Shown piece by piece: positions 1 to 64,000 of a stretch of 64,000 bases of DNA. Below the pieces are notes generated by a model. The model was given only the letters and a program-made list of their open reading frames with translations. It made no database searches and was not told where the DNA came from. Positions within the stretch are counted from its first letter, which is position 1. Each line of letters starts with the position of its first letter. The position numbers and the translations under genes were made by a program. The DNA is from Nitrospira sp. (GTDB lineage: Bacteria > Nitrospirota > Nitrospiria > Nitrospirales > Nitrospiraceae): NCBI GenBank assembly GCA_005116745.1, contig SWDS01000006.1, forward strand, positions 607,222 to 671,221, given 5' to 3'.

Positions 1-447
1 ACAAGTTACCGGATCTTCCCGAGTTGCCCTGCCACGTTGATTGCACGGGGGCGGCAAGCCCCTAACCCAGAGTAAGGAGACTGATTCGTCGAGCCTGCCG
101 ATATCATGATCGAGCTGTGCCCCTTCGCTTGCTTCCCGAAAACCAGGTTTGCTCTTTACTGAAGCAACGCACGAGCTAAGTGATGGTTGAGATCGATTTC
201 TTATTGCCCAGTCTGGGTAAGACCATCCAAGCACTGAATGGAGTGCAGATCAGGTTCGGTCATGCTGAACATCGATTCTTGCAGAGCCTATTCTCTGTGA
301 GCACGACTGCTGTATCGGACCTGGATGGAAGTTATTCCCCGCGTAAGCCGCATCTGCAGACGGGCGTTGGGAACTCATCTGAATATTGGTCAGATCAAGA
401 GTAGATTCAAGATCGTATTTCGCGTCACAGTCTTGTGAGGTGGCAAC
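1..447. other. No supported gene
   Basis: I see no convincing gene here. A GTG-initiated frame of 74 codons at 180-404 has no ribosome-binding site, no recognisable motif and an unremarkable composition, so I treat it as chance. The start of the window may be the 3' flank of a gene lying outside it. Confidence 0.4.
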
Positions 448-1140
448 ATGATGATGAAGTGCCAGGTTGGGAGGCTAGGTGTCTCTATCATCTTCGTCCT
501 GATGACGAGTCTGCCGAGTGCATGGGCGATATCGAATGATGCACCCGGCACAGATGGACCCTCGTTGGAGGAGACGGTCGCATTTATCAAAGATACGTGG
601 GAAGCATGTGGAACAATGCACAGTGGTTTGCAACGTATGATCGCTAAGGACGGATCCCTCTGGCATATGGATAGAATGGCGAAGGTCGATGTGGTAGTGA
701 CACCTCCATCAGCTCTCAAAATTGTGACACGTTTCAATGAACACAGGAAGTTGAGCGGCATATTCGGGCTTCAATCACCCGTAGAAAGGATTCAGGAGTT
801 TGACTTGAACGCATTGTCTCCAAGCGTGAGTTCCGAGCAGGAGGGTGAAACTGCGAACCTCTATGGAGTTCGATTGCGTTGTGCGCGGGGGGCCTGCATG
901 AACGAATGGCTGGCGTCTCTCGCAATATCAGGCAAACCCGTACACGAACTAAAAACCGGAAAATTAGTCGTGACGAGTCTCGAGGAGCTTGTCTATGAGG
1001 ATCGCGCCCCTAAAGACAAACCTGGAGAAAGAAAGGGGGAAATTTACATTCCCGTCTGTGACATGGCATCTCTAGACAGCCTCTCCAAAGCCTTTCGCCA
1101 CGCCATCATCAAAGCTGGCGGGAAGAAGCCGCTGTTTTAG
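448..1140 (+). CDS. Exported hypothetical protein
   Basis: A 230-residue protein of unknown function. Residues 1-27 form a clear Sec signal peptide: a hydrophobic core around VSIIFVLMTSLPSAWA, with probable cleavage after SAWA. It is therefore predicted to be periplasmic or otherwise exported. The mature part is soluble-looking with scattered cysteines (CGTMHSG, RLRCARGACM, PVCDMA) that could form disulphides. I recognise no family. The ATG at 448 is preceded by GAGGTGG at good spacing and is followed by two more Met codons, so the start could be up to two codons later. It stands alone, with non-coding DNA on both sides. The role cannot be inferred from context. Confidence 0.75.
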   Translation: MMMKCQVGRLGVSIIFVLMTSLPSAWAISNDAPGTDGPSLEETVAFIKDTWEACGTMHSGLQRMIAKDGSLWHMDRMAKVDVVVTPPSALKIVTRFNEHRKLSGIFGLQSPVERIQEFDLNALSPSVSSEQEGETANLYGVRLRCARGACMNEWLASLAISGKPVHELKTGKLVVTSLEELVYEDRAPKDKPGERKGEIYIPVCDMASLDSLSKAFRHAIIKAGGKKPLF

Positions 1141-1520
1141 GGTGTAGCGTGGACAAGATGGGGAAAGACGTGAATCGTTGAGGATTTAGAGGAGCATGTC
1201 TCCTGAGCAGAGTGCCGTCCTGATCGAAGCTGGATTACAAAGTTTTCCCGCCGTTCATTCCCGATAGCCGCAGGGGTGCGGCATTCCCGCCTTGCTGTTC
1301 ATTCATCCGTCTGTGAAGCCTTCCAAGTGAGTGCGATTTTGGTGGATGAATCGCCTCGGTAGGGCGTCGAGCCAGTAGGCTGTTGGCCCGATCCTTGCCG
1401 ACTTGGATGTCCTGTTTGATTTGATGTCTATGTCTATAATTTACAATGAGTTAGATGCATGTGAGGTCCGTCGGTCATTCCGCAAAAGCTGGATAGAACC
1501 GTGATGGAAGTTCATCTACT
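1141..1520. other. Intergenic region, weak promoter-like site
   Basis: There is no gene in these 380 bases. TATAAT at 1435-1440 is a good -10 hexamer, but there is no matching -35 at 16-18 bp. It could drive the small genes at 1521 and 1743. Nothing else was seen. Confidence 0.3.
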
Positions 1521-1718
1521 ATGACATCTATGCGTAAAAGAGGTTATCCCGGGCCGTGGTTTAGCCGATATAGAACGCGGGCAACGTTTGGAGCGGTATA
1601 CTCTGAACAGAAGAAGCGGTGTGCTTGGACCAGAGAATGCCCCTGTTGTAGAAGACCGCTTGAGAAGATGGACCCGGCGAGTCCCTGGGTTTGTGAATGT
1701 GGATGGCGCAGTCAATGA
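1521..1718 (+). CDS. Small zinc-ribbon-like protein
   Basis: A 65-residue basic protein. Its C-terminal half has two cysteine knuckles, CPCC (near residue 41) and CECGW (near residue 58), separated by about 15 residues. This is the spacing of a zinc ribbon. The N-terminal half is rich in Arg and aromatic residues. The function is unknown; small zinc ribbons of this type usually bind nucleic acid or act as protein adaptors, but nothing here decides that. The ribosome-binding site is weak (GGAAG). A strongly translated small membrane protein follows 24 bp downstream on the same strand, so the two may be co-transcribed. The paired Cys motifs argue against a chance frame. Confidence 0.5.
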   Translation: MTSMRKRGYPGPWFSRYRTRATFGAVYSEQKKRCAWTRECPCCRRPLEKMDPASPWVCECGWRSQ

Positions 1719-1742
1719 ATCGAGCAAGCAGAGGGAGGTACT

Positions 1743-1883
1743 ATGATCCCCATTTTGCACGACATGAGAGCAGCATTTTTCCTCGTGATTGCACTAGCCA
1801 TGCTGGTGTTGATCGGTGCGATGGCTGGGTTAGGAGCAGTCTTGCAACCGATCCGTTGGTCTGATCGGAAAGGATCCCGCTGA
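1743..1883 (+). CDS. Small single-pass membrane protein (46 aa)
   Basis: An ATG frame of 46 codons is preceded by a very strong ribosome-binding site (GAGGGAGGT ending 3 bases before ATG). The product has a short N-terminus (MIPILHDMRA), one hydrophobic helix of about 23 residues (FFLVIALAMLVLIGAMAGLGAVL) and a basic tail (RWSDRKGSR). A single inner-membrane span with the tail in the cytoplasm is predicted from the positive-inside rule. It is too short for most automatic gene lists. The function is unknown. A likely terminator hairpin follows immediately. Confidence 0.6.
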   Translation: MIPILHDMRAAFFLVIALAMLVLIGAMAGLGAVLQPIRWSDRKGSR

Positions 1884-2222
1884 GCAAGAGAGGGGGCTGT
1901 CCGTTTAAGCTACCAGTGGTGCTTGATCGGCCTCTTTTTTCTCTCCTTCTCATGTTTCTCGGATTCTTGCTGGCCCAATTGTAGTTCTCTGTCTAGTCAG
2001 ACAATCTTTCCCCGTCGCCTTGCCAAATATTTGAATGTATTAGGTATCCTGTCATTCATCGGCTAGGCTTCTGCTAAAGCGTCCCTTTTCAAGAGCGGTG
2101 TTATATTTATTTCGTGTGGAGAAGGCAACCGGCGAGATTCACACAAGGGCATCATTACAACATGACTTACCACTGAATCGATTGAGCCGCGGGATCGGGA
2201 TATCATATGGAGGGGAAGGGGC
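1884..2222. other. Intergenic region before pal
   Basis: There are 339 bases without a gene. The first part holds the possible terminator of the small membrane protein (1886-1940). The rest is the upstream region of pal; a GAGGGGAAGGGGC purine tract lies immediately before the pal ATG and supplies its ribosome-binding site. No clear sigma-70 promoter pair was identified. Confidence 0.35.
1886..1940 (+). terminator. Possible intrinsic terminator
   Basis: An outer stem AAGAGAGG/CCTCTTTT encloses a smaller hairpin, AAGC(T)ACC-AGT-GGTGCTT, and runs into TTTTTT at 1935-1940. It sits directly after the stop codon at 1883. The branched fold makes this only moderately convincing. Confidence 0.35.
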
Positions 2223-2858
2223 ATGAGTAGAGTAATTGCGAAGTCCGGAGCGGTGGTAGCAATGGGATTAATTTTATTGTCAAATCAAGGCTGTAACACA
2301 AAATGGCTCAAGTCTGAGGGGGCAGGTGATGCAGAGAGCGGGGCTGCGAAGCTCCCCAATATGTCTAGAGGAGGCCCCAGCGGAGAATTGAGTGGGTTCT
2401 CCCGTAATCCGTCGGAGGAACGACTTGGGCAAGGCGGATACTCGACCTCAATGAACCCGTCTGGGCACAGTGCGCATCAGCGTGCGGAATTGACACAAGA
2501 AGAAAAGGCTGCCGTGGAGGCAGGGTTGCAGGATGTATTCTTTGGGTATGATCAGTGGACCTTGTCGGAGTCCGGTATGGAAGCGCTCAATCACGACGCG
2601 GCGTATCTTAAGGACCATCCAAGCACCACGCTGAAGATTGAGGGGCACTGTGACGAGCGAGGCACGACCGATTACAACATGGTGTTGGGCGACAAACGCG
2701 CCAAGGCAGCTAGGAGCTATTTGGCGGAAATTGGGGCGAATTCCAAGCAGGTAGCGATTGTCTCGTATGGAAAGGAGCGTCCCTTCTGCTTTGATCGGGA
2801 TGAGCCCTGCTATCAACAGAACCGCCGCGGCCACATGCTTCTTTCCACCAAGAAATAG
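2223..2858 (+). CDS. pal: Peptidoglycan-associated lipoprotein Pal
   Basis: This is a 211-residue outer-membrane lipoprotein that ties the outer membrane to peptidoglycan as part of the Tol-Pal system. The signal peptide ends in the lipobox LLSNQGC, so Cys24 is the lipidated residue. A flexible Gly/Ser-rich linker runs to about residue 95. The OmpA-like peptidoglycan-binding domain follows, with the diagnostic stretch IEGHCDERGTTDYN, the downstream LGDKRAKAARSYL and a final NRRGHM. Length and architecture match Pal. The expected neighbours tolA, tolB, tolQ and tolR are not adjacent, so this may be a stand-alone Pal paralogue. ATG 2223 is preceded by a strong purine-rich ribosome-binding site. 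Confidence 0.88.
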   Translation: MSRVIAKSGAVVAMGLILLSNQGCNTKWLKSEGAGDAESGAAKLPNMSRGGPSGELSGFSRNPSEERLGQGGYSTSMNPSGHSAHQRAELTQEEKAAVEAGLQDVFFGYDQWTLSESGMEALNHDAAYLKDHPSTTLKIEGHCDERGTTDYNMVLGDKRAKAARSYLAEIGANSKQVAIVSYGKERPFCFDRDEPCYQQNRRGHMLLSTKK

Positions 2859-2967
2859 GATGTTTCACAAGGAGGTCGATCTGCATAGCGGATCAGTTCT
2901 TCCCTGGGGTTCGAAAAGGTCGATTGGAGTGCTCTCAGATGATGAGATTTGCTGAAGGAATTCATCT

Positions 2968-3348
2968 TTGAAGAAACTCAGTTCTCTCTTCAAGTCAAAA
3001 CCCTCTGATCAGACTCCGGCCAAACCTCTGCCAGAGGATCGGCGGGTCCAGCCACGGTTCACCACCCAATTCCGCAGCACCTTCTCGGGGCAAAAGCAGG
3101 AGGGGCAGGGACGAACTCTGGATATTTCTACCGGCGGGTGTAAGATCGAAAGCGATACTAAAGTGATGCAAGGGGCCACGCTCGAATGCCGACTCCACAT
3201 TCCAGGTCTGGATTGGCCATTGAGAATCGAGGAAGCCACGGTGCGTTGGGTCGATGGCAATACTTTTGGGATTGCCTTTTCGCGTATCACTCCAGAAGAG
3301 CTGGCGAAGCTCAAGTCGATACTCACCGAACTCGAACAAGACGAGTAA
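2968..3348 (+). CDS. PilZ domain protein
   Basis: A 126-residue cytoplasmic protein consisting almost entirely of a PilZ domain, the c-di-GMP receptor fold. The N-terminal binding motif is visible as RRVQPRF and the second motif as DISTGGC (D/N-x-S-x-x-G), about 30 residues later. A short basic N-terminus and an acidic C-terminal helix flank the domain. The start is TTG at 2968 with GAAGGA eight bases upstream; no better start lies in frame. Single-domain PilZ proteins relay c-di-GMP levels to motility, polysaccharide or transport machinery, but its target cannot be told from context. It follows pal by about 110 bp. Confidence 0.8.
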   Translation: MKKLSSLFKSKPSDQTPAKPLPEDRRVQPRFTTQFRSTFSGQKQEGQGRTLDISTGGCKIESDTKVMQGATLECRLHIPGLDWPLRIEEATVRWVDGNTFGIAFSRITPEELAKLKSILTELEQDE

Positions 3349-3580
3349 CTTCTTTTCAAGTCGCTCCAGCCTGTACAGGTCCTCTCTCGTAAGGATTTCC
3401 TGAAATTTATTCGATGCAATCTCGTCGTTCTCCCACACTACAGTGTAGTCGTATGCGTTGTACAGGCGCTATCCTGACCTTGACCACGGTTGACATGGCT
3501 ACCGTAACTGTCGGAAAGTACAGTGCGACTGAAGTCCTAATACAAAAATCATGGTATGAGGATAGAGAAAGGAGTTGGGG

Positions 3581-3739
3581 GTGGAACAGAGGTATGCAAT
3601 CACGGTGAAGTTCTTGGTGGATGCCGATTCGGCGGAAGATGCGGAAGAGATGATTGAAACCGCCTGTGAAAAGGCGTCGGCGGCTTTCCCTGAAATGAGT
3701 TATGAAGGGATTGAGGATATTGAGGAAGATGAGGAGTAG
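3581..3739 (+). CDS. Small acidic protein (52 aa)
   Basis: A GTG frame of 52 codons with AAGGAG six bases upstream. The sequence begins MEQRYAITVKFLVDADS, suggesting a beta strand, then has an acidic helix rich in Ala/Glu and ends in a strongly acidic tail (IEDIEEDEE). No family is recognised. The good ribosome-binding site, regular composition and position 51 bp upstream of msrA on the same strand support a real gene, perhaps co-transcribed with msrA. The function is unknown. Confidence 0.5.
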   Translation: MEQRYAITVKFLVDADSAEDAEEMIETACEKASAAFPEMSYEGIEDIEEDEE

Positions 3740-3790
3740 TCGGTCTTCGCTTGCGACAAGAATCTTGTCATTCACTCGACCGATCACACC

Positions 3791-4354
3791 ATGGGCATTG
3801 AATCGCAATCGATCTTACCTCAGAAGGAAGTCGCTATCCTTGCAGGCGGCTGTTTTTGGTGTCTTGAAGCCGTTTTTGACCAGGTCAGGGGGGTGGAATC
3901 GGTCGAGTCTGGGTATATCGGAGGTAGCCTAGACCATCCCAGTTATGAAGCGGTGTGTGGGGGGCAGACCGGCCATGCCGAGGCCGTGCGTATTACATTT
4001 GATCCCAGCGTGATCACCTATAAAGGACTGCTCGAAATATTTTTCGTCATTCACGACCCCACGACCCTCAATCGGCAAGGAAACGACGCAGGTACTCAGT
4101 ATCGGTCAGCGATTTTTTATACCTCCCCGGAACAGCAGCAAACCGCCGAGGACCTCATTAAATCTCTTATAACTGAAAGACTGTATACCGCTCCCATCGT
4201 CACGCAGGTCGTATCAGTTAGTCCGTGGTATGAGGCGGAGTCTTATCACCAGGAATACTTTGCTCAAAATCCCCTTCAGGGTTACTGCCAGTTTGTGGTC
4301 GGTCCAAAAGTTGCGAAGTTTCGAAAGCAATTTGCTCAGCGCCTAAAAGGATAA
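3791..4354 (+). CDS. msrA: Peptide methionine-S-sulfoxide reductase MsrA
   Basis: A 187-residue cytoplasmic enzyme that reduces methionine-(S)-sulfoxide in proteins back to methionine, repairing oxidative damage. The catalytic signature GGCFWCLEAVF is present, with the nucleophilic Cys21. Family blocks GYIGG, GHAEAV, FDP, FFVIHDPTTLNRQGNDAGTQYRS and YHQEYF follow in the normal order. Length is typical for a single-domain MsrA without fused MsrB. There is no signal peptide. It is preceded by a small acidic gene on the same strand; the next gene is convergent. Confidence 0.95.
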   Translation: MGIESQSILPQKEVAILAGGCFWCLEAVFDQVRGVESVESGYIGGSLDHPSYEAVCGGQTGHAEAVRITFDPSVITYKGLLEIFFVIHDPTTLNRQGNDAGTQYRSAIFYTSPEQQQTAEDLIKSLITERLYTAPIVTQVVSVSPWYEAESYHQEYFAQNPLQGYCQFVVGPKVAKFRKQFAQRLKG

Positions 4355-4365
4355 CGGCACCTCGC

Positions 4366-4866
4366 TCATCGACCGAACCATCCAACCAAGACCTCTCGTA
4401 CCGTCCCAAAGACCGCAGGCTTCTGGAATATTTGATGGGTTTTCAATATCACCTCGGCATGTACGGGGCAAAAAGGCCATTCGTCGGCAGGATTGCCTTG
4501 AACATGGGCAATGATCGATCCATCTCCCTGGTCGGTTGAAGCGTGAAGGACGATCAACGGACTGTTCGGATCAAGTAAACAGGTGTTGTCCTTCTTATTC
4601 GATTGATCTGTCGCTGCCTGACGAATCTGCACCTGCTGTTCACCCTCTGAGAAGACGGTGTCCCCTTCTCGAACAGGGCTAGTTGGAGCGAAAGAGTAGA
4701 GAACCAGCGGGGCGCCGAGAATAACGAGCACTGCCGCAGCCATTGACCAAAGAGGTGGTTCAGTATGGTGCTGGTCGCGTGTTTTCAATGATTCGTTCAT
4801 CCGTAGCAGACTACCTTTTGGATTGACTGCAGCTGCCCACTCTTTGCGTGAGTCGTTGCCATTCAC
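4366..4866 (-). CDS. Membrane-anchored hypothetical protein
   Basis: A 166-residue protein with a hydrophilic N-terminus of about 40 residues, a single hydrophobic segment (about residues 41-59, SMAAAVLVILGAPLVLYSF) and a C-terminal domain of about 100 residues that would lie outside the cytoplasm. The C-terminal part contains two cysteines (CLLD, FCPVH). I recognise no family. The start is GTG at 4866; Met23 is an alternative. It is divergent from the porin at 4980, with the Pho-box array between them, so it could share phosphate control, but this is untested. It converges with msrA, 11 bp from the msrA stop. Confidence 0.6.
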   Translation of the reverse strand: MNGNDSRKEWAAAVNPKGSLLRMNESLKTRDQHHTEPPLWSMAAAVLVILGAPLVLYSFAPTSPVREGDTVFSEGEQQVQIRQAATDQSNKKDNTCLLDPNSPLIVLHASTDQGDGSIIAHVQGNPADEWPFCPVHAEVILKTHQIFQKPAVFGTVREVLVGWFGR

Positions 4867-4880
4867 CAGGCCATCGTCGA

Positions 4881-4935
4881 TTTAACAAATCGGTAACAAC
4901 CCCGTAGCACTATCTTAACGCTGCTCAACTATACC
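4881..4935 (+). promoter_or_regulatory. Pho-box array and -10 of the porin promoter
   Basis: Four 7-base units spaced exactly 11 bp apart: TTTAACA (4881), GGTAACA (4892), CGTAGCA (4903), CTTAACG (4914). The consensus is nnTAACA with four spacer bases, the layout of PhoB-binding repeats. TATACC at 4930-4935 lies about 10 bp after the last unit, where the -10 of a PhoB-activated promoter (no -35 needed) is expected. A similar array precedes pstS. Confidence 0.72.
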
Positions 4936-4979
4936 TCGCCACGTATTCGAAACATGACCAACTAGAGGGAGGTAGCGGA

Positions 4980-6323
4980 ATGAAGAAATGGTGGTTTGCG
5001 GTCGCCGTGTGTGTCTTCGGTCTCGGGTTGATCTTTCAGGCCAATCAGGCTCATGCCAATGTTGAGGATCTCCTGTACGAGAAGGGACAGATTACGAAGG
5101 AAGAATGGCTCAAGCTCAAGGCTGAGCATGAACGAGATGATGCGATCGTTGCCGATAGGGCATCAATCAAGAAATGGTTCGATAAGATCAGTATTCGGGG
5201 GTATGTCCAAGCCCGGTATACCTACCTGCCCGGAGATAAATCCATCCGGAGCGAGTACGATAACACTATTCGGGACAATACCGGATTTGCCTTCCGCCGC
5301 GTCCGCCTCGTCTTTTCGGGCGACGTGACTGATTGGCTGTCCTTTTATATTCAGCCGGAATTTTCCGGCACTGTACCCGGCACGACAGGGGATCAGAGCA
5401 ATCACTTTGTCCAACTTCGCGATGCCTATGCCGATATTTTCATGCCTGTGCCTTTCCTATTCTTTGAGGAAAAGGAATTGCGGGTTCGTGTCGGGCAGTC
5501 GAAGGTCCCGTTTGGGTTTGCAAATCTGCAGTCCAGTCAAAATCGACTTGCGTTCGACCGGGACGACGGCCTCAATAGCGCGGTGAACGGCGAACGGGAT
5601 CTTGGATTTTTCCTCTACTACACGCCGAAGGAGACCAGAAAACTGTTCAAAAAGCTCGTCGAGTCGGGCCTCAAGGGATCCGGGGACTATGGCATGTTAG
5701 GCGTCGGAGTTTATAATGGCCAAACTCTCAATGTCTCGGAGCGGAATGATAATAAACATGTCGTCCTGCATGCCACCTATCCAATGGAATTGCCCTACGG
5801 ACAGATCATTCAGTTCGGTGTCGATGCGTACCGTGGGACGTTCAACGTCGGGACTCCCTCAGGCACCGGCCTCGCAGCAACTCCGACAGTCGAAAATAAC
5901 GGGAACATTCTTGACGAGCGGGTTGGCGTGCACTTTGTACTGTATCCGCAGCCGATCGGGTTCCAGGCGGAGTGGAACTGGGGCAATGGTCCTCAGTTGA
6001 ACGCGACCCGAACTCGCATTGAAGAAGGGGACGTCCAGGGCGGCTACGTCCAGGGGATGTATAAGTGGGACGTGAACAAGCCCTGGTTGACCAGCCTTAT
6101 CCCCTATGTGCGGTACCAAGAATACAGCGGTGGAAAGAAGCATCGGACGAATTCTCCATTCAATGTGGTTCGGGAATGGGAAGTCGGGATGGAGTGGCAA
6201 ATCGCGAAGGCCTTAGAGTTCACGATCGCCTATGCGCGGAGCAGACGTACCGACACGCAGACCGCTCCCTATAACATCCGTGAAGGGGATATTGTCCGGA
6301 CTCAGTTGCAGTATAACTTCTGA
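4980..6323 (+). CDS. Phosphate-selective porin O/P family protein
   Basis: A 447-residue outer-membrane beta-barrel protein. It has a signal peptide of about 26 residues cleaved after HA-NA-like sequence (QANQAHA). A short coiled segment follows (LLYEKGQITKEEWLKLKAEHE), which is typical of OprO/OprP-type porins. The rest shows alternating beta strands and ends in the aromatic C-terminal strand RTQLQYNF recognised by the Bam machinery. The family forms trimeric anion channels for phosphate or polyphosphate. Its placement next to pstSCAB-phoU and an upstream Pho-box array support that role here, though the specificity is inferred. GAGGGAGG precedes ATG 4980. A strong terminator follows the stop codon. 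Confidence 0.85.
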   Translation: MKKWWFAVAVCVFGLGLIFQANQAHANVEDLLYEKGQITKEEWLKLKAEHERDDAIVADRASIKKWFDKISIRGYVQARYTYLPGDKSIRSEYDNTIRDNTGFAFRRVRLVFSGDVTDWLSFYIQPEFSGTVPGTTGDQSNHFVQLRDAYADIFMPVPFLFFEEKELRVRVGQSKVPFGFANLQSSQNRLAFDRDDGLNSAVNGERDLGFFLYYTPKETRKLFKKLVESGLKGSGDYGMLGVGVYNGQTLNVSERNDNKHVVLHATYPMELPYGQIIQFGVDAYRGTFNVGTPSGTGLAATPTVENNGNILDERVGVHFVLYPQPIGFQAEWNWGNGPQLNATRTRIEEGDVQGGYVQGMYKWDVNKPWLTSLIPYVRYQEYSGGKKHRTNSPFNVVREWEVGMEWQIAKALEFTIAYARSRRTDTQTAPYNIREGDIVRTQLQYNF

Positions 6324-6331
6324 TGATGATT

Positions 6332-6357
6332 AGGGGCAGGCGACAGCCTGCCCCTTT
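6332..6357 (+). terminator. Intrinsic terminator after the porin
   Basis: AGGGGCAGGC-GACA-GCCTGCCCCTTT: a perfect 10-bp GC-rich stem with a four-base loop and a short T tract, 8 bases after the porin stop. It separates the porin transcript from pstS. Confidence 0.8.
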
Positions 6358-6389
6358 AATCAAGGCCGTTCGAGATAGCGTGCGCATTA

Positions 6390-6429
6390 TGTAACACGCC
6401 TGTAACATTCGCGTAATGTATTGGCAATG
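6390..6429 (+). promoter_or_regulatory. Pho-box array upstream of pstS
   Basis: Units TGTAACA (6390), TGTAACA (6401), CGTAATG (6412) and GGCAATG (6423) occur at exact 11-bp intervals. The first two are identical. This matches the PhoB-binding repeat architecture and the array before the porin. It lies about 55 bp upstream of the pstS start. Confidence 0.75.
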
Positions 6430-6482
6430 CAACAGGGTTATTGTGCCAATGGAATAAGTCAGTGATGACGAAAGGACTATTT

Positions 6483-7475
6483 ATGAACATATCGGCTGCT
6501 AAGTCTGGTCTAACTTGCATCGCCCTCATTGGAGCTCTTGTTTCGGGCCTCCCATCTGTCTATGCCGATGACCATATCGTGCTGGATCCGGCTTTGAAGG
6601 GGTACCTCAAAGTCAGCGGGGTATCAGGGAATGTCAACAGCATCGGTTCGGACACGCTCAACAACCTCATGACGCTGTGGGCCGAAGGATTTCGCAAGCA
6701 ATATCCAAGCGTCAAAATTCAGATCGAAGGCAAGGGCTCAAGCACCGCACCTCCGGCCTTGATTGAAGGGACCGCACAGCTGGGCCCAATGTCCCGCGCG
6801 ATGAAAAATACTGAGATCGATTCCTTTGAAAGAAAATTCCGCTATAAACCAACCGCATTTCCGGTCGCCATTGATGCGCTGGCCGTGTATGTCAACAAGG
6901 ACAACTCTGTCCAAGGACTCACGATGGCGCAAGTCGATGCGATCTTCTCGAAGACCCGCCGATTTGGGGCGTCGCAAACCCTTGATCAGTGGGGCCAGCT
7001 GGGAGTGACAGGTGAAGTGGCCACCACGCCAATCAGCATTTATGGCCGTAACTCAGCCTCCGGCACCTATGGGTTTTTCAAGGAGTTTGCGCTCAAGAAC
7101 GGCGATTATAAAGATGAAGTCAAAGAGCAGCCAGGCTCTGCTTCCGTGGTGCAGGGCATCACGGAAGATCAGGCTGGGATTGGGTACAGTGGGATCGGCT
7201 ATTTAACCTCCGGTGTGCGCGTCCTTCCATTGGCTGAAAAAGAGGGAGCACCCTTCGTGGCCCCTACGCAGACCAATGCGTTGAACGGCTCTTATCCCCT
7301 TTGGCGGCATCTATTGGTGTACGTCAATAAAGCGCCGAACAAGCCGCTGGATCCACTCGTCAAAGAGTTCATCAAGTTCATCTATAGCAAGGAAGGGCAA
7401 GCCATCGTCATCAAGGATGGTTTCTTTCCACTCCCGCAGTCTGTGATTGAAAAGGAATCGGCAAAAATCGAATAA
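6483..7475 (+). CDS. pstS: Phosphate ABC transporter, periplasmic binding protein PstS
   Basis: A 330-residue periplasmic phosphate-binding protein that delivers phosphate to the PstCAB transporter. It has a signal peptide of about 29 residues with cleavage after VYA. Typical PstS elements are present: the phosphate-binding [15 protein letters not shown] region near the N-terminus, [19 protein letters not shown], and the hinge and ligand motif [13 protein letters not shown] chose ATG 6483, which has AAAGGA six bases upstream; an earlier TTG (6441) and ATG (6465) would place a hydrophilic extension before the signal peptide. It is first in a run pstS-pstC-pstA-pstB-phoU, under the Pho-box array. 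Confidence 0.93.
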
Positions 7476-7583
7476 GTCTAAGGCCGGCTGTCGGAGTGGT
7501 AGACGGTAACAGGCATACGCCGACTCACGATCTTGTGAGAAGTGTAAAGCTGAAACATTGGAACGGACATCGAAAGTCAAAGC

Positions 7584-9911
7584 ATGAACGTGCCGCCACT
7601 TACTCCAATACCGGTTCTTCAAGGAGAACCCTCCCCAGGACGGGGTTCCATTCCGACCCCGACCCCGGCCCTGGTGAGTGGACTGTTCACTCGACGCCAA
7701 ATCAGGTCCATCACGGATCGGCTGACCAACATCATCATCAAGACCGGTGGGATCAGCATTATCCTCTGCATTCTCGGGATGTGCATCTTTCTGGTGAAAG
7801 AAGTCATCCCACTTTTTCAACCGCCCCACGCCACCCTGACCGAGCCGATTGCACTCTCCCCGCTTGAGCGTCCCTCGACGTCAGCGCTCATCGGCATCGA
7901 CGAGCATCAAGAGCTTGCCTATGTGCTACGAGGTGACTCATTAGAGTTTGTCTTCTTAGAAGAAGGGAAGTCCGCCGTATCAAAGGTTCCTTCGCGAGGC
8001 TTGTTGTCTGATGGTTCGGTCACAGCGCTCGCGCGAGCATTGGGGAAGGGGCACCAGCTCGCCATGGGCACGGAAGACGGCCGCGTTATCCCTGTGGCAA
8101 TTGAATTCACGCAGGACTTCCAAGGGAACGAACGTTCGATCGCCTCGTCCGTCACGGTTGGGACTCCGATGGTTGCGGCACCAACTCCGCAACCAATCAC
8201 CAAGATGGCATACCAGAGCACGGACTCCGATGTTCGAGTTGCCGCGCTGCTTCAAGATCAGCATCTCTGGCTCACCACGAGCCGAAGCGTATCCCGTCCC
8301 GATGGAACCGCTGAGGCTTCGATCACACAGGTCGATCTCACCTCCAACATCCCTGGTCGGGTGACGGCGATCACACTCGCGAGTCGTGCCGACCTTCTCG
8401 CTGTCGGTACGGAAGAGGGCAAGATCTACCATTTCGATCTCCGGGAACCGGCGAAGCCCGGTCTTGTTGAGATCAGTCAGGATTCTGAAGGAACCGAGGC
8501 GATTACCGCACTGGCCTATTTGATGAGTGACCGGAGTCTTGTGGTCGGCGATGCGTCCGGGCAGATTGCCGTGTGGATGCCCGTGCGGGAACATGCCGCG
8601 ACGAATACGACCCATATGACGCGTGTCCATCGGTTTGTCCCTCATCAGAGTGCGGTCACCGACATCACGATTTCCCAGCGCGATAAGGGATTCATCACGA
8701 CCGATGCCGGGGGAGAAATCCGTCTGCACCATTCGACGTCCGAACAAACGTTGCTGATACTTGCTCCACAACAGGGGGCACTCCGCAGTACCTATTTTTC
8801 TCCCAAGGCGGATGGCCTGGTCGGTCTCGCCGAAAATGATCAGCTAGTGCATTACGACATTTCGAATCCCTACCCAGAAATCACCTTGGCCACCTTGTTC
8901 TCTCCTGTGATGTACGAGGGCTATGATCGGCCGGAACTGGTTTGGCAATCATCGAGTGGGTCGGACGACTTTGAAGCCAAGTTCAGCTTGACCCCGTTGA
9001 TCTTTGGAACCATTAAGGGCACCATCTATGCTGTACTCCTGGCGGTCCCGTTGGCGGTATTGGCCGCCATCTATACCGCGATGTTCATGCATCCGGATCT
9101 CCGAGCGAAGATCAAGCCCACCATTGAAATCATGGCCGCGCTGCCCACTGTAGTGCTTGGATTTCTGGCCGGCCTTTGGTTTGCCCCGGTCCTGGAGCGA
9201 AACTTTCCCGCCATGACGGGGATGGTCCTGGTGATGCCCTTGGTCATTGCCCTTTCCAGCGGACTCTTTCTCCTGCTTCCTGCCTCGCTTAAGCATCGTG
9301 TGCGGCCTGGTGCAGAGGCGCTGCTCATGATGCCGATCATCGTCGCTGTGGTCTGGGGGTGCCTTGAGACCAACGCGTGGTGGGAGGCCTTCTTGTTTGA
9401 TGGTCATTTTAAGCCATGGCTCCAGACGCATCTCGGTTTGAATTATGATCAGCGCAACGCCATCGTGGTCGGGGTAGCCATGGGATTCGCCATCATTCCT
9501 ATCATCTACAGCATTTCTGAAGAAGCGCTTTCCAATGTTCCAAAGAACCTGATCGCCGGGTCCTTGGCCCTCGGCGCCACGCGATGGCAAACGCTCACCC
9601 ATCTCGTTCTGATCTCGGCCAGCCCAGGCATCTTCTCGGCATTGATGATCGGGTTCGGTCGGGCGGTTGGCGAGACCATGATCGTGTTAATGGCGACCGG
9701 CAATACACCGATTATGGATTGGAGCCTCTTCAACGGGTTTCGGACCCTGTCCGCGAATATCGCCGTGGAGATCCCTGAAGCGCCACATGGCGGGACCTTG
9801 TATCGCACACTCTTTTTGGCGGGTTTGCTCCTCTTTATTGCGACTTTCCTGCTCAATACGGTAGCGGAATTGGTTCGACAGCGGCTCAGGGAGAAATATA
9901 GCCAATTCTAG
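7584..9911 (+). CDS. pstC: Phosphate ABC permease PstC with large periplasmic domain
   Basis: A 775-residue inner-membrane permease. It has a proline-rich cytoplasmic N-terminus, then TM1 (about residues 50-75, IIIKTGGISIILCILGMCIFLV). A soluble periplasmic region of about 350 residues follows, with repeated propeller-like strands (AVGTEEGKIYHFD, VVGDASGQIAVW, ITTDAGGEIRLH). The classical permease core begins at about residue 470 with the ABC-permease loop (ALGATRWQTLTHLVLISASPG). E. coli PstC lacks the propeller-like region. Similar long PstC proteins are known in pseudomonads. The role of the extra domain is not established; contact with PstS or sensing is possible. It lies 108 bp after pstS and is followed by pstA. 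Confidence 0.88.
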   Translation: MNVPPLTPIPVLQGEPSPGRGSIPTPTPALVSGLFTRRQIRSITDRLTNIIIKTGGISIILCILGMCIFLVKEVIPLFQPPHATLTEPIALSPLERPSTSALIGIDEHQELAYVLRGDSLEFVFLEEGKSAVSKVPSRGLLSDGSVTALARALGKGHQLAMGTEDGRVIPVAIEFTQDFQGNERSIASSVTVGTPMVAAPTPQPITKMAYQSTDSDVRVAALLQDQHLWLTTSRSVSRPDGTAEASITQVDLTSNIPGRVTAITLASRADLLAVGTEEGKIYHFDLREPAKPGLVEISQDSEGTEAITALAYLMSDRSLVVGDASGQIAVWMPVREHAATNTTHMTRVHRFVPHQSAVTDITISQRDKGFITTDAGGEIRLHHSTSEQTLLILAPQQGALRSTYFSPKADGLVGLAENDQLVHYDISNPYPEITLATLFSPVMYEGYDRPELVWQSSSGSDDFEAKFSLTPLIFGTIKGTIYAVLLAVPLAVLAAIYTAMFMHPDLRAKIKPTIEIMAALPTVVLGFLAGLWFAPVLERNFPAMTGMVLVMPLVIALSSGLFLLLPASLKHRVRPGAEALLMMPIIVAVVWGCLETNAWWEAFLFDGHFKPWLQTHLGLNYDQRNAIVVGVAMGFAIIPIIYSISEEALSNVPKNLIAGSLALGATRWQTLTHLVLISASPGIFSALMIGFGRAVGETMIVLMATGNTPIMDWSLFNGFRTLSANIAVEIPEAPHGGTLYRTLFLAGLLLFIATFLLNTVAELVRQRLREKYSQF

Positions 9912-10006
9912 TGCGACAAGATTCATGGAAGGTAACGTTCCGGGCTAGTGGGTAGAGTCCAGTTGTTGTACGTAAGTCTGACGAAGTTTGGGGTACGAGT
10001 GATTCG

Positions 10007-11422
10007 ATGAAACAGTGGGTCAAGCATTTCATGGCAAGCGGTGAGCTCTTCATTTGGGGCTGCGGGGCTGGGCTTTCCATTTCGCTCCTCATGATCGGCG
10101 GGCTTTTGGTGCTCATCCTCCTCAACGGGTTCGGGTATTTTTGGCCGGCTGATCTCGTCGAATTGACACTGAAGGACGGAAAACATGTGATCGGTCAGTT
10201 GGCCGGCGAAGAAGTGAGTCCGAAAGGGGTCCCTCGAATCAGAGTGAAGATCGGCAACCGCGATCTGTACGGTCTGGACTATCGTTGGATCAACACCGAT
10301 CAGATCGTCGAACGAGCCACGCCGGCTGATCTCGTGATGGTAGAGCGGCGCGAGTGGGGGAACTTCTATGGACGGCTCCGGACGCTGGGCAAGGAAGACC
10401 AGAGTGTGGCTGAAGGATCGGAGGCCGTATGGCAGTCCCTCCCGGCACTGCTTCGACAGGCGGAATCAAGCGAGGCAGAGAGCACGTATATGTTGCTCGT
10501 TGTTGATGCCAATGGCAGAGAAAAGTCCGTTGCGCTCAGCCAAGTTATGAGAGTCTTGCGTCCGAACGACCTTTCGAAGTTGGAGAAGGTGTGGGTCTAT
10601 GCCGGCAACGTCTGGATGGTGCTGACGACAGAGCCACGAGAAGCCAACACGGAGGGTGGGATCTTCCCGGCCATTTTCGGCACGGTTCTGATGGTGATGA
10701 TCATGAGCTTCGTCGTGACCCCCTTTGGGGTCATCGGCGCGCTGTACCTCAGGGAGTATGCCCGCCAGGGAGTCATTGTGCGGACCGTTCGCATCGCCGT
10801 CAATAATCTCGCCGGGGTTCCTTCGATCGTTTTCGGCGTATTTGGGTTGGGGTTTTTCGTCTACGGCGTTGGCGGTACAATCGATGCGCTGTGGTTTTCT
10901 GATCGGCTGCCCACTCCCACGTTCGGCACGGGTGGAATTCTGTGGGCCTCATTGACGCTGGCGCTGTTGACCGTTCCTGTCGTGATCGTTGCAACGGAAG
11001 AGGGACTGGCAGCCGTGCCGAGGGAGTATCGAGAAGGGTCGATTGGCTTGGGCGCGACCAAATGGGAAACGATGTGGAAAGTCGTGCTTCCCACGGCACT
11101 CCCGGGCATCTTGACCGGATTGATCCTGGCCATGGCTCGTGCCGCGGGTGAGGTGGCGCCCTTGATGTTGACCGGCGTCGTCAAACTGGCACCGGCTATG
11201 CCGATCGACTGGACGTGGCCATTTATTCACCTGGACCGAAAGTTCATGCATCTGGGGTTTCATATTTATGACGTGGGGTTTCAATCACCGAATGTGGAAG
11301 CTGCCAAGCCGATGGTTTATGTCACCACATTGGTGTTGATTCTGGTGGTGGTGACGCTTAACCTCACGGGCATCCTCTTGCGAAATCGAATGAGGAGGAA
11401 ATATGCTGGGTCCGCAGTTTGA
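10007..11422 (+). CDS. pstA: Phosphate ABC permease PstA with N-terminal extra domain
   Basis: A 471-residue inner-membrane permease partner of PstC. TM1 lies at about residues 15-42. A periplasmic insert of about 160 residues (from [19 protein letters not shown] to about residue 205) precedes the standard permease core. The core includes [30 protein letters not shown] and the coupling loop [24 protein letters not shown]. coli PstA, at about 296 residues, lacks this insert. Together with the enlarged PstC it suggests a transporter with an extensive periplasmic surface. The last 20 bases overlap pstB, indicating coupled translation. Confidence 0.9.
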
Positions 11423-12281
11423 CGTGACGTCCGGTGTTTCTACCCTCTCACCCGCTGTGTCCTCACTGGAGATGGAGAGCATGGACCCTCATTATTCCAA
11501 CGTGACGCCTCAGCCCAGTGCTCAGGGGAAGTCGAAACTTCGAGTGCAGGGCTTCAACTTTTTCTATGGGCCGGTCCAGGCCCTGTTCAAGGTTGATTTA
11601 GATATTCCAGAAAACCAAGTGACTGCCTTCATTGGGCCATCAGGATGCGGGAAATCTACCTTGCTGCGATGCATGAATCGCTTGAATGACCTCATCGAAG
11701 GTGCGCGGCATGAAGGAAACATCCTCATCGACGGCGTGGATATCTTTAATCCAGCGATCGACATCACGGATCTTCGAAAACGAGTGGGCATGGTGTTTCA
11801 AAAATCTAACCCGTTCCCCAAATCGATCCATGAAAATGTTGCGTACGGTCCACGGCTGCAAGGCCTGAAGAATCGGATAGTGTTGGAAGAGATTGTCGAG
11901 CGAAGTCTCCGAGGAGCCGGCTTATGGGAGGAAGTAAAGGACCGACTCCATAAGAGTGCACTTGGCTTGTCCGGCGGTCAGCAGCAGCGCCTCTGCATTG
12001 CGCGGGCCCTCGCCGTCAAGCCAGATGTGCTCTTGATGGATGAACCCTGCTCCGCCTTAGATCCGATCGCGACCGGCATCATCGAAGAGTTGTTGTTTTC
12101 GTTGAAGAAAGAGTTGACGATCGTCATTGTGACGCACAACATGCAGCAGGCGGCCCGGGTCTCGGATCGGACCGCATTCATGTACCTCGGCCAATTAGTC
12201 GAATATGGTCTCACGAAGCAGTTGTTCACGAACCCTTCGAAGAAGCAGACGGAAGACTACATCACTGGACGATTTGGGTGA
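11403..12281 (+). CDS. pstB: Phosphate ABC transporter ATPase PstB
   Basis: A 292-residue cytoplasmic ATPase powering phosphate import. It has a non-conserved N-terminus of about 40 residues, then Walker A (GPSGCGKST), the PstB-type CMNRLNDL, the Q-loop in [15 protein letters not shown], the signature LSGGQQQR and Walker B ([13 protein letters not shown]), then the H-loop THNM. It ends with [15 protein letters not shown], the typical PstB tail. ATG 11403 is preceded by GAGGAGGA and overlaps the 3' end of pstA by 20 bases. phoU follows 4 bases after the stop. Confidence 0.96.
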
Positions 12282-12285
12282 CACT

Positions 12286-12960
12286 ATGGCTCAACACCGA
12301 CACTTCGACGAAGAACTTGCCGAACTCAAGACGAAGCTGGCGCGAATGGCTGGCCTCGCAGAAGACCAAATTGATAAGGCCTTGACCGCATTGGTGACGC
12401 GAGACGCGGCTCTGGCCTGCCGCGTGATCGAACGAGATCATAAAGTGAATGCGATGGATGTGGAGATTGACGAAGCCTGCATTGAGTTGTTGGCACTCCA
12501 CCAGCCGGCGGCGCGCGATCTGCGGTTGGTGACGACGGCCATGAAACTGTCCACTGAGCTCGAACGTATCAGTGACCTGTCGGAAAGTATCTGTGAGCGC
12601 GCGATCGAACTGAACGAAGAGCCTCAACTCAAGCCCTACATCGATATCCCGCGGATGGGGAGCCTCGCGCGAGTGATGGTGAAGGAAAGTATCGATGCCT
12701 TCGTCAAGGAGGATGCCATTCTGGCTAGGAAAGTCATCGGGGATGATGACTTCGTCGATGATCTCATGGAACAGTTGTTTCGTGAACTGCTCTCCTTCAT
12801 GATGGAAAATCCGCATACGATTTCACGTGCCATCCGGTTGAGCTTTATCGCCAAGTCGCTCGAGCGAGTGGCCGATCATGCCACCAACATCGCCGAGTTG
12901 GTTGTCTATCTGGTGGAAGGCAAGATCATTCGGCACACAGCGCCATCGGCTCCATTGTGA
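12286..12960 (+). CDS. phoU: Phosphate transport regulator PhoU
   Basis: A 224-residue cytoplasmic helical protein made of two three-helix PhoU repeats. The metal-binding E/D-rich signatures are visible as AMDVEIDEAC and as the later ERVADHATNIAE in the second repeat, with AAR-DLR in the first. PhoU couples Pst transporter state to the PhoR kinase, keeping the Pho regulon off when phosphate is ample. The start ATG 12286 is four bases after the pstB stop; an upstream in-frame extension inside pstB lacks PhoU homology. No phoR or phoB is within the window. Confidence 0.94.
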   Translation: MAQHRHFDEELAELKTKLARMAGLAEDQIDKALTALVTRDAALACRVIERDHKVNAMDVEIDEACIELLALHQPAARDLRLVTTAMKLSTELERISDLSESICERAIELNEEPQLKPYIDIPRMGSLARVMVKESIDAFVKEDAILARKVIGDDDFVDDLMEQLFRELLSFMMENPHTISRAIRLSFIAKSLERVADHATNIAELVVYLVEGKIIRHTAPSAPL

Positions 12961-13053
12961 CGGGTCGATTGGTCTGACAGGGGCGCTGGACTGCTGGTGA
13001 CTCAGATGCGCGTTCGTTTGAAATGACCCTGCCCCTGTGTTAGCATTCGTTCC

Positions 13054-15483
13054 ATGGGTGCCACCACCTCGGCGAAGCGGGGAGAAGCCCGCCGCGCCCC
13101 ATCTCCCCCTTCTCATATTCAGCGAGAAGTGATCGGCGTAATTTTGATCGCGCTGAGTCTGCTGATGCTCTTGAGCCTCCTCTCGTTTGTGCCGGGAGAG
13201 GCGAAGATGCTGGCGACTGGTGTGTCGGATGCCGATCCGCCACGCAATCTCATTGGTTCGTTCGGTGCGTTGTTGGCCGGTGGGTTCTTTTTTGGTATCG
13301 GTGGAGCAGCCTATCTCTTTCCTGTGCTGCTGGGGCGGTTGGGAGTTCGGTGCTTCTCTCAGGTTCCGGTGAGTTTTACGCTGCGGACAGCCGCTAGCTC
13401 CTTAGCCGCCGTCTTCTTCTTGAGCGCCTTTCTGCATCTTGAAACGACGGGGGTTCCAACCCTGACCAGCGGGATGATTTCCCGTGGGATGGGCGGTGGT
13501 GTCGTTGGTCAGACCATCGCCGAGGGACTCCGAGTCGTCTTTGCCGGAACCGGGGCCCATATTCTGGTCATCACAGGATTCCTGGTCTCCCTCTTGCTGA
13601 CAACCCCTCTGTCCTTGGCGGAAGCCGTGCGTCGGATGCCCGAACATTGGGCCACTCTTCGCGAAGGGGTGTTCGCGGTGATGCCGGAACGATCAATTGA
13701 GGTCGACAAAGAGATCGGCAATCGACGGTTACGAGCCAGGTCGTCCAAGCCAGCGGTCGTCACTCGAGGAGAGGAGTCAGCCATTGACGAGATCGAGGAG
13801 TTGGAGCTGACCCCAACCCAGATTCCTCCAGGTCCGATCATCCAGCCATTCCCTGTCGCAATCCCAACATGGGACGCGCAAACAACTGAGTTGGAAGTGG
13901 TTATGCCGACAGCCGAGCCCAAAAACTATCAGCTGCCTGACCCGGAGATTCTGTTAAGTGATCCTTCTGGACCGATGGATCGGATGTCGGATGAGGAATT
14001 CAAAGCACAGTCCGAGATCTTATCACGCGCATTGCTGAGTTTCGGCATCGAGGGCATTGTGACGGAAGTGAGACCAGGCCCCGTCATCACTATGTACGAA
14101 TTTGAGCCGGGGCCCGGCACGAAGGTCGCCCGCATTGTGAATCTGGCCGACGACCTGGCTTTGGCGCTCAAGGCTACGAGCATTCGTATTGTCGCGCCGA
14201 TCCCCGGCAAATCAGTCGTGGGGATTGAGGTGCCGAATAGGTCGCGAGAGACGGTGTCCTTGAAAGAAGTCGTCATGAGCGAGGCCTTTCGGCGGGCACG
14301 ATCCAGGCTCACACTGGCGCTGGGTAAGGATATCTTCGGTGCGCCCAGCACGGCGGACCTGAAGGCGATGCCGCATCTTTTGGTGGCCGGGGCGACGGGA
14401 GCTGGGAAGAGTGTCAGCCTGAACACGATGCTACTCAGTATCCTCTTTTCCGCCAAGCCGAGTGAAGTGAAACTGTTGCTCATTGATCCGAAGATGCTCG
14501 AGTTCCAATCGTATGAAGGCATTCCACATCTTTTGCGGCCGGTGATTACGGACCCCAAGTCAGCCGCAAGAGGCCTGGGATGGGTCGTCGCTGAGATGGA
14601 GCGGCGGTATAAGCTGCTGGCGGAAGCCGGTGTGCGGAACATTGATGCGTACAATCGAAAGGTCGCCGGTTTGCACGAGGTGTTTGCTGAACGTAACGCA
14701 CCGAGCGTCGAGCAGACTGAGCTTCCGATGAAATTTCTCTCTGAAGAAGAGCGTCTCTCCGCTGGTGAAACCTCGATCGCCGAGGGGGAACGGGGTTGCA
14801 TGCAGCCGAAACCGACGCCGCCTGAACCGCTGCCGTTTATCGTCGTCATGATCGACGAACTGGCGGATCTGATGATGGTCGCTCCGAAAGATGTGGAAGA
14901 CAAGATTGCCCGGCTTGCGCAGATGGCCCGGGCGTCCGGCATTCATCTGGTGCTGGCCACTCAGCGTCCATCTGTCGATGTACTGACCGGTCTGATCAAA
15001 GCGAATTTCCCAGCACGTATTGCGTTCCAAGTCTCGTCGAAGACCGATTCTCGAACCATTCTCGATGCGAACGGAGCGGAGGCTCTCCTCGGCCGTGGAG
15101 ATATGCTGTATTTGGCCTCTGGAACCGGACGCCTTGCGCGTCTGCACGGGTCCTTTGTGTCGGACGACGATGTCCGTTCGGTGGTGGAGTTTGTGAAGAA
15201 ACAAGCCCTGCCGATCTATAACCAGGAGCTGCAGTCCCTCAAGTTGGAGGAGGCGGCTGAGGAAGAGGCGAAAGACGAGGTGTACGAGCAGGCGAAAGAA
15301 TTAGTGCTGTCGACGGGGCAGGCCTCAGCGTCGCTGATCCAGCGCCGATTGCGGGTCGGCTATCCTCGGGCGGCGCGCATGATCGAACAGATGGAATCGG
15401 AAGGCATTGTGGGGGCTGCGGGTCGTGATGGGCGTCGAGAGGTGCTTGGACGGCGCGGCCCAGTTGGTGCGGCGGAGGTATGA
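13054..15483 (+). CDS. ftsK: DNA translocase FtsK/SpoIIIE
   Basis: An 809-residue septal DNA pump that clears and decatenates chromosome ends at division. The N-terminus has four membrane spans within about residues 25-200. A short Pro/Glu-rich linker follows, shorter than in E. coli FtsK. The alpha/beta motor domain starts near residue 290, with Walker A GATGAGKSVSLN near residues 446-458 and Walker B FIVVMIDELADLMM near 595, followed by ATQRPSVDV. A winged-helix gamma domain lies near residues 735-795 (ASASLIQRRLRVGYPRAARMI), which reads the polar KOPS/SRS signals. lolA overlaps its stop as ATGA, an FtsK-LolA order seen in many bacteria. Confidence 0.94.
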   Translation: MGATTSAKRGEARRAPSPPSHIQREVIGVILIALSLLMLLSLLSFVPGEAKMLATGVSDADPPRNLIGSFGALLAGGFFFGIGGAAYLFPVLLGRLGVRCFSQVPVSFTLRTAASSLAAVFFLSAFLHLETTGVPTLTSGMISRGMGGGVVGQTIAEGLRVVFAGTGAHILVITGFLVSLLLTTPLSLAEAVRRMPEHWATLREGVFAVMPERSIEVDKEIGNRRLRARSSKPAVVTRGEESAIDEIEELELTPTQIPPGPIIQPFPVAIPTWDAQTTELEVVMPTAEPKNYQLPDPEILLSDPSGPMDRMSDEEFKAQSEILSRALLSFGIEGIVTEVRPGPVITMYEFEPGPGTKVARIVNLADDLALALKATSIRIVAPIPGKSVVGIEVPNRSRETVSLKEVVMSEAFRRARSRLTLALGKDIFGAPSTADLKAMPHLLVAGATGAGKSVSLNTMLLSILFSAKPSEVKLLLIDPKMLEFQSYEGIPHLLRPVITDPKSAARGLGWVVAEMERRYKLLAEAGVRNIDAYNRKVAGLHEVFAERNAPSVEQTELPMKFLSEEERLSAGETSIAEGERGCMQPKPTPPEPLPFIVVMIDELADLMMVAPKDVEDKIARLAQMARASGIHLVLATQRPSVDVLTGLIKANFPARIAFQVSSKTDSRTILDANGAEALLGRGDMLYLASGTGRLARLHGSFVSDDDVRSVVEFVKKQALPIYNQELQSLKLEEAAEEEAKDEVYEQAKELVLSTGQASASLIQRRLRVGYPRAARMIEQMESEGIVGAAGRDGRREVLGRRGPVGAAEV

Positions 15484-16187
15484 TGCGCTGGTGGCTTGGA
15501 GTTTCATTGAGTGTCCTATTGGCCTTGCCGGCCTGGGCGGCAGACGGACTGGTTGATGAAAAGGCCTTGCATGAGGTTCGTGAAGTCGTCAAACAGCTGC
15601 AAGCGCGATACGAGAAGATGAAGGATCTCCAGGCCGACTTTTCTCAGAAAACCAAGATTGAAGGGTTTGAACGGCCTGTAACGTCGTCCGGCAAGGTCTA
15701 TATTAAAAAGCCCGGTCGCTTACGGTGGGACTACTTGGATCCAGCGACTGAGCAAATCTATGTGAATCAGGAGGACGTGAAGGTCTATGTTCCCGAACAT
15801 AAGCAGGTTCTGGTCGGGAAGCTCACACAGATGGCTGCCTCCAAGGCGCCATTGGAACTGTTGCAGGGAGCGGCCAAATTGGATGAATCCTTTGAGATTG
15901 AGCCTACCAGGGGAAGAGATCGTGGAGTCGGTGGGATGCCGCTCATCACGCTGATTCCCAAAGCCAAGGGGCAGGAATCCACTCAGAATCTTCAGAAGAT
16001 CGTCGTTGAGGTCTTCCCGAAAACCTACTTTATCCGCGCGGTGTCTCTCCATGAGGTCAGCGGCAACGTCGCCGTCTTTGAGTTTTCGAACTTGAAACCC
16101 AACCTGGGATTAGGTAATGAGGTGTTCGACTTTAAGACACCGGTGGATGCGGAAGTCGTCCGGGCTCCGGTATTGAATGGGCCGTAA
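15480..16187 (+). CDS. lolA: Outer-membrane lipoprotein carrier LolA
   Basis: A 235-residue periplasmic chaperone that carries lipoproteins from LolCDE to the outer membrane. It has a signal peptide of about 20 residues ending in AWA. The LolA core shows the classic MKDLQADFSQKT, SSGKVYIKKPGRLRWDY and YVPEHKQV elements. It is followed by the long beta-sheet half-barrel ending in FEFSNLKPNLGLGNEVFDFKTP. ATG 15480 overlaps the ftsK stop (ATGA), so translation is probably coupled. The client pool in this window includes Pal and the lipoprotein at 62368. Confidence 0.9.
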   Translation: MMRWWLGVSLSVLLALPAWAADGLVDEKALHEVREVVKQLQARYEKMKDLQADFSQKTKIEGFERPVTSSGKVYIKKPGRLRWDYLDPATEQIYVNQEDVKVYVPEHKQVLVGKLTQMAASKAPLELLQGAAKLDESFEIEPTRGRDRGVGGMPLITLIPKAKGQESTQNLQKIVVEVFPKTYFIRAVSLHEVSGNVAVFEFSNLKPNLGLGNEVFDFKTPVDAEVVRAPVLNGP

Positions 16188-16190
16188 GCG

Positions 16191-16267
16191 TCATTGGTGG
16201 ATGATCAATAGTCATGACTATGACCTGGGGCATTTCTCATTGACGAATGACTAACGACCATTGACCG
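16191..16267. repeat. CATTGGT/CAATAGTCA palindromic repeat
   Basis: An intergenic stretch built of variants of CATTGGTCAATAGTCA in both orientations (TCATTGGTGGATGATCAATAG, then TCATTGACGAATGACTAACGACCATTGACC). A related copy with the same inverted arms lies at 59728-59804. It looks like a small dispersed or self-expanding repeat without coding capacity. Confidence 0.45.
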
Positions 16268-16298
16268 AGAACCGTATTGGCGAGGGGGATTGGGACAG

Positions 16299-17057
16299 GT
16301 GCAGAGTCTTGTGAGCAATGTGACGGACAGGGTCACCCAAGCGGTCATTGCCTTGGATTTCGACCGGCTTCACCAAGAATATTGGGATCAGAACGAGTTC
16401 CTCGTCATTAAACAATTCTTGCCTCGTGCCTTCGTAGAGGAGGTGCTTGTTCCCCAGGCCCAGGGCGTGAAAGCGGAACTCAATCGAAACTACATTCCCG
16501 GCCATAAGAAGGGCGGGAGCGTTAGTTATTATACCGTGCAGGAGAAAGCCCCCCGCTTTCTCGACCTCTATCGGTCCGAGTCATTCCGGGCATTCCTGAA
16601 TCGGCTCGTTGAGGCGAAGCTGATGTTCTGCCCGGACAACGATCCCCATTCCTGCGCCCTCTACTACTACACTGAACCGGGCGACCATATTGGGTTTCAT
16701 TACGATACGTCATACTACAAGGGCGCTCGTTACACGATTCTGATGGGGCTTGTCGATCGGTCAGTCCAGTGCAAGCTGGTGTGCGAGCTGTTCAAGGACC
16801 ATCCAACCAAGCCACCCCGCCATCTTGAGCTCGTGACTGAGCCGGGGGATATGGTGATTTTTAACGGTGATAAACTCTGGCATGCGGTCACACCTCTCGG
16901 AGAGGGTGAGGAACGGATTGCCTTAACAATGGAGTATGTCACCAATCCTGAGATGGGCACCGTCAAGCGGCTCTATTCCAACCTCAAAGACTCCTTCGGC
17001 TATTTCGGTTTCACTGCGGTCTTCAAGCGAGCTCTAGGCCTCAGCCGGTCTAAGTGA
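16299..17057 (+). CDS. 2-oxoglutarate/Fe(II)-dependent oxygenase-like protein
   Basis: A protein of about 252 residues with the facial triad of 2OG-Fe(II) oxygenases. HYDTSYY supplies His134 and Asp136, LWHAVTP supplies His195, and EERIALTMEY supplies Arg206 for 2OG binding (numbered from GTG 16299). The double-stranded beta-helix core spans about residues 100-215. The substrate is unknown; related proteins hydroxylate small molecules, lipids or proteins. GTG 16299 lies 10 bases after GAGGGGG; a TTG at 16290 is possible but too close to that site. It follows lolA after a palindromic repeat and is probably transcribed separately. Confidence 0.75.
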   Translation: MQSLVSNVTDRVTQAVIALDFDRLHQEYWDQNEFLVIKQFLPRAFVEEVLVPQAQGVKAELNRNYIPGHKKGGSVSYYTVQEKAPRFLDLYRSESFRAFLNRLVEAKLMFCPDNDPHSCALYYYTEPGDHIGFHYDTSYYKGARYTILMGLVDRSVQCKLVCELFKDHPTKPPRHLELVTEPGDMVIFNGDKLWHAVTPLGEGEERIALTMEYVTNPEMGTVKRLYSNLKDSFGYFGFTAVFKRALGLSRSK

Positions 17058-17109
17058 TGTAAATCCCTTCTTGTTTGATCGTCCTTCCTAATTCAGAGTG
17101 TGTTGAAGA

Positions 17110-17760
17110 TCATGCCATGCCGATGGCGTGGCGAAGTATCGTACACAACTGGTCTCGCTCCCACGGTTTGGTCAAACGGGCATAGGCGCGTAGGGATCCT
17201 AGGTTCCTATTTGAAGCCGTTAAGACGATCACAGGAAGGGTGGGATGTGAAACTTGGAGCTTCTCCAAGATCGAGCAACCATCTCCGTCAGGTAGGCCGA
17301 GATCGAGAAGGATGGCATGGTAGGCATTCTGTTCGATGGATGAAAAGGCTTGATGACAGGTCTGCGCACAGTCAACATGGAATCCTTCAAACTCGAGCAA
17401 GTCTTGTAGGGCCATCGCGATATCAGGGTCATCCTCGACAACCAAAATCGAACGGGCTGTGCTCGCTTCGACCCTCACGTTCGTGTCTGGACTCAGCCTG
17501 TGATCTGGGTCTAATGCCAGCTGCGGGAGATTTATCTCAGAATCGACGAGGGGGAAAGGGGCTGTCTGAACCGGCCCACGTGGTTTCGTAGCAATGGGAT
17601 GAATGGTAGGTCGGGCTGTACCTTTTCGAGGAGGCGCGGCACCGGCGGAAGGTGGCAGTGCTGCTCTGGATGGACAGGATCCGAAGGGGGCACCAGATGG
17701 TGAGGAAGAGGAAGACCTCCTTAGGATGTGAGTGACTGTCAGCTCCATACCGTGCTCCAT
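17110..17760 (-). CDS. Single-domain response regulator with Pro-rich N-terminus
   Basis: A 216-residue protein whose C-terminal 120 residues form a receiver domain: SILVVEDDPDIAMAL (acidic pair), AILLDLGLPDGDG (phospho-acceptor Asp), VIVLTAS (Thr) and LTKPW (Lys). The N-terminal 95 residues are Ser/Pro-rich and low-complexity, with no domain. There is no output domain, so it may act by protein contact like CheY-type regulators. ATG 17760 has no obvious ribosome-binding site; ATG 17748, with GGAG just upstream, may be the true start. No kinase is adjacent; the nearest kinases start at about 35.8 kb. Confidence 0.75.
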   Translation of the reverse strand: MEHGMELTVTHILRRSSSSSPSGAPFGSCPSRAALPPSAGAAPPRKGTARPTIHPIATKPRGPVQTAPFPLVDSEINLPQLALDPDHRLSPDTNVRVEASTARSILVVEDDPDIAMALQDLLEFEGFHVDCAQTCHQAFSSIEQNAYHAILLDLGLPDGDGCSILEKLQVSHPTLPVIVLTASNRNLGSLRAYARLTKPWERDQLCTILRHAIGMA

Positions 17761-17994
17761 TTTGTTTAGTGGTTACGAGATAACCCACAAGGCTCCATGA
17801 CTCTTGCCAATAGGTTAAGCAACGTCCATTCCCGTATGTTTGGCTAAGATATGAGATGATAAGTATATGATTATATGTGTATGTTTTGAAAATGCTTGAT
17901 CGTATGACGTGCTGAACTGTATCGAGGTGATACAGTAGCTGTCTCATGTGAGACGGCGAACTGTCTCGGGAATGTTCAGGGACAGGATGCAGAA

Positions 17995-18504
17995 TTATTG
18001 ATGCAGGTGCTTCATAGCGGCGGCGCAGAGGATAATGAAGAATCCCATCCACAGGGCGGCGCGTTGGAAGGGAATAACCTCGTAGGATTCTCCCTCATCG
18101 GCTTCATCGTCTGACTTAAAAATGACGGTGTAGAGGAACAGTGTGAGAAGCCCCAGCACAAGAAGAAGCTTAATCATGAAGACGATGAGGTACTTGGAGT
18201 GGTACTGGATCCCGCTTCCCGTTTGTGAAGTGATGACCTGATTGACGTAGTGGAGATTCACACCGCCGGTGAATAGTAGGACGACTACGAGAATGCCAGC
18301 GACTTTCTTGTAGTGACGGTAAAAAATATCCGTGATGGGTTTGATCTGATTCTTCGGAACGGCTTTCTCCAGTCCGGGTGTCACCGCCATAACGAGAAAT
18401 GCCAAGCCGCCGATCCAAATGATTGCTGAAAGTAGATGAAACCAGTGATTGACGATCGGTATGAGAGTGTTGAGATCGGTGGTGATACTTTGGAGCGCGT
18501 CCAT
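17995..18504 (-). CDS. CopD-like four-helix membrane protein
   Basis: A 169-residue integral membrane protein with four predicted helices (about residues 18-42, 66-88, 106-130, 148-165). The first contains NHWFHLLSAIIWIGG, with the His and W-x-G-G pattern shared by CopD and DUF4149/DUF2269-like families. These proteins are linked to copper handling or haem/electron transfer, but the exact role here is unknown. A conserved-looking basic loop (FYRHYKKVAG) precedes TM2. It is the last gene of a same-strand run after the radical-SAM and stress-protein genes (78 bp gap), which makes a shared function possible. Confidence 0.65.
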   Translation of the reverse strand: MDALQSITTDLNTLIPIVNHWFHLLSAIIWIGGLAFLVMAVTPGLEKAVPKNQIKPITDIFYRHYKKVAGILVVVLLFTGGVNLHYVNQVITSQTGSGIQYHSKYLIVFMIKLLLVLGLLTLFLYTVIFKSDDEADEGESYEVIPFQRAALWMGFFIILCAAAMKHLHQ

Positions 18505-18582
18505 TTGAAAACCAGTCAGAAGAGAGTCGTAAGGAGTGTGGGGGCGTTGAGGATGGGCCTATAGGTCTTCATCCCTGACGCC

Positions 18583-19980
18583 TTATCCCTTACCCGTTAC
18601 GTCAAAGTTAAAGACAGGTGCGTCATTGCCGAATCGCTTTTTGCGTAGCTCTTCCATGAGTTCAACGGTGATAAGCGGTACATTGTTTTCACGGGCGTGC
18701 TTTTCCACGCCTTTCTTCACCATCGCACGTAGGAAGTAGGGAATACGGCTCAATCGGAGAGCAGACGCATCGTCCCACGCGACATCGGTCTCTTCCGTGA
18801 CATTGAACGCCACTTTAATTTTCTCGCCGCCTTTCGGGGTGTAGAGGCACCACTGATCTTCATCCAGCCAGTCGCCGTGGTCGACATAGGGGCGGGCGCG
18901 GCACCCCCCGCAGATGTCAGTATATTCGCAGTCACCACATTTCCCCTTGAGTTGGGGATAGCGAAAGGAGTTGAAGATATCCGATCGTTCCCAGAGATCA
19001 ACGAAGCTCTGTTGACGGATATTCCCTGCCGACAATGGCATATAGGGACAAGGGGTTAACTCACCGTTCGGCGTCACTCTGGCATAGTTGGTGCCTGCCA
19101 GGCATCCTCCCCCCATATATCCGGTCGCCTTCGTGATCGGGGAGTTAGGGTCTTTCTCATAGGCCAGCCGCTTGAAGTGCGGAGCGCAACGGGCACGGAC
19201 CAACATGCCTTTGTAATTATCTTGGCATTCAACGAGGTAGCCAAGGACCTCTTCATATTGAGCGGGAGTGATATCTGTCAGCTCTTCGCCTCGTCCCGTA
19301 CACACCATAAAGAACACGTTCATGACGCGGGCGCCAAGTCGGTGCGCCCAGTCAATGACCTCAGGCAGCTCCCGATAGTTCATCGGCTGAGCACTGAAAT
19401 GCACTTGAAATTGGAGGCCATTCCGCTTGCTGGCTTCAATGCCGGATACTGCCGCTTCCCACGCTCCTGGAACGCCACGGAACGTATTGTGTTTTACGGC
19501 GTCCAGTGAATCAATGCTGATGCCAACTCCCATCACGCCAATTTCTACAAGCGTTTTGGCCATCTGGTCATCGATCAGCATCCCGTTTGTGCCGAAGACC
19601 ACCATAAAGCCAAGTTTAACGGCGTAACGAGCAATGTCGAGAATGTCAGGACGCACTAGTGGTTCGCCACCAGTAATGACGAGAAGACACCCCTTATTCA
19701 CTTCTGCGATCTGTTCAATGAGCCGATAGCACTCTTCGGTGCTCAGCTCGTCGTCCCCACCGGCTGCTTTGGTCGTCGCATCGAGATAACAGTGATTGCA
19801 TTTGAGGTTGCAACGCTTGGTCAGGTTCAGCGCAACGAGGTAGGGCTTGAAGTCGTCAACCGTCCGGCCATCAAACGGTCCTTCCCCCTTTGGAGTGGGG
19901 GTGAAGAACTGGGCAATTTGTTGCTGTAAAGAGCCCAAGACACCTGAAGGACCATTGAAGATAGGAAGAGATTTACCCAT
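18583..19980 (-). CDS. Radical SAM/SPASM protein with C-terminal PCP_red-like domain
   Basis: A 465-residue enzyme. The radical-SAM cluster motif is C57-x3-C61-x2-C64 (KRCNLKCNHCYLD), with the SAM-binding GGEPL at about residue 105. A SPASM region binds auxiliary Fe-S clusters (CAPHFK, GGGCLAG, CPYMP, CGDCEYTDICGGCRAR). The core resembles the NirJ/AhbC/AhbD haem-modifying group and PqqE-like maturases. The last 60 residues (WDDASALRLSRIPYFLRAM, then VEKHARENNVPLITVE) match the PCP_red domain of dark-operative protochlorophyllide reductase. The substrate is unknown; tetrapyrrole or peptide modification is possible. The upstream gene carries three more such domains. Confidence 0.8.
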   Translation of the reverse strand: MGKSLPIFNGPSGVLGSLQQQIAQFFTPTPKGEGPFDGRTVDDFKPYLVALNLTKRCNLKCNHCYLDATTKAAGGDDELSTEECYRLIEQIAEVNKGCLLVITGGEPLVRPDILDIARYAVKLGFMVVFGTNGMLIDDQMAKTLVEIGVMGVGISIDSLDAVKHNTFRGVPGAWEAAVSGIEASKRNGLQFQVHFSAQPMNYRELPEVIDWAHRLGARVMNVFFMVCTGRGEELTDITPAQYEEVLGYLVECQDNYKGMLVRARCAPHFKRLAYEKDPNSPITKATGYMGGGCLAGTNYARVTPNGELTPCPYMPLSAGNIRQQSFVDLWERSDIFNSFRYPQLKGKCGDCEYTDICGGCRARPYVDHGDWLDEDQWCLYTPKGGEKIKVAFNVTEETDVAWDDASALRLSRIPYFLRAMVKKGVEKHARENNVPLITVELMEELRKKRFGNDAPVFNFDVTGKG

Positions 19981-20063
19981 GGTGTATTGTATCGGGTGCT
20001 GAGAACGAAGATTCGTCAGAGGAAGGCGCTGGGGGCCAGCACCAAAAACTCAGCACGTGAAAC

Positions 20064-22130
20064 TTATCCGCGTCCTTTTCCGGTGAGGTCGGCAATCATG
20101 TCCTTGAGATTACCAGTCTTCATCGCTTCGGCCATATACCCCTTTGCCTGCTCGATCCCTTCATCGGCGACCTCAATCGTGATCAGAGTCGCACCGATTT
20201 TCTCGGCATGCTTGAGAATGAGCGATCTGGTGCAATCCCGCATGAAGCCTTCCGGAGCTCGATCCAATCTGGCTTGTGCGTCGTCCGTCCAGGTGTAGGG
20301 CGAGGCGGCTTCGACATGACCATTCGCCTCATTCCCGTTTGACGCTGCAACGGTGGCTTCTGCTATCGGCGAGGTACCGGTGCCTTTGTTGGAGAAAATT
20401 GGCGTATAGTCTTCGGATGCGGCCTCTTGAATGGTCGGCGCCGCATATTCAAGCGTGATGGTCGTCATGCCTAATTTCCGTGCGCTCTTTTCAATCCTGG
20501 CCTTCGCACGTCTCCGTTGGAAACCAGCAGGGACGGCACGGATCGCTTCTTTTGCATCCTTGGTCCATTGCATTGGCACGTCGTCGTAGGCCACGTCCGT
20601 TTCCAATTCACCTTCAGTTGTCGCGGCTACTTCAAAAATCTTCTTATCGACCTGTTTGAATTTCGTCCCATCCGCACTGCACACCGGACATTTGACCGGG
20701 CTGTCTCCCTTCCCGATGTAGCCGCAGCCGTCACAGACGAAATAGGTTTGCCCCATGCGGTCTAGGTAGGCCTGTGTGGAGGCGCTGATCTCTTTGGGTT
20801 TCTCCTCAACGATCTGGGTCATGATTCCACTCAATGTCGGACCCATGAGATCTTTGGTCACGCCCTCATCGGCTTGCATCTTGTCACGGTCGATACCCGC
20901 TGCGTCCAAACTGCCGCCAAGGGCGCGCATAGCGTCCATGGCACCTTTTGGAAGAATGTGTCCGATCGCGGTGTCAACGACGGTATTACTGATGATGGTA
21001 TGCCCTTTTTCGATGGCATACCGATGAATAGCCGTCTTTGCCACGCCGCGCGCGAAGACCGGGATTTTTTCCATCCGCCGCAGCGCTTCTTCTGTCCAGG
21101 CAATGGTGTACTCGGCCTGGGTATCGATCGGAGGCACGTACTTGCGGTTGGAGATCAGCACATTACAGGGGGCGCTCCTCAACAGATTCTCGGTGTTGCT
21201 GCCGACGTCCATGTCCTCGTCGCTATGGACGCCGATGCGCCCGACGATGAGCAAGGCCGGGACATCTTTCCGGACGTACTGAATAATTTTTTCGAATGCT
21301 TTTCCGTCCAGCAATGTCGTTTTCACATCTGTTTGCTCGGCCTGGGCGATTTCGCGGGAAATGTCCAAATGAGACTGGTAGATTTTAGCCAAGCCGCTGT
21401 CGATAATTTCTTCGTGCAGCTTTTCTTGCTCCTTAAAACGAAAGACTTTACCGGCTTCTTCGTTCAGAACACCTGAAATGCTGTGGAATGCCGCGTAGTG
21501 GAAGTAGGGATCAAAGGCCGCAATCGCCTCCACCGGCATATTGAAGGCCTTGCCGAGCGCTAAGCCGGTCATCAGTCCGCCAAACGAGTAGGGGCTACCG
21601 TCAACAGCCACGACGATCTTTCCGCCGGTTAGTGGCTGAACGTTCTTAATGATCAGCATGTCGGAGTTACGGACCCGGCGGACCACGCGCTCTGTGTTGC
21701 TGCCGATGACGCTGTCTTTGACCGCTCCGACCCCCAACGCGCCCATGATGACGAGGTCATACCCGTTGGTGTTGATGTCCTCGGCCAGCACCTTCCAGTT
21801 CCGTCCTTCGAGCGATCGCCGTTCAATGGGGAGATTCGCTTCGTTACATTTCTTGTCGACGTAGTCGAGGTAGGAGTCAGTGATGATTTGGAGTCCTCGG
21901 GTAATCAGCGAGTCGTGGATCTGGCGCTGACGGTCAAGTTCTTTCTCGTCATGGTATTCCTCCGGGAGGCCCGCTTCCATCTGCTTGAAGCGTTTATCAT
22001 GCATCTTCGCCGCGTAGACATGGCTCCCTACGATCTTCGAACCGAAGGTTTTTGCCAAATGAACGCCGACATCAACGGCTGTATTGGAGTGGTCTGAATT
22101 ATCGACCGGGATATAGATTGTCTTATACAT
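20064..22130 (-). CDS. Universal stress protein fusion: USP-USP-PCP_red-rubredoxin-PCP_red-PCP_red
   Basis: A 688-residue multidomain protein. Residues 1-163 and 169-328 are two UspA domains, both with the ATP-type G-x2-G-x9-G-S/T motif (GALGVGAVKDSVIGSNT; GRIGVHSDEDMDVGSNT). Residues 345-390, 521-562 and 613-655 are three PCP_red-like segments (W-T/D-x2-A ... P-x-x-x-R/F ... A-x-K-x-G ... IT pattern). Residues 463-487 form a rubredoxin-like knuckle pair, C466-x2-C469 and C481-x2-C484, which could bind iron or zinc. I know of no characterised protein of this build. The SPASM radical-SAM gene with the same C-terminal domain lies 83 bp downstream, suggesting one pathway, perhaps redox- or tetrapyrrole-related. 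Confidence 0.78.
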   Translation of the reverse strand: MYKTIYIPVDNSDHSNTAVDVGVHLAKTFGSKIVGSHVYAAKMHDKRFKQMEAGLPEEYHDEKELDRQRQIHDSLITRGLQIITDSYLDYVDKKCNEANLPIERRSLEGRNWKVLAEDINTNGYDLVIMGALGVGAVKDSVIGSNTERVVRRVRNSDMLIIKNVQPLTGGKIVVAVDGSPYSFGGLMTGLALGKAFNMPVEAIAAFDPYFHYAAFHSISGVLNEEAGKVFRFKEQEKLHEEIIDSGLAKIYQSHLDISREIAQAEQTDVKTTLLDGKAFEKIIQYVRKDVPALLIVGRIGVHSDEDMDVGSNTENLLRSAPCNVLISNRKYVPPIDTQAEYTIAWTEEALRRMEKIPVFARGVAKTAIHRYAIEKGHTIISNTVVDTAIGHILPKGAMDAMRALGGSLDAAGIDRDKMQADEGVTKDLMGPTLSGIMTQIVEEKPKEISASTQAYLDRMGQTYFVCDGCGYIGKGDSPVKCPVCSADGTKFKQVDKKIFEVAATTEGELETDVAYDDVPMQWTKDAKEAIRAVPAGFQRRRAKARIEKSARKLGMTTITLEYAAPTIQEAASEDYTPIFSNKGTGTSPIAEATVAASNGNEANGHVEAASPYTWTDDAQARLDRAPEGFMRDCTRSLILKHAEKIGATLITIEVADEGIEQAKGYMAEAMKTGNLKDMIADLTGKGRG

Positions 22131-22331
22131 TGAGGCGCCTCCTTAAGGCGCGAATTGGTCAGAGGAGAGGAGTCGTAATTGTATGAAAATAAGAATGATT
22201 AACGTGCTAACAACGCCTCCAAAGATGCGGGATGATAGCACTGGCTCAAACGGGAATGCAAGGTATCAGGAGGGACATGTTGAGTGTAAAGAAGGTGCAT
22301 TTGTGGTCAATGAAGGAGGTATGACGCCTGT

Positions 22332-23954
22332 TCACCTGGTAGAGGTGGCTCTTGGTTCAGCCATCTGTGAAGGCGAGGGGGTTGGTCTGCTGGAACGGAT
22401 GATTTCCTCGATCGAAAGCAAGGCGTCCCGTCCGGAATTGCCTTCGATCCCTCTGCTCAGGTTTTGGTCGGCATAGGCCGGTTCTCCCGATGACTGGGAC
22501 AGGGATCCGGTCCATCGACGGGGATCTCGGCTACCTTGCTTCCGTTCCCAGGCGCGGAGACAAGCCTTGGCGATAATCTTGTTGAGAGGGGCAGGGTTAT
22601 AGAGAAGCTTCTTGATACTGCTCGGCGTCAACATCAAAGGGTTATAGCCAGCCGACAAATACCCCTCTTCCAGTAGGCGTTGTTCCAGGTCGGTATTCGG
22701 TTGGATGCCTAAGAAAAACATCAATGGAAACACACGCTCTTCGCCAAGAATCGAGGCCACCATCTTGTAGGATTCGACGCTTTGAAGCAGGCTCTCTTCC
22801 GTCTCCTTAGGGCTATTGAGGGAATAGTTGAGGATAACCTTGCCCTTGAAGCCGGCCTCTGCCAAATAGCGGCAGCCATCGTACAAGCGTTCCAGCTTGA
22901 ATCCCATGTGCAGATTGTTCAGAACCTCCTGTGAACCGGAGGTGATGGCCACCTCCAAGTCGCCGACCCCTGAACGGACCATCAGCTTGGCAAACTCAGG
23001 GGTAATCAATGAGGTTCTAATGTAGCCTGACCACTCGATCTCGAGTTTTTCCGCCACAATTCGCTCAAGGATTTCCGTACATTGCGGATAGGCTTCCTTG
23101 CCCGTAATGAATTGGGCATCTGTGAACCAGAAACGACGGGCACCCCACTGATGGTAATGCTGCGAAATATCTTTGACGACCATCTCCGGTGGACGGTACC
23201 GCACTCGTTTGCCTTCAATGTAGGGATAGAGGCAGAAGGCGCAGTCATATGGGCAGCCTCGCTTGGACTGCACACCGATCGATTCACCGATATATTCCCC
23301 ATATTGAGGGAAGATCGAGGTGAGATAGGGCAGATCGACCGTGAGCGCATCTAACAGCGCGGGGGAACCCTGCTGGCCTTTTCGGATCTGGTTACCTTCT
23401 TTGATAATGTACCGCTCATCTTCAATCGAGCGGCCTTCAATGACCTTCAGGATGGCGTCTTCCCCTTCGCCAAGGATGCCGATTGTGCCTTCCGGGAGTT
23501 TTTCGATCAACTGATCGGCAAACGCCGTAAAGGCTCCACCGCCGATCATGATCTGGGATTTGGGGAACTCCTTGCGGATCAGCGCCGGGTACGACAGGAT
23601 CGTATAGATGTGATTGTAATAGCGATAGAGCTGCTTGACGCCTGCGATGGAGGCGGTGATTCGCTTGAACGGGTTGCTGGCAAAATAGAAATTAAACGCA
23701 TGCTCTAACGACGAATCGCCCTCATGCGGTGAAAAGATTTGAATGTCTCGCCATGAGAAGCAGACCAGGTCAGGCGTGAACTCCGTCGCGGCGTCGCGAA
23801 TGGCTTGGCTGCGCTGTGCGACTGGAAACAAGGAGAGATCGAGAATACGTTGACGTACATCCGGTTTTCGCCGGTGGATGAAATCCGCCAAGTAGGTGAT
23901 CCCAATGGGATAGACCATCTTGCAGGGGAGGAAGATGTAGAGAATCGAAGTCAT
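22332..23954 (-). CDS. B12-binding-like/radical SAM protein
   Basis: A 540-residue protein. The N-terminal 200 residues resemble a cobalamin-binding Rossmann domain, with the glycine turn IMIGGGAFTAF and a second ILGEGED, but no DxHxxG is seen, so cobalamin would bind base-off without a His ligand if at all. The radical-SAM motif is C234-x3-C238-x2-C241 (KRGCPYDCAFC), followed by the TIM barrel to about residue 430. The last 70 residues are low-complexity and non-conserved. This class methylates or rearranges unactivated carbons; the substrate is unknown. It lies between ubiE and the stress-protein fusion, all on the minus strand. Confidence 0.78.
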   Translation of the reverse strand: MTSILYIFLPCKMVYPIGITYLADFIHRRKPDVRQRILDLSLFPVAQRSQAIRDAATEFTPDLVCFSWRDIQIFSPHEGDSSLEHAFNFYFASNPFKRITASIAGVKQLYRYYNHIYTILSYPALIRKEFPKSQIMIGGGAFTAFADQLIEKLPEGTIGILGEGEDAILKVIEGRSIEDERYIIKEGNQIRKGQQGSPALLDALTVDLPYLTSIFPQYGEYIGESIGVQSKRGCPYDCAFCLYPYIEGKRVRYRPPEMVVKDISQHYHQWGARRFWFTDAQFITGKEAYPQCTEILERIVAEKLEIEWSGYIRTSLITPEFAKLMVRSGVGDLEVAITSGSQEVLNNLHMGFKLERLYDGCRYLAEAGFKGKVILNYSLNSPKETEESLLQSVESYKMVASILGEERVFPLMFFLGIQPNTDLEQRLLEEGYLSAGYNPLMLTPSSIKKLLYNPAPLNKIIAKACLRAWERKQGSRDPRRWTGSLSQSSGEPAYADQNLSRGIEGNSGRDALLSIEEIIRSSRPTPSPSQMAEPRATSTR

Positions 23955-24038
23955 GGTCGAGACGCTATTAGGTTGAAAGGTGAGCGCGTGTGAACCTTAA
24001 AAATCTGATGACTTGTTACCTTGTTAACGCGAGCACTC

Positions 24039-24872
24039 TCATTTCGTGGCGACGTGGATTGCGACAATGCCGCCGCTGAGGTTCTTGTACGACACCTGAC
24101 GAAACCCGGCATCGCGTAGGACTTGGCATAACCGTTCTTGGTCGGGAAATGTCCGGATGGACGCGGGAAGGTACTCGTAGACGCCGGTGCGATCACGGGC
24201 GACGATGGTACCGACCCAGGGTAGCAGTTTGAACGAATACCAATCATACAAGGTTCGTAACCAACCGAATACCGGACGCGAAAACTCCAAACACACAAAG
24301 CGCCCACCGGGTTTCATGACACGGCGAATTTCTCGCACGGCACCTGGTAAATCCCCGACGTTGCGCATGCAAAAGCCTGTGGTGACTGCGTCGAAGGTGT
24401 TGTCCCCGAATCCCAGATGTTCCGCGCTGGCCTGCAAGCAGGTGACTTTGTCGGTGAGTCCTTTGCCACCGATCTTCTTGAGGCCTTCGGCCAGCATCGC
24501 ATAGTTCAGGTCTGACGCGATCACACGTCCCTTGGGTCCCATTCGAGATTCGAGTAGAAGGGCGAGGTCGGCCGTACCGGATCCGACATCGAGTGCGATC
24601 CCCCGTCCGACGGGCGTAATGAAGGACGCGGTAATCTTCTTCCAGTGATAATGCAGGCCGAAACTTAACAGTGTGTTATTCAGGTCGTAGGCGCCGGCAA
24701 TCGAGGTGAACATCCGCTGGACGGCATCTTCTCGGGCCTGGCCGGACCAGGTGGATACCTCCTTCGCCGGGGCCTTAGAATCCTGTATCAATGGACGAGG
24801 GTCTGTTCCCACCATTTGACGGTGGTAGCACCCGGTTTCAAGCTTTGTCAAGGTAGCCAGTCGCGACACCAT
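24039..24872 (-). CDS. ubiE: Demethylmenaquinone/ubiquinone C-methyltransferase UbiE/MenG
   Basis: A SAM-dependent methyltransferase of 277 residues (258 if Met20 at 24815 is the start) acting in quinone biosynthesis. Class I motifs are present: VQRMFTSIAGAYDLNN (UbiE signature 1), ALDVGSGTADLALLLE (motif I), the RVIASDLNYAML acidic loop, and the UbiE signature TTGFCMRNVGDLPGAVREIRRVMKPGGRFVCLEFSRP, seen in pieces from about residue 165 to 205. A DWYSFKLLPWVG-like stretch and a C-terminal GGIVAIHVATK also match. Nitrospirota are known to use menaquinone, which fits a MenG role. It heads a run of minus-strand genes including two radical-SAM proteins. Confidence 0.92.
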   Translation of the reverse strand: MVSRLATLTKLETGCYHRQMVGTDPRPLIQDSKAPAKEVSTWSGQAREDAVQRMFTSIAGAYDLNNTLLSFGLHYHWKKITASFITPVGRGIALDVGSGTADLALLLESRMGPKGRVIASDLNYAMLAEGLKKIGGKGLTDKVTCLQASAEHLGFGDNTFDAVTTGFCMRNVGDLPGAVREIRRVMKPGGRFVCLEFSRPVFGWLRTLYDWYSFKLLPWVGTIVARDRTGVYEYLPASIRTFPDQERLCQVLRDAGFRQVSYKNLSGGIVAIHVATK

Positions 24873-24928
24873 TTGTTATAGTCCTGCGGCTTCCGCACAA
24901 ACTCCGCTGTTGTCGAGAGATGCCGGTC

Positions 24929-25178
24929 ATGACCTTGCCTACCCAATTTCATGTCTTCCTCAGCGCCGTCTCGTCGGAGTTTCGGCTCGAACGAGTCTAA
25001 CGAGAGAACTGGCTCGAGAAGAAGGGGCTCCGTGTCTCCTCGCAAGAGAAGTTTTATCAAGGGGGCAACCCTCTGGCAGACGCTGCAGGATGAACGGACT
25101 TGTTGTCAGGCCATCATTTCCGTCATCGTGGTCGATGCAGTGGCAGGGGGAGGGGATGGACAAAGTTCTTCCGCATGA
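24929..25178 (+). pseudogene. Decayed DUF4062/TIR-like gene fragment
   Basis: From ATG 24929 the frame reads MTLPTQFHVFLSAVSSEFRL, then ERV and a TAA stop at 24998. The same frame continues with ENWLEKKGLRVSSQEKFYQ. Coding then moves to another frame near the G run at 25061 (TLWQTLQDERTCCQAIISV, then IVVDA) and ends at 25178. Joined, this is the N-terminal alpha/beta domain of DUF4062/TIR-like proteins (VFLSxVSSEF ... V...Q..F....TLL..L...I..C.A.I). At least one nonsense and one frameshift mutation are present, and the rest of the gene is absent. Intact relatives often head large NTPase or repeat proteins in defence or signalling loci. Confidence 0.62.
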
Positions 25179-25305
25179 TCGAGAGCGGGAACCTGGCTCA
25201 AGAAGAGCAAGGCAGTGATGGTCTTGTGATCACACTTGATCTGTAGGGTGCAGCTAGTAATACTGTGCCCTTAACTATCATTCGTATCCGCTCAAGGAGA
25301 TTCTC

Positions 25306-26901
25306 TTGGGTGAAACGCGCGTTGATCTGCAGCATTTACTCGAAGACCTGCGCGATGCCTATCCGGGCGCGCTGGAAGAAACGATTCTGACCGAAGTGGT
25401 GGCCAATTCGCTTGACTCCGGCGCGACCGGTCTCAGGTTTATCGCGGATCCCGCGGCATTGACACTGACCATCGTCGATGACGGGTCGGGCATGAGGCGG
25501 CGGGATCTCGTACGGTATCACGACCTGGCTGCCAGCACGAAGACGCGCGGACAGGGCATCGGTTTCGCGGGGGTCGGAATCAAACTTGGTCTACTCGTCT
25601 GTGAAGATGTCGTCACGGAAACTCGGCGCGGTAAGGAACATGTGGCAAGCCGTTGGCACCTCGCTGGGCGGCACAAGGCACCGTGGAGATGGATTCCTCC
25701 GCCTGGATTGGTGACCGATCACGGCACCGCGGTGCAACTGAAACTTCAGAACGCGCTCTCACCCCTCCTGGATGAAGGATATCTTGAGGGGGTCTTACGC
25801 AGACAGTATCAACCATTGCTTCAGCCCGAGTTCGATGAGGTGCTTGTCGCCTACTACCCGAAAGGTTTCCAGTTTGAGGTCAACGGGCGTGTTCTGGAGC
25901 GTCAGTCGGCTCATGGCATGGATGTCTCGAAGCTTGCGGTCTGTCTTGCAAGAAAACGGAAGCCGGTAGCCGTCGGCTATTTGGTTCGAAGCGAGTCTCC
26001 GCTTCCTGAAGATCAGCGAGGACTGGCGATCAGCACGTTTGGCAAAGTCATCAAGCACGGGTGGGACTGGTTGGGGATTACACCGGCTGCACCCGAGAGA
26101 ATTGTCGGGATGATCGAAGCGCCAGCGCTGGCTGCGGCGCTGACGTTGAACAAGGGAGATTTCGTCCGTGTCGGCGCCAGAGGCGCGTTGTACCTGGGGT
26201 ATCGAAAGGCCATTCAAGAGGCGGTCTCTCAACGGTTGACTCAGTGGGGAGATGTTCGCGAACCGGACGACAAACCCGGCCGACGAACCATGCGGCCACT
26301 GGAGCGTGATTTGGAAACGGTCTTGGTGGATCTGGCCGAGGAGTTTCCCCTGCTGGCGTCCTTGGTTGAACACCGGGCAGGTGGCCAGAAGCGGTTGCCG
26401 ATCGGACGGTCGGAGGCAGCGGAGAGCGGCCAGGGGCTGCTTGCTGCATCAATTATGGGTGACGCCGAGGTGTCTGAAGACACCGGCACTCCTCCGACCA
26501 CGCCACAGGAACCATGCACAATTCAGCCACCGGGGGAGGGCACGCAAGGCGCAGCGCAACGTGAGTCGGAGTCATCGCCCGGCGCGGCGGTCGTGCCGGG
26601 TGCCAAAGCGCGGTCTCGACCAGGTCGGTACGGGCTCACCATTCGGTTCGAGTCGCATGAGGGAGATCCGGATCTTGGCCGTCTCGTCGAGTCCACCGTC
26701 GTCATCAACGACGCGCATCCCGCGTATCGGCGTGCCGTGGCGTCTCGTTCGGAGGGGTATCACATTGCGCTTGCGGTCGCGTTAGCATTGGCTCGTCTGG
26801 CTGTGCCGCCCGCAGAGGCGCATGAGTTTGTCACGGCCTTTCTGATCCGCTGGGGTGAAGCCCTCGATGGAACCCGCCGCAGATTCCGCAGACGGTCATA
26901 G
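25306..26901 (+). CDS. GHKL-type ATPase of unknown function
   Basis: A 531-residue protein with a Bergerat-fold ATPase domain at about residues 15-150. The N-box is ETILTEVVANSLDSGA (Glu30, Asn34), G1 is DDGSGM (Asp59) and G2 is RGQGIGFAGVGIKLG. It resembles the MutL/Hsp90/MORC type of split-lid ATPases more than histidine kinases, since there is no dimerisation His. A middle domain continues to about residue 330, followed by a low-complexity linker and a C-terminal domain of about 90 residues. TTG 25306 has AAGGAG six bases upstream. It sits between a decayed DUF4062-like gene and a toxin-antitoxin pair. DNA repair, chaperone or defence roles are all possible. Confidence 0.7.
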   Translation: MGETRVDLQHLLEDLRDAYPGALEETILTEVVANSLDSGATGLRFIADPAALTLTIVDDGSGMRRRDLVRYHDLAASTKTRGQGIGFAGVGIKLGLLVCEDVVTETRRGKEHVASRWHLAGRHKAPWRWIPPPGLVTDHGTAVQLKLQNALSPLLDEGYLEGVLRRQYQPLLQPEFDEVLVAYYPKGFQFEVNGRVLERQSAHGMDVSKLAVCLARKRKPVAVGYLVRSESPLPEDQRGLAISTFGKVIKHGWDWLGITPAAPERIVGMIEAPALAAALTLNKGDFVRVGARGALYLGYRKAIQEAVSQRLTQWGDVREPDDKPGRRTMRPLERDLETVLVDLAEEFPLLASLVEHRAGGQKRLPIGRSEAAESGQGLLAASIMGDAEVSEDTGTPPTTPQEPCTIQPPGEGTQGAAQRESESSPGAAVVPGAKARSRPGRYGLTIRFESHEGDPDLGRLVESTVVINDAHPAYRRAVASRSEGYHIALAVALALARLAVPPAEAHEFVTAFLIRWGEALDGTRRRFRRRS

Positions 26902-26911
26902 TCCACGAGTC

Positions 26912-27286
26912 TTATTCCCCAAATAGGATCAAGCCGGGCACGATCTGAAAGTGACGTTTGTTTCGTGTCATCAGGGGAAGGTGCTTGACAAGGGCGGTGG
27001 CGGCAATGAGGGCATCCCCTTTCTCAAGTGCTGGGTGCCGGCGGCGAAGGTCAGAGTATCGTGTGGTGATGGAATCGGAGAGAGCGATGAGACGGCATTG
27101 GGCCAATTCGGCCAGAATAGCGGCGCGTTCGTTGTCGCGGAGACCAGGCTTGGTCAGGAGCTCTTTTTTTGTGATGGCTGAATAGTAGACCGTGAAACGG
27201 CTGGAATCGAACAATGCATGGAATCGGCCGGTGTTGAAATAATCAATGAAAATGTCGGTGTCTACGAGGACTGAGATTTTTGCCAT
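26912..27286 (-). CDS. vapC: PIN-domain toxin, VapC-like
   Basis: A 124-residue PIN-domain ribonuclease, the toxin of a type II pair. The acidic active-site set is complete: Asp9 (and Asp11) in VLVDTDIFIDYF, Glu42 in ITKKELL, Asp91 in LEKGDALIAATAL, and the C-terminal LMTRNKRHF with the TRN motif. VapC toxins cleave tRNA or rRNA when their antitoxin is lost. The gene overlaps the antitoxin gene at 27262 by 25 bases, so it is translated from the same mRNA. It converges with the GHKL ATPase gene, whose stop is 10 bp away. Confidence 0.88.
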   Translation of the reverse strand: MAKISVLVDTDIFIDYFNTGRFHALFDSSRFTVYYSAITKKELLTKPGLRDNERAAILAELAQCRLIALSDSITTRYSDLRRRHPALEKGDALIAATALVKHLPLMTRNKRHFQIVPGLILFGE

Positions 27287-27531
27287 GCCACAATCTCATC
27301 CAGAAATGCCTCGTCAGATTGCTTGCGTCCTTGCTTTCGCAGCGCGCTCACATAGGCGGCGCTGTCGTCGACATCGGTGTGCCCGTACGGGCTGAATTTT
27401 TCCCTCACAAGGCCTTCCAGCAACGTGACTGGATACACGCCTCGACGCTTGGCAGCTTTGACGACCGCGCTTTTTAACGCCGGATCGAATGAGAGCGTCC
27501 ACTTTTCTTTTTTTAGTGCGACCTTGGGCAT
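27262..27531 (-). CDS. vapB: VapB-like antitoxin
   Basis: An 89-residue DNA-binding antitoxin that precedes and overlaps the PIN toxin gene. The N-terminal half (KKEKWTLSFDPALKSAVVKAAKRRGVYPVTLLEGLVREKF) fits a ribbon-helix-helix fold: beta strand WTLSF, then two helices. The C-terminal third (SDEAFLDEIVAWQKSQ) is a likely toxin-binding helix. Its promoter carries a perfect inverted repeat between -35 and -10, consistent with repression by the VapBC complex. It is classified by context and fold; the RHH subfamily is not certain. Confidence 0.75.
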   Translation of the reverse strand: MPKVALKKEKWTLSFDPALKSAVVKAAKRRGVYPVTLLEGLVREKFSPYGHTDVDDSAAYVSALRKQGRKQSDEAFLDEIVAWQKSQSS

Positions 27532-27548
27532 ATTGTCTCCGCTTGTGT

Positions 27549-27584
27549 CGTACGTATACTAGACGTACGGTTCGATAGTGTCAA
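27549..27584 (-). promoter_or_regulatory. vapBC promoter with palindromic operator
   Basis: On the minus strand, TTGACA (27579-27584) and TAGTAT (27556-27561) are separated by exactly 17 bp, a near-perfect sigma-70 promoter. A perfect inverted repeat CGTACGT...ACGTACG (27549-27555 and 27563-27569) surrounds the -10. This is the expected place for autorepression by a VapBC complex. The -35 overlaps the uvrA promoter region on the other strand. Confidence 0.75.
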
Positions 27585-27598
27585 CAATATGTCGTGAA

Positions 27599-27607
27599 TG
27601 CTATAAT
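27599..27607 (+). promoter_or_regulatory. Extended -10 promoter of uvrA
   Basis: TGCTATAAT is a perfect extended -10 (TGnTATAAT). The expected transcription start is about 6-8 bases downstream, only a few bases before the uvrA ATG at 27617, so the transcript would be leaderless or nearly so. A possible -35, TGTCAA (27579-27584), sits at 17 bp and is the reverse complement of the vapBC -35. Confidence 0.6.
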
Positions 27608-27616
27608 CCCGCGCCT

Positions 27617-30124
27617 ATGGGAAATTCGATCGTCATCAAAGGGGCGCGGGAGCATAACCTCAAAAACATCGACGTAGAAATTCCACGCGACAAGCTGGTG
27701 GTGATCACCGGCTTGAGCGGGTCAGGCAAGTCCTCGCTTGCGTTCGATACGATCTATGCGGAAGGACAGCGGCGCTATGTCGAGTCGCTCTCCGCCTATG
27801 CCCGGCAATTTCTCGAACAGATGGGGAAGCCGGATGTCGATTCGATTGAAGGTTTGTCTCCCGCGATCTCGATCGAACAGAAGAGCACCAGCCACAATCC
27901 TAGATCTACCGTAGGCACGGTTACAGAGATTTACGACTATCTCCGGCTCCTCTTTGCCCGCGTTGGGCGCCCCTACTGTTTTCAATGTGGAGAAGAGATT
28001 ACCGCACAGACCGTGCAGCAGATGGTGGACGCGATTGCCTCAGTGCCGGAAGGCATGAAGTTCCACATCCTTGCCCCGATCGTGCGTGGGCGAAAGGGTG
28101 AATATCGGAAAGAACTGCTGGAGATGCGAAAGGCGGGCTATGTTCGTGCGCGTATTGACGGCAAGAGTGTCGATCTTGGGGAAGATCTCACACTCGATAA
28201 ACAGAAGAAGCACACGATTGAGATCATCGTCGATCGATTAGTGATGAAATCCGGCGAGGCACTCCTGCGGCGGCTGGCAGATTCTGTCGAAACATCAGTC
28301 AAGTTGACCGGCGGGCTGGTCGGCGTATTGACGGACGATGGCCAGACCAGGCTCTACAGCGACCGGTTGGCTTGTATCAAATGTGGCGTGAGTTATCCGG
28401 AGGTCGAGCCCAGAATCTTTTCCTTCAATAGCCCGCACGGGGCTTGTCCAGCTTGTGACGGCATCGGCTATGCCATGACACCAGGTGGCCAGGAGGAAGA
28501 GGACTTCACGCTACTGGAGCCCTGCACAGTCTGCCAGGGGGCCAGGCTCAGACCAGAAAGTCTGTCCATCAAATTAGCGAAGCAGTCGATCGCCGAGGTG
28601 ACCAGGCTTTCCGTTCGGGCAGCGGTGGATTTTTTTCTCTCATTGAAGTTTACCGACCGTGAGCTCGTGATTGCGCATCGGATCCTCAAAGAAATCCGCG
28701 AACGGTTAGGGTTTCTCGTTAATGTGGGGTTGGACTATCTGACGCTCGATCGGGCGGCAGCGACGCTGTCTGGCGGCGAAGGGCAACGGATCAGGCTTGC
28801 CACGCAGATCGGGTCAGGCTTGGTGGGGGTGTTGTACATCCTGGACGAACCGTCGATCGGACTCCACCAGCGCGACAATCGGCGATTATTGCAAACCCTG
28901 CTTAGATTGCGAGATCTCGGCAATACAGTGGTGGTAGTCGAGCATGATGCCGAGACGATGATGGCGGCTGACCACGTCTTGGATATGGGCCCAGGCGCGG
29001 GGTCGCAGGGCGGGCATGTCATCGCGCAAGGGACGCCGCAGCAGATCATGGGCGACGCCAACTCATTGACCGGTCAATACTTGCGTGGAATTCAGACCGT
29101 CTCAGTACCTCAACGGCATCGAAAGCCGAGAGGGACACTGTCGGTCGTGGGGGCACAAAAGCATAATCTAAAGAACGTCACGGCGCGCATCCCGATGGGC
29201 CTGTTCACCTGCGTGACGGGGGTCTCTGGATCAGGGAAAAGTACGCTGGTACTGGAGGTGCTCTTCCATTCTCTCTCGCAACTGCTCTACCACAAGAAGC
29301 CGAAGATCGATGGGTGCAAAGACCTCAGGGGTGTTGATGGGCTCGACAAGGTGATCGATATCGATCAATCGCCCATCGGGCGGACACCGCGGTCGAATCC
29401 TGCCACCTATACTGGCCTGTTCGGGTACATCCGCGATCTCTATTCCAATCTGCCAGAGTCACGTGTCCGTGGTTATAAGCCAGGACGTTACAGTTTTAAC
29501 GTGAAGGGTGGACGGTGTGAGGCTTGTCAGGGAGACGGGCTCATCAAGATTGAAATGCATTTTCTGCCCGATGTCTATGTGACCTGCGAAGTCTGTAAAG
29601 GCCAACGCTACAACCGTGAGACGATGGAGATTCTTCACAAGGGCAAGAGCATCGCCGATGTCCTGAACATGACGGTGGACGATGCATTGGAATTCTTTGA
29701 ACACATTCCGTTGATTAAGACGAAGCTCCAAACCCTGCACGATGTCGGCTTGCACTATGTGAAGCTCGGCCAATCGGCGACGACACTCTCCGGCGGGGAA
29801 GCCCAGCGCGTGAAACTGTCGCGCGAACTCTCCAAACGTGCGACCGGGCGGACGATGTACATCCTTGATGAGCCCACAACGGGTCTGCACTTTGCTGATG
29901 TGCAGCGATTGTTGGATGTGTTGGATCGACTCGTTCAAGCCGGGAACACGGTGCTGGTGATCGAACATAATTTGGACGTCATCAAGAATGCGGATTGGAT
30001 CATCGACCTTGGGCCAGAGGGCGGAGATCGCGGCGGTGAGATTGTCGCCGAAGGGCCGCCGAAAGAGATTGCGAAGGCGAAGCGGTCGTACACGGGGCAG
30101 GTATTGAGGGAAGCGGGGGTGTGA
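27617..30124 (+). CDS. uvrA: Excinuclease ABC subunit A, compact form
   Basis: The DNA-damage recognition ATPase of nucleotide excision repair, 835 residues. Two ABC modules: Walker [14 protein letters not shown] (residue 31) and [13 protein letters not shown] (about 534); signatures [11 protein letters not shown] and [11 protein letters not shown]; Walker B motifs [12 protein letters not shown] and [12 protein letters not shown]. The UvrB-binding insert is present, as are two zinc modules (CIKC...CPAC; CEAC...CEVC). The insertion domain that normally follows the first zinc module is reduced to about 20 residues (before [12 protein letters not shown]), accounting for the roughly 100 residues missing compared with E. 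coli UvrA (940). ATG 27617 fits the family start [18 protein letters not shown]. uvrC is at 56443. Confidence 0.93.
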
Positions 30125-30507
30125 TCGGGGCTGGTTCCCGCCGGACCGTAGGCTGTCGAGGTGCCTGTCCCGATTCACGATTGGATTCCGCCGCAAGGCG
30201 CCTGTTCCCCACCAAAAGTCCAGCAGTGTCGTTCCTGTCGCTGATCATCGTGCGCCCTCATACCCTGTCTAGTGTGCCGGGTCGGCGCCATCTGAAAAAT
30301 CATACATTCCGTTTCTCCCCGCTGTGAGAAGACGGCGAAGGTGTGGCTGATCGCGTCGATGGGGAATGAATAACGGAGCGGCGCGTAGAAATCGTCGTGT
30401 TCTTGCAGCAGAGCCACGTTCACGTGACAATGCCCTCTACCCGAGCGATTGGTATATCTGTGCAGAGCTGAAGATCGGTTTTGAACCAATGATGTCGAGG
30501 AAGCGCT
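30125..30507. other. Intergenic region, no supported gene
   Basis: There are 383 bases between uvrA and the DUF485 gene. A minus-strand frame at 30175-30489 reads partly protein-like (RGHCHVNVALLQEHDDFYAP) but has no ribosome-binding site and no recognised family, so it may be a remnant. I see no clear promoter or terminator. Confidence 0.3.
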
Positions 30508-30816
30508 GTGGATGCTGAGTTAGTCACGCGAATTGCGAAGAGTCCGAACTATCAGGCGTTGAAAGCCAAGCGAACCCGCTTCGGCTGGCGGCTAACCCTG
30601 GTGATGATGGTTGCGTACTACGGCTTCATTCTGCTGGTGGCATTCAACAAGAGTGTTCTGTCGCAGAAGCTTGGCTCCGGCGTGATGACCCTGGGTATTC
30701 CAATCGGCTTTGGCCTCATCGTGTTCACAATCGCGATCACCGCGTACTATGTGAATCGTGCGAACCGCGAGTTCGATGCGTTGTCCGACGCCATCGCCAA
30801 AGAGGTGCGGGAGTGA
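30508..30816 (+). CDS. DUF485 membrane protein (YjcH-like)
   Basis: A 102-residue inner-membrane protein with two helices (about residues 26-46 and 60-82), typical of DUF485. Family features include [16 protein letters not shown] at the N-terminus and the conserved [16 protein letters not shown] helix. DUF485 genes almost always precede actP-type sodium:carboxylate symporters, as here, and are thought to assist the transporter. GTG 30508 has GAGGAAG upstream. Its stop overlaps the start of the symporter (GTGA), so the two are translationally coupled. Confidence 0.85.
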
Positions 30817-32552
30817 TCGGTCTGCAGCGCACGTATCTCACTGCGGTGCGGTTCGGTCTGCCCGTGGCGGCGCTGTGTGTTCTTGCTGGATCGGTGTATG
30901 CCGCAGGTCCGGATGCTGGCCAGACACAGAAGCAGACGATCAATTGGACGGCAATCTGCATGTTCGGTGTGTTTGTCTTGCTCACGCTGTTCATCACGAA
31001 ATGGGCAGCGGCCCGAACCAAATCGGCGGCTGCGTTTTATACAGCGGGTGGAGGCATTACGGGTTTTCAGAACGGTCTGGCGATTGCCGGCGACTACATG
31101 TCTGCGGCATCGTTCCTGGGCATTTCGGCAGCGGTCATGGCGAGTGGCTACGACGGCCTGATCTATTCAATCGGATTTTTGGTTGGCTGGCCCATCCTCA
31201 CGTTCCTGATGGCCGAGCGCCTGCGCAATCTTGGCAAGTTCACCTTCGCCGATGTCGCCGCTTTTCGGTTCAAGCAGGCGCCAATCCGCATCTTTGCAGC
31301 CTCCGGCACGTTAGTGGTGGTGGCATTCTACCTGATCGCACAAATGGTCGGCGCCGGCCAGTTGATCAAGCTCCTGTTCGGTCTCGAATACTGGATTGCG
31401 ATTGTGATCGTCGGCGCGCTGATGATGGTGTACGTGTTGTTCGGCGGCATGACGGCAACCACATGGGTGCAGATCATCAAGGCCTGCCTGCTGCTGGGCG
31501 GCGCAACGTTCATGGCGTTCATGGTGCTGCTGAATTTCGGCTTCAGCCTGGAGGCGCTGTTTGCCAACGCGGTTGAGATCAAAGCCGGCCTGGCCACGAC
31601 GGCTGGCAAGACATCTGAGGAAGCGGCGGCGGCCGGGCAGTCGATCATGGGACCTGGTAACTTCGTCAAGGACCCGATCTCGGCGATTTCGTTCGGCATG
31701 GCATTGATGTTCGGGACGGCCGGGCTGCCGCACATCCTGATGCGATTTTTTACGGTCCCGAGCGCGAAGGAAGCGCGCAAGTCTGTGATGTGGGCGACCG
31801 GATGGATCGGCTATTTCTATCTGCTGACCTTCATCATCGGTTTCGGCGCAATCACCTTTGTGTCGACCAACCCGGAATTCATTGATGCCAACGGTGTGCT
31901 CAAGGGTGGCAGCAATATGGCGGCGGTACACCTGGCCAGTGCGGTTGGCGGCAATGTGTTTCTCGGCTTCATCTCGGCCGTGGCATTCGCCACTATCTTG
32001 GCGGTCGTGGCTGGTCTCACCCTGTCGGGTGCATCGGCGGTGTCGCACGATCTCTATGCGACGGTGATCAAAGACGGCAAGGCCGACGGTGCGTCGGAGT
32101 TGCGGGTGTCGCGTATGACCACGGTGGCGCTGGGCATTCTGGCCGTGTTGCTGGGTATCGTGTTCGAGAAGCAGAACGTGGCGTTTATGGTGTCTCTGGC
32201 ATTCGCAATCGCGGCATCGGCCAACTTCCCGGTGTTGTTCATGTCCGTATTGTGGAAAGACTGCACGACCCGCGGCGCGGTCATTGGAGGCTTTCTCGGA
32301 CTGATATCATCGGTGCTGCTCACGATCGTATCACCCTCGGTGTGGGAAGCTACCTTGGCCTATCCAAAAGGCAGCGCCTTGTTCCCGTACGCCTCACCGG
32401 CGCTGTTCTCGATGACGATCGGCGTCGTGGGTATCTGGTTGTTCTCGATTCTTGACCGAAGCAGCCAGGCGGCAAAGGACCGTGGCGGGTTTCTGGCTCA
32501 GCAGGTGAGGTCCGAGACAGGCATTGGCGCAACGACTGCATCCGGGCACTGA
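30813..32552 (+). CDS. actP: Cation/acetate symporter ActP
   Basis: A 579-residue sodium:solute symporter (SSS family). It has an N-terminal cleavable leader (about residues 1-30) and about 13 membrane helices. Diagnostic stretches are [35 protein letters not shown] and [21 protein letters not shown], all typical of ActP acetate/glycolate permeases. The insert of about 60 residues after the fifth or sixth helix is also typical. It imports short carboxylates with Na+ or H+; the actual substrate is uncertain. It overlaps the DUF485 gene. Codon use appears more GCG/GGC-rich than in its neighbours, hinting at acquisition from a proteobacterium, which needs a composition test. Confidence 0.9.
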
Positions 32553-32631
32553 ACTCAGCGCTTGGAAATCGGGTACGGCGACAGATCTCGGGATGTGATA
32601 ATGGCAAGGGCGTAATGCCTAGAGGAGGCTT

Positions 32632-33145
32632 ATGCACACAGCCTTGTTGCTCACCATCCCCAACATCTTCATGACGTTTGCCTGGTATGGGCATCTGAAG
32701 TACAAAGATTTGCCCTTGTGGATCGTGACTCTGGCCAATTGGGGAAATGTACTTTTTGAGTAGTGCCTGCAAGTGCCGGGGAATCAGATCGGGCAAGAGC
32801 CCTGGTGATTCATGGCGGTTCGTTACGAAATCACGGAGACACGTTGCGAGGGGGAGCGCGTGGAGACGCGAGGGAAGGAGGCGTACTCTGGCGGAGTACG
32901 TTGACTGACTGAGCGGCGAGTCCGCCAGCCGCAGCAGTGTATCCGTGATTGCAGTAGAAGCGTTCATGGATCATCAGGGCTGAGAATTTACGGCAGCCCA
33001 ATTGAAAACAATCCAGGAAGTGATTACTCTAGTCGTGTGTTGCGCCTTCTCGGTGTGGTACCTCAAAGAGCCACTGAAATGGAATGATCTCGTCGGCTTT
33101 GGCATGATGGCCGGCGCCGTCCTCATAATCTTCAAAGAATGGTGA
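32632..33145 (+). pseudogene. DUF486 membrane-protein gene, disrupted
   Basis: A strong ribosome-binding site (GAGGAGG) and ATG 32632 begin a DUF486 protein: LLLTIPNIFMTFAWYGHLKY, then LANWGNVLFE. TAG at 32761 replaces the usual Tyr codon; reading through gives CLQVPGNQIG, the expected continuation. The frame is then lost in about 190 bases of unrelated DNA containing a palindromic element. It resumes at 32987 in another frame with FTAAQLKTIQEVITLVVCC, later YLKEPLKWNDLVGFG, ending at 33145. All pieces of the roughly 110-residue family are present, so this is a recent pseudogene. The next gene starts 3 bases downstream. Confidence 0.8.
32829..32950. mobile_element. 122-bp palindromic (MITE-like) element
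   Basis: The ends AATCACGGAGACAC (32829) and GTGTATCCGTGATT (32937) are inverted copies with one mismatch. Inside lie a perfect hairpin CGTACTC-TGGCG-GAGTACG (32882-32900) and a second stem GCGGC...GCCGC (about 32912-32932). It has no coding capacity and lies within the broken DUF486 gene, so it is an insertion. No clean target duplication is visible. Confidence 0.6.
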
Positions 33146-33148
33146 GCG

Positions 33149-35659
33149 ATGCCTACGAAGAAGAGAGAAACCGCGAAGACAACAGATTCGGTGAAGGCCG
33201 CTACTGAGCCCTCCGTGGGCGGGTCGGCGGAAGATTTCGAAAAGCTCGGTGTCTTTTATATGGGCCGGCCCTATGATCTCGCGGCCAAACAGGCCAAGCC
33301 GGGATGGCTCCTCTACGACTCGAAAGATCTCGTGACGCATGCGGTCTGTGTCGGCATGACCGGCAGCGGCAAGACAGGCCTCTGTCTGGCTCTGTTGGAA
33401 GAAGCGGCGATCGATAACATCCCAGCCATTATCATCGACCCCAAAGGCGATCTCGGTAATTTGATGCTCACGTTCCCGTCTCTCAAGGGCGAGGACTTCC
33501 AACCTTGGATCAACGAAGACGACGCGCGTAAAAAAGGTTTGTCACCAGCAGACTACGCTCAGACACAAGCAGAACTCTGGACGAAGGGCTTGGCCGGTTG
33601 GCAACAGGATGGCGCTAGGATTCAGCGACTGCGGGATGCAGCGGATGTGGCGATATATACCCCTGGCAGCAACGCGGGGTTGCCGGTTTCCATCCTGAAA
33701 TCGTTCGCCGCCCCAGCTGCCGATGTACGAGAAGATGCGGAGTTGCTGCGCGAGCGTATTAGCACGACCGTCACGAGCCTGCTCGGTTTGCTCGGGGTCG
33801 AAGCCGATCCGATTCAGAGCCGTGAGCATATTCTCCTGTCCACGATTCTCGATCAGACCTGGAAGAAAGAAGAGGATCTTGATCTCGCGTCATTGATCCA
33901 AGCCATCCAATCGCCGCCGGTGTCAAAGATCGGCGTGATGGATGTTGATTCATTCTTCCCATCGAAGGATCGCTTCGCCCTCGCGATGAAATTGAACAAT
34001 CTCTTGGCGGCACCAGGCTTCCAGGCCTGGCTCGAGGGGGAAGCCCTGGACATTCAGTCGCTGATGTATACACCGGCAGGAAAGCCACGGCATGCGATCT
34101 TTTCCATCGCGCATTTGAATGATGCCGAGCGCATGTTCTTCGTGACGCTGTTACTCAGTCAAATGGTCGGGTGGATGAGAGCGCAATCGGGCACGACCAG
34201 CCTGCGCGCACTGCTCTATATGGACGAGATCTTCGGCTATTTCCCACCGGTCTCGAATCCGCCTTCGAAGTTGCCGTTGATGACCTTGCTGAAGCAGGCT
34301 CGCGCATTCGGGCTTGGCGTTGTGCTTGCCACGCAGAATCCCGTCGATCTTGACTACAAAGGGCTGGCCAACACCGGCACCTGGTTTATTGGGCGACTGC
34401 AGACAGAACGAGACAAGGCTCGTGTGCTGGAGGGATTGGAAGGCGCTTCGAGTAGCGCCGGGAAGAAGTTCGATCGGGGCCGCATGGAGCAAACGCTGGC
34501 TGGCCTCGGCAGTCGGATCTTCCTGATGAATAACGTGCATGAGGACGAACCAGTTGTGTTTGAGACGCGCTGGTGCCTGTCCTACCTCCGTGGGCCGCTG
34601 ACCAGGACGCAGATCAAGACGCTGATGGAACCCCACAGGACTGAGCAGCGAGGACTGAGGACTGAGACTTCTCGCTCAGCACTGAGTACACAGTCCTCAA
34701 CCCTGAAATCACGTCCCATGCTGCCTCCAGATGTTCCCCAGCATTTTGTGCCGCGACGGGGCTCGAAGCCAGAAGGGAGCGAATTGGTCTATGTCCCGAT
34801 GTTACTGGGGGCGTCGCAAACTCGCTTCTCCGATTCGAAGAGCGGCGTCGATAGCATGCAGGATGTGACGGTATTGGCTCCCATCGCGGATGGACCTGTT
34901 GCCGTCGATTGGGACAAGGCCACAGCGGCGGACTTGGCAGTTGCCGATCTGGAACAGAATCCAGAGGAGGGCGCACAGTTTCTTGCCTTGCCTGCGAGCG
35001 CAGGCAAGGCCAAGAGTTATGCAGAGTGGAACAAGGATTTCGGGGGGTGGCTCTTCAGGACGCAAAAAGTCGAGTTGTTTAGAAGTCCGAGCACCAAAGT
35101 GGTCTCTCAACCGGAGGAGTCTGAACGAGATTTTCGGATTCGATTGCAGCAAGCCGGGCGGGAGCAACGCGACAAGGGTGCCGAAGCGCTGCGCCAGAAA
35201 TATGCGTCGAAGATGACCGCGCTTCAAGATCGGATCAGACGGGCCGAACTCGCGAAAGAAAAACAGCAGGCTGAATCCCGCTCCAGCCAAGTGCAAGCGG
35301 CGATTTCGGTCGGAGCGTCTATCCTCGGGGCCTTTCTCGGGCGGAAGACCATCAGCGCTTCGAACATCGGGCGCGCCACCACTGCGGTTCGAAGCGCAGG
35401 CCGGGTGATGAAAGAGTCGAAAGATGTCGGGGCGGCAGAAGAAAATGTGGCTGCGCTTCAGCAACAACTTGCGGATCTTGAAGCACAATTCAAGTCAGAG
35501 TGCGACGTGTTAGCAGCAGCGACCGATCCACTGACCGAAAAGCTCGACTCCGTCTCCATGAAACCCACCAAAGCCAACATTGCCGTGAAGCTCGTGGCTC
35601 TCGCTTGGACGCCTCACTGGCGGGACGGCAGAGGGGTGCTTGCATCTGCATGGCAGTAG
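33149..35659 (+). CDS. HerA/FtsK-like ATPase (DUF853/DUF87-type)
   Basis: An 836-residue cytoplasmic ATPase of the HerA/TraG-like group. Walker A is GMTGSGKTGL (about residues 68-77) followed by IIIDPKGDLGNLM. Walker B is ALLYMDEIFGYFPP (about 354-366), then the sensor stretch LGVVLATQNPVDLDYKGL. This domain ends near residue 490. A linker at about residues 497-530 contains a repeat-derived insertion. A C-terminal region with a coiled coil (about residues 660-720 and 755-790) follows. There is no transmembrane segment. These stand-alone ATPases are widespread but uncharacterised; DNA pumping or processing is the usual inference. ATG 33149 immediately follows the DUF486 remnant. Confidence 0.78.
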   Translation: MPTKKRETAKTTDSVKAATEPSVGGSAEDFEKLGVFYMGRPYDLAAKQAKPGWLLYDSKDLVTHAVCVGMTGSGKTGLCLALLEEAAIDNIPAIIIDPKGDLGNLMLTFPSLKGEDFQPWINEDDARKKGLSPADYAQTQAELWTKGLAGWQQDGARIQRLRDAADVAIYTPGSNAGLPVSILKSFAAPAADVREDAELLRERISTTVTSLLGLLGVEADPIQSREHILLSTILDQTWKKEEDLDLASLIQAIQSPPVSKIGVMDVDSFFPSKDRFALAMKLNNLLAAPGFQAWLEGEALDIQSLMYTPAGKPRHAIFSIAHLNDAERMFFVTLLLSQMVGWMRAQSGTTSLRALLYMDEIFGYFPPVSNPPSKLPLMTLLKQARAFGLGVVLATQNPVDLDYKGLANTGTWFIGRLQTERDKARVLEGLEGASSSAGKKFDRGRMEQTLAGLGSRIFLMNNVHEDEPVVFETRWCLSYLRGPLTRTQIKTLMEPHRTEQRGLRTETSRSALSTQSSTLKSRPMLPPDVPQHFVPRRGSKPEGSELVYVPMLLGASQTRFSDSKSGVDSMQDVTVLAPIADGPVAVDWDKATAADLAVADLEQNPEEGAQFLALPASAGKAKSYAEWNKDFGGWLFRTQKVELFRSPSTKVVSQPEESERDFRIRLQQAGREQRDKGAEALRQKYASKMTALQDRIRRAELAKEKQQAESRSSQVQAAISVGASILGAFLGRKTISASNIGRATTAVRSAGRVMKESKDVGAAEENVAALQQQLADLEAQFKSECDVLAAATDPLTEKLDSVSMKPTKANIAVKLVALAWTPHWRDGRGVLASAWQ
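34636..34712 (+). repeat. GACTGAG repeat inside the HerA-like gene
   Basis: AGGACTGAG occurs repeatedly at 34637-34666 and is answered by inverted copies CTCAGCACTGAG and CAGTCCTC (34675-34698), making a hairpin (GAGGACTG 34650 with CAGTCCTC 34691). It is in frame, encoding a Ser/Thr/Arg-rich linker, and looks like an intergenic-type repeat inserted into a coding sequence. Confidence 0.6.
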
Positions 35660-35803
35660 GGCCATAGTGAGATGCAGAGGGGTTGACGGCTCCCAGCCGT
35701 CACTCTGAGTTCCGATCCGTTCTGACCGCTAGCCGTTCACCTCTTGATCCGTTCCGACTGCCACGGTTATACAGAAAAGTACGAAACGTGGACAAGGTGT
35801 TGC

Positions 35804-37012
35804 ATGCGGCATATTGAACCGAACGCCCATCTCGGCACCCGTACGCACTCGCGTAAGCAGCGCAGCTCAAGCGAGGCGACGTTCCGTGCCATTTTTGAGC
35901 AGGCAGCCGCCGGTATCGCACAGATTGAAACCGTGACAGGCCGATTCATCCTGGTGAATCAACAGTATGGCGATATTGTGGGCTTATCCAAAGCGGAATT
36001 AATGGCAACTACGTTCATGGCAATCACGAATGAGGACCATCTGCAGGTCGATCTCCAAAACATGAGACGGCTCAGGTTGGGCGATATTCGTTCGTTCTCG
36101 ATGGAGAAACGGTTGTTCCGCAACGATGGGTCGTCTGTGTGGGTGAATACGACCGTCTCGCCCATGTGGGCGGTCGGCGAGAAGCCGAGTTTCCATCTAG
36201 CGGTCGTTGAGGACATCAGCGGGCGTAAACGAACGGAGGAGGCCCTGCGGGAGTCGTATCGCTGGCTCAACATTTTGAGCCGAGAGGTACGAGTGGCAGA
36301 AGAGCGGGAACGGAACAGACTCGCGAGGGAGCTGCATGATGAGTTCGGCCAGGTCCTGAGCGGGCTGAAGTTTGATCTCATCGGCATCGCCGCAACCTTC
36401 GCCAAGAATCGTATCGCTCCAGCTGAGGTTGTCCGTGAGAGAGTGATGCGTGCGCTCAGCATGGTTGATCGCCTCTTTGGATCTCTCAGAGGAATGGTCT
36501 CGACTCTCCGGCCATCGTTGTTAGAGAAATTGGGGCTTGTGCCGGCTCTGGAGAGCCTAGCAACCGACATACAAGAGCAGTCCGGCCTGCGCTGTCACGT
36601 TGTGACGGACCGAGTGAATTTCCAGGCCTGTTGTGGCCTCGAAGTCGAAAGTGCGATCTACCGAATCGCGCAGGAACTGCTGACCAATGTCACCCGCCAC
36701 GCCAAGGCGACCGCCGTCACGATCACGCTCAGTTGCAGTGATGGAATGGCGAAGTTGATCGTGCAGGATGACGGCTGTGGCTTCACGGTCGGCAAGGTTC
36801 CGTCGAAGGGCCGGTTTGGGTTACAAGGGATTCGGGAGCGGGTTGAACTGTTAGGTGGAACGGTGGACCTCCATTCGAGACCTGGCAAGACGGCTGTGAC
36901 CGTTGGTATTCTGCTCCAGGCTCCATCGAGGCGCGATGGTGCTGCGGTGCCGTCACGGCTTCCGATCTTAGCGACTGCGAGAAAGAAACGTCGCCATGGC
37001 AAAGTTAAGTAA
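35804..37012 (+). CDS. PAS-HisKA_3 sensor histidine kinase
   Basis: A soluble kinase of about 402 residues. A PAS domain (about 25-150) with a PAC-like end (HLAVVEDISGRKRTEE) precedes a HisKA_3 dimerisation domain with the phospho-acceptor His178 (ARELHDEFGQVLSGLKF). A HATPase domain follows (ELLTNVTRHAKA N-box, QDDGCGF, GRFGLQGIRERVELLGG). It belongs to the NarX/DegS type. The start ATG 35804 has AAGGTG upstream; an in-frame upstream extension to 35744 is less likely. Without membrane spans it probably senses an intracellular cue. The last 17 bases overlap the LuxR-type regulator at 36996, its likely partner. Confidence 0.87.
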   Translation: MRHIEPNAHLGTRTHSRKQRSSSEATFRAIFEQAAAGIAQIETVTGRFILVNQQYGDIVGLSKAELMATTFMAITNEDHLQVDLQNMRRLRLGDIRSFSMEKRLFRNDGSSVWVNTTVSPMWAVGEKPSFHLAVVEDISGRKRTEEALRESYRWLNILSREVRVAEERERNRLARELHDEFGQVLSGLKFDLIGIAATFAKNRIAPAEVVRERVMRALSMVDRLFGSLRGMVSTLRPSLLEKLGLVPALESLATDIQEQSGLRCHVVTDRVNFQACCGLEVESAIYRIAQELLTNVTRHAKATAVTITLSCSDGMAKLIVQDDGCGFTVGKVPSKGRFGLQGIRERVELLGGTVDLHSRPGKTAVTVGILLQAPSRRDGAAVPSRLPILATARKKRRHGKVK

Positions 37013-37637
37013 GTGTTTGATCGTTGATGACCATCCGATTGTCCGCAGAGGCATTCGAGATCTCCTCCTTGATGAGGGCACCTATTCGGCCATTGCGGAA
37101 GTGGGGAACGCGGCGGAGGCGGTAGCAGCCGTCTGCCGTGAACCATGGGATCTCCTCATCCTCGATGTCGCCTTACCGGACAAGCATGGTTTGGAAGTCT
37201 TGAAAGAGGTCAAGCTGTTCCAGCCGAAGCTCCCGGTTCTCATGCTCAGCCTGTATCCAGAACGTGAGTTTGCCGTACGCGCCTTGAAGGCCGGTGCGTC
37301 TGGCTATCTCACCAAGGACCAAGCACCGTCCGAACTCCTGGTGGCCGTGAAAGAGGTCATGGCGGGCCGGCGGTACATGACCGGTTTGCTGGCAAACCAG
37401 TTGGCCTCCTATCTCGACAGTGGCCAGTTGGCTGCGTCGCATGACCTGCTCTCTGACCGGGAGATGGAGGTCTTGCGGTTGCTCGGACAGGGGAAGACCG
37501 TCTCGAGCATCGCCAGCGGGATGGCGCTCAGCGTCAAGACCATCAGTACCTACCGCGCCAGACTCCTCGCCAAACTCGAGTTCCGCACGACGGCTGAGCT
37601 CGTTCACTACGCGATTGAGCACCACCTGACGATCTAG
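36996..37637 (+). CDS. LuxR/NarL-family response regulator
   Basis: A 213-residue two-domain regulator. The receiver has the acidic pair in CLIVDDHPIVRRG, Asp57 in LLILDVALPDKHG and Lys in GYLTKDQ. The output is a LuxR-type helix-turn-helix (LSDREMEVLRLLGQGKTVSSIASGMALSVKTISTYRARLLAKL). It overlaps the preceding kinase gene by 17 bases, so the two form a pair. It is closely similar in layout to the orphan regulator at 37888, suggesting duplication. Confidence 0.93.
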   Translation: MAKLSKCLIVDDHPIVRRGIRDLLLDEGTYSAIAEVGNAAEAVAAVCREPWDLLILDVALPDKHGLEVLKEVKLFQPKLPVLMLSLYPEREFAVRALKAGASGYLTKDQAPSELLVAVKEVMAGRRYMTGLLANQLASYLDSGQLAASHDLLSDREMEVLRLLGQGKTVSSIASGMALSVKTISTYRARLLAKLEFRTTAELVHYAIEHHLTI

Positions 37638-37887
37638 CCGCCAGGCCGCTACGGGGCTGAGGTCTTGCCGGTCTTGCGCAGCTCCACGTACTCACCATTC
37701 AAGGGGGCTATGCCACCTGCTCCACCGGCGTTGAGTCGTACAGATTGAATCCGATCCAGGGATCTGTAGGACGACTACGGACATACCAATGAGTGTCGGT
37801 CTGCTATATACGCTCCCTATCTAAGGGTAAGCTCATACTGACGGTTGTCCACGAGAGTCAGTCCATGCCGGCTACGAAGAAGGCAGT

Positions 37888-38517
37888 ATGCGTGTCCTCA
37901 TTATCGATGACCATCCTCTTCTTCGGCGGGCCGTCCGGCAGCTGATCGAGCACCACTATCCTTCTTCGATCGTACGCGAGGCTGCGAATGCAGACGAGGC
38001 GATGCGCATCGTGCGCGCACAGCCGGTGGAGCTGATGATCCTGGACATTGCGCTTCCTGACCAGAGCGGACTGACCTTGCTCAAACACATCAAACAGATT
38101 CGTCCCGAGACCCAATGCGTGATTCTGTCAATCCACGAAGATCCTCATTATGTGGGACTCGCGTTGAAACAGGGAGCATCTGGTTACCTCACTAAAGAGT
38201 CGGCGCCTGAAGAACTATCTCAAGCGATGAAGGTGGTGCTTGCCGGTGGCCGGTACATCACTGAGGCGTTGAATGGCGTCATGGACGAGAACGGGAGACC
38301 CATCGCCGACATGCTGCCCCATCTTCACCTCTCGCCTCGGGAGTTGGAGGTGCTCTCGTTCTTGGCGAAGGGCCGTACCGTCTCCCAGGCCGCCACGCGG
38401 TTGAAACTCAGTGTCAAGACTGTGAGCACGTATCGAACTCGGCTGCTCGAAAAGCTGCGCCTTGGAACGACCGCTGATCTGATCCGCTACGCCATTGATC
38501 ACCAGCTTGTGCAATAG
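37888..38517 (+). CDS. Orphan LuxR/NarL-family response regulator
   Basis: A 209-residue regulator: receiver with VLIIDDHPLLRRA, phospho-acceptor Asp53 (LMILDIALPDQSG), conserved Ser/Thr and Lys (GYLTKES), and a LuxR HTH (LSPRELEVLSFLAKGRTVSQAATRLKLSVKTVSTYRTRLLEKL). Both halves resemble the regulator 250 bp upstream (36996), so the two look like paralogues. It has no kinase of its own adjacent; the PAS kinase at 35804 may phosphorylate both. GAAGGC just before ATG 37888 is a weak ribosome-binding site. Confidence 0.9.
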   Translation: MRVLIIDDHPLLRRAVRQLIEHHYPSSIVREAANADEAMRIVRAQPVELMILDIALPDQSGLTLLKHIKQIRPETQCVILSIHEDPHYVGLALKQGASGYLTKESAPEELSQAMKVVLAGGRYITEALNGVMDENGRPIADMLPHLHLSPRELEVLSFLAKGRTVSQAATRLKLSVKTVSTYRTRLLEKLRLGTTADLIRYAIDHQLVQ

Positions 38518-38680
38518 AGATCTCATGATGTCGCGTATGGCTGTAGGACAAAACCTGATTCCAGATCGAGACCCCTTCTGATAATTTCCGTCCGCGGTTT
38601 CTGGGTGGCGGGCAGCCAAGAGGAACACTAAGCGAGTGATGGCTGAACCACACGTTTACGTGGGCTGAAGGGCATTCTCT

Positions 38681-39412
38681 ATGAATGGTAAACCACGTGG
38701 TCGTCCGTTTAGCCGATCGACAATTGAGCCGCGCAAGATCGCCATACGTCATCCTCGTGCATCGCATCCGATTCGAGTGCTGATTGCCCATGGCCAAGAG
38801 CTCGTCAGGCTTGGTGTGCGAGCCATGCTTGATGGGGAAGAGGATTTCGTGGTCGTGGGAAAGGCCGACAGCTCGGCCAGCACGATGTCGAACTCCCGCC
38901 GAGGTAAGGCGGACGTGGCGCTGATTGATCCTCACCTCCTTGACGGGTTCTGGACCGAAGCCTATCGCCAGCCGTGCAAAGTTCGCCATGACACACGAAT
39001 CACCGTGGTGACGACGATGCCCTGCATCTCGTCGGCGTTCAATGCCGTGGCTGAACGAGGTGCGTACTGGTATGAGCTCAGAGAGATGAGCCGCACTGAA
39101 CTGCTGCACGCGATCCGCGTTGTTGCCGGAAGAGCACCATCCGTCCATTCGGAAATGGCCGATCAGACAGTCGTCCTGCGAGAATCGAGGCTCCACGTGC
39201 TGTCTCCACAGGAGCAACGCATGATGCCGCTTGTGGCGGACGGGAAAACGAACCAGGAAATCGCTGTGGAACTCGCGTTATCTCCGAAGACGGTGAAGAA
39301 TTATATGACGAATATGTTCAAAAAGTTGCAGGTTGCGCGGCGGGCGCAAGCCGCAGCCCTCTATGTGCGCGAACTTCAGCACCGTGCCCAGTGGTCTACG
39401 TTTCATGGGTGA
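38681..39412 (+). CDS. LuxR-type regulator with degenerate receiver
   Basis: A 243-residue protein. The C-terminal HTH is intact (LSPQEQRMMPLVADGKTNQEIAVELALSPKTVKNYMTNMFKKL). The N-terminal receiver is altered: the usual acidic pair is replaced by VLIAHGQELVRLG, the phospho-acceptor position is kept as Asp83 (VALIDPHL), and the conserved Lys region reads GAYWYELREMS with no Lys. Phosphorylation of the normal kind is therefore doubtful; it may be a pseudo-receiver responding to another cue. A frameshifted receiver gene begins 11 bases downstream. Confidence 0.82.
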   Translation: MNGKPRGRPFSRSTIEPRKIAIRHPRASHPIRVLIAHGQELVRLGVRAMLDGEEDFVVVGKADSSASTMSNSRRGKADVALIDPHLLDGFWTEAYRQPCKVRHDTRITVVTTMPCISSAFNAVAERGAYWYELREMSRTELLHAIRVVAGRAPSVHSEMADQTVVLRESRLHVLSPQEQRMMPLVADGKTNQEIAVELALSPKTVKNYMTNMFKKLQVARRAQAAALYVRELQHRAQWSTFHG

Positions 39413-39423
39413 GGGACGGATCT

Positions 39424-39790
39424 ATGTCGATCGTACTGGGTGTCGAGTATGATCAGCAGCATCGGGTGGGGATGCGCCAGGTCCTTGAGTACAAGGGATA
39501 CCAGGTCGAGGAAGCCGGTGATGGGTATGCGGGGTTGGCGCGCATCGAACGAGGTCGGCTCGCGCTGGTTGTGTTGGATCTCTCTCTGCCCAAAGTGAAT
39601 GGACTCGAGATCATCATCTACCTGCAGGCTCATTCCCCATCTGAGGATACTCGCCATCTGTGCCAATCTGATTGAGGGCATTGATACGTGTCGTGCGGCA
39701 ATGGGGCTTGGAGCCCACGACGCTCTGGCCAAACCGTTCAGTTCAGAAGAGTTTCTTCAACGGGTTGAAGCGCTACTGTCTAAGGCGTGA
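39424..39790 (+). pseudogene. Frameshifted stand-alone receiver domain
   Basis: From ATG 39424 (GAGGGA upstream) the frame encodes the first half of a receiver: MSIVLGVEYDQQHRVGMRQ, the acceptor in LVVLDLSLPKVNG, and on to YLQAHSPS. It is then wrong and stops at about 39675. The second half continues in the next frame (LAICANLIEGIDTC, then GAHDALAKPFSSEEFLQRV) to the stop at 39790, including the conserved Lys. One base too many near CCCC at 39635-39638 explains this. Joined, it would be a complete receiver of about 120 residues. Either a real mutation or a sequencing error. Confidence 0.7.
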
Positions 39791-40243
39791 CACATAGACC
39801 GTTTGCCTGTACTGGATCTCCTCTTGGCAGGGCAGCAGCGGGTGACTTTCCTCCACCTGGTTGATTGTCCCTTCTGGCGACGTTGTAGTTGCTAGTCATT
39901 ACCCGCTTCATCGTTCCGATCAAGTTTTGTGATCTAAAAACCGAAAAAGTACCGAGTAGGTTTGCTTGCGATTTCGCTTGTAAGCGGGATATGCGACGAA
40001 CGTCGACGTATCTATCCGAGCAACCTTATTTGCGAATGGCCACGACTCATGGGTGTAGCCATCTTCAAGAGGTTGATTAGAATGGGGCAGGAACGAGTGC
40101 AGGAGAAGAAACGTTCGGAAGCGGCTTGCGCCGTTGGTTGACGGTCCGGCTCCGTGAACGAGCAGTGAGGGGGCTACCAAATCGGGACGTTGATCCGGGG
40201 GATCAGGTTGCCGCCTAGTCCAAGATCGAAAGGGGAACATACG
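39791..40243. other. Intergenic region, no supported gene
   Basis: There are 453 bases between the broken receiver and the FIST gene. Short frames occur on both strands but none has a ribosome-binding site, a motif or a natural composition. A small palindrome CGCTTGTAAGCG lies near 39975. The region probably contains the promoter of the FIST-kinase run, but no clear -35/-10 pair was found. Confidence 0.35.
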
Positions 40244-41386
40244 ATGGAAGTTCATACCTTTGGTTATGATCGCAAGAAATACTGGTCCGTCAAGAACCGG
40301 CCCCGTATTGACTCTCGGCGGACACTGGTCTTGCTGTTCGGGTCCTCCAGCTTTCTCGATTCAGCGGATCCTCTCAGCGAGCTGGCTGATGACTATCGCG
40401 AAGCGATCGTCATCGGATGCTCGACTGCCGGGGAGATTTTGGGAACACAGATCTTTGATGAGAGTGTGAGTGCCGCGATCGTGCGATTTGATCATACGGA
40501 TCTTCGGCTAGCCAGTGCGCCTGTTCAGTCCGCGGACCACTCGTTCAACGCCGGACAGGAAATCGCCCGACAGCTGAACGATTCGCGATTGAAAGGCATC
40601 TTCGTCCTTTCTGATGGGCTCCATGTGAATGGGAGTGAACTGGTTCGAGGATTAAATTCCAAGGTACCTCCGTCCGTTGTGGTGACCGGTGGACTGGCCG
40701 GCGATGGTGACCGATTCCAACGAACCTGGGTCCTGCAAGACAGACGACCTCAAGCAGGTTTTGTGACGGCCGTTGGCTTTTATGGCGATCGCATTCAGAT
40801 CGGACATGGATCGAAGGGGGGATGGGATCGGTTTGGCCCCGAGCGTTGTGTGACGAGATCGAAAGGAAACATCCTCTTTGAGCTCGATGGCCGCCCTGCA
40901 CTCCAACTCTACAAGGAATATCTTGGCGAACGAGCAGCTGGGTTGCCAGCGACGGGGCTCTTGTTTCCGCTCGCGTTGCGCTCTCACGAATCAGATGCAA
41001 AGAGTCTAGTCCGAACCATTTTGGCCGTGGATGAGCGGGAACAATCACTGACCTTCGCCGGTGATATTCCGGAAGGGGCGCTCGCGCAGCTGATGAAGGC
41101 GAATTTCGATCGGTTAGTCCAAGGTGCGTCAGAAGCGGCCTCCTCCACGAAGCTATCGACGGATGGCGGTCCCGGCACCCTCGCAATTGCGATCAGTTGT
41201 GTGGGTCGGCGTCTTGTGTTGGGGGGACGAACGGAAGAGGAAATTGAGGCGACGCTGGACGTGCTTCCCAAAGGGACCAGACAGATTGGGTTCTACTCCT
41301 ACGGAGAGCTGTCCCCGTTTGCGACAGGAACCTGTGATCTTCACAATCAGACGATGACGCTGACGACATTGAGTGAGGCGGCCTGA
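40244..41386 (+). CDS. FIST domain sensor protein
   Basis: A 380-residue soluble protein made of FIST N (about residues 30-220) and FIST C (about 225-365) domains. It shows TLVLLFGSSSFLD, AIVIGCSTAGEILG, VVVTGGLAGDG and the C-terminal RQIGFYSYGELSPFATGTCDLHNQTMTLTTL, all typical. FIST proteins are sensory modules proposed to bind small ligands such as amino acids; they usually sit beside kinases or diguanylate enzymes. ATG 40244 with AAAGGGGA seven bases upstream is the best start. The hybrid kinase gene begins 6 bases after its stop, so the two are probably co-transcribed and functionally linked. Confidence 0.88.
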   Translation: MEVHTFGYDRKKYWSVKNRPRIDSRRTLVLLFGSSSFLDSADPLSELADDYREAIVIGCSTAGEILGTQIFDESVSAAIVRFDHTDLRLASAPVQSADHSFNAGQEIARQLNDSRLKGIFVLSDGLHVNGSELVRGLNSKVPPSVVVTGGLAGDGDRFQRTWVLQDRRPQAGFVTAVGFYGDRIQIGHGSKGGWDRFGPERCVTRSKGNILFELDGRPALQLYKEYLGERAAGLPATGLLFPLALRSHESDAKSLVRTILAVDEREQSLTFAGDIPEGALAQLMKANFDRLVQGASEAASSTKLSTDGGPGTLAIAISCVGRRLVLGGRTEEEIEATLDVLPKGTRQIGFYSYGELSPFATGTCDLHNQTMTLTTLSEAA

Positions 41387-41392
41387 GTCTTC

Positions 41393-44300
41393 ATGCATCC
41401 CTTACTGGCACGACAATTAAAACGTTTAGGCCTCGATGAACAACATCCGCCGCCGTCACGTGAGGCATGGAGCGAGCTGCTCGAGCGGATTGACCGAAGC
41501 TATCTGGAGGCCGACCAGGGCCATGCACTCTTGGAACGGTCGTTGGCTCTCTCATCGAAGGAAATGCAGGACCTCAACGCGCAGCTCAAACAGAGCAGCG
41601 ACACACAACTGGCCCAGGAACGGAACAAGCTTCAGGCGGTTTTACAGGCCTTAGGAAAAGGTCTCTGTGTTGTTGATTCTGCGTGGAAGATACAAATGGT
41701 CAACCAGCAAGCCGAGCAGTTGTTCGGCCGGACCGCTCAGGATCTCGCAGGGCGTCCTGTGTATCGGATGATTGCTCCAGGACCTGAGGAATACCAAGAC
41801 GAGTGTCTGATTACCGATGCCACGGTACCATCGCTGGCATCTGGAGAGCCATACAACACAGACGATGGCTTGCTCGTGACGGCAGATGGGCAGCTTGTTC
41901 CCATCAGTCTGGTCGTCACACCCATGGTTCTAGACGGTCACGTCGTTGGGGCTGTCCTGGTCTTCAGAGATATCAGTGAACAAAAGCGAATTGAGCGAGA
42001 CCATCAACAGACTGAAGACCTCCTCCGGCGAATCCAGACGGCATTATCTGAGCTGGCGAAAAATCCCCAGATCTATGGGGGAAATCTTCAAGATGCGTTT
42101 CACACGATCACACGTTTGGCTACAGAGTGTCTTCATGTTGAACGGGTCAGTATCTGGTTTTTCACGCAAGCTCGTTCCGCCATTCAGTGTGCGGATCTCT
42201 ATCAATTGGCCATCCAAGAACATTCACAAGGAACTGTGTTGTTGGCGACCGACTATCCGAAATACTTCGAAGAACTGGATTTCGAACGAATCGTCACTGC
42301 CGATGATGCGCAGGTGGATCCAAAGACTAGCGAATTTACCGCGACGTATCTGGCTCCACTCGGGATTACCTCTATGTTGGATGTGCCCATTCGGTCGGAA
42401 GGCCGGATGGTTGGCGTGATCTGCCATGAACATATCGGTCCCGTGCGACATTGGACGCTCGAGGAACAGCATTTCGCGACGTCCGTCGCGAATACGGTTG
42501 CGCTCGCGATCGAGTCTTCCGACAGACGGAAAGTCGAGCAGGCCTTGCGCACCAGTGAAGGCCGTCTGACCACCACGGTGCAGAGTACGAACATCGGGAT
42601 CTGGGACTGGGATCTCAATTCCAATGACGTCTATCTGTCGCCTGAGTGGAAGCGACAGTTGGGCCATGAGGATCACGAGCTCGGCAATACGTTTCAGGAA
42701 TGGGAAAGTCGGATTCATCCAGAAGATCATGAGCGAGCCCTGGGTGCCATCGCGGCGTATTTGAGCAGGAGGGAGTCTCATCTCGAGATTGAGCACCGTC
42801 TTCGCCACAAAGATGGGTCCTATCGGTGGATTCTGGCCCGTGGCATGTTGATCAAGACTCAGGACCAGTCGACCCGCATCGTCGGCATCCATCTCGATGT
42901 GACTGATCGCAAAGTGGCAGAGGAGGAGCTCCGACAGGCCAAGGAAACTGCCGAAGCGGCCAGCCGGGCGAAGAGTCAATTCCTGGCAAACATGAGCCAT
43001 GAAATTCGGACACCTATGAACGGCGTGCTCGGCATGGCAGAACTCATGCTCCGATGTGCCCTGGGCGACAAAGAGCGTCATTTGACGGAATCTATCCATC
43101 GATCTGGTTCAGTCCTGCTCGCCATCATCAACGATATTTTGGACTTCTCGAAAATCGAGGCTGGAAAGTTACAACTGGAATCCATACCGCTTGAGGTTTG
43201 TCGGACCATTCAGGAAGCAGTCGATCTGGCGATGCCTGAAGCGCAGAAAAAGCACCTGAAGCTCTCATGGCATGTTGCCAGTGATATTCCGGCCTATCTG
43301 CTCGGTGATCCGACACGGTTGAGACAAATCATCGTCAATCTGGTCGGCAACGCAGTTAAGTTTACAGAGCAGGGCGGCATTGAGGTAGCTGTGTCCGTAG
43401 AGAGTCATCGAGAGGAGCTGTATGGATTGTCGGTCATGGTACGAGACACAGGTATTGGCATCTCCCCTGAGGCTCAAGCTCATCTCTTTGCTGCATTTTC
43501 CCAAGCCGATGGCTCGACGACCAGGAAATATGGTGGGACCGGCTTGGGGCTAGCAATCGTCAAGCAACTTGTTACTCTCATGGGTGGTCATATCAAGCTC
43601 CAAAGTGCTCCGGGAGAGGGATCCACGTTCACGTTTAGCGCATATTTCAAAGAGTGCGACCCTGTTCAGAGGTTGCAGTCGCCTTTCGTTAAGGAAAGCG
43701 GTATCGATGCTGAACCATTGGCCCATCACGCGGAAGGATCTGAGCAGGTTCGTATTCTGCTGGTTGAAGACAACCCGGTGAATCGAGAAGTGGCCTGCGG
43801 CATGCTGGAAACGCTCAATGTTCAAATTGATACGGCTGAGAACGGGCGAGAAGCAGTCGCTGCGGTGGAAAGGGCAGAGTACGCGCTTATCTTTATGGAT
43901 TGCCAAATGCCTGAGATGGATGGCTTCACCGCGACAAAACTCATCAGGGAACGTGAGGCGAGCACAACGCCGCCATCCCATATCAACGTTCACCGATCTG
44001 TTTCACATGTGCCAATCGTTGCGCTGACGGCACACGCGATGCAGGGAGATCGAGAGTTGTGCCTTGCCGCAGGCATGGATGATTACCTGACAAAGCCGTT
44101 TACGTGTTCTCAACTTGAGCGGGTGCTGGCTCGTTGGGTATTCAACAGAAGACCTGTTCAGGTCGAGGTGTGCGGTGATGTCACGAGCACACCACTGCAG
44201 CAGAACCTGGAAAATCTGCAGGAGGTTCCTGCTCTTCAGATGGGAGAGCCACGCCGGGACACAATCGTTGAACCAACGACGATCGATCAGGCCGCGTTAG

Positions 44301-44638
44301 CCGCCATCCGTGCGCTGCAACGACCAGGTCAACCCGATATCGTCGCCCGCATCGTGACTCAGTATATGGACTCGTCGCCGGAGATCATCGATCGGATACG
44401 CTGTGCCGTGCTGTCAAAGGATGCGGTTGAGTTGCGTGCCGCTGCGCATCGCCTGAAATCGAGTAGTGCACAGTTAGGAGCGACTGCATTGGCTTCCGAC
44501 TGCCGCGAGCTGGAAATGATGGGTGCGAGGGGAGAATTGGAGCGAGCGGATGAGATGTTGAAGAATCTGGAGCGGCACTATAGTGCTGCCTGTGTTGCCT
44601 TTCACGATGAACTACGCAATGGGAGGGCGGCGGCATGA
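41393..44638 (+). CDS. Hybrid histidine kinase PAS-GAF-PAS-HisKA-HATPase-REC-HPt
   Basis: A 1081-residue cytoplasmic hybrid kinase. A short helical N-terminus (1-85), a PAS domain (about 85-200), a GAF domain (about 215-385) and a second PAS (about 395-515) precede the kinase core: His536 in [12 protein letters not shown] and HATPase boxes ([19 protein letters not shown]). A receiver follows with Asp836 ([13 protein letters not shown]) and an HPt domain with His1019 ([14 protein letters not shown]). A full internal His-Asp-His relay is thus possible, needing a separate final regulator. It is preceded by the FIST protein and overlaps the REC-kinase gene by ATGA, implying joint action. Confidence 0.92.
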
Positions 44639-46203
44639 CGGAGGAACGTTGCCCCACGGTTCTCATTGTCGATGATGATCCCGTCGCCCGTCTGCTAGCG
44701 CGTGAAGCGCTTGAGCAATCCGGTTGGATGGTTGAAGAAGCTGAGGATGGACGCCTTGGGCTTGAGGCGTTCATGACGCGACGTCCAGATCTCGTCCTTC
44801 TCGATATCTTAATGCCGGAGATGGACGGATTTGAAGCCTGTGCCGCGCTACGGAAAATGCCGGGAGGTACCCACGTTCCCGTACTGATTATGACTGGACT
44901 TGAGGACTATCAGTCGATTACTCAAGCTTACGATGTAGGGGCGACTGACTTCATCGTGAAACCGATCAATGGGCTCTTGCTCGCACATCGGGTGCGCTAT
45001 ATGGTGCGAGCCGGGCAGGCGATGCGAGATTTGCACGACAGCCAGGATAAGTTGATGCAGGCTCGTGACGCTGCGCTTGAAGGCACTCGCCTGAAGTCAG
45101 AGTTTCTCGCGACCATCAGTCATGAGATTCGGACGCCGATGAACGGTATCATCGGGATGGATGAATTGTTGCTTGATACGGAGCTTTCTCCTGAGCAGCG
45201 AGAATGCGCTGAAACGATTAGAACATCCGCCAAGGCCTTACTTGATATCGTGAATGATATTCTCGACTTTTCTAAATTGGACACAGGCCGTGTCACGCTC
45301 AATCGGGTGGAATTCTCCCTGCCAGCATTAGTTGACGAACATCTGGCTCGGTATGAAGAACGCAGCAAGGAAAAGGGCATTGTGCTTCGCCGAGAGATTG
45401 CCTCGACGATTCCGCCGACATTGTGGGGGGATCAAACCCACATCGGGCGTATTCTTCAGGTGTTGCTCAGTAATGCGATGAAGTTTACGGAGCGGGGAGA
45501 AGTCAGTGTGCACGTCTGCCCGGCGCCGCAGATACTTGCAGGAGGGCCTGAAAAGATGGGTGCCGGCCGAATTCGGTTTGCTGTCGCCGATACAGGAATT
45601 GGCATCAATCCGACAGATGCCAATCGGTTGTTTCAGCCGTTCGTGCAGGTGGATGGGTCCGATCATCGTCAATATGGTGGTACAGGACTTGGCCTTGCAC
45701 TTGCGAAACAGCTTGTGGAGTTGATGGGTGGAACAATTGAGTTCGAAAGTAAGCCTGGCCGGGGGAGCCGATTCTGGTTTGACCTCCCGGTTGCGCGCGC
45801 CAGTGACCGTATGCCGGAGGCAGCTAGGCCTCGCGTCGCGCTTGTCTATGTGAAAGAAGTTGTTAGTCAAGCCGTTATTGGACGAACATTGGAAAAGCTC
45901 GGATATCACGTCCAGACCCTAGCGGACGTGGAAGATCTGGTAAAGATAGGTCCAGAGGTTGCTCCCATATTGTTTTTTGTGGAGGTCAACTTGCTGGATT
46001 TAGAAATAGCACGTAAGCATGTGCAAAGGCTGAAGGAACGCTTCTCTCGGTTGCGAGTTTTCGGGCTGGTGCACGAGTCGTTCAGTAGCGAGATTCTAGC
46101 GCATCTTCCGTTCCACATCGATGGACATCTCGGAAAACCGTTGACTGTCGACGCCATTAAGTCAGCTGTTGAGACAAGCGGATCCTCCAAACTTGCTGCC
46201 TAG
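44635..46203 (+). CDS. REC-HisKA-HATPase kinase
   Basis: A 522-residue kinase with an N-terminal receiver (Asp57 in [13 protein letters not shown]; Lys in [15 protein letters not shown]). HisKA (His163 in [12 protein letters not shown]) and HATPase ([37 protein letters not shown]) domains follow. The C-terminal 130 residues ([18 protein letters not shown]) look like a receiver that has lost its catalytic residues. ATG 44635 overlaps the stop of the hybrid kinase, so translation is coupled. It could accept phosphate from the upstream HPt domain through its REC and so form a two-kinase relay. Confidence 0.9.
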
Positions 46204-46271
46204 ACGGACGCTGCGGTACCCCTATGGCCGGCGATTGTTTTGAGTGATTCACGGCAGGGTCTCGTCATCCT

Positions 46272-46847
46272 TCAGTGTTTCTTGTCCTTCTGCATGATCT
46301 TGTCAGTCCATGCCAGCAAAATGGCAGACGCTAAGAATGTCATATGGATGAAGATCTTCCATTTGAGATGTTCCGGGTTCTCATTGGCGACGTCCACGAA
46401 CCCCTTCAAAAGATGAATACTTGATATTCCGATTAACGAAGCCGCCAACTTAATCTTGATGGTCCCGGGATCCACATGGGTCAGCCACTCGGGTCGGTCT
46501 GGATGCTGCTCCAAATCAAGCTTGCTGACGAACGTCGCATACCCGCCGATGATCACCATGGTCAGCAAATTCGCGACCATCGTCACATCGATCAACCCCA
46601 GAACTCCCAGCATGAAGACCGTTTCATCCATCTTGTTGATGTGGAGCACCATTTCCCAGAGCTCGAGAAGAAACTTGTAGGCATAGAGTAATTCCGCCAC
46701 GATGAGTCCGGCATAAAGAGGGGCTTGAATCCATCGACTGGCAAAGATGATGGATTCGAACGTTGCCTCGACCTGATTGCTGGCTGAGTGAGACGTCTTC
46801 GGTGATCTGTGCATCTCTCGAGATTCTGGTGAGTCAGAATCGGACAT
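46272..46847 (-). CDS. UPF0114/YqhA-family membrane protein
   Basis: A 191-residue inner-membrane protein of the TIGR00645 (YqhA) family, with four predicted helices: about residues 35-60 (RWIQAPLYAGLIVAELLYAYKF), 78-104 (MLGVLGLIDVTMVANLLTMVIIGGYATFVSKL), 128-148 (KLAASLIGISSIHLL) and 160-180. The family is conserved but its function is unknown. ATG 46847 has a perfect AGGAGG six bases upstream; a TTG one codon earlier is unlikely. A good sigma-70 promoter lies upstream. It converges with the REC-kinase gene. Confidence 0.87.
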   Translation of the reverse strand: MSDSDSPESREMHRSPKTSHSASNQVEATFESIIFASRWIQAPLYAGLIVAELLYAYKFLLELWEMVLHINKMDETVFMLGVLGLIDVTMVANLLTMVIIGGYATFVSKLDLEQHPDRPEWLTHVDPGTIKIKLAASLIGISSIHLLKGFVDVANENPEHLKWKIFIHMTFLASAILLAWTDKIMQKDKKH

Positions 46848-46909
46848 CAAATTCCTCCTAAACAGGACAACGATAGAGGTGTTCCAGTGACGAATGGACA
46901 GCGGAGCGT

Positions 46910-46938
46910 ATCCTAGTCAGTGCATTCCAAGCTGTCAA
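46910..46938 (-). promoter_or_regulatory. Sigma-70 promoter of the UPF0114 gene
   Basis: On the minus strand TTGACA (46933-46938) and TAGGAT (46910-46915) are separated by exactly 17 bp. The predicted start is about 55 bases upstream of ATG 46847. Confidence 0.65.
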
Positions 46939-47067
46939 TTCCATCCATCGCCGTGCTGGTGGGGCGTGTGAGGGGTCGAGCGCGCGCGCGATACGTTGGG
47001 CAGATGGGGACAGCCAGGCGGCGAGGCTCTTTCCCCAGTGGCAACAACAGGCGAGCATCCACGTGGG

Positions 47068-47763
47068 TTAGCCATTACTGGCGCGAGTCGCCGTGGGTAA
47101 ACGCACCTCCGAGCCCTTAAAGCTTCCGGCATAAAAGGCAGCAATCTGGGATCGGCGCCCGATGTTCAGTTTTGAATAGATATTTGCGAGATAGTTCTTG
47201 ACGGTTTTTTCACTCAAGTTGAGGTCTTTGGCGATTTCTTTGTTGGTGAGGCCTTTTGCCACCAAGGGAAGGAGACGTTGTTCTTGCGGTGAAAGGAGTG
47301 GTCGTTTGGATTGGCCAGGCTCTGTGTAGATGTGCTTGAGCCACTCCGTGGTATGTTTGGTCAAGCGGGAATCGATGACGGGCTGGCCAGCGTAGATGGT
47401 CCGAATGGCACGAACCAACGCCTCGGCTGCGATATCCTTGAGAATGTACCCTTGAGCACCGGACAGAATAGCCTCTAGGACCGTATGGTCGTCGGCGAAG
47501 CTCGTCAAAAACAACACGCGTATCTTGGGGCATTTGGCAAGAATCTCACGAGCGGCATCTACCCCACTGCCATCCGGCAGTCGGATATCGAGTAAGACGA
47601 GGTCTGGTTTCAGGCGATCACAGAGTGTCTTCGCCTCTTCCATCTGCCCACTTTGGCCTACGACCTTCATGCCAGGCGTCAAATTGAGGACCGCACAGAG
47701 CCCAATACGTACGACTTCATGATCGTCCACAATGACCAGCCGAATTGGTTTAGATTTACTCAT
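47068..47763 (-). CDS. LuxR/NarL-family response regulator
   Basis: A 231-residue regulator with a canonical receiver ([13 protein letters not shown]; acceptor Asp in [13 protein letters not shown]; Lys in GYILKDIA) and LuxR HTH ([43 protein letters not shown]). Its first bases overlap the end of the seven-PAS kinase by 8 nt, so this is the likely partner of that kinase. It shares the LSPQEQR-type HTH with the regulators at 38681 and 51590, which form one subfamily distinct from those at 36996 and 37888. Confidence 0.93.
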
Positions 47764-50700
47764 AGATGTGTTCTTTCTTCAGTGGAATGTCGACTATGAC
47801 TCGGGTTCCCTCCCCCGGTGCGCTCTTTAGCGTAAAGATGGCGGAGATCTGCTTGGCTCGGGTTGCCATGTTGCCCAATCCATGACCGGCTCGACGCTTG
47901 CGCACAGTCGAAAATCCGACCCCATTATCACCGATGATCAAATGGATGGCATTCTCCGTCAGGCTGAGTCGAATCCAGCGATGGGATGCCTGCGCATGGC
48001 GGGTACTATTGCTGAGGGCTTCTCGTACAATGTTAAGCAACTGTTCTCCCAGCGTGGGTGTGATGAATGATAGTACTGGAGTTGCGATCTCCAGTTCAGG
48101 CGGGGCCTGGCTCGCACTGGACATCGACGTGATGAGCTGCCGCAGGGCTTGTCCGAAATCCAGTTCCATTGTCGTACGCTGAGTCAATGATGTAATGAAT
48201 CGCCGAACATCAAACATCAGGGCGTTGAGCTGGTCAACGGCTTGAGCCATATGGAGTTTCGCCTTCCGAGGCGATTTCCCTATCGACAACTTGCCGGCTT
48301 CCAACTGCATACCAACTGCGTAGAGGGCTTGCAATATATTGTCGTGCAGGTCTCGACTCAAGTGCTCACGTTCTTCCATCGCTAGTTTGCGCTCGGTAAT
48401 GTCCTGAACCGCAGCAAGGAGGAGTGGCCCGGCATGGCCCGATAACTCGATTCGGGTGGCTTTGACGGAGACCCAAATAATTTCACCGGACTTACGAATG
48501 TACCGCTTTTCGTAGGCATATTGCGATCGAACCCCGCGGAAAAACTCGTCCGTCAACATGATATTGGCCGCAAGATCCTCCGGGTGTGTGTAGAGGGCAT
48601 AGGTGCTGCCCACGATTTCATGTTCGTCATACCCCGTGAGCTCGCACAGCGCTTTATTGGCGCTGATCGCGTGCCAATGCTCATCCAGAATACACAGCCC
48701 GACCGGCACTTCAGCGACAAAGCGCTGGAGCCTTAGCTCGCTCGATCGTAAGGCTTCTTCAGCGTGTCTGTGCTCGGTAATATCTCGGAAACTCCAGACT
48801 CGGCCGACAATGTCCTCATCGAGGATCTGTGGCTGTGAATAGCGCTCGAAGATTCGCCCATCCTTAAAGTGGAGCACATCGAAGCTTTCTCGCTCTGGAT
48901 GTGCGTACAGCTCTCGAACCTTATGCAGAAAGGCCTCAGGCTCTCGAAGCTGGTTAGTCACGAAGGCCAGTAGTTTCTCGTCGTCTCGGCTGTCGGCCAA
49001 CGCTTGGGGGATGTTCCAGAGGTGCAGGAACCGTTGGTTAACACTGGTCACGTTTCCCTCTCGGTCGACGACGAGCAGCCCGTCTGCGACCGAGTTGATG
49101 GCGGCTTGGAGAAGTGAGTAGGAACGTTTGCGATTCGAGATGTCGCGGGCAAAGGCGAAATTATATTCCTGGCCTTCGATCACGACAAAATTCATGACGA
49201 TTTCGACCGGGTACGTCTCTCCAGACTTGGCGCGGTGCCGCGACTCGAATCTGAGACGACTGTCTCGGCGGAGCTCTTCCCAATGTGCGGGCCACGTCTC
49301 CATCTGATAATCAGGATCGACATCTGCGACGGTCATGCGGAGAAGTTCGTCACGCGTATATCCGAGCCGTTGACAAGCCGCATCGTTGACGTAGAGAAGT
49401 TTGGCTGACCTGTCGATCCAAAAAGCCAGATCGGCGGATCTGTCGACGGCGATTTGTGTTAACCTCAAGGCCTGTTCCGCGTGTCGTTGCTCCGTGACGT
49501 CGAGACCAATCGTCACCATGCAGCTCTTGCCATTCAGCTCAATTTGTTCTGTGGAGAGCAAACACGTGCGGTACCCTCCAGATTTCATGCGGAGTGAGGC
49601 CTCCACGTTCCGGACCGATCGTGTTTGTTTCAACTGCGCAATAAACCGGCGCCGGTGGTCGGGAGTCGGCCACAGTCCAAGCTGATCCGCTGTGTGTCCG
49701 GCGACTTCTTCCGGGCGGCAACCGAAGAGATGAATTGCTGTGTCGTTTGCGTCCAGGCAGAGGCCTGATTCCAACTCAGAGATGACGACGGGATAGGGGC
49801 TGGACCGGAAGGCCTTTTCAAACCGCTCTTCGCTCTCGCGCAACAGCTGTTCAGCCTGCTTTCGATCGTCGATCTGTTGAATAACGGCGATGAAATAGGC
49901 TGGTTCGCCGGAGCCGGTACGGACCAGCGAGGCGGTCAACTCGGCCCATACCCACGCGTTGTCGCTCCGGCGGTACCGTTTCTCAATGGAGAAGGAGGGG
50001 CATTTGGCGTCGAGTAATTCTCCTATAGAGTGAAGATTGGCCGCGAGGTCATCGGGGTGAGTGAGATCTTGAAACGTACATCGGAGCATCGATTCCTGTG
50101 AATACCCCAGTGTTTCGCAGAGCCGAGGATTGACTTGGAGAAATCGCCCATTGAGGTCAAGTTGTGCGATTCCTACGCCGGCATGTTCATAGAGCGCTTT
50201 CCAGCGTGTCTCACTGTCCCGAAGCTGGTCTTCCGCGTCGCGGCGTTCCGTGATATCTTCACAGGAGATCAACACGAGGGGTTGCTTCGCGAGATCGTAA
50301 ATGGCTCGTGCTCGTTCCCTGACCCATAGTCTCGTCCCATCTTTTCTGGTTTTTTGAATCTCCCACTGAAACAGCGTGTATGGACTGGCTACAGAGGCCT
50401 TGAGCTGTGTCAGCACGGCCTGGTGATCCTTCGTGTCAAATACGTTCAGGATCGAACGACCAACGAGGTCTTCCTTCTGATACCCAAGTTGACCAGCCAC
50501 AAATTGATTGACGGACAACACCGTACCCTCAGGGGTAAGGGTGAAGTACATGAAAGGGTTCTGTTCATACAACGACTGGTAGCGCTGCTCGCTCGCCTTG
50601 AGCGCAGATTCGGCCTCTCGCCTCCGCTCGGCTTCTTTCTCGAGGTCGGTAATGGCTTGTTCCAGCGTCGCCGTGCGTTCGCGGACTTGTCTCTCGAGTG

Positions 50701-51196
50701 TTTCTCGAAAGTCTTGCTGGGCCAGTTCCAGCTCTTTACGCGCGGTAATGTCCTCAATGGTGCCGGCCATGCCTGTCACCGGTTCGTTCTGGTTGAACAC
50801 AGCTCGGCCGCGGCACTCGACCCACAGGATGGCGCCCTCCGGTGTGATGATTCGATGTTCAACTCGGTAGGGGGCCAGGTTTTCAACGGCCTTCCCAATA
50901 GCAGCGCCTAATCGCTGCCGATCATCTGGATGAACGAGTGCGAAGAACTTCTCATACGTGCTGTCAAAGGAACCAGGAGGGATGCCAAAAATTTGCTCAG
51001 TTTCCGATGACCATAGGACGCGATTGGTACGGCTGTCCCACTCCCATGTGCCTATCTGGGCAGCCTCAAGCACTGAGGTCTGCGCTGAGACCTGGTCTTG
51101 TGCTATCTGAGCTAATTGCTGCAATTCGAGTACTTGGCTGCGGAGATCGACCAGTTCGGTGGATAGTGAGCGATCGGTATCCAGCGGCGTACTCAT
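47756..51196 (-). CDS. Seven-PAS HisKA_3 sensor histidine kinase
   Basis: A 1146-residue cytoplasmic kinase. Seven PAS/PAC units can be counted by their D-I/V-T/S-x-R/Q-K/R endings: [48 protein letters not shown] and QDITERKL. A coiled coil lies between units 1 and 2. The kinase core is HisKA_3 with [26 protein letters not shown] and HATPase boxes [22 protein letters not shown] and [15 protein letters not shown]. There are no membrane spans, so sensing is intracellular; one or more PAS units could bind haem, flavin or small ligands, but no diagnostic residue decides this. It is translationally coupled to the regulator at 47068. Confidence 0.92.
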
Positions 51197-51368
51197 AGGG
51201 AAGAGCTCTGGTGCCCTGTCAGATAAAATAACAGGGCTAACCTCTAACGCATTGCAGGTAGGTCATTCGCTGAATGTCAACTTAACGCACAGTATAGAGC
51301 CTATGAGGTTTCTAATGCCAGCGGGGTGTCGGAGGCAGGAGGGATGAGTGGCGAATATCTGTGGGCAG

Positions 51369-51514
51369 CAGGTTGCTGAAAATGTCCATCAGCGGCGTTC
51401 TCGCATCGCTGGAAGGCTCAGCGTACCATCTGGGCAAACGCCTGTTTACACAGGCGATGGGTAGACGAGTGCAAAGGGTCTACGCCTTGATGGAGAGTCT
51501 TTTTGAGTATTCTG
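51369..51514. repeat. Intergenic palindromic repeat
   Basis: CAGGTTGCTGAAAATG (51369) and CTTTTTGAGTATTCTG (51499) are imperfect inverted ends around TCAGCGGCGTTCTCGCATCGCTGG and AGGCTCAGCGTACC. The arrangement is like dispersed non-coding elements I recall from Nitrospira-type genomes. It fills most of the 393-bp gap between the seven-PAS kinase and the regulator at 51590, which otherwise holds no gene. Confidence 0.45.
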
Positions 51515-51589
51515 AAGGGCTTCTGGTCTCAGTACAAAACGGAAATTGCTGGCCATAGGATGGCATCGACCAATGTTGTTCGGAGCCTG

Positions 51590-52270
51590 CTAGAAACCTT
51601 GACTCCTCGCACCACCGGGTACCTGGGTTTCCTTCATGAACCAGGCAACGGCTTCTGTCCGACGCTTGACTTGAAGCTTGTCAAAGATATTGGCCAGGTA
51701 GTTTTTTACCGTTTTGTCGCTCAAACGGAGATGGACAGCAATCTCTTTATTTGTTTTTCCCTCAGCCAGAAGCGGCAGGATCAAGCGCTCTTGGGGGGAG
51801 AGTCGAGAGGTTCCATTGGATGTCGTTCCAAGGTGTGAACTGGTCCGAATCCAACGCAGGGCTTGCTGAGTCACTCTCGGGTCAAGATACCCCTGGCCGC
51901 TGGCAACGGTACGAATGGCACGAATCAACTCATCCATTCGGATATCCTTGAGCACGTAGCCGTGGGCTCCGTTTTGGACGGCAGCCATCACCGAGGAATC
52001 TTCGGCATAACTGGTTAGGACGAGGATCCGAAGCTTCGGGGCAACGGCCAGAAGCCGTCGACAGGCTTCGGTCAGCGAAGCGTCTGGAAGTTTTACGTCG
52101 AGTAACACCATCTGCGGGGCGAGACGCTCCACGGCTGCTACGCCGTCCGCCACGGTCCCGGCCTCCTCGACGATCGCCATATCCGGTTCGAGGTGAAGCA
52201 GCGCACGCAACCCACGACGAACCATCTCATGGTCGTCAATAAGAATGATATTGGTCGGTGATGGTTTCAT
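51590..52270 (-). CDS. LuxR/NarL-family response regulator
   Basis: A 226-residue regulator. The receiver has IILIDDHEMVRRG, acceptor Asp in MVLLDVKLPDAS and Lys in GYVLKDIRMDEL. The LuxR HTH is [43 protein letters not shown]. It overlaps the preceding kinase gene by 4 bases (ATGA), so it is its partner. It closely resembles the regulator at 47068, suggesting that the two kinase-regulator pairs arose by duplication and the kinases then diverged in their sensor parts. Confidence 0.93.
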   Translation of the reverse strand: MKPSPTNIILIDDHEMVRRGLRALLHLEPDMAIVEEAGTVADGVAAVERLAPQMVLLDVKLPDASLTEACRRLLAVAPKLRILVLTSYAEDSSVMAAVQNGAHGYVLKDIRMDELIRAIRTVASGQGYLDPRVTQQALRWIRTSSHLGTTSNGTSRLSPQERLILPLLAEGKTNKEIAVHLRLSDKTVKNYLANIFDKLQVKRRTEAVAWFMKETQVPGGARSQGF

Positions 52271-53070
52271 ATGGATGTCAACTCAGGTTCCAAAGAGAAC
52301 TCTGCGATGATGTGTGTCCCTTCTCCTATCTTGGACTGAACCCGCAAGGCCCCGCCGAGTCGCTTCGCTCGAGCCTCCATATTGGCAAGCCCATATCCTC
52401 GCGGCTGCCCAGCCGCTGAAAATCCGATGCCATTGTCATGGATGCTCACCCGAATTCTCGCGTCTCGCATGCGGATCGAGATGACCGCACGGGTTGCGGT
52501 GGCGTGCCGCGCGCAATTGCTGAGTGCCTCACGCACGATATTCAGGATTTCACGCTCTTCCTCGTGCGTTAGCACCTCAATGGCGCTGCGTTGGATATCG
52601 AGCTTCATGCATAACCGGCCCGCTTGTTCGTAGGTCGTGCATAACCTGGAGAGCTCCGACGATAAGTCAAATTCCTGGACATTGCCCGATTCTAACTCTC
52701 GGATCATGCCACGGACCTCATGAATCAGTTGATTGATCTGGAGGATCATTCGGTCGTCAGTTTCTTTTCGTCCCACCGTTGTCTGGTCGTTCCGTCCCCG
52801 CCGAGCCGCTTCTATGTTTAACCCAATGGCATACAGCGATTGCAGCACGGAGTCATGCAGATCTCGGCCGATACGGCTCCGATCTTCTAGGAGTTTGCTC
52901 AACCGGCTTTCCGTCGCTTTGAACGCGGTCGTTAGCTCGCCTTCGCAAGGCTTCAACTCATAGAGGCCTGGGAAATTCGTTGATGGTCGTACCGACCGAG
53001 CTGTTGACAAAGTGGATGTTGATGGAAGACCACCGTCCAGCAATTGAAAACTGGTCTTGCCTTGTGTCAC
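52267..53070 (-). CDS. Short HisKA_3 histidine kinase without sensor domain
   Basis: A 267-residue soluble kinase. After about 65 residues with no recognised sensor domain come HisKA_3 (RSRIGRDLHDSVLQSLYAIGLNIEAA) and HATPase (VREALSNCARHATA, HDNGIGFS, GYGLANMEARAKRLGG). With no PAS, GAF or membrane part, its signal must come through another protein or the N-terminal segment. GTG 53070 follows AAGGAGGG at 8 bases. It is coupled by ATGA to the regulator at 51590. It is divergent from luxI, with a lux box between them, which raises the possibility that AHL signalling controls this pair. Confidence 0.88.
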   Translation of the reverse strand: MTQGKTSFQLLDGGLPSTSTLSTARSVRPSTNFPGLYELKPCEGELTTAFKATESRLSKLLEDRSRIGRDLHDSVLQSLYAIGLNIEAARRGRNDQTTVGRKETDDRMILQINQLIHEVRGMIRELESGNVQEFDLSSELSRLCTTYEQAGRLCMKLDIQRSAIEVLTHEEEREILNIVREALSNCARHATATRAVISIRMRDARIRVSIHDNGIGFSAAGQPRGYGLANMEARAKRLGGALRVQSKIGEGTHIIAEFSLEPELTSI

Positions 53071-53162
53071 GCCACGATCCCTCCTTTTCAGATCCGAACA
53101 TTTCGTAATTCTATTTAACAGGAAACTCTACGTAGATCTTGTACGCGAGAGAGACTAGCAAA

Positions 53163-53186
53163 TCACCTGGCGGATACGCCAGGTGA
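53163..53186. promoter_or_regulatory. lux box upstream of luxI
   Basis: TCACCTGGCG-GATA-CGCCAGGTGA is a perfect 10-bp inverted repeat. The inner 20 bases (53165-53184) match the classical lux box in both ACCTG/CAGGT half-sites and the central GGAT. It lies about 85 bp upstream of the luxI ATG and about 95 bp upstream of the divergent kinase gene, so LuxR-AHL could control either. Confidence 0.75.
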
Positions 53187-53269
53187 CGTTTAGTGCCTGA
53201 AGTGGAAGCATCCGCCACCTTATCCTGGTCAATCAGCCCTAGTTAAGCCCTATTACCAAGGAGGCGGTC

Positions 53270-53986
53270 ATGCGAGAAATGTCAGCGACTGTGCTGCGAA
53301 GCGTGGAGTTTGTCGAGGACGAGTTTCTGGTCAAGACGCTCGAGACCAAAGAGGAATTGACGCAGGCCTATCGTTTGCGGCATCGCGTTTTTGCAGAGCA
53401 GTTACAGTGGGTGCCACCGACAGAGGATGGTCAAGAGATGGACATGTATGATCTTTGGGGTGTTACGGTGGGAGTCTTTGGCTACGACGGGATGCTACTC
53501 GGCATGGCGCGCCTCCTTCCTCACTCGGGGAAATTCATGTTGGAGCATGAATTCGGAGCGCTGCTTCACCAGGGGTATGCCATACGGAAAGCGCCGGATA
53601 CGGCGGAAATCACAAGGCTTGCCGTCAATCCGGACATTCGAGATGCGAAGCTTTCAAACCGAATCATGCTGGGAGTGTTGAAAGGGATTTACCAATGGGC
53701 CGTGGAAAACGAGATTCGGTACTATTACCTCGAAGTCGAACATCGGTTCTTGCGAGCCCTTCGCATGCTCGGTTTTCCTTGTGAGCCGGTTGGTCCCGTC
53801 GTGAAGCTGCCACCTGCCGAAGTCGGAGCGGTCGCGGCCATCTACGACATGGTTCGTTTTGACGAAGAGAATGGGCAAAGGCGACCGGAGTTTCTTGAGT
53901 GGATCTCTACGCTGACGACCCCAGCAGGTACCGCGGTGACAGGGCGAACTTCGACCTTCAGCCAGGCTGTACCAGCGTTGGCGTGA
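53270..53986 (+). CDS. luxI: Acyl-homoserine-lactone synthase, LuxI family
   Basis: A 238-residue cytoplasmic enzyme joining an acyl group to SAM to make an N-acyl-homoserine lactone. The invariant LuxI residues are present: Arg39 and Phe41 (LRHRVFAEQLQW), Trp47, Glu56, Asp58, Asp61 (GQEMDMYD), Arg81 (GMARLLP) and Glu113/Arg116 (AEITRLAV). The N-terminal half is thus canonical; the C-terminus is about 30 residues longer than in V. fischeri LuxI. AAGGAGG precedes ATG 53270. A lux box lies upstream and a LuxR gene converges 49 bp downstream. AHL production is reported for Nitrospira moscoviensis, which fits the lineage guess. Confidence 0.88.
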   Translation: MREMSATVLRSVEFVEDEFLVKTLETKEELTQAYRLRHRVFAEQLQWVPPTEDGQEMDMYDLWGVTVGVFGYDGMLLGMARLLPHSGKFMLEHEFGALLHQGYAIRKAPDTAEITRLAVNPDIRDAKLSNRIMLGVLKGIYQWAVENEIRYYYLEVEHRFLRALRMLGFPCEPVGPVVKLPPAEVGAVAAIYDMVRFDEENGQRRPEFLEWISTLTTPAGTAVTGRTSTFSQAVPALA

Positions 53987-54035
53987 CATGTGACGCAGTG
54001 GCTCGGCGCCGTGTCATGAAGGGCATGCGGAGCGC

Positions 54036-54848
54036 CTAGACCACATTCGGCAAGCCATGTTCAATGGCAGTGGCAACAGCCTGAGACCGTGATGTGACAT
54101 CAAGCTTAGAAAAGATGCTCTCGACGTGGAATCGGATCGTACGTTCTGTCACGCCCATAATTTGGGCAATTTCCCAATTCGTCTTGCCATTCTTGACCCA
54201 GTTCAGAATCGTCAACTCCCTCAGCGTTAACTGCTTTACACAGCGATCCATTGATTGGGCCTTTGCAGGGGCCGTGCGTAAGAGCGCCAGATGAACATAG
54301 TATCCGAAATACTCAATGAGTGGCACATATCGCGCAGCATCCACGCTATCGGCGGAAGCAAAGGAGCAGAAGGTCGCGATTCCACATGCAGGATCGGCGG
54401 ATCCGGTCGTAATTCCATCTCCCAGCCCGAATTCCTTTGCAGCGGCCATGAATTCTTGTTGTTTCGGAGTGCTTGCTTGTTGATAGGTAGTCCCCCAATG
54501 TTGGGTGCCTGGTTTTTGCAGAGCGGTCTGAAAGACCGGATCAACCTCAAAATATCCATTTTGCCAGTAGAGTCGAAGCCATTCCTCAGGGTAGCTAACA
54601 TTAACGACGTTGGTAAACCCGTCAAAACGACCGTTGGCTGTGAGGCGAGCGAGGCCACCAATCACTCGCGTAAAAGGGAACAAATTTTGAAACTGGAGCA
54701 GCGCCTCTTTGACACCAGCGGTAGAGTCCGCTTCAACCGTGTAATGGAGTGCTTCGACAAACGCCGTACATTCAGTTTTTGAAAGGGTTTCGAAAAGTTG
54801 GTGGGGGAAGGGGCGCTTGTTTTTTTCAACCGGTGCCACCTGTGCCAT
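54036..54848 (-). CDS. luxR: LuxR-type quorum-sensing regulator
   Basis: A 270-residue transcription factor. The autoinducer-binding domain (about residues 20-185) has the ligand-pocket residues Trp90, Tyr94, Asp103-Pro104 and Trp118 (EEWLRLYWQNGYF, VDPVFQ, QHWGTTY). The C-terminal LuxR HTH is LTLRELTILNWVKNGKTNWEIAQIMGVTERTIRFHVESIFSKL. ATG 54848 has GGAGG six bases upstream; an upstream in-frame start at 54878 is less likely. It is convergent with luxI and should be its receptor. It probably acts at the lux box at 53163-53186 and perhaps at the dyad at 54930. Confidence 0.92.
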   Translation of the reverse strand: MAQVAPVEKNKRPFPHQLFETLSKTECTAFVEALHYTVEADSTAGVKEALLQFQNLFPFTRVIGGLARLTANGRFDGFTNVVNVSYPEEWLRLYWQNGYFEVDPVFQTALQKPGTQHWGTTYQQASTPKQQEFMAAAKEFGLGDGITTGSADPACGIATFCSFASADSVDAARYVPLIEYFGYYVHLALLRTAPAKAQSMDRCVKQLTLRELTILNWVKNGKTNWEIAQIMGVTERTIRFHVESIFSKLDVTSRSQAVATAIEHGLPNVV

Positions 54849-54929
54849 AGGGATCCTCCAAATGTATACAGTGCCCAAACTGAGGGACAGTATAGAAAAA
54901 CGGAACAGGATGCAATAGGGCCCATCAAC

Positions 54930-54953
54930 TAGGTCTATACGAATCTATACCTA
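54930..54953. promoter_or_regulatory. Dyad TAGGT...ACCTA between luxR and the FadL-like gene
   Basis: TAGGTCTATACGAATCTATACCTA is an imperfect inverted repeat (outer five bases perfect, inner TA/TA paired). It lies in the divergent region between luxR and the outer-membrane protein gene and could be an operator for either. Confidence 0.4.
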
Positions 54954-55020
54954 TGATGATGAAGTAGGGTATTTGTTTGCCAAGGTCGGAAGGAGAAAGG
55001 CACAAGTAGCTAGCATAGTT

Positions 55021-56418
55021 ATGCTTCAGCTTACTCCATCAGGTTGCCGTCTTCATGATAGGGTTGCAGCTGGGGTGATAGTCGTGGTGGTGGTGGTGGT
55101 GTTTCTGATCCCTGTACGAGCAACCGCTCAGGCACTGAGGTTTCAGCCACAGGGGGCAGTCGCCGCAGCTCAAGGAAATGCATTCGCAGCCCAGGCAGAC
55201 GATGCCTCAGCTATTCAATATAACCCTGCTGGCCTTACACAAGTCCCTGGTATCCAGGGAGTATTCGGGATCGCGTTACTTGGCGGTTCCATCAAGGCGA
55301 GTAGCATTTCAGGAGTTGATACTCGAGGTGATTTCGGAGGAAGCGTCAGCTTCCCTCCACCCGGGCACTCGTACCTCAGCGCCAACCTTGGAGCACTTGG
55401 CGTACCACGTTTCTCTGCTGTTACGATAGGTCTGGGGCTGACATCGCCCTTTGGTTTAAGGATACGCTACCCGATTGATGGCCCGTTCAATACAGCCATT
55501 ACGTCGGCGGAACTGCCGCTGATCGCTATCAAACCGACGATTGCGTATAAAGTAAGTGATGCGCTCTCCGTTGGTATAAGCGCTGATATTTATACCTTTG
55601 CCAGCTTTCTGGGCGAGGGGCATATCGAGCAGAAACAGATCAGTGCAGGTGGTCTTGGAATTCCAGCGGGGGCGTCGATCGAACTGAACGGGACAGGGAC
55701 TGGAGCGGGCGTGACTGCTAGTCTACTCTATACTCCATTCAGGAACGAAGCTGGTAAACCGGTCGTCTCAATCGGGTTGGTCTATCGCAGTCAAGCGGTG
55801 TTGCCGTTAAATGGGTCGTTGTTAGTCAACGGAGCGAAGGTGGCCGACGCCTCCACGGACTTGGTGTTGCCACAAATGGTGATGGGAGCTCTCGCCGTCT
55901 GGCCGATTCGATCCCCAGAGCGAGAATGGAAAGTCGAAGTCGATATCGAGTATGTGGGGTGGAGCTTAAACAGGAATCTCGACGTACGACTGTCAAATGG
56001 AGCCACAATCCCCCAACCGCAACAGTGGAAGAATGTGCCAGTGATCGCAGTCGGAACCGAATATAAGTGGCTGAGTCCAGGCTGGCTACCGCATTGGGAG
56101 GTCGCAGCTCGGTCCGGCTATACGTACACGGAAGATCCGGTTCCCGATCGGACCTTTAATCCTGGCATCATTTCATTGCCGGCTCATACCGTATCCCTCG
56201 GCGTGGGATTTCTGTGTAAGGGCGCTGGGCGATTTATGGGTCTGATCCCGTGTAGTGGAGAGTCAGCCTTGTGGCCGAAAGGAATCGGTCTCGATCTTGC
56301 GTATCAGGAGTGGTTCTACGAATCACGCACGGTGGCCGGTAACCAAAATCCGACGGTGGATGGGACCTACCACGCATTCGTACATCTGGGGACGTTCAGT
56401 TTCCGGTATCTATTTTAG
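55021..56418 (+). CDS. FadL/OmpP1-family outer-membrane transport protein
   Basis: An outer-membrane beta-barrel of about 465 residues. The signal sequence has a valine-rich core encoded by consecutive GTG codons (near 55083-55101) and ends in RATAQA. The mature N-terminus has the FadL hallmark: LRFQPQGAVAAAQGNAFAAQADDASAIQYNPAGL in pieces (the NPA motif is clear). It ends in an aromatic barrel strand (LGTFSFRYLF). FadL proteins carry long-chain fatty acids and other hydrophobics across the outer membrane. Its position next to luxR invites the idea that it handles long-chain signals or acyl precursors, but that is only inference. ATG 55021 is chosen; a TTG at 54973 is possible. Confidence 0.85.
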   Translation: MLQLTPSGCRLHDRVAAGVIVVVVVVVFLIPVRATAQALRFQPQGAVAAAQGNAFAAQADDASAIQYNPAGLTQVPGIQGVFGIALLGGSIKASSISGVDTRGDFGGSVSFPPPGHSYLSANLGALGVPRFSAVTIGLGLTSPFGLRIRYPIDGPFNTAITSAELPLIAIKPTIAYKVSDALSVGISADIYTFASFLGEGHIEQKQISAGGLGIPAGASIELNGTGTGAGVTASLLYTPFRNEAGKPVVSIGLVYRSQAVLPLNGSLLVNGAKVADASTDLVLPQMVMGALAVWPIRSPEREWKVEVDIEYVGWSLNRNLDVRLSNGATIPQPQQWKNVPVIAVGTEYKWLSPGWLPHWEVAARSGYTYTEDPVPDRTFNPGIISLPAHTVSLGVGFLCKGAGRFMGLIPCSGESALWPKGIGLDLAYQEWFYESRTVAGNQNPTVDGTYHAFVHLGTFSFRYLF

Positions 56419-56442
56419 GCAACGAATGAAAGCCGATGACGA

Positions 56443-58248
56443 CTACTGTTCAAGGGCCCGACGGAGATTCAACACGGTTTCCGCATTGAGTCCGGCCTCC
56501 TGTAGGGCTTCGTCGCTGGCCGACACCACGTTATCGAGGCTGCCAAATTTCTCTAGGAGTTGATTGCGCCGAATCTCCCCGATCCCAATGACCTGATCCA
56601 GTTTCGAACTGACCAGGGATTTGCCACGCAGCTTCCTGTGGAAGGTGATCGCGAAGCGATGCGCTTCGTCACGAATATGCTGTAACAGATGGGTGGCCGG
56701 AGAGGTAGCTCTGAGGACAATCGGGTTTTTTCTCCCTGCTAAGAAGACACGCTCCTCTTTGTCGCCGCGGGCCTTGGCCAGCCCAAGAATCGGCAGGCCC
56801 GATTGTCCAGTCTCTTTGAGCCCTTCCAGCGCGGCAGCCAGTTGGCCTAACCCGCCGTCGATGAGAATCAGATCCGGCTGAGCCAAGCGCTCCTCTCGCC
56901 CATAGCGACGTGTCACCACCTCTTTCATACTGGCGAAGTCATTGGCCCCTTCGACCGTTTGGATCTTGAACCGTCGATAGTCCGCCTTCTTCATCTGTCC
57001 GTCTTCCCATACAACCATTGAGGCGACGGAGTCGTTGCCCATCGTATTCGAGATGTCGAATCCTTCGATCCGACGCGGAGCCTGTTCCAGTCTCAGTAGC
57101 CGTTTCAGTTCCTCGCCCGCTTGCCGGTCACGCTCCTCATCGCGCAAATGATCGGCGACAGCCGCAGCCGCATTCTCCTCGGCTAAAAGGACCAACTGAT
57201 GCTTGGCGCCTCGCTCAGGCGAACGCACATGAACAGATTCCCCTCGCTTGTCGGAGAGCCATTGTTGAATCAGTACGGTGTCTTCGAGATCGGTCGGGAC
57301 AAGGACTTCTCTGGGCGGCTGCCCATCCTTGTTATAGAATTGTTCGATCGCGGAGCGGACCAGTTCCTCGTCCGGGGCATCAGCCGACTGAGGCCAGAAG
57401 AAATCTTTCCGTCCGATCAGCAAGCCGCCGCGCACGAACAGAATCTGCAGGTCCACCGCCGAACCTTGTCTGGCTAAGCCGATCACGTCCTGATCCGTTG
57501 CCGAGGTCTGCGTGATCCGCTGCTTTTCCAGCATGCGTTGGATCTTGAAGAGGCGGTCCCGCAGCCGGGCCGCTTCTTCGAACTCTTCCCGCTCGGCCGC
57601 CGCTTCCATGCGGGTACGGAGATCGTCCAGTAATTCATGATCCCGGCCTTCGAGAAAGTGGCGGACCTGTTTGACGATCTGATGGTACTCCTCCTTCGAC
57701 TGATGGCCAGTACAGGGTGCCATGCACCGCTTGATCTCAAACTCGATGCAGGCGCGGTCGGCGGTCCCGTCGATGTCGATCGTGCACGTGGCGAGCGGGA
57801 AGACGTGTTTGATGACTTTCAACGTCTCTCGGAGCGCATTCGCCGGGGTATAGGGGCCGTAGTAGAGAGCGCCATCTTTTTGTACACGGCGCACGATCGA
57901 GAGTCGGGGAAAGTCGTCTTTGATGGGCAGCCGCACATAGGGGTACTGCTTGTCGTCCCGCAGCACGATGTTGAAACGGGGTTTGTGGCGCTTGACCAGA
58001 TTGCTCTCAAGAATCAAGGCTTCAAGCTCCGATCGGGTCACCATCGTCTCGACGTCGGTGATGTGATTGACAAGAAGACTGGTCTTGAGGCTATGGTCTG
58101 CTCCCTTCTGGAAATAGGATCTGACGCGATCGGCGAGCACCGCGGCTTTCCCGATGTATATGATTTCTCCTTGCTCGTTTTTGAACAGGTAGACGCCGGG
58201 GCTACCGGGCAGATGGGCAAGTTTGGACTGGAGCACGTCGATCGTCAT
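56443..58248 (-). CDS. uvrC: Excinuclease ABC subunit C
   Basis: The dual-incision nuclease of nucleotide excision repair, 601 residues. The N-terminal GIY-YIG domain (GSPGVYLFKNEQGEIIYIGKA) makes the 3' cut. The central UVR motif (EREEFEEAARLRDRLFKIQRML, about residues 210-235) binds UvrB. The RNase-H-like domain (EGFDISNTMGNDSVASMVV; LILIDGGLGQLAAA) makes the 5' cut. A C-terminal helix-hairpin-helix pair (VIGIGEIRRNQLLEKFGSLDNV) binds DNA. Length and order are normal. It converges with the FadL-like gene. uvrA is far away at 27617 and uvrB is not in the window. Confidence 0.96.
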   Translation of the reverse strand: MTIDVLQSKLAHLPGSPGVYLFKNEQGEIIYIGKAAVLADRVRSYFQKGADHSLKTSLLVNHITDVETMVTRSELEALILESNLVKRHKPRFNIVLRDDKQYPYVRLPIKDDFPRLSIVRRVQKDGALYYGPYTPANALRETLKVIKHVFPLATCTIDIDGTADRACIEFEIKRCMAPCTGHQSKEEYHQIVKQVRHFLEGRDHELLDDLRTRMEAAAEREEFEEAARLRDRLFKIQRMLEKQRITQTSATDQDVIGLARQGSAVDLQILFVRGGLLIGRKDFFWPQSADAPDEELVRSAIEQFYNKDGQPPREVLVPTDLEDTVLIQQWLSDKRGESVHVRSPERGAKHQLVLLAEENAAAAVADHLRDEERDRQAGEELKRLLRLEQAPRRIEGFDISNTMGNDSVASMVVWEDGQMKKADYRRFKIQTVEGANDFASMKEVVTRRYGREERLAQPDLILIDGGLGQLAAALEGLKETGQSGLPILGLAKARGDKEERVFLAGRKNPIVLRATSPATHLLQHIRDEAHRFAITFHRKLRGKSLVSSKLDQVIGIGEIRRNQLLEKFGSLDNVVSASDEALQEAGLNAETVLNLRRALEQ

Positions 58249-58331
58249 GCGTCAATCGTCATGTATCATCGTAAGAATACCAGGAGTACACCGGAGCTTT
58301 CTGTCGGTTGGCTATAACGATCGATGGTTCG

Positions 58332-59201
58332 CTATTTCAATCCCCGGATAAACGACGGGCTTAATGTCCCTCGCGCGACTTCGGCCACCGGCCCTTTCAT
58401 AGTCAGGCTGAAGTCCGGAGCCACCTCAATGTTCAGCACTCCCCCTGGCATCTTCACGGTGACGGGGCTCTTGACTAATCCCAGGCGCACCGCCGCGCTG
58501 GCTGCCGCACAGGAGGACGAGCCGGAGGCCTGCGTCTCTCCGGCGCCTCGCTCCCAAATCAGAATGAAGACTGCGTTACGTCCCGTTGGAACGACAAGCT
58601 GCACGTTTGTCCGTTTAGGAAACAGCTTGTGGTGTTCAAGGGCTGGCCCAAGCGCCAAGAGTTCGTCCCGTGACCACGATTCTCCGGTTGGCTTGAAGAC
58701 GACACAATGGGGATTGCCGACGCTCACGCCGGTAAAAGTCAACGAGCGGCCTGCCGCTTCGATTGGCTGCTGAATCAACTCAGGCACGTCAAGTGAACAG
58801 GGGAGCGCATCCGGCTTGAACGTGGCGATCCCCATCTCGACCGTCGCAGCGGTAGCATCGCCATGCCGGTCTACCTGCAGGTCAATGCTGACCAGCCCGC
58901 CCTTTGTCTCGACTGTGAAGCGCGTCTTCTTTGTTTTACGGGTCGCGTGGAGATAGCGCGCGAAGATCCTGAGGCCGTTCCCTGATTTTTCTGCCTCACT
59001 ACCGTCCGGGTTGAAAATGCGCAAGCCGAAGTCAGCATTCCTTGACGAAACCAACGCCAAAATCCCGTCGCTGCCGAGCCCCCAGTTCCGATCGCAAATC
59101 GCTTTGATGGTCTTTGGCGTCAGCTTGAACGTCAGGTCTTTGGGATCCATCACGAGATAATCGTTACCAAGCCCATGCCCTCGGAAAAACCCGTTCTTCA
59201 T
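58332..59201 (-). CDS. DapF-family protein with both catalytic Cys replaced by Ser
   Basis: A 289-residue homologue of diaminopimelate epimerase. The fold markers are clear: GHGLGNDYLVMD, GLGSDGIL, FNPDGSEAE, GNPHCVVF and ERGAGETQAS. However, the two catalytic cysteines of DapF are changed: CGNG is SGNG (Ser73) and ACGSG is ASGSS (Ser226). The two-base mechanism needs both thiols, so ordinary epimerisation of LL-DAP is unlikely. It may have another activity or be a non-catalytic paralogue. If it is the only DapF in the genome, the DAP pathway would be unusual. It lies upstream of uvrC on the same strand, after an 83-bp gap. I therefore give no dapF symbol. Confidence 0.85.
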   Translation of the reverse strand: MKNGFFRGHGLGNDYLVMDPKDLTFKLTPKTIKAICDRNWGLGSDGILALVSSRNADFGLRIFNPDGSEAEKSGNGLRIFARYLHATRKTKKTRFTVETKGGLVSIDLQVDRHGDATAATVEMGIATFKPDALPCSLDVPELIQQPIEAAGRSLTFTGVSVGNPHCVVFKPTGESWSRDELLALGPALEHHKLFPKRTNVQLVVPTGRNAVFILIWERGAGETQASGSSSCAAASAAVRLGLVKSPVTVKMPGGVLNIEVAPDFSLTMKGPVAEVARGTLSPSFIRGLK

Positions 59202-59324
59202 CTCAGCGGTCCTCCTGATTCAGAGAATTCACACGATATGTTGATGAGAAGAAGGTACTTCGGAGGGAGTCACATCGTCAATGTGCGTAGAGTGTGAAAG
59301 TGAGGAATCTGTATGTGTTGGAAG

Positions 59325-59732
59325 CTAGACGATCATCACTCCTGCTCGGCGTTCGATGAGCTCAATCTCATAGCCGTCAGGAGCATCAATGAAGATGAAC
59401 CGGCTGCCGGAAGAGGTGGCCGTCGGGCCATCGGTGATCGTGACACCCTGTGCATGAAGCGAGGCGATCGTTTCGTCGAGGCTTTCGACTTGAAAAGCTA
59501 AATGAACGAGATCTTCCTGAACGTTCACTGGGCCACTTGGAGGGAAACTGGTCAGCTCTATCAATTCCTCGCTATTGGGGACCTTCAGGAAGGCGAGGTG
59601 GGAGCCACGAGGAGACGTCTTCCGCTCAAGAACCTCGAGGCCCAAGACGGTCGTGTAAAATCGGATGGTCTCATCCAAATCGCTGACCCGCATACGAGTA
59701 TGGAGGAGTTTTTTGACTCGCAAATCTGTCAT
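59325..59732 (-). CDS. VOC-family (glyoxalase-like) protein
   Basis: A 135-residue protein with two beta-alpha-beta-beta-beta modules of the vicinal-oxygen-chelate fold. Likely metal ligands are visible at the family positions: His in KKLLHTRMRVSDLDE, Glu in EELIELTSF, His in LVHLAFQVES and Glu in GYEIELIERR. It is close in shape to lactoylglutathione lyase (GloA) and methylmalonyl-CoA epimerase, but substrate residues do not decide between them, and Nitrospira-type bacteria are not certain to make glutathione. The start codon lies inside a palindromic repeat (59728-59804). Confidence 0.78.
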   Translation of the reverse strand: MTDLRVKKLLHTRMRVSDLDETIRFYTTVLGLEVLERKTSPRGSHLAFLKVPNSEELIELTSFPPSGPVNVQEDLVHLAFQVESLDETIASLHAQGVTITDGPTATSSGSRFIFIDAPDGYEIELIERRAGVMIV

Positions 59733-59804
59733 TGGTCAATAGTTATTAAAAGAGCGATTGCTGTTTGGAATGTACCATTGACCGATGAGTAATGACTACT
59801 GACC
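59728..59804. repeat. CATTGGTCAATAG palindromic repeat
   Basis: TCATTGGTCAATAGTTATT at the start and TACCATTGACCGATGAG then TAATGACTACTGACC at the end form imperfect inverted copies. It is related to the repeat at 16191-16267 and overlaps the start of the VOC gene. Confidence 0.45.
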
Positions 59805-60275
59805 TCTTCCTCTGACAGGCCCCGCCGTCTTCCGCAACAACAGTTCCGCGCTCCCTGGTATCAAGAAGTTAGGCATAGGCCCGATTTCTTGATAGTCGTG
59901 TCTCTTGTAGAAGGCTCTCGCGGAGTCATTAAAGTCCGACACGCAGGCAAAGAGGTTCTTGGTCCGCTCAAAGACGAGCTCTTCGATGTGCCGCAACAGC
60001 TGCCCACCGACTCCCTTCTGACGAGCCCATTCAGCCACGCCTAACAGCTCCAAATAATCGCCCAGGAGAAACTTCTGCTTTACGATGGCGACGCCTGCCA
60101 CTCGTCCGTCACGTTCCGCCACGTAGCAGTCTCGACCCTGAGGCGTCGGACAAAAGATGCGGTTCCAATCATCTTTTGCATAACCGAGTGTCTTCCAGGG
60201 ATCGGATTCGCCCAGGAGGTGAACCACGGCTTCCCGATCGTCTGCCTGCATCGTCCGGATGACTGGCTGGCTCAT
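59796..60275 (-). CDS. GNAT-family N-acetyltransferase
   Basis: A 159-residue acetyltransferase. The acetyl-CoA-binding motif A is ELLGVAEWARQKGVGGQLLRHIEEL, with the Q/R-x-x-G-x-G/A loop as RQKGVGG. Motif B includes ACVSDFNDSARAFYKRHDYQEIG, also typical of Rim-like and small-molecule GNATs. The acceptor is unknown. ATG 60275 overlaps the stop of the polysaccharide deacetylase gene as ATGA, so the two are translationally coupled; a start at 60293 inside that gene is less likely. Confidence 0.85.
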   Translation of the reverse strand: MSQPVIRTMQADDREAVVHLLGESDPWKTLGYAKDDWNRIFCPTPQGRDCYVAERDGRVAGVAIVKQKFLLGDYLELLGVAEWARQKGVGGQLLRHIEELVFERTKNLFACVSDFNDSARAFYKRHDYQEIGPMPNFLIPGSAELLLRKTAGPVRGRGQ

Positions 60276-60988
60276 GGAGTCGAAGACTGACAATTCAATA
60301 GTTCGCTGACGGTCATGGGTTTGAGCCCCTTCTGAGGGAACACCTTTGTTGCCAGTTGCTCGATCACCTGCCGCGTCTGTTTACCCTTGCCGTTCGCATG
60401 GAAGACGATGATGCTCCCGGGCTTGGTCCGCTTGGCGACTCTGGCCAAGATGTGTTCTGCCGAGAGTGTCGGATCTGGATCACCCGATTCGATATCCCAT
60501 TGGATGAACTGCAGGCCGAGCATCTGTACCACGGCGACGGTCTCGTCGTTGTATTCGCCGTACGGTGGCCGAAACAACGTCGCCGTATAGGCATAGTGGT
60601 CTTGCAGGATTTTGACAGGGCCAAGGATCTCCGTGCGTTGTTCGTCGGCATCGTGCATGGGAAGGTGGGCGTGGACGTCACCATGCGTCCCGACTTCGAA
60701 AAAATCCATGCCCAGCAGATGGTCCACTTCTGGCTCATGTTTGGCCATCCACTTGCCGGACATGAAGAATGTGGCGGGGATCCGGTGTGCGATGAGATAG
60801 TCCATCAACGGCTGATCGTAGCCGGACCCCTTGCGCACGGGACAGAGATCGAACGTCAGCGCCACGCCCGGGCAGGTTCGTGGACCGGACTTGATCACTT
60901 GAGCCACACCGTCTACTGGAACGAATGGCCCCGGAGTTGCGGCTAACAGCACGCTGATCAACAGGCGTTGCAGAACGTGTCGTGGCAT
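60272..60988 (-). CDS. Polysaccharide deacetylase (NodB-like), exported
   Basis: A protein of about 238 residues with an N-terminal signal peptide (RLLISVLLAATPGPFVPVDGVAQ). A NodB domain follows with motif 1 as ALTFDLCPV, motif 2 as GTHGDVHAH (the two metal His), motif 3 as RPPYGEYN, and a C-terminal IIVFHANGKG. Motif 1 has TFDLC instead of TFDDG: the catalytic Asp is kept but the metal-ligand Asp is Leu, a variant known in part of the family. It should act on an N-acetylated or acylated glycan in the envelope. ATG 60988 is seven bases after TATACT, so the mRNA may be leaderless. It is coupled to the GNAT gene downstream. Confidence 0.82.
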   Translation of the reverse strand: MPRHVLQRLLISVLLAATPGPFVPVDGVAQVIKSGPRTCPGVALTFDLCPVRKGSGYDQPLMDYLIAHRIPATFFMSGKWMAKHEPEVDHLLGMDFFEVGTHGDVHAHLPMHDADEQRTEILGPVKILQDHYAYTATLFRPPYGEYNDETVAVVQMLGLQFIQWDIESGDPDPTLSAEHILARVAKRTKPGSIIVFHANGKGKQTRQVIEQLATKVFPQKGLKPMTVSELLNCQSSTP

Positions 60989-60995
60989 AGGGGCT

Positions 60996-61001
60996 AGTAT
61001 A
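60996..61001 (-). promoter_or_regulatory. -10 box directly before the deacetylase start
   Basis: TATACT on the minus strand ends 7 bases before ATG 60988, predicting transcription from or next to the A of ATG (leaderless). No strong -35 is seen, so this is tentative. Confidence 0.35.
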
Positions 61002-61057
61002 CCTGAACCGGTGGAGAAGATTGACCCTTTGCGTATTCCGCTGGTACGGTGTTGGGA

Positions 61058-62209
61058 ATGCAGGTACCTTCCTGGGAAATCGGCCGCGCGTTGGGAATTC
61101 CGATCCGCGTCCATGCGTCATGGTTCGTGGTGTTTCTCCTGGTCACCTGGTCACTCTCGACTGGGTATCTACCGGACAATTTGCCCGGACTCACTCCAGA
61201 ACGGTATTGGGCTATGGGGGGACTGGCAGCCGTCCTCTTATTCGTCTCCGTGCTCTTGCATGAGCTCGGCCATTCTTACGTTGCGTTGTACTACCGCATT
61301 CCGATTGAAAAGATTACGCTGTTTATTTTTGGCGGCGTGGCGCACATGCGGAAGGAAGCCCCCACACCTCGCGCTGAATTCCTCATTGCGTTGGCCGGGC
61401 CGGCAGTCAGCTTTGTGATCGGTGGTCTTTGTTTTGTGTGTGTGGAGTTGGCGGAGACGATTCAACGGCATCATGGGCTCCAGGGGTGGATCATGCTTGG
61501 AGCCTTGTTGGGCTTCGTGAATATCCAAATCGGGCTCTTCAACATGATTCCAGGTTTCCCGCTGGACGGCGGACGGATGTTACGTGCGGGACTGTGGGCA
61601 TGGGGAGACAATTTTTATCGAGCGACCAAACAAGCCGCGGGAGTCGGTCTGGCGTTTGGAGTGATGTTGGGACTGACGGGCCTTGTTGTGCTGTACGGGT
61701 CTGCGAGCGGCGGATTACCGACGTCGATGGCATCGAACGGCGGGTGGGTCGTGGTCATCGGCATGTTTCTCTTCGCCGCAGCCCTGGCGAGTCGTCGTCA
61801 AGCGGTCATGCGTCAGGCCCTGGCGACGGTTCTTATTCGGGATGTCATGGTGACGACGGTCACCTCGATTCCGTCGCATTGCACGTTGGATGTCGCGGTG
61901 AATCAGCACTTCCAATCCTATGGCTACGGCGGGTTCCCAGTGTTAGAGGATGGGCGATTGGTGGGACTCATCACCACGGTTGAGATTCAGAGCGTTCCGC
62001 CGTCGCTGTGGCCTTGGCGCAGGGTCGAGCAGGTGATGCGCCCCCGTTCGGAATCGTTAGTGATTGAGCCGGATATTCCTGTCATGCATGCGCTGGAGCG
62101 TATGGCCCGTGAAGGGTGGGGTCGCTTAGTGGTCATGCAGGACGGAGAAATGGTCGGACTTGTCACCCATTCAGCCATCGTGCGTTTTTTGCAATTGCGG
62201 AGAGCCTAA
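61058..62209 (+). CDS. Site-2 protease family metalloprotease with CBS domains
   Basis: A 383-residue intramembrane metalloprotease of the M50 family. HELGH at residues 68-72 (LLHELGHSYVALYY) gives the zinc ligands and catalytic Glu; the third ligand is in NMIPGFPLDGGRMLRA (Asp). About six membrane helices are followed by two CBS domains (about residues 255-380: TSIPSHCTLDVAVNQ ... GGFPVLEDGRLVGLIT; and VIEPDIPVMHALE ... LVVMQDGEMVGLVTH), which usually bind adenosine nucleotides. Such rhomboid-like SpoIVFB-type proteases cleave membrane-bound regulators; the target is unknown. ATG 61058 fits the family N-terminus better than the GTG at 61049. It is divergent from the deacetylase gene with only 69 bp between. 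Confidence 0.87.
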   Translation: MQVPSWEIGRALGIPIRVHASWFVVFLLVTWSLSTGYLPDNLPGLTPERYWAMGGLAAVLLFVSVLLHELGHSYVALYYRIPIEKITLFIFGGVAHMRKEAPTPRAEFLIALAGPAVSFVIGGLCFVCVELAETIQRHHGLQGWIMLGALLGFVNIQIGLFNMIPGFPLDGGRMLRAGLWAWGDNFYRATKQAAGVGLAFGVMLGLTGLVVLYGSASGGLPTSMASNGGWVVVIGMFLFAAALASRRQAVMRQALATVLIRDVMVTTVTSIPSHCTLDVAVNQHFQSYGYGGFPVLEDGRLVGLITTVEIQSVPPSLWPWRRVEQVMRPRSESLVIEPDIPVMHALERMAREGWGRLVVMQDGEMVGLVTHSAIVRFLQLRRA

Positions 62210-62292
62210 ATAGTGAACGGTTAGGAGTGAAGCAGGAAGACTGTTCGATGAATGTTGTTCCCTTGTAATCCTAATTCGCGATCGTAGTACTT

Positions 62293-62331
62293 GATGAAGA
62301 CCCCCGGCTGTACAGGCCGAGGGTCTTCATC
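62293..62331. terminator. Strong hairpin between convergent genes
   Basis: GATGAAGACCC and GGGTCTTCATC form a perfect 11-bp stem, extended inward by CCGGC/GGCCG around TGTACA. It lies between the convergent genes ending at 62209 and 62368. There is no long T tract, so it may act as a bidirectional or factor-assisted terminator. Confidence 0.55.
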
Positions 62332-62367
62332 GGTCACGACTCGTGACTGACGTCAATCTCTTGGTGG

Positions 62368-63474
62368 TTACTTCATGAAACTTGTGACCGATTTCCCTAA
62401 CCAGGTTCCGGCCACGCCCAAGTCAACGGTTACGCCAGCAAACCACCCAGTCAGAAACCTCGTTTCCGTCGGAAGCGTTGTTCCAGTCGGGACCACCTGA
62501 CCCGGGGTGAATCCGCCGGTCAGCACGTCGACCGCCGACCAGTGAGCCCCGCCGACGATATCGATACCAGAAAATAGTTCTGCACTGAGACCAACGTAGA
62601 CATTCTTGAATGGGTTATCACTGATACTAACCCCGACAATTGGATTAATTCTCTTCAAGAGTGAAAATATATTCTCCCCATTATTATCTAATCTATACCA
62701 GGAATCCTGCCAACCATCCCACCAGTTTCGCCTGTCATACACATCCCGAGGATACCAAAAGTACTTGAGGAACACGGCGGCGGAGGCGGGGTTCCCATCC
62801 ACGCTTGACGTAATAATCGAGTCGCCTCCTGCGCGAGACGCAATTGAATAGTTCCGGTTGTCATCCGAGAGGCTGCTGTACACAGGTCCGAGCATCACAC
62901 GAAAGCGATAGGTCGTATGGACCTCAAAGCTGTCGGCCACCCGCGCGTTCACAGGTTTGGCTTCTCCTTCTGTAATTAGATAATCCAATCGGTTTCCTCC
63001 AGCATCAGCGAGAGGAAACTCACAATGATGGAGATGGAAGTTGGGAACTGACTCTGCCGCCAGTGAAGCATTTGGATAAACTGCCTGGGCTGGGCGCTTG
63101 ATTGGTGTCAAGGTATGCGAACATGTCAGATTACCGAACGGATCTTCTTTAGCCTTGGCGTAATACATGACGGTTGCGTAATCACGGTCGGTAATGGGAG
63201 GCTTCTCCGCTGTTTTTTCAAGAGTCATCGAAGGCTTCTTATCTTTTTCATTGGGATCAACACATGGCTGTTTTAGTTGTGGAGTAATGCACCCCTGCAC
63301 TTCTTTTTGGTCCCACTTTTTGCCATGATCTGTGTAGTACCCCTTGTATACCGACTGTGGAGCAATTGTAGAGTCGTGTTCATAAAGCAGCCAATACTTC
63401 GCCCCTGTAGGACTACAAGCGGCCAATAGCAGGCCACCTAGTCCAAGCATGATAAGTTGTGCTCTTCGCTTCAT
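62368..63474 (-). CDS. Hypothetical lipoprotein
   Basis: A 368-residue protein with a lipoprotein signal (LGLGGLLLAAC, Cys20 as lipidation site). The N-terminal 120 residues have four cysteines (CITPQ, PCVDP, TCSHT, HHCEF). The C-terminal part has an alternating pattern with many aromatic residues and repeated glycine turns (VGVSISDNPFKNVYVGLSAELFSGIDIVGG), like an outer-membrane barrel or beta-sheet domain. I recognise no family. It has unusually AT-rich codons in the middle compared with its neighbours. It is preceded by a good ribosome-binding site (GGAGGC on the minus strand) and stands alone. Confidence 0.7.
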   Translation of the reverse strand: MKRRAQLIMLGLGGLLLAACSPTGAKYWLLYEHDSTIAPQSVYKGYYTDHGKKWDQKEVQGCITPQLKQPCVDPNEKDKKPSMTLEKTAEKPPITDRDYATVMYYAKAKEDPFGNLTCSHTLTPIKRPAQAVYPNASLAAESVPNFHLHHCEFPLADAGGNRLDYLITEGEAKPVNARVADSFEVHTTYRFRVMLGPVYSSLSDDNRNYSIASRAGGDSIITSSVDGNPASAAVFLKYFWYPRDVYDRRNWWDGWQDSWYRLDNNGENIFSLLKRINPIVGVSISDNPFKNVYVGLSAELFSGIDIVGGAHWSAVDVLTGGFTPGQVVPTGTTLPTETRFLTGWFAGVTVDLGVAGTWLGKSVTSFMK

Positions 63475-63615
63475 GCGTGCCTCCTTTGTTCTCGATTCAC
63501 CGAAAAGTCCACCTGCTTGTCTGAACCGTGGTGCAAATCATGAACCATGATACGGGAACGAAGTTGAGCGTGAAAAATGGAGTTTTTCGCGTGGCGCGAG
63601 GGACAGTAGACGTCT

Positions 63616-63661
63616 GGGTGAATCTATTTTGATTCTCACCTGAATCGAATTAGATTCACCC
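63616..63661. repeat. Near-perfect long hairpin at the yihY 3' end
   Basis: GGGTGAATCTA (63616) pairs with TAGATTCACCC (63651), continuing inward to GATTC-TCACCT-GAATC with a single mismatch and one G-T pair. It overlaps the last codons of the YihY-family gene. It is a candidate terminator or processing stem, though no T tract follows on the minus strand. Confidence 0.5.
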
Positions 63662-64000
63662 GGCTGGCGGCACCTGTGACGAGTAGGCGAGCTGTTGTAG
63701 CTTGCGAGCGATGATCCCACCAAACAGCAAGAGCCCGGCGGAATAATAGACCCAGAGCAATAAGAGCACGACCTCGAGCAACGATCCGTAGAGCCTGGCG
63801 TACACCGTGGCATAGTCGCTGTAGCTGATGAATAGCAACTTCGCCGAAACCCAGAGCAGGCCGAACGTCAACGCGCCTGCCATAGCGTGGCTCCACTGTG
63901 GGCGGCGGCGTGGCACCAGGCGGTACAACAGGCTCACCGTCAGGAATGCCAAGGAAAAGGGGAGCGTGTATGTGAGATGAAAATCATGGGCGGCAAGGGC
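63656..64000 (-). CDS. YihY/BrkB-family membrane protein (3' part)
   Basis: The frame is open to the right edge of the window, so the gene starts outside it; about 114 C-terminal residues are visible. Two long hydrophobic segments (HLTYTLPFSLAFLTVSLLYRLVP; VLLLLWVYYSAGLLLFGGIIA) and the Y-x-x-LYGSL motif, with GALTFGLLWVSAKLLF between them, match the UPF0761 YihY/BrkB family once called ribonuclease BN. These are inner-membrane proteins of unknown transport-like role. The visible C-terminus is complete. Confidence 0.85.
   Translation of the reverse strand, partial: ALAAHDFHLTYTLPFSLAFLTVSLLYRLVPRRRPQWSHAMAGALTFGLLWVSAKLLFISYSDYATVYARLYGSLLEVVLLLLWVYYSAGLLLFGGIIARKLQQLAYSSQVPPAG

Follow-up and report, generated by a model that had tools for sequence, protein, structure and literature searches.

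A Nitrospira diaminopimelate epimerase homolog with serines at both catalytic cysteine positions belongs to a distinct Ser/Ser clade that probably retains epimerase function

Introduction

The need for cysteine in racemases of the diaminopimelate epimerase (DapF) type is a textbook point, the pKa of serine seeming far too high for the task. In canonical DapF, the backbone NH of the glycine at position 229 bonds the catalytic sulfur, and the surroundings of both sulfurs are free of basic residues (PMC12039745). The Corynebacterium glutamicum enzyme is subject to inactivation by a disulfide (PMC5296763). Cys-to-Ser mutants made in the laboratory are almost devoid of activity (PMC8225329; PMC11602996); engineered single mutants of PddB, a DapF relative, retain less than 0.1% of activity, and the same paper cites similar losses for Mycobacterium tuberculosis DapF (PMC8225329).

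Here we analyze a gene from a 64,000-nucleotide stretch of a Nitrospira genome (hereafter, the window), the product of which carries serine at both catalytic positions, and the group of proteins that share this feature (the Ser/Ser type). With canonical DapF (TIGR00652, two PF01678 domains; Pseudomonas aeruginosa 8qzy, Escherichia coli 4ijz, Anabaena 9mro), the Ser/Ser type has in common the fold, the diaminopimelate (DAP) contacts and the position in the pathway, but differs in the two serines that replace the catalytic cysteines, in Lys72 instead of Met or Gln, in Ser229 instead of Gly, in Pro65, Gln201, Tyr15 and Ile79, and in forming a separate clade. In the engineered Haemophilus influenzae DapF variants C73S and C217S (2q9h, 2q9j), a single serine is present at one or the other of these positions, but these are laboratory-made proteins that lack the residues specific to the natural Ser/Ser clade. 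Precedent for one natural serine comes from a related family that shares the fold, namely, the Ser/Cys 4-hydroxyproline epimerase of Agrobacterium vitis (proline racemase superfamily), in which serine is one acid/base of a two-base epimerase; in that case, however, only one cysteine is replaced, the substrate is hydroxyproline, and the family is different (PMC4113996). A dehydratase of DapF-like fold also lacks catalytic cysteine but catalyzes dehydration rather than epimerization, and its threonine is not in a catalytic orientation. Our search of open-access papers yielded no description of a Ser/Ser DapF.

Results

The dapF gene (58332..59201, minus strand) encodes a diaminopimelate epimerase homolog of 289 amino acids in an open reading frame that starts with ATG and contains no internal stops. 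The protein matches TIGR00652, the NCBIfam equivalog model for DapF, at 224.8 bits against the curated cut-off of 114.65 bits, over residues 4-279 of 288; it gives no match to TIGR00654 (PhzF_family), for which two relatives reach 22-29 bits against a cut-off of 76.2. The first-pass annotation had placed Ser73 and Ser226 at the positions of both thiols within preserved motifs, and alignment to the solved DapF structures bears out the coordinates, the numbering and the motifs. Ser73 (codon TCA, 58983..58985, minus strand), within EAEKSGNGLR, corresponds to the first catalytic cysteine (Cys73 of E. coli and H. influenzae) and Ser226 (codon TCC, 58524..58526, minus strand), within ERGAGETQASGSSSC, to the second (E. 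coli Cys217), both aligning with the catalytic cysteines of the MCGNG and ACGTG motifs. With both thiols absent, the canonical thiol/thiolate pair cannot act as such, as that annotation had held. The protein thus has the full-length score, the two-symmetric-domain fold and the DAP-contact residues of DapF without the two catalytic cysteines, and because both of these are missing, we classify it as a homologous variant rather than as a canonical Cys/Cys DapF.

Downstream of dapF lies uvrC (56443..58248, minus strand), a neighbor kept in Nitrospira, the role of which is outside the epimerase function. The order uvrC, dapF, glyoxalase-like, GNAT-like, polysaccharide deacetylase-like, site-2-protease-like (56443-62209; names assigned by eye) is kept in most Nitrospira loci, and the starts of the last two of these open reading frames overlap, on opposite strands. 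Further away, the open reading frame at 54036-54878 (minus strand) resembles, by eye, a LuxR-type regulator with an autoinducer-binding domain.

Both serines are present in all 30 Nitrospira sequences from loci collected in the genus search, and 80 loci from a genome collection are Ser/Ser wherever both sites are readable. Altogether, we counted 150 Ser/Ser and 86 Cys/Cys sequences, no Ser/Cys or Cys/Ser combinations, and two fragments unreadable at one site; these counts include near-copies (clustering at 85% identity leaves 62 Ser/Ser and 72 Cys/Cys sequences), and the Ser/Ser set was gathered by similarity search, so that they do not give the frequency in nature. Sequencing error is excluded as the source of the serines, given that all close relatives have both, the complete chromosome of N. 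moscoviensis among them. Any suggestion that the double replacement is a peculiarity of this genome thus finds no support, the Ser/Ser type being found in all close relatives and in many phyla. Alignment across Nitrospirota, as proposed in the first-pass annotation, shows the pattern in all Nitrospira that were read, and all Nitrospirota sequences read outside the order are Cys/Cys.

In the phylogenetic tree, the Ser/Ser sequences form a single, long-stemmed clade supported at 100/100, and the support is still 100/100 after removal of 14 clade-specific columns, the trait columns included. The clade is about 30-40% identical to canonical DapF and has members in Nitrospirota, Planctomycetota, Chloroflexota, Rokubacteria, Methylomirabilota, Dadabacteria, Aquificota, Bacteroidota, Ignavibacteriota and Bacillota. 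Many of the members are metagenome-assembled genomes, some of which may be misplaced through faulty binning, but the clade also contains isolates, such as N. moscoviensis, Flavobacterium panacis, Apibacter mensalis and Neobacillus cucumis. Four contigs binned as Latescibacterota or Gemmatimonadota (L056-L059) carry a dapF 77-78% identical to that of the window without the window's neighbors, which may reflect gene transfer, misbinning or a misnamed bin. Collections of plasmids and phages contain distant relatives only, below 60% identity (below 40% among the matches listed), and an origin of the Ser/Ser gene from a mobile element was rejected on these grounds.

Pairwise dN/dS values between the window gene and its close relatives are 0.03-0.18; the gene is under purifying selection. 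Ser73 is encoded by TCN codons in 88 sequences and by AGY codons in 62 (27 and 35, respectively, in the non-redundant set), indicating that serine was kept through changes that are impossible in one step, and Ser226 is encoded by TCN codons only. The low dN/dS and the presence of Ser73 on both codon families exclude a pseudogene or random decay. That the double change looks selected, as noted at first pass, agrees with its fixation in a large clade, with the lack of any mixed Ser/Cys sequence among those counted, and with the concomitant change of other active-site residues.

An AlphaFold2 model of the window protein (pLDDT 95.8) most closely matches P. aeruginosa DapF (8qzy; Z 36.6, rmsd 1.7 Å over 270 residues), and relatives of solved structure are at most 39% identical among the matches listed. 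Chains of the proline racemase type rank below all DapFs (11-16% identity, best Z 26.5), and the proline racemase superfamily was therefore rejected as the closest family, DapFs outranking it in both fold and sequence. The DAP-contact residues, as defined from Anabaena DapF (PMC12039745), are invariant throughout the Ser/Ser set (N13, N64, G74, N75, N163, N199, E217, R218 and G227, with S or T at position 228), including those that hold the distal amino and carboxyl groups of DAP (N64, N163, N199, E217 and R218).

Ser73 and Ser226 themselves are absolutely invariant in the clade. The columns in which the two types hardly overlap, or do not overlap at all, include Y15, P65, K72, S73, I79, Q201, S226 and S229, and most such columns are located at most two residues from a DAP-contact or catalytic residue. 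Position 72 (codon AAA, 58986..58988, minus strand) is Lys in 61 of the 62 non-redundant Ser/Ser sequences and in none of the 72 Cys/Cys sequences, where it is mostly Met; position 229 (codon TCC, 58515..58517, minus strand) is Ser in 62/62 and Gly in 71/72, respectively. Cys166 (58704-58706, minus strand), which follows the conserved His165, is present in 61/62 Ser/Ser sequences and is rare among the Cys/Cys sequences sampled; E. coli DapF, however, also contains it, beside its normal cysteine pair. The only invariant cysteine of the Ser/Ser clade is Cys36, which is common to Cys/Cys enzymes; a relocated catalytic cysteine was rejected, there being no clade-specific invariant cysteine.

A search of the rest of the genome (99.96% complete) for a second, Cys/Cys dapF, as suggested at first pass, identified none, nor any other PF01678 protein, and nearly all other Nitrospiraceae genomes searched have one dapF each. 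Of 39 Ser/Ser genomes outside Nitrospira, 34 contain no dapF besides the Ser/Ser gene; the other five (L096, L093, L102, L099 and L071) have a Cys/Cys gene as well, so that a second role is conceivable in these genomes. Among the 59 classifiable genomes of Aquificota, 13 have the Ser/Ser type only, 46 the Cys/Cys type only, and none both. The sole dapF of F. panacis is Ser/Ser, whereas the sample of its order, 195 genomes besides this one, contains no close relative of this gene, and the nine sequences that were read there are Cys/Cys, so that it looks like a replacement by gene transfer. Such one-for-one swaps are expected if both types do the same job. In several loci of Bacteroidota and Ignavibacteriota, the Ser/Ser gene adjoins dapL and/or lysA, in the arrangements dapL-lysA-dapF (L092) and dapL/dapF/lysA (L112), or next to dapL (L100 and L101).

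In the established pathway, conversion of LL-DAP to meso-DAP is needed for LysA. Family searches and inspection of selected stretches located the pathway genes in the window's genome: LL-DAP aminotransferase (TIGR03540, 613 bits against a cut-off of 593.25; the plant-type DapL model, TIGR03542, does not reach its cut-off in Nitrospira), LysA (551 bits against 297.9, in a lysA-dapA-dapB run) and MurE, with the DNPR motif (594 bits against 373; NF001126, 2,6-diaminopimelate ligase). LysA was detected in all 38 Nitrospira genomes and scored above the cut-off in 32 of the 39 Ser/Ser genomes outside Nitrospira, being below the cut-off or absent in seven, some of them incomplete. No meso-DAP dehydrogenase (Ddh) domain was found in the window's genome or in the 39 other Ser/Ser genomes, and a bypass through this enzyme was accordingly rejected; in the Nitrospira search, weak partial matches of about 50 residues appeared in 3 of 38 genomes. 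The window's genome thus has the DAP pathway with neither an alternative DapF nor a meso-DAP dehydrogenase. Nothing usable was found in the literature on the peptidoglycan chemistry of Nitrospira or Hydrogenothermaceae.

Discussion

The observations above make it probable that the product of this gene is a functional LL-/meso-diaminopimelate epimerase belonging to a distinct Ser/Ser subfamily, with the serines as the acid/base pair. We are most confident of the epimerase activity itself, which we consider highly likely, assignment to the DAP epimerases resting here on pathway context. The first-pass annotation was right that the canonical chemistry is absent; loss of the DAP epimerase function, in contrast, is unlikely, and any suggestion of a departure from the DapF role is at odds with the need of this genome and its relatives for a DAP epimerase, with no other found, and with the intact DAP-binding residues.

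Under the proposed mechanism, LL-DAP supplied by the LL-DAP aminotransferase would bind the conserved DapF pocket, where Ser73 and Ser226, positioned at the N-terminal ends of the two central helices, would stand in for the thiol/thiolate pair, one taking the alpha proton and the other reprotonating from the opposite face; the resulting meso-DAP would feed MurE for the cell wall and LysA for lysine. We lean toward the two serines as the acid and the base. Because the laboratory Cys-to-Ser mutants are nearly dead, serine alone is expected to be a poor base, and we propose compensation: the helix N-termini, together with Lys72, the neighbor of Ser73, and Ser229, in the loop of Ser226, probably render the serines sufficiently basic. 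Assistance by Lys72 and Ser229 is a tentative assignment, but a lysine preceding Ser73 and a serine in place of the glycine are consistent with a different way to make the bases strong enough.

The acid/bases might instead not both be serine; on one face, for example, the part could be played by Lys72 or by a cysteine at a new position, the serines only binding. Lys72 is indeed new to the clade, and the nearly invariant Cys166 sits beside the conserved His165; we nevertheless find this doubtful, because Ser73 and Ser226 never vary, the sole invariant cysteine is shared with the Cys/Cys enzymes, and E. coli DapF combines Cys166 with a normal cysteine pair. An enzyme of this fold could also have become a racemase, epimerase or dehydratase of another amino acid, with meso-DAP supplied by a different enzyme. 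The histidine racemase HisR, of the DapF fold, had itself been annotated as DapF (PMC11602996), within the proline racemase superfamily, a Ser/Thr pair is the hallmark of a dehydratase (PMC4113996), and five genomes carry both types. Yet, all DAP contacts, distal ones included, are invariant, the protein is the sole DapF in a pathway that requires meso-DAP, with no Ddh, the gene is adjacent to dapL or lysA in several Bacteroidota and Ignavibacteriota, and in Aquificota it and the Cys/Cys gene substitute for each other one to one, all of which render a change of substrate improbable.

E. coli DapF binds RppH, and a dead or decaying DapF, or one retained for a non-catalytic role of this kind, would fit the loss of both catalytic cysteines and the near-complete inactivation that Cys-to-Ser mutation causes in this fold (PMC8225329). 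Purifying selection, the invariant substrate pocket, the active site rebuilt across the whole clade, and retention as the sole copy where LL-DAP aminotransferase and LysA are present make this explanation highly improbable.

We therefore favor a working Ser/Ser epimerase, new in its catalytic pair, with the fold and pocket of DapF and probably the same reaction, which suggests a second, undescribed way of running the DapF reaction. Whether this amounts to a widespread class of cofactor-independent epimerases, in which a serine pair is acid and base, the active site is rebuilt in a coordinated manner (Lys72, Ser229 and others), and the Cys/Cys DapF of essential metabolism is replaced in many phyla, we regard as evenly poised. 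TIGR00652 names the Ser/Ser proteins DapF well above its cut-off, so that current models label them as ordinary DapF and the absence of the cysteines is hidden in public annotation. DapF inhibitors directed at thiols, such as aziridines, should miss the Ser/Ser enzymes, which should also resist disulfide inactivation of the kind described for C. glutamicum DapF. With a natural double-serine enzyme that apparently fulfills the same essential role across many phyla, the question of the cysteine requirement becomes directly testable, and comparison across the Ser/Ser clade names the likely compensating residues.
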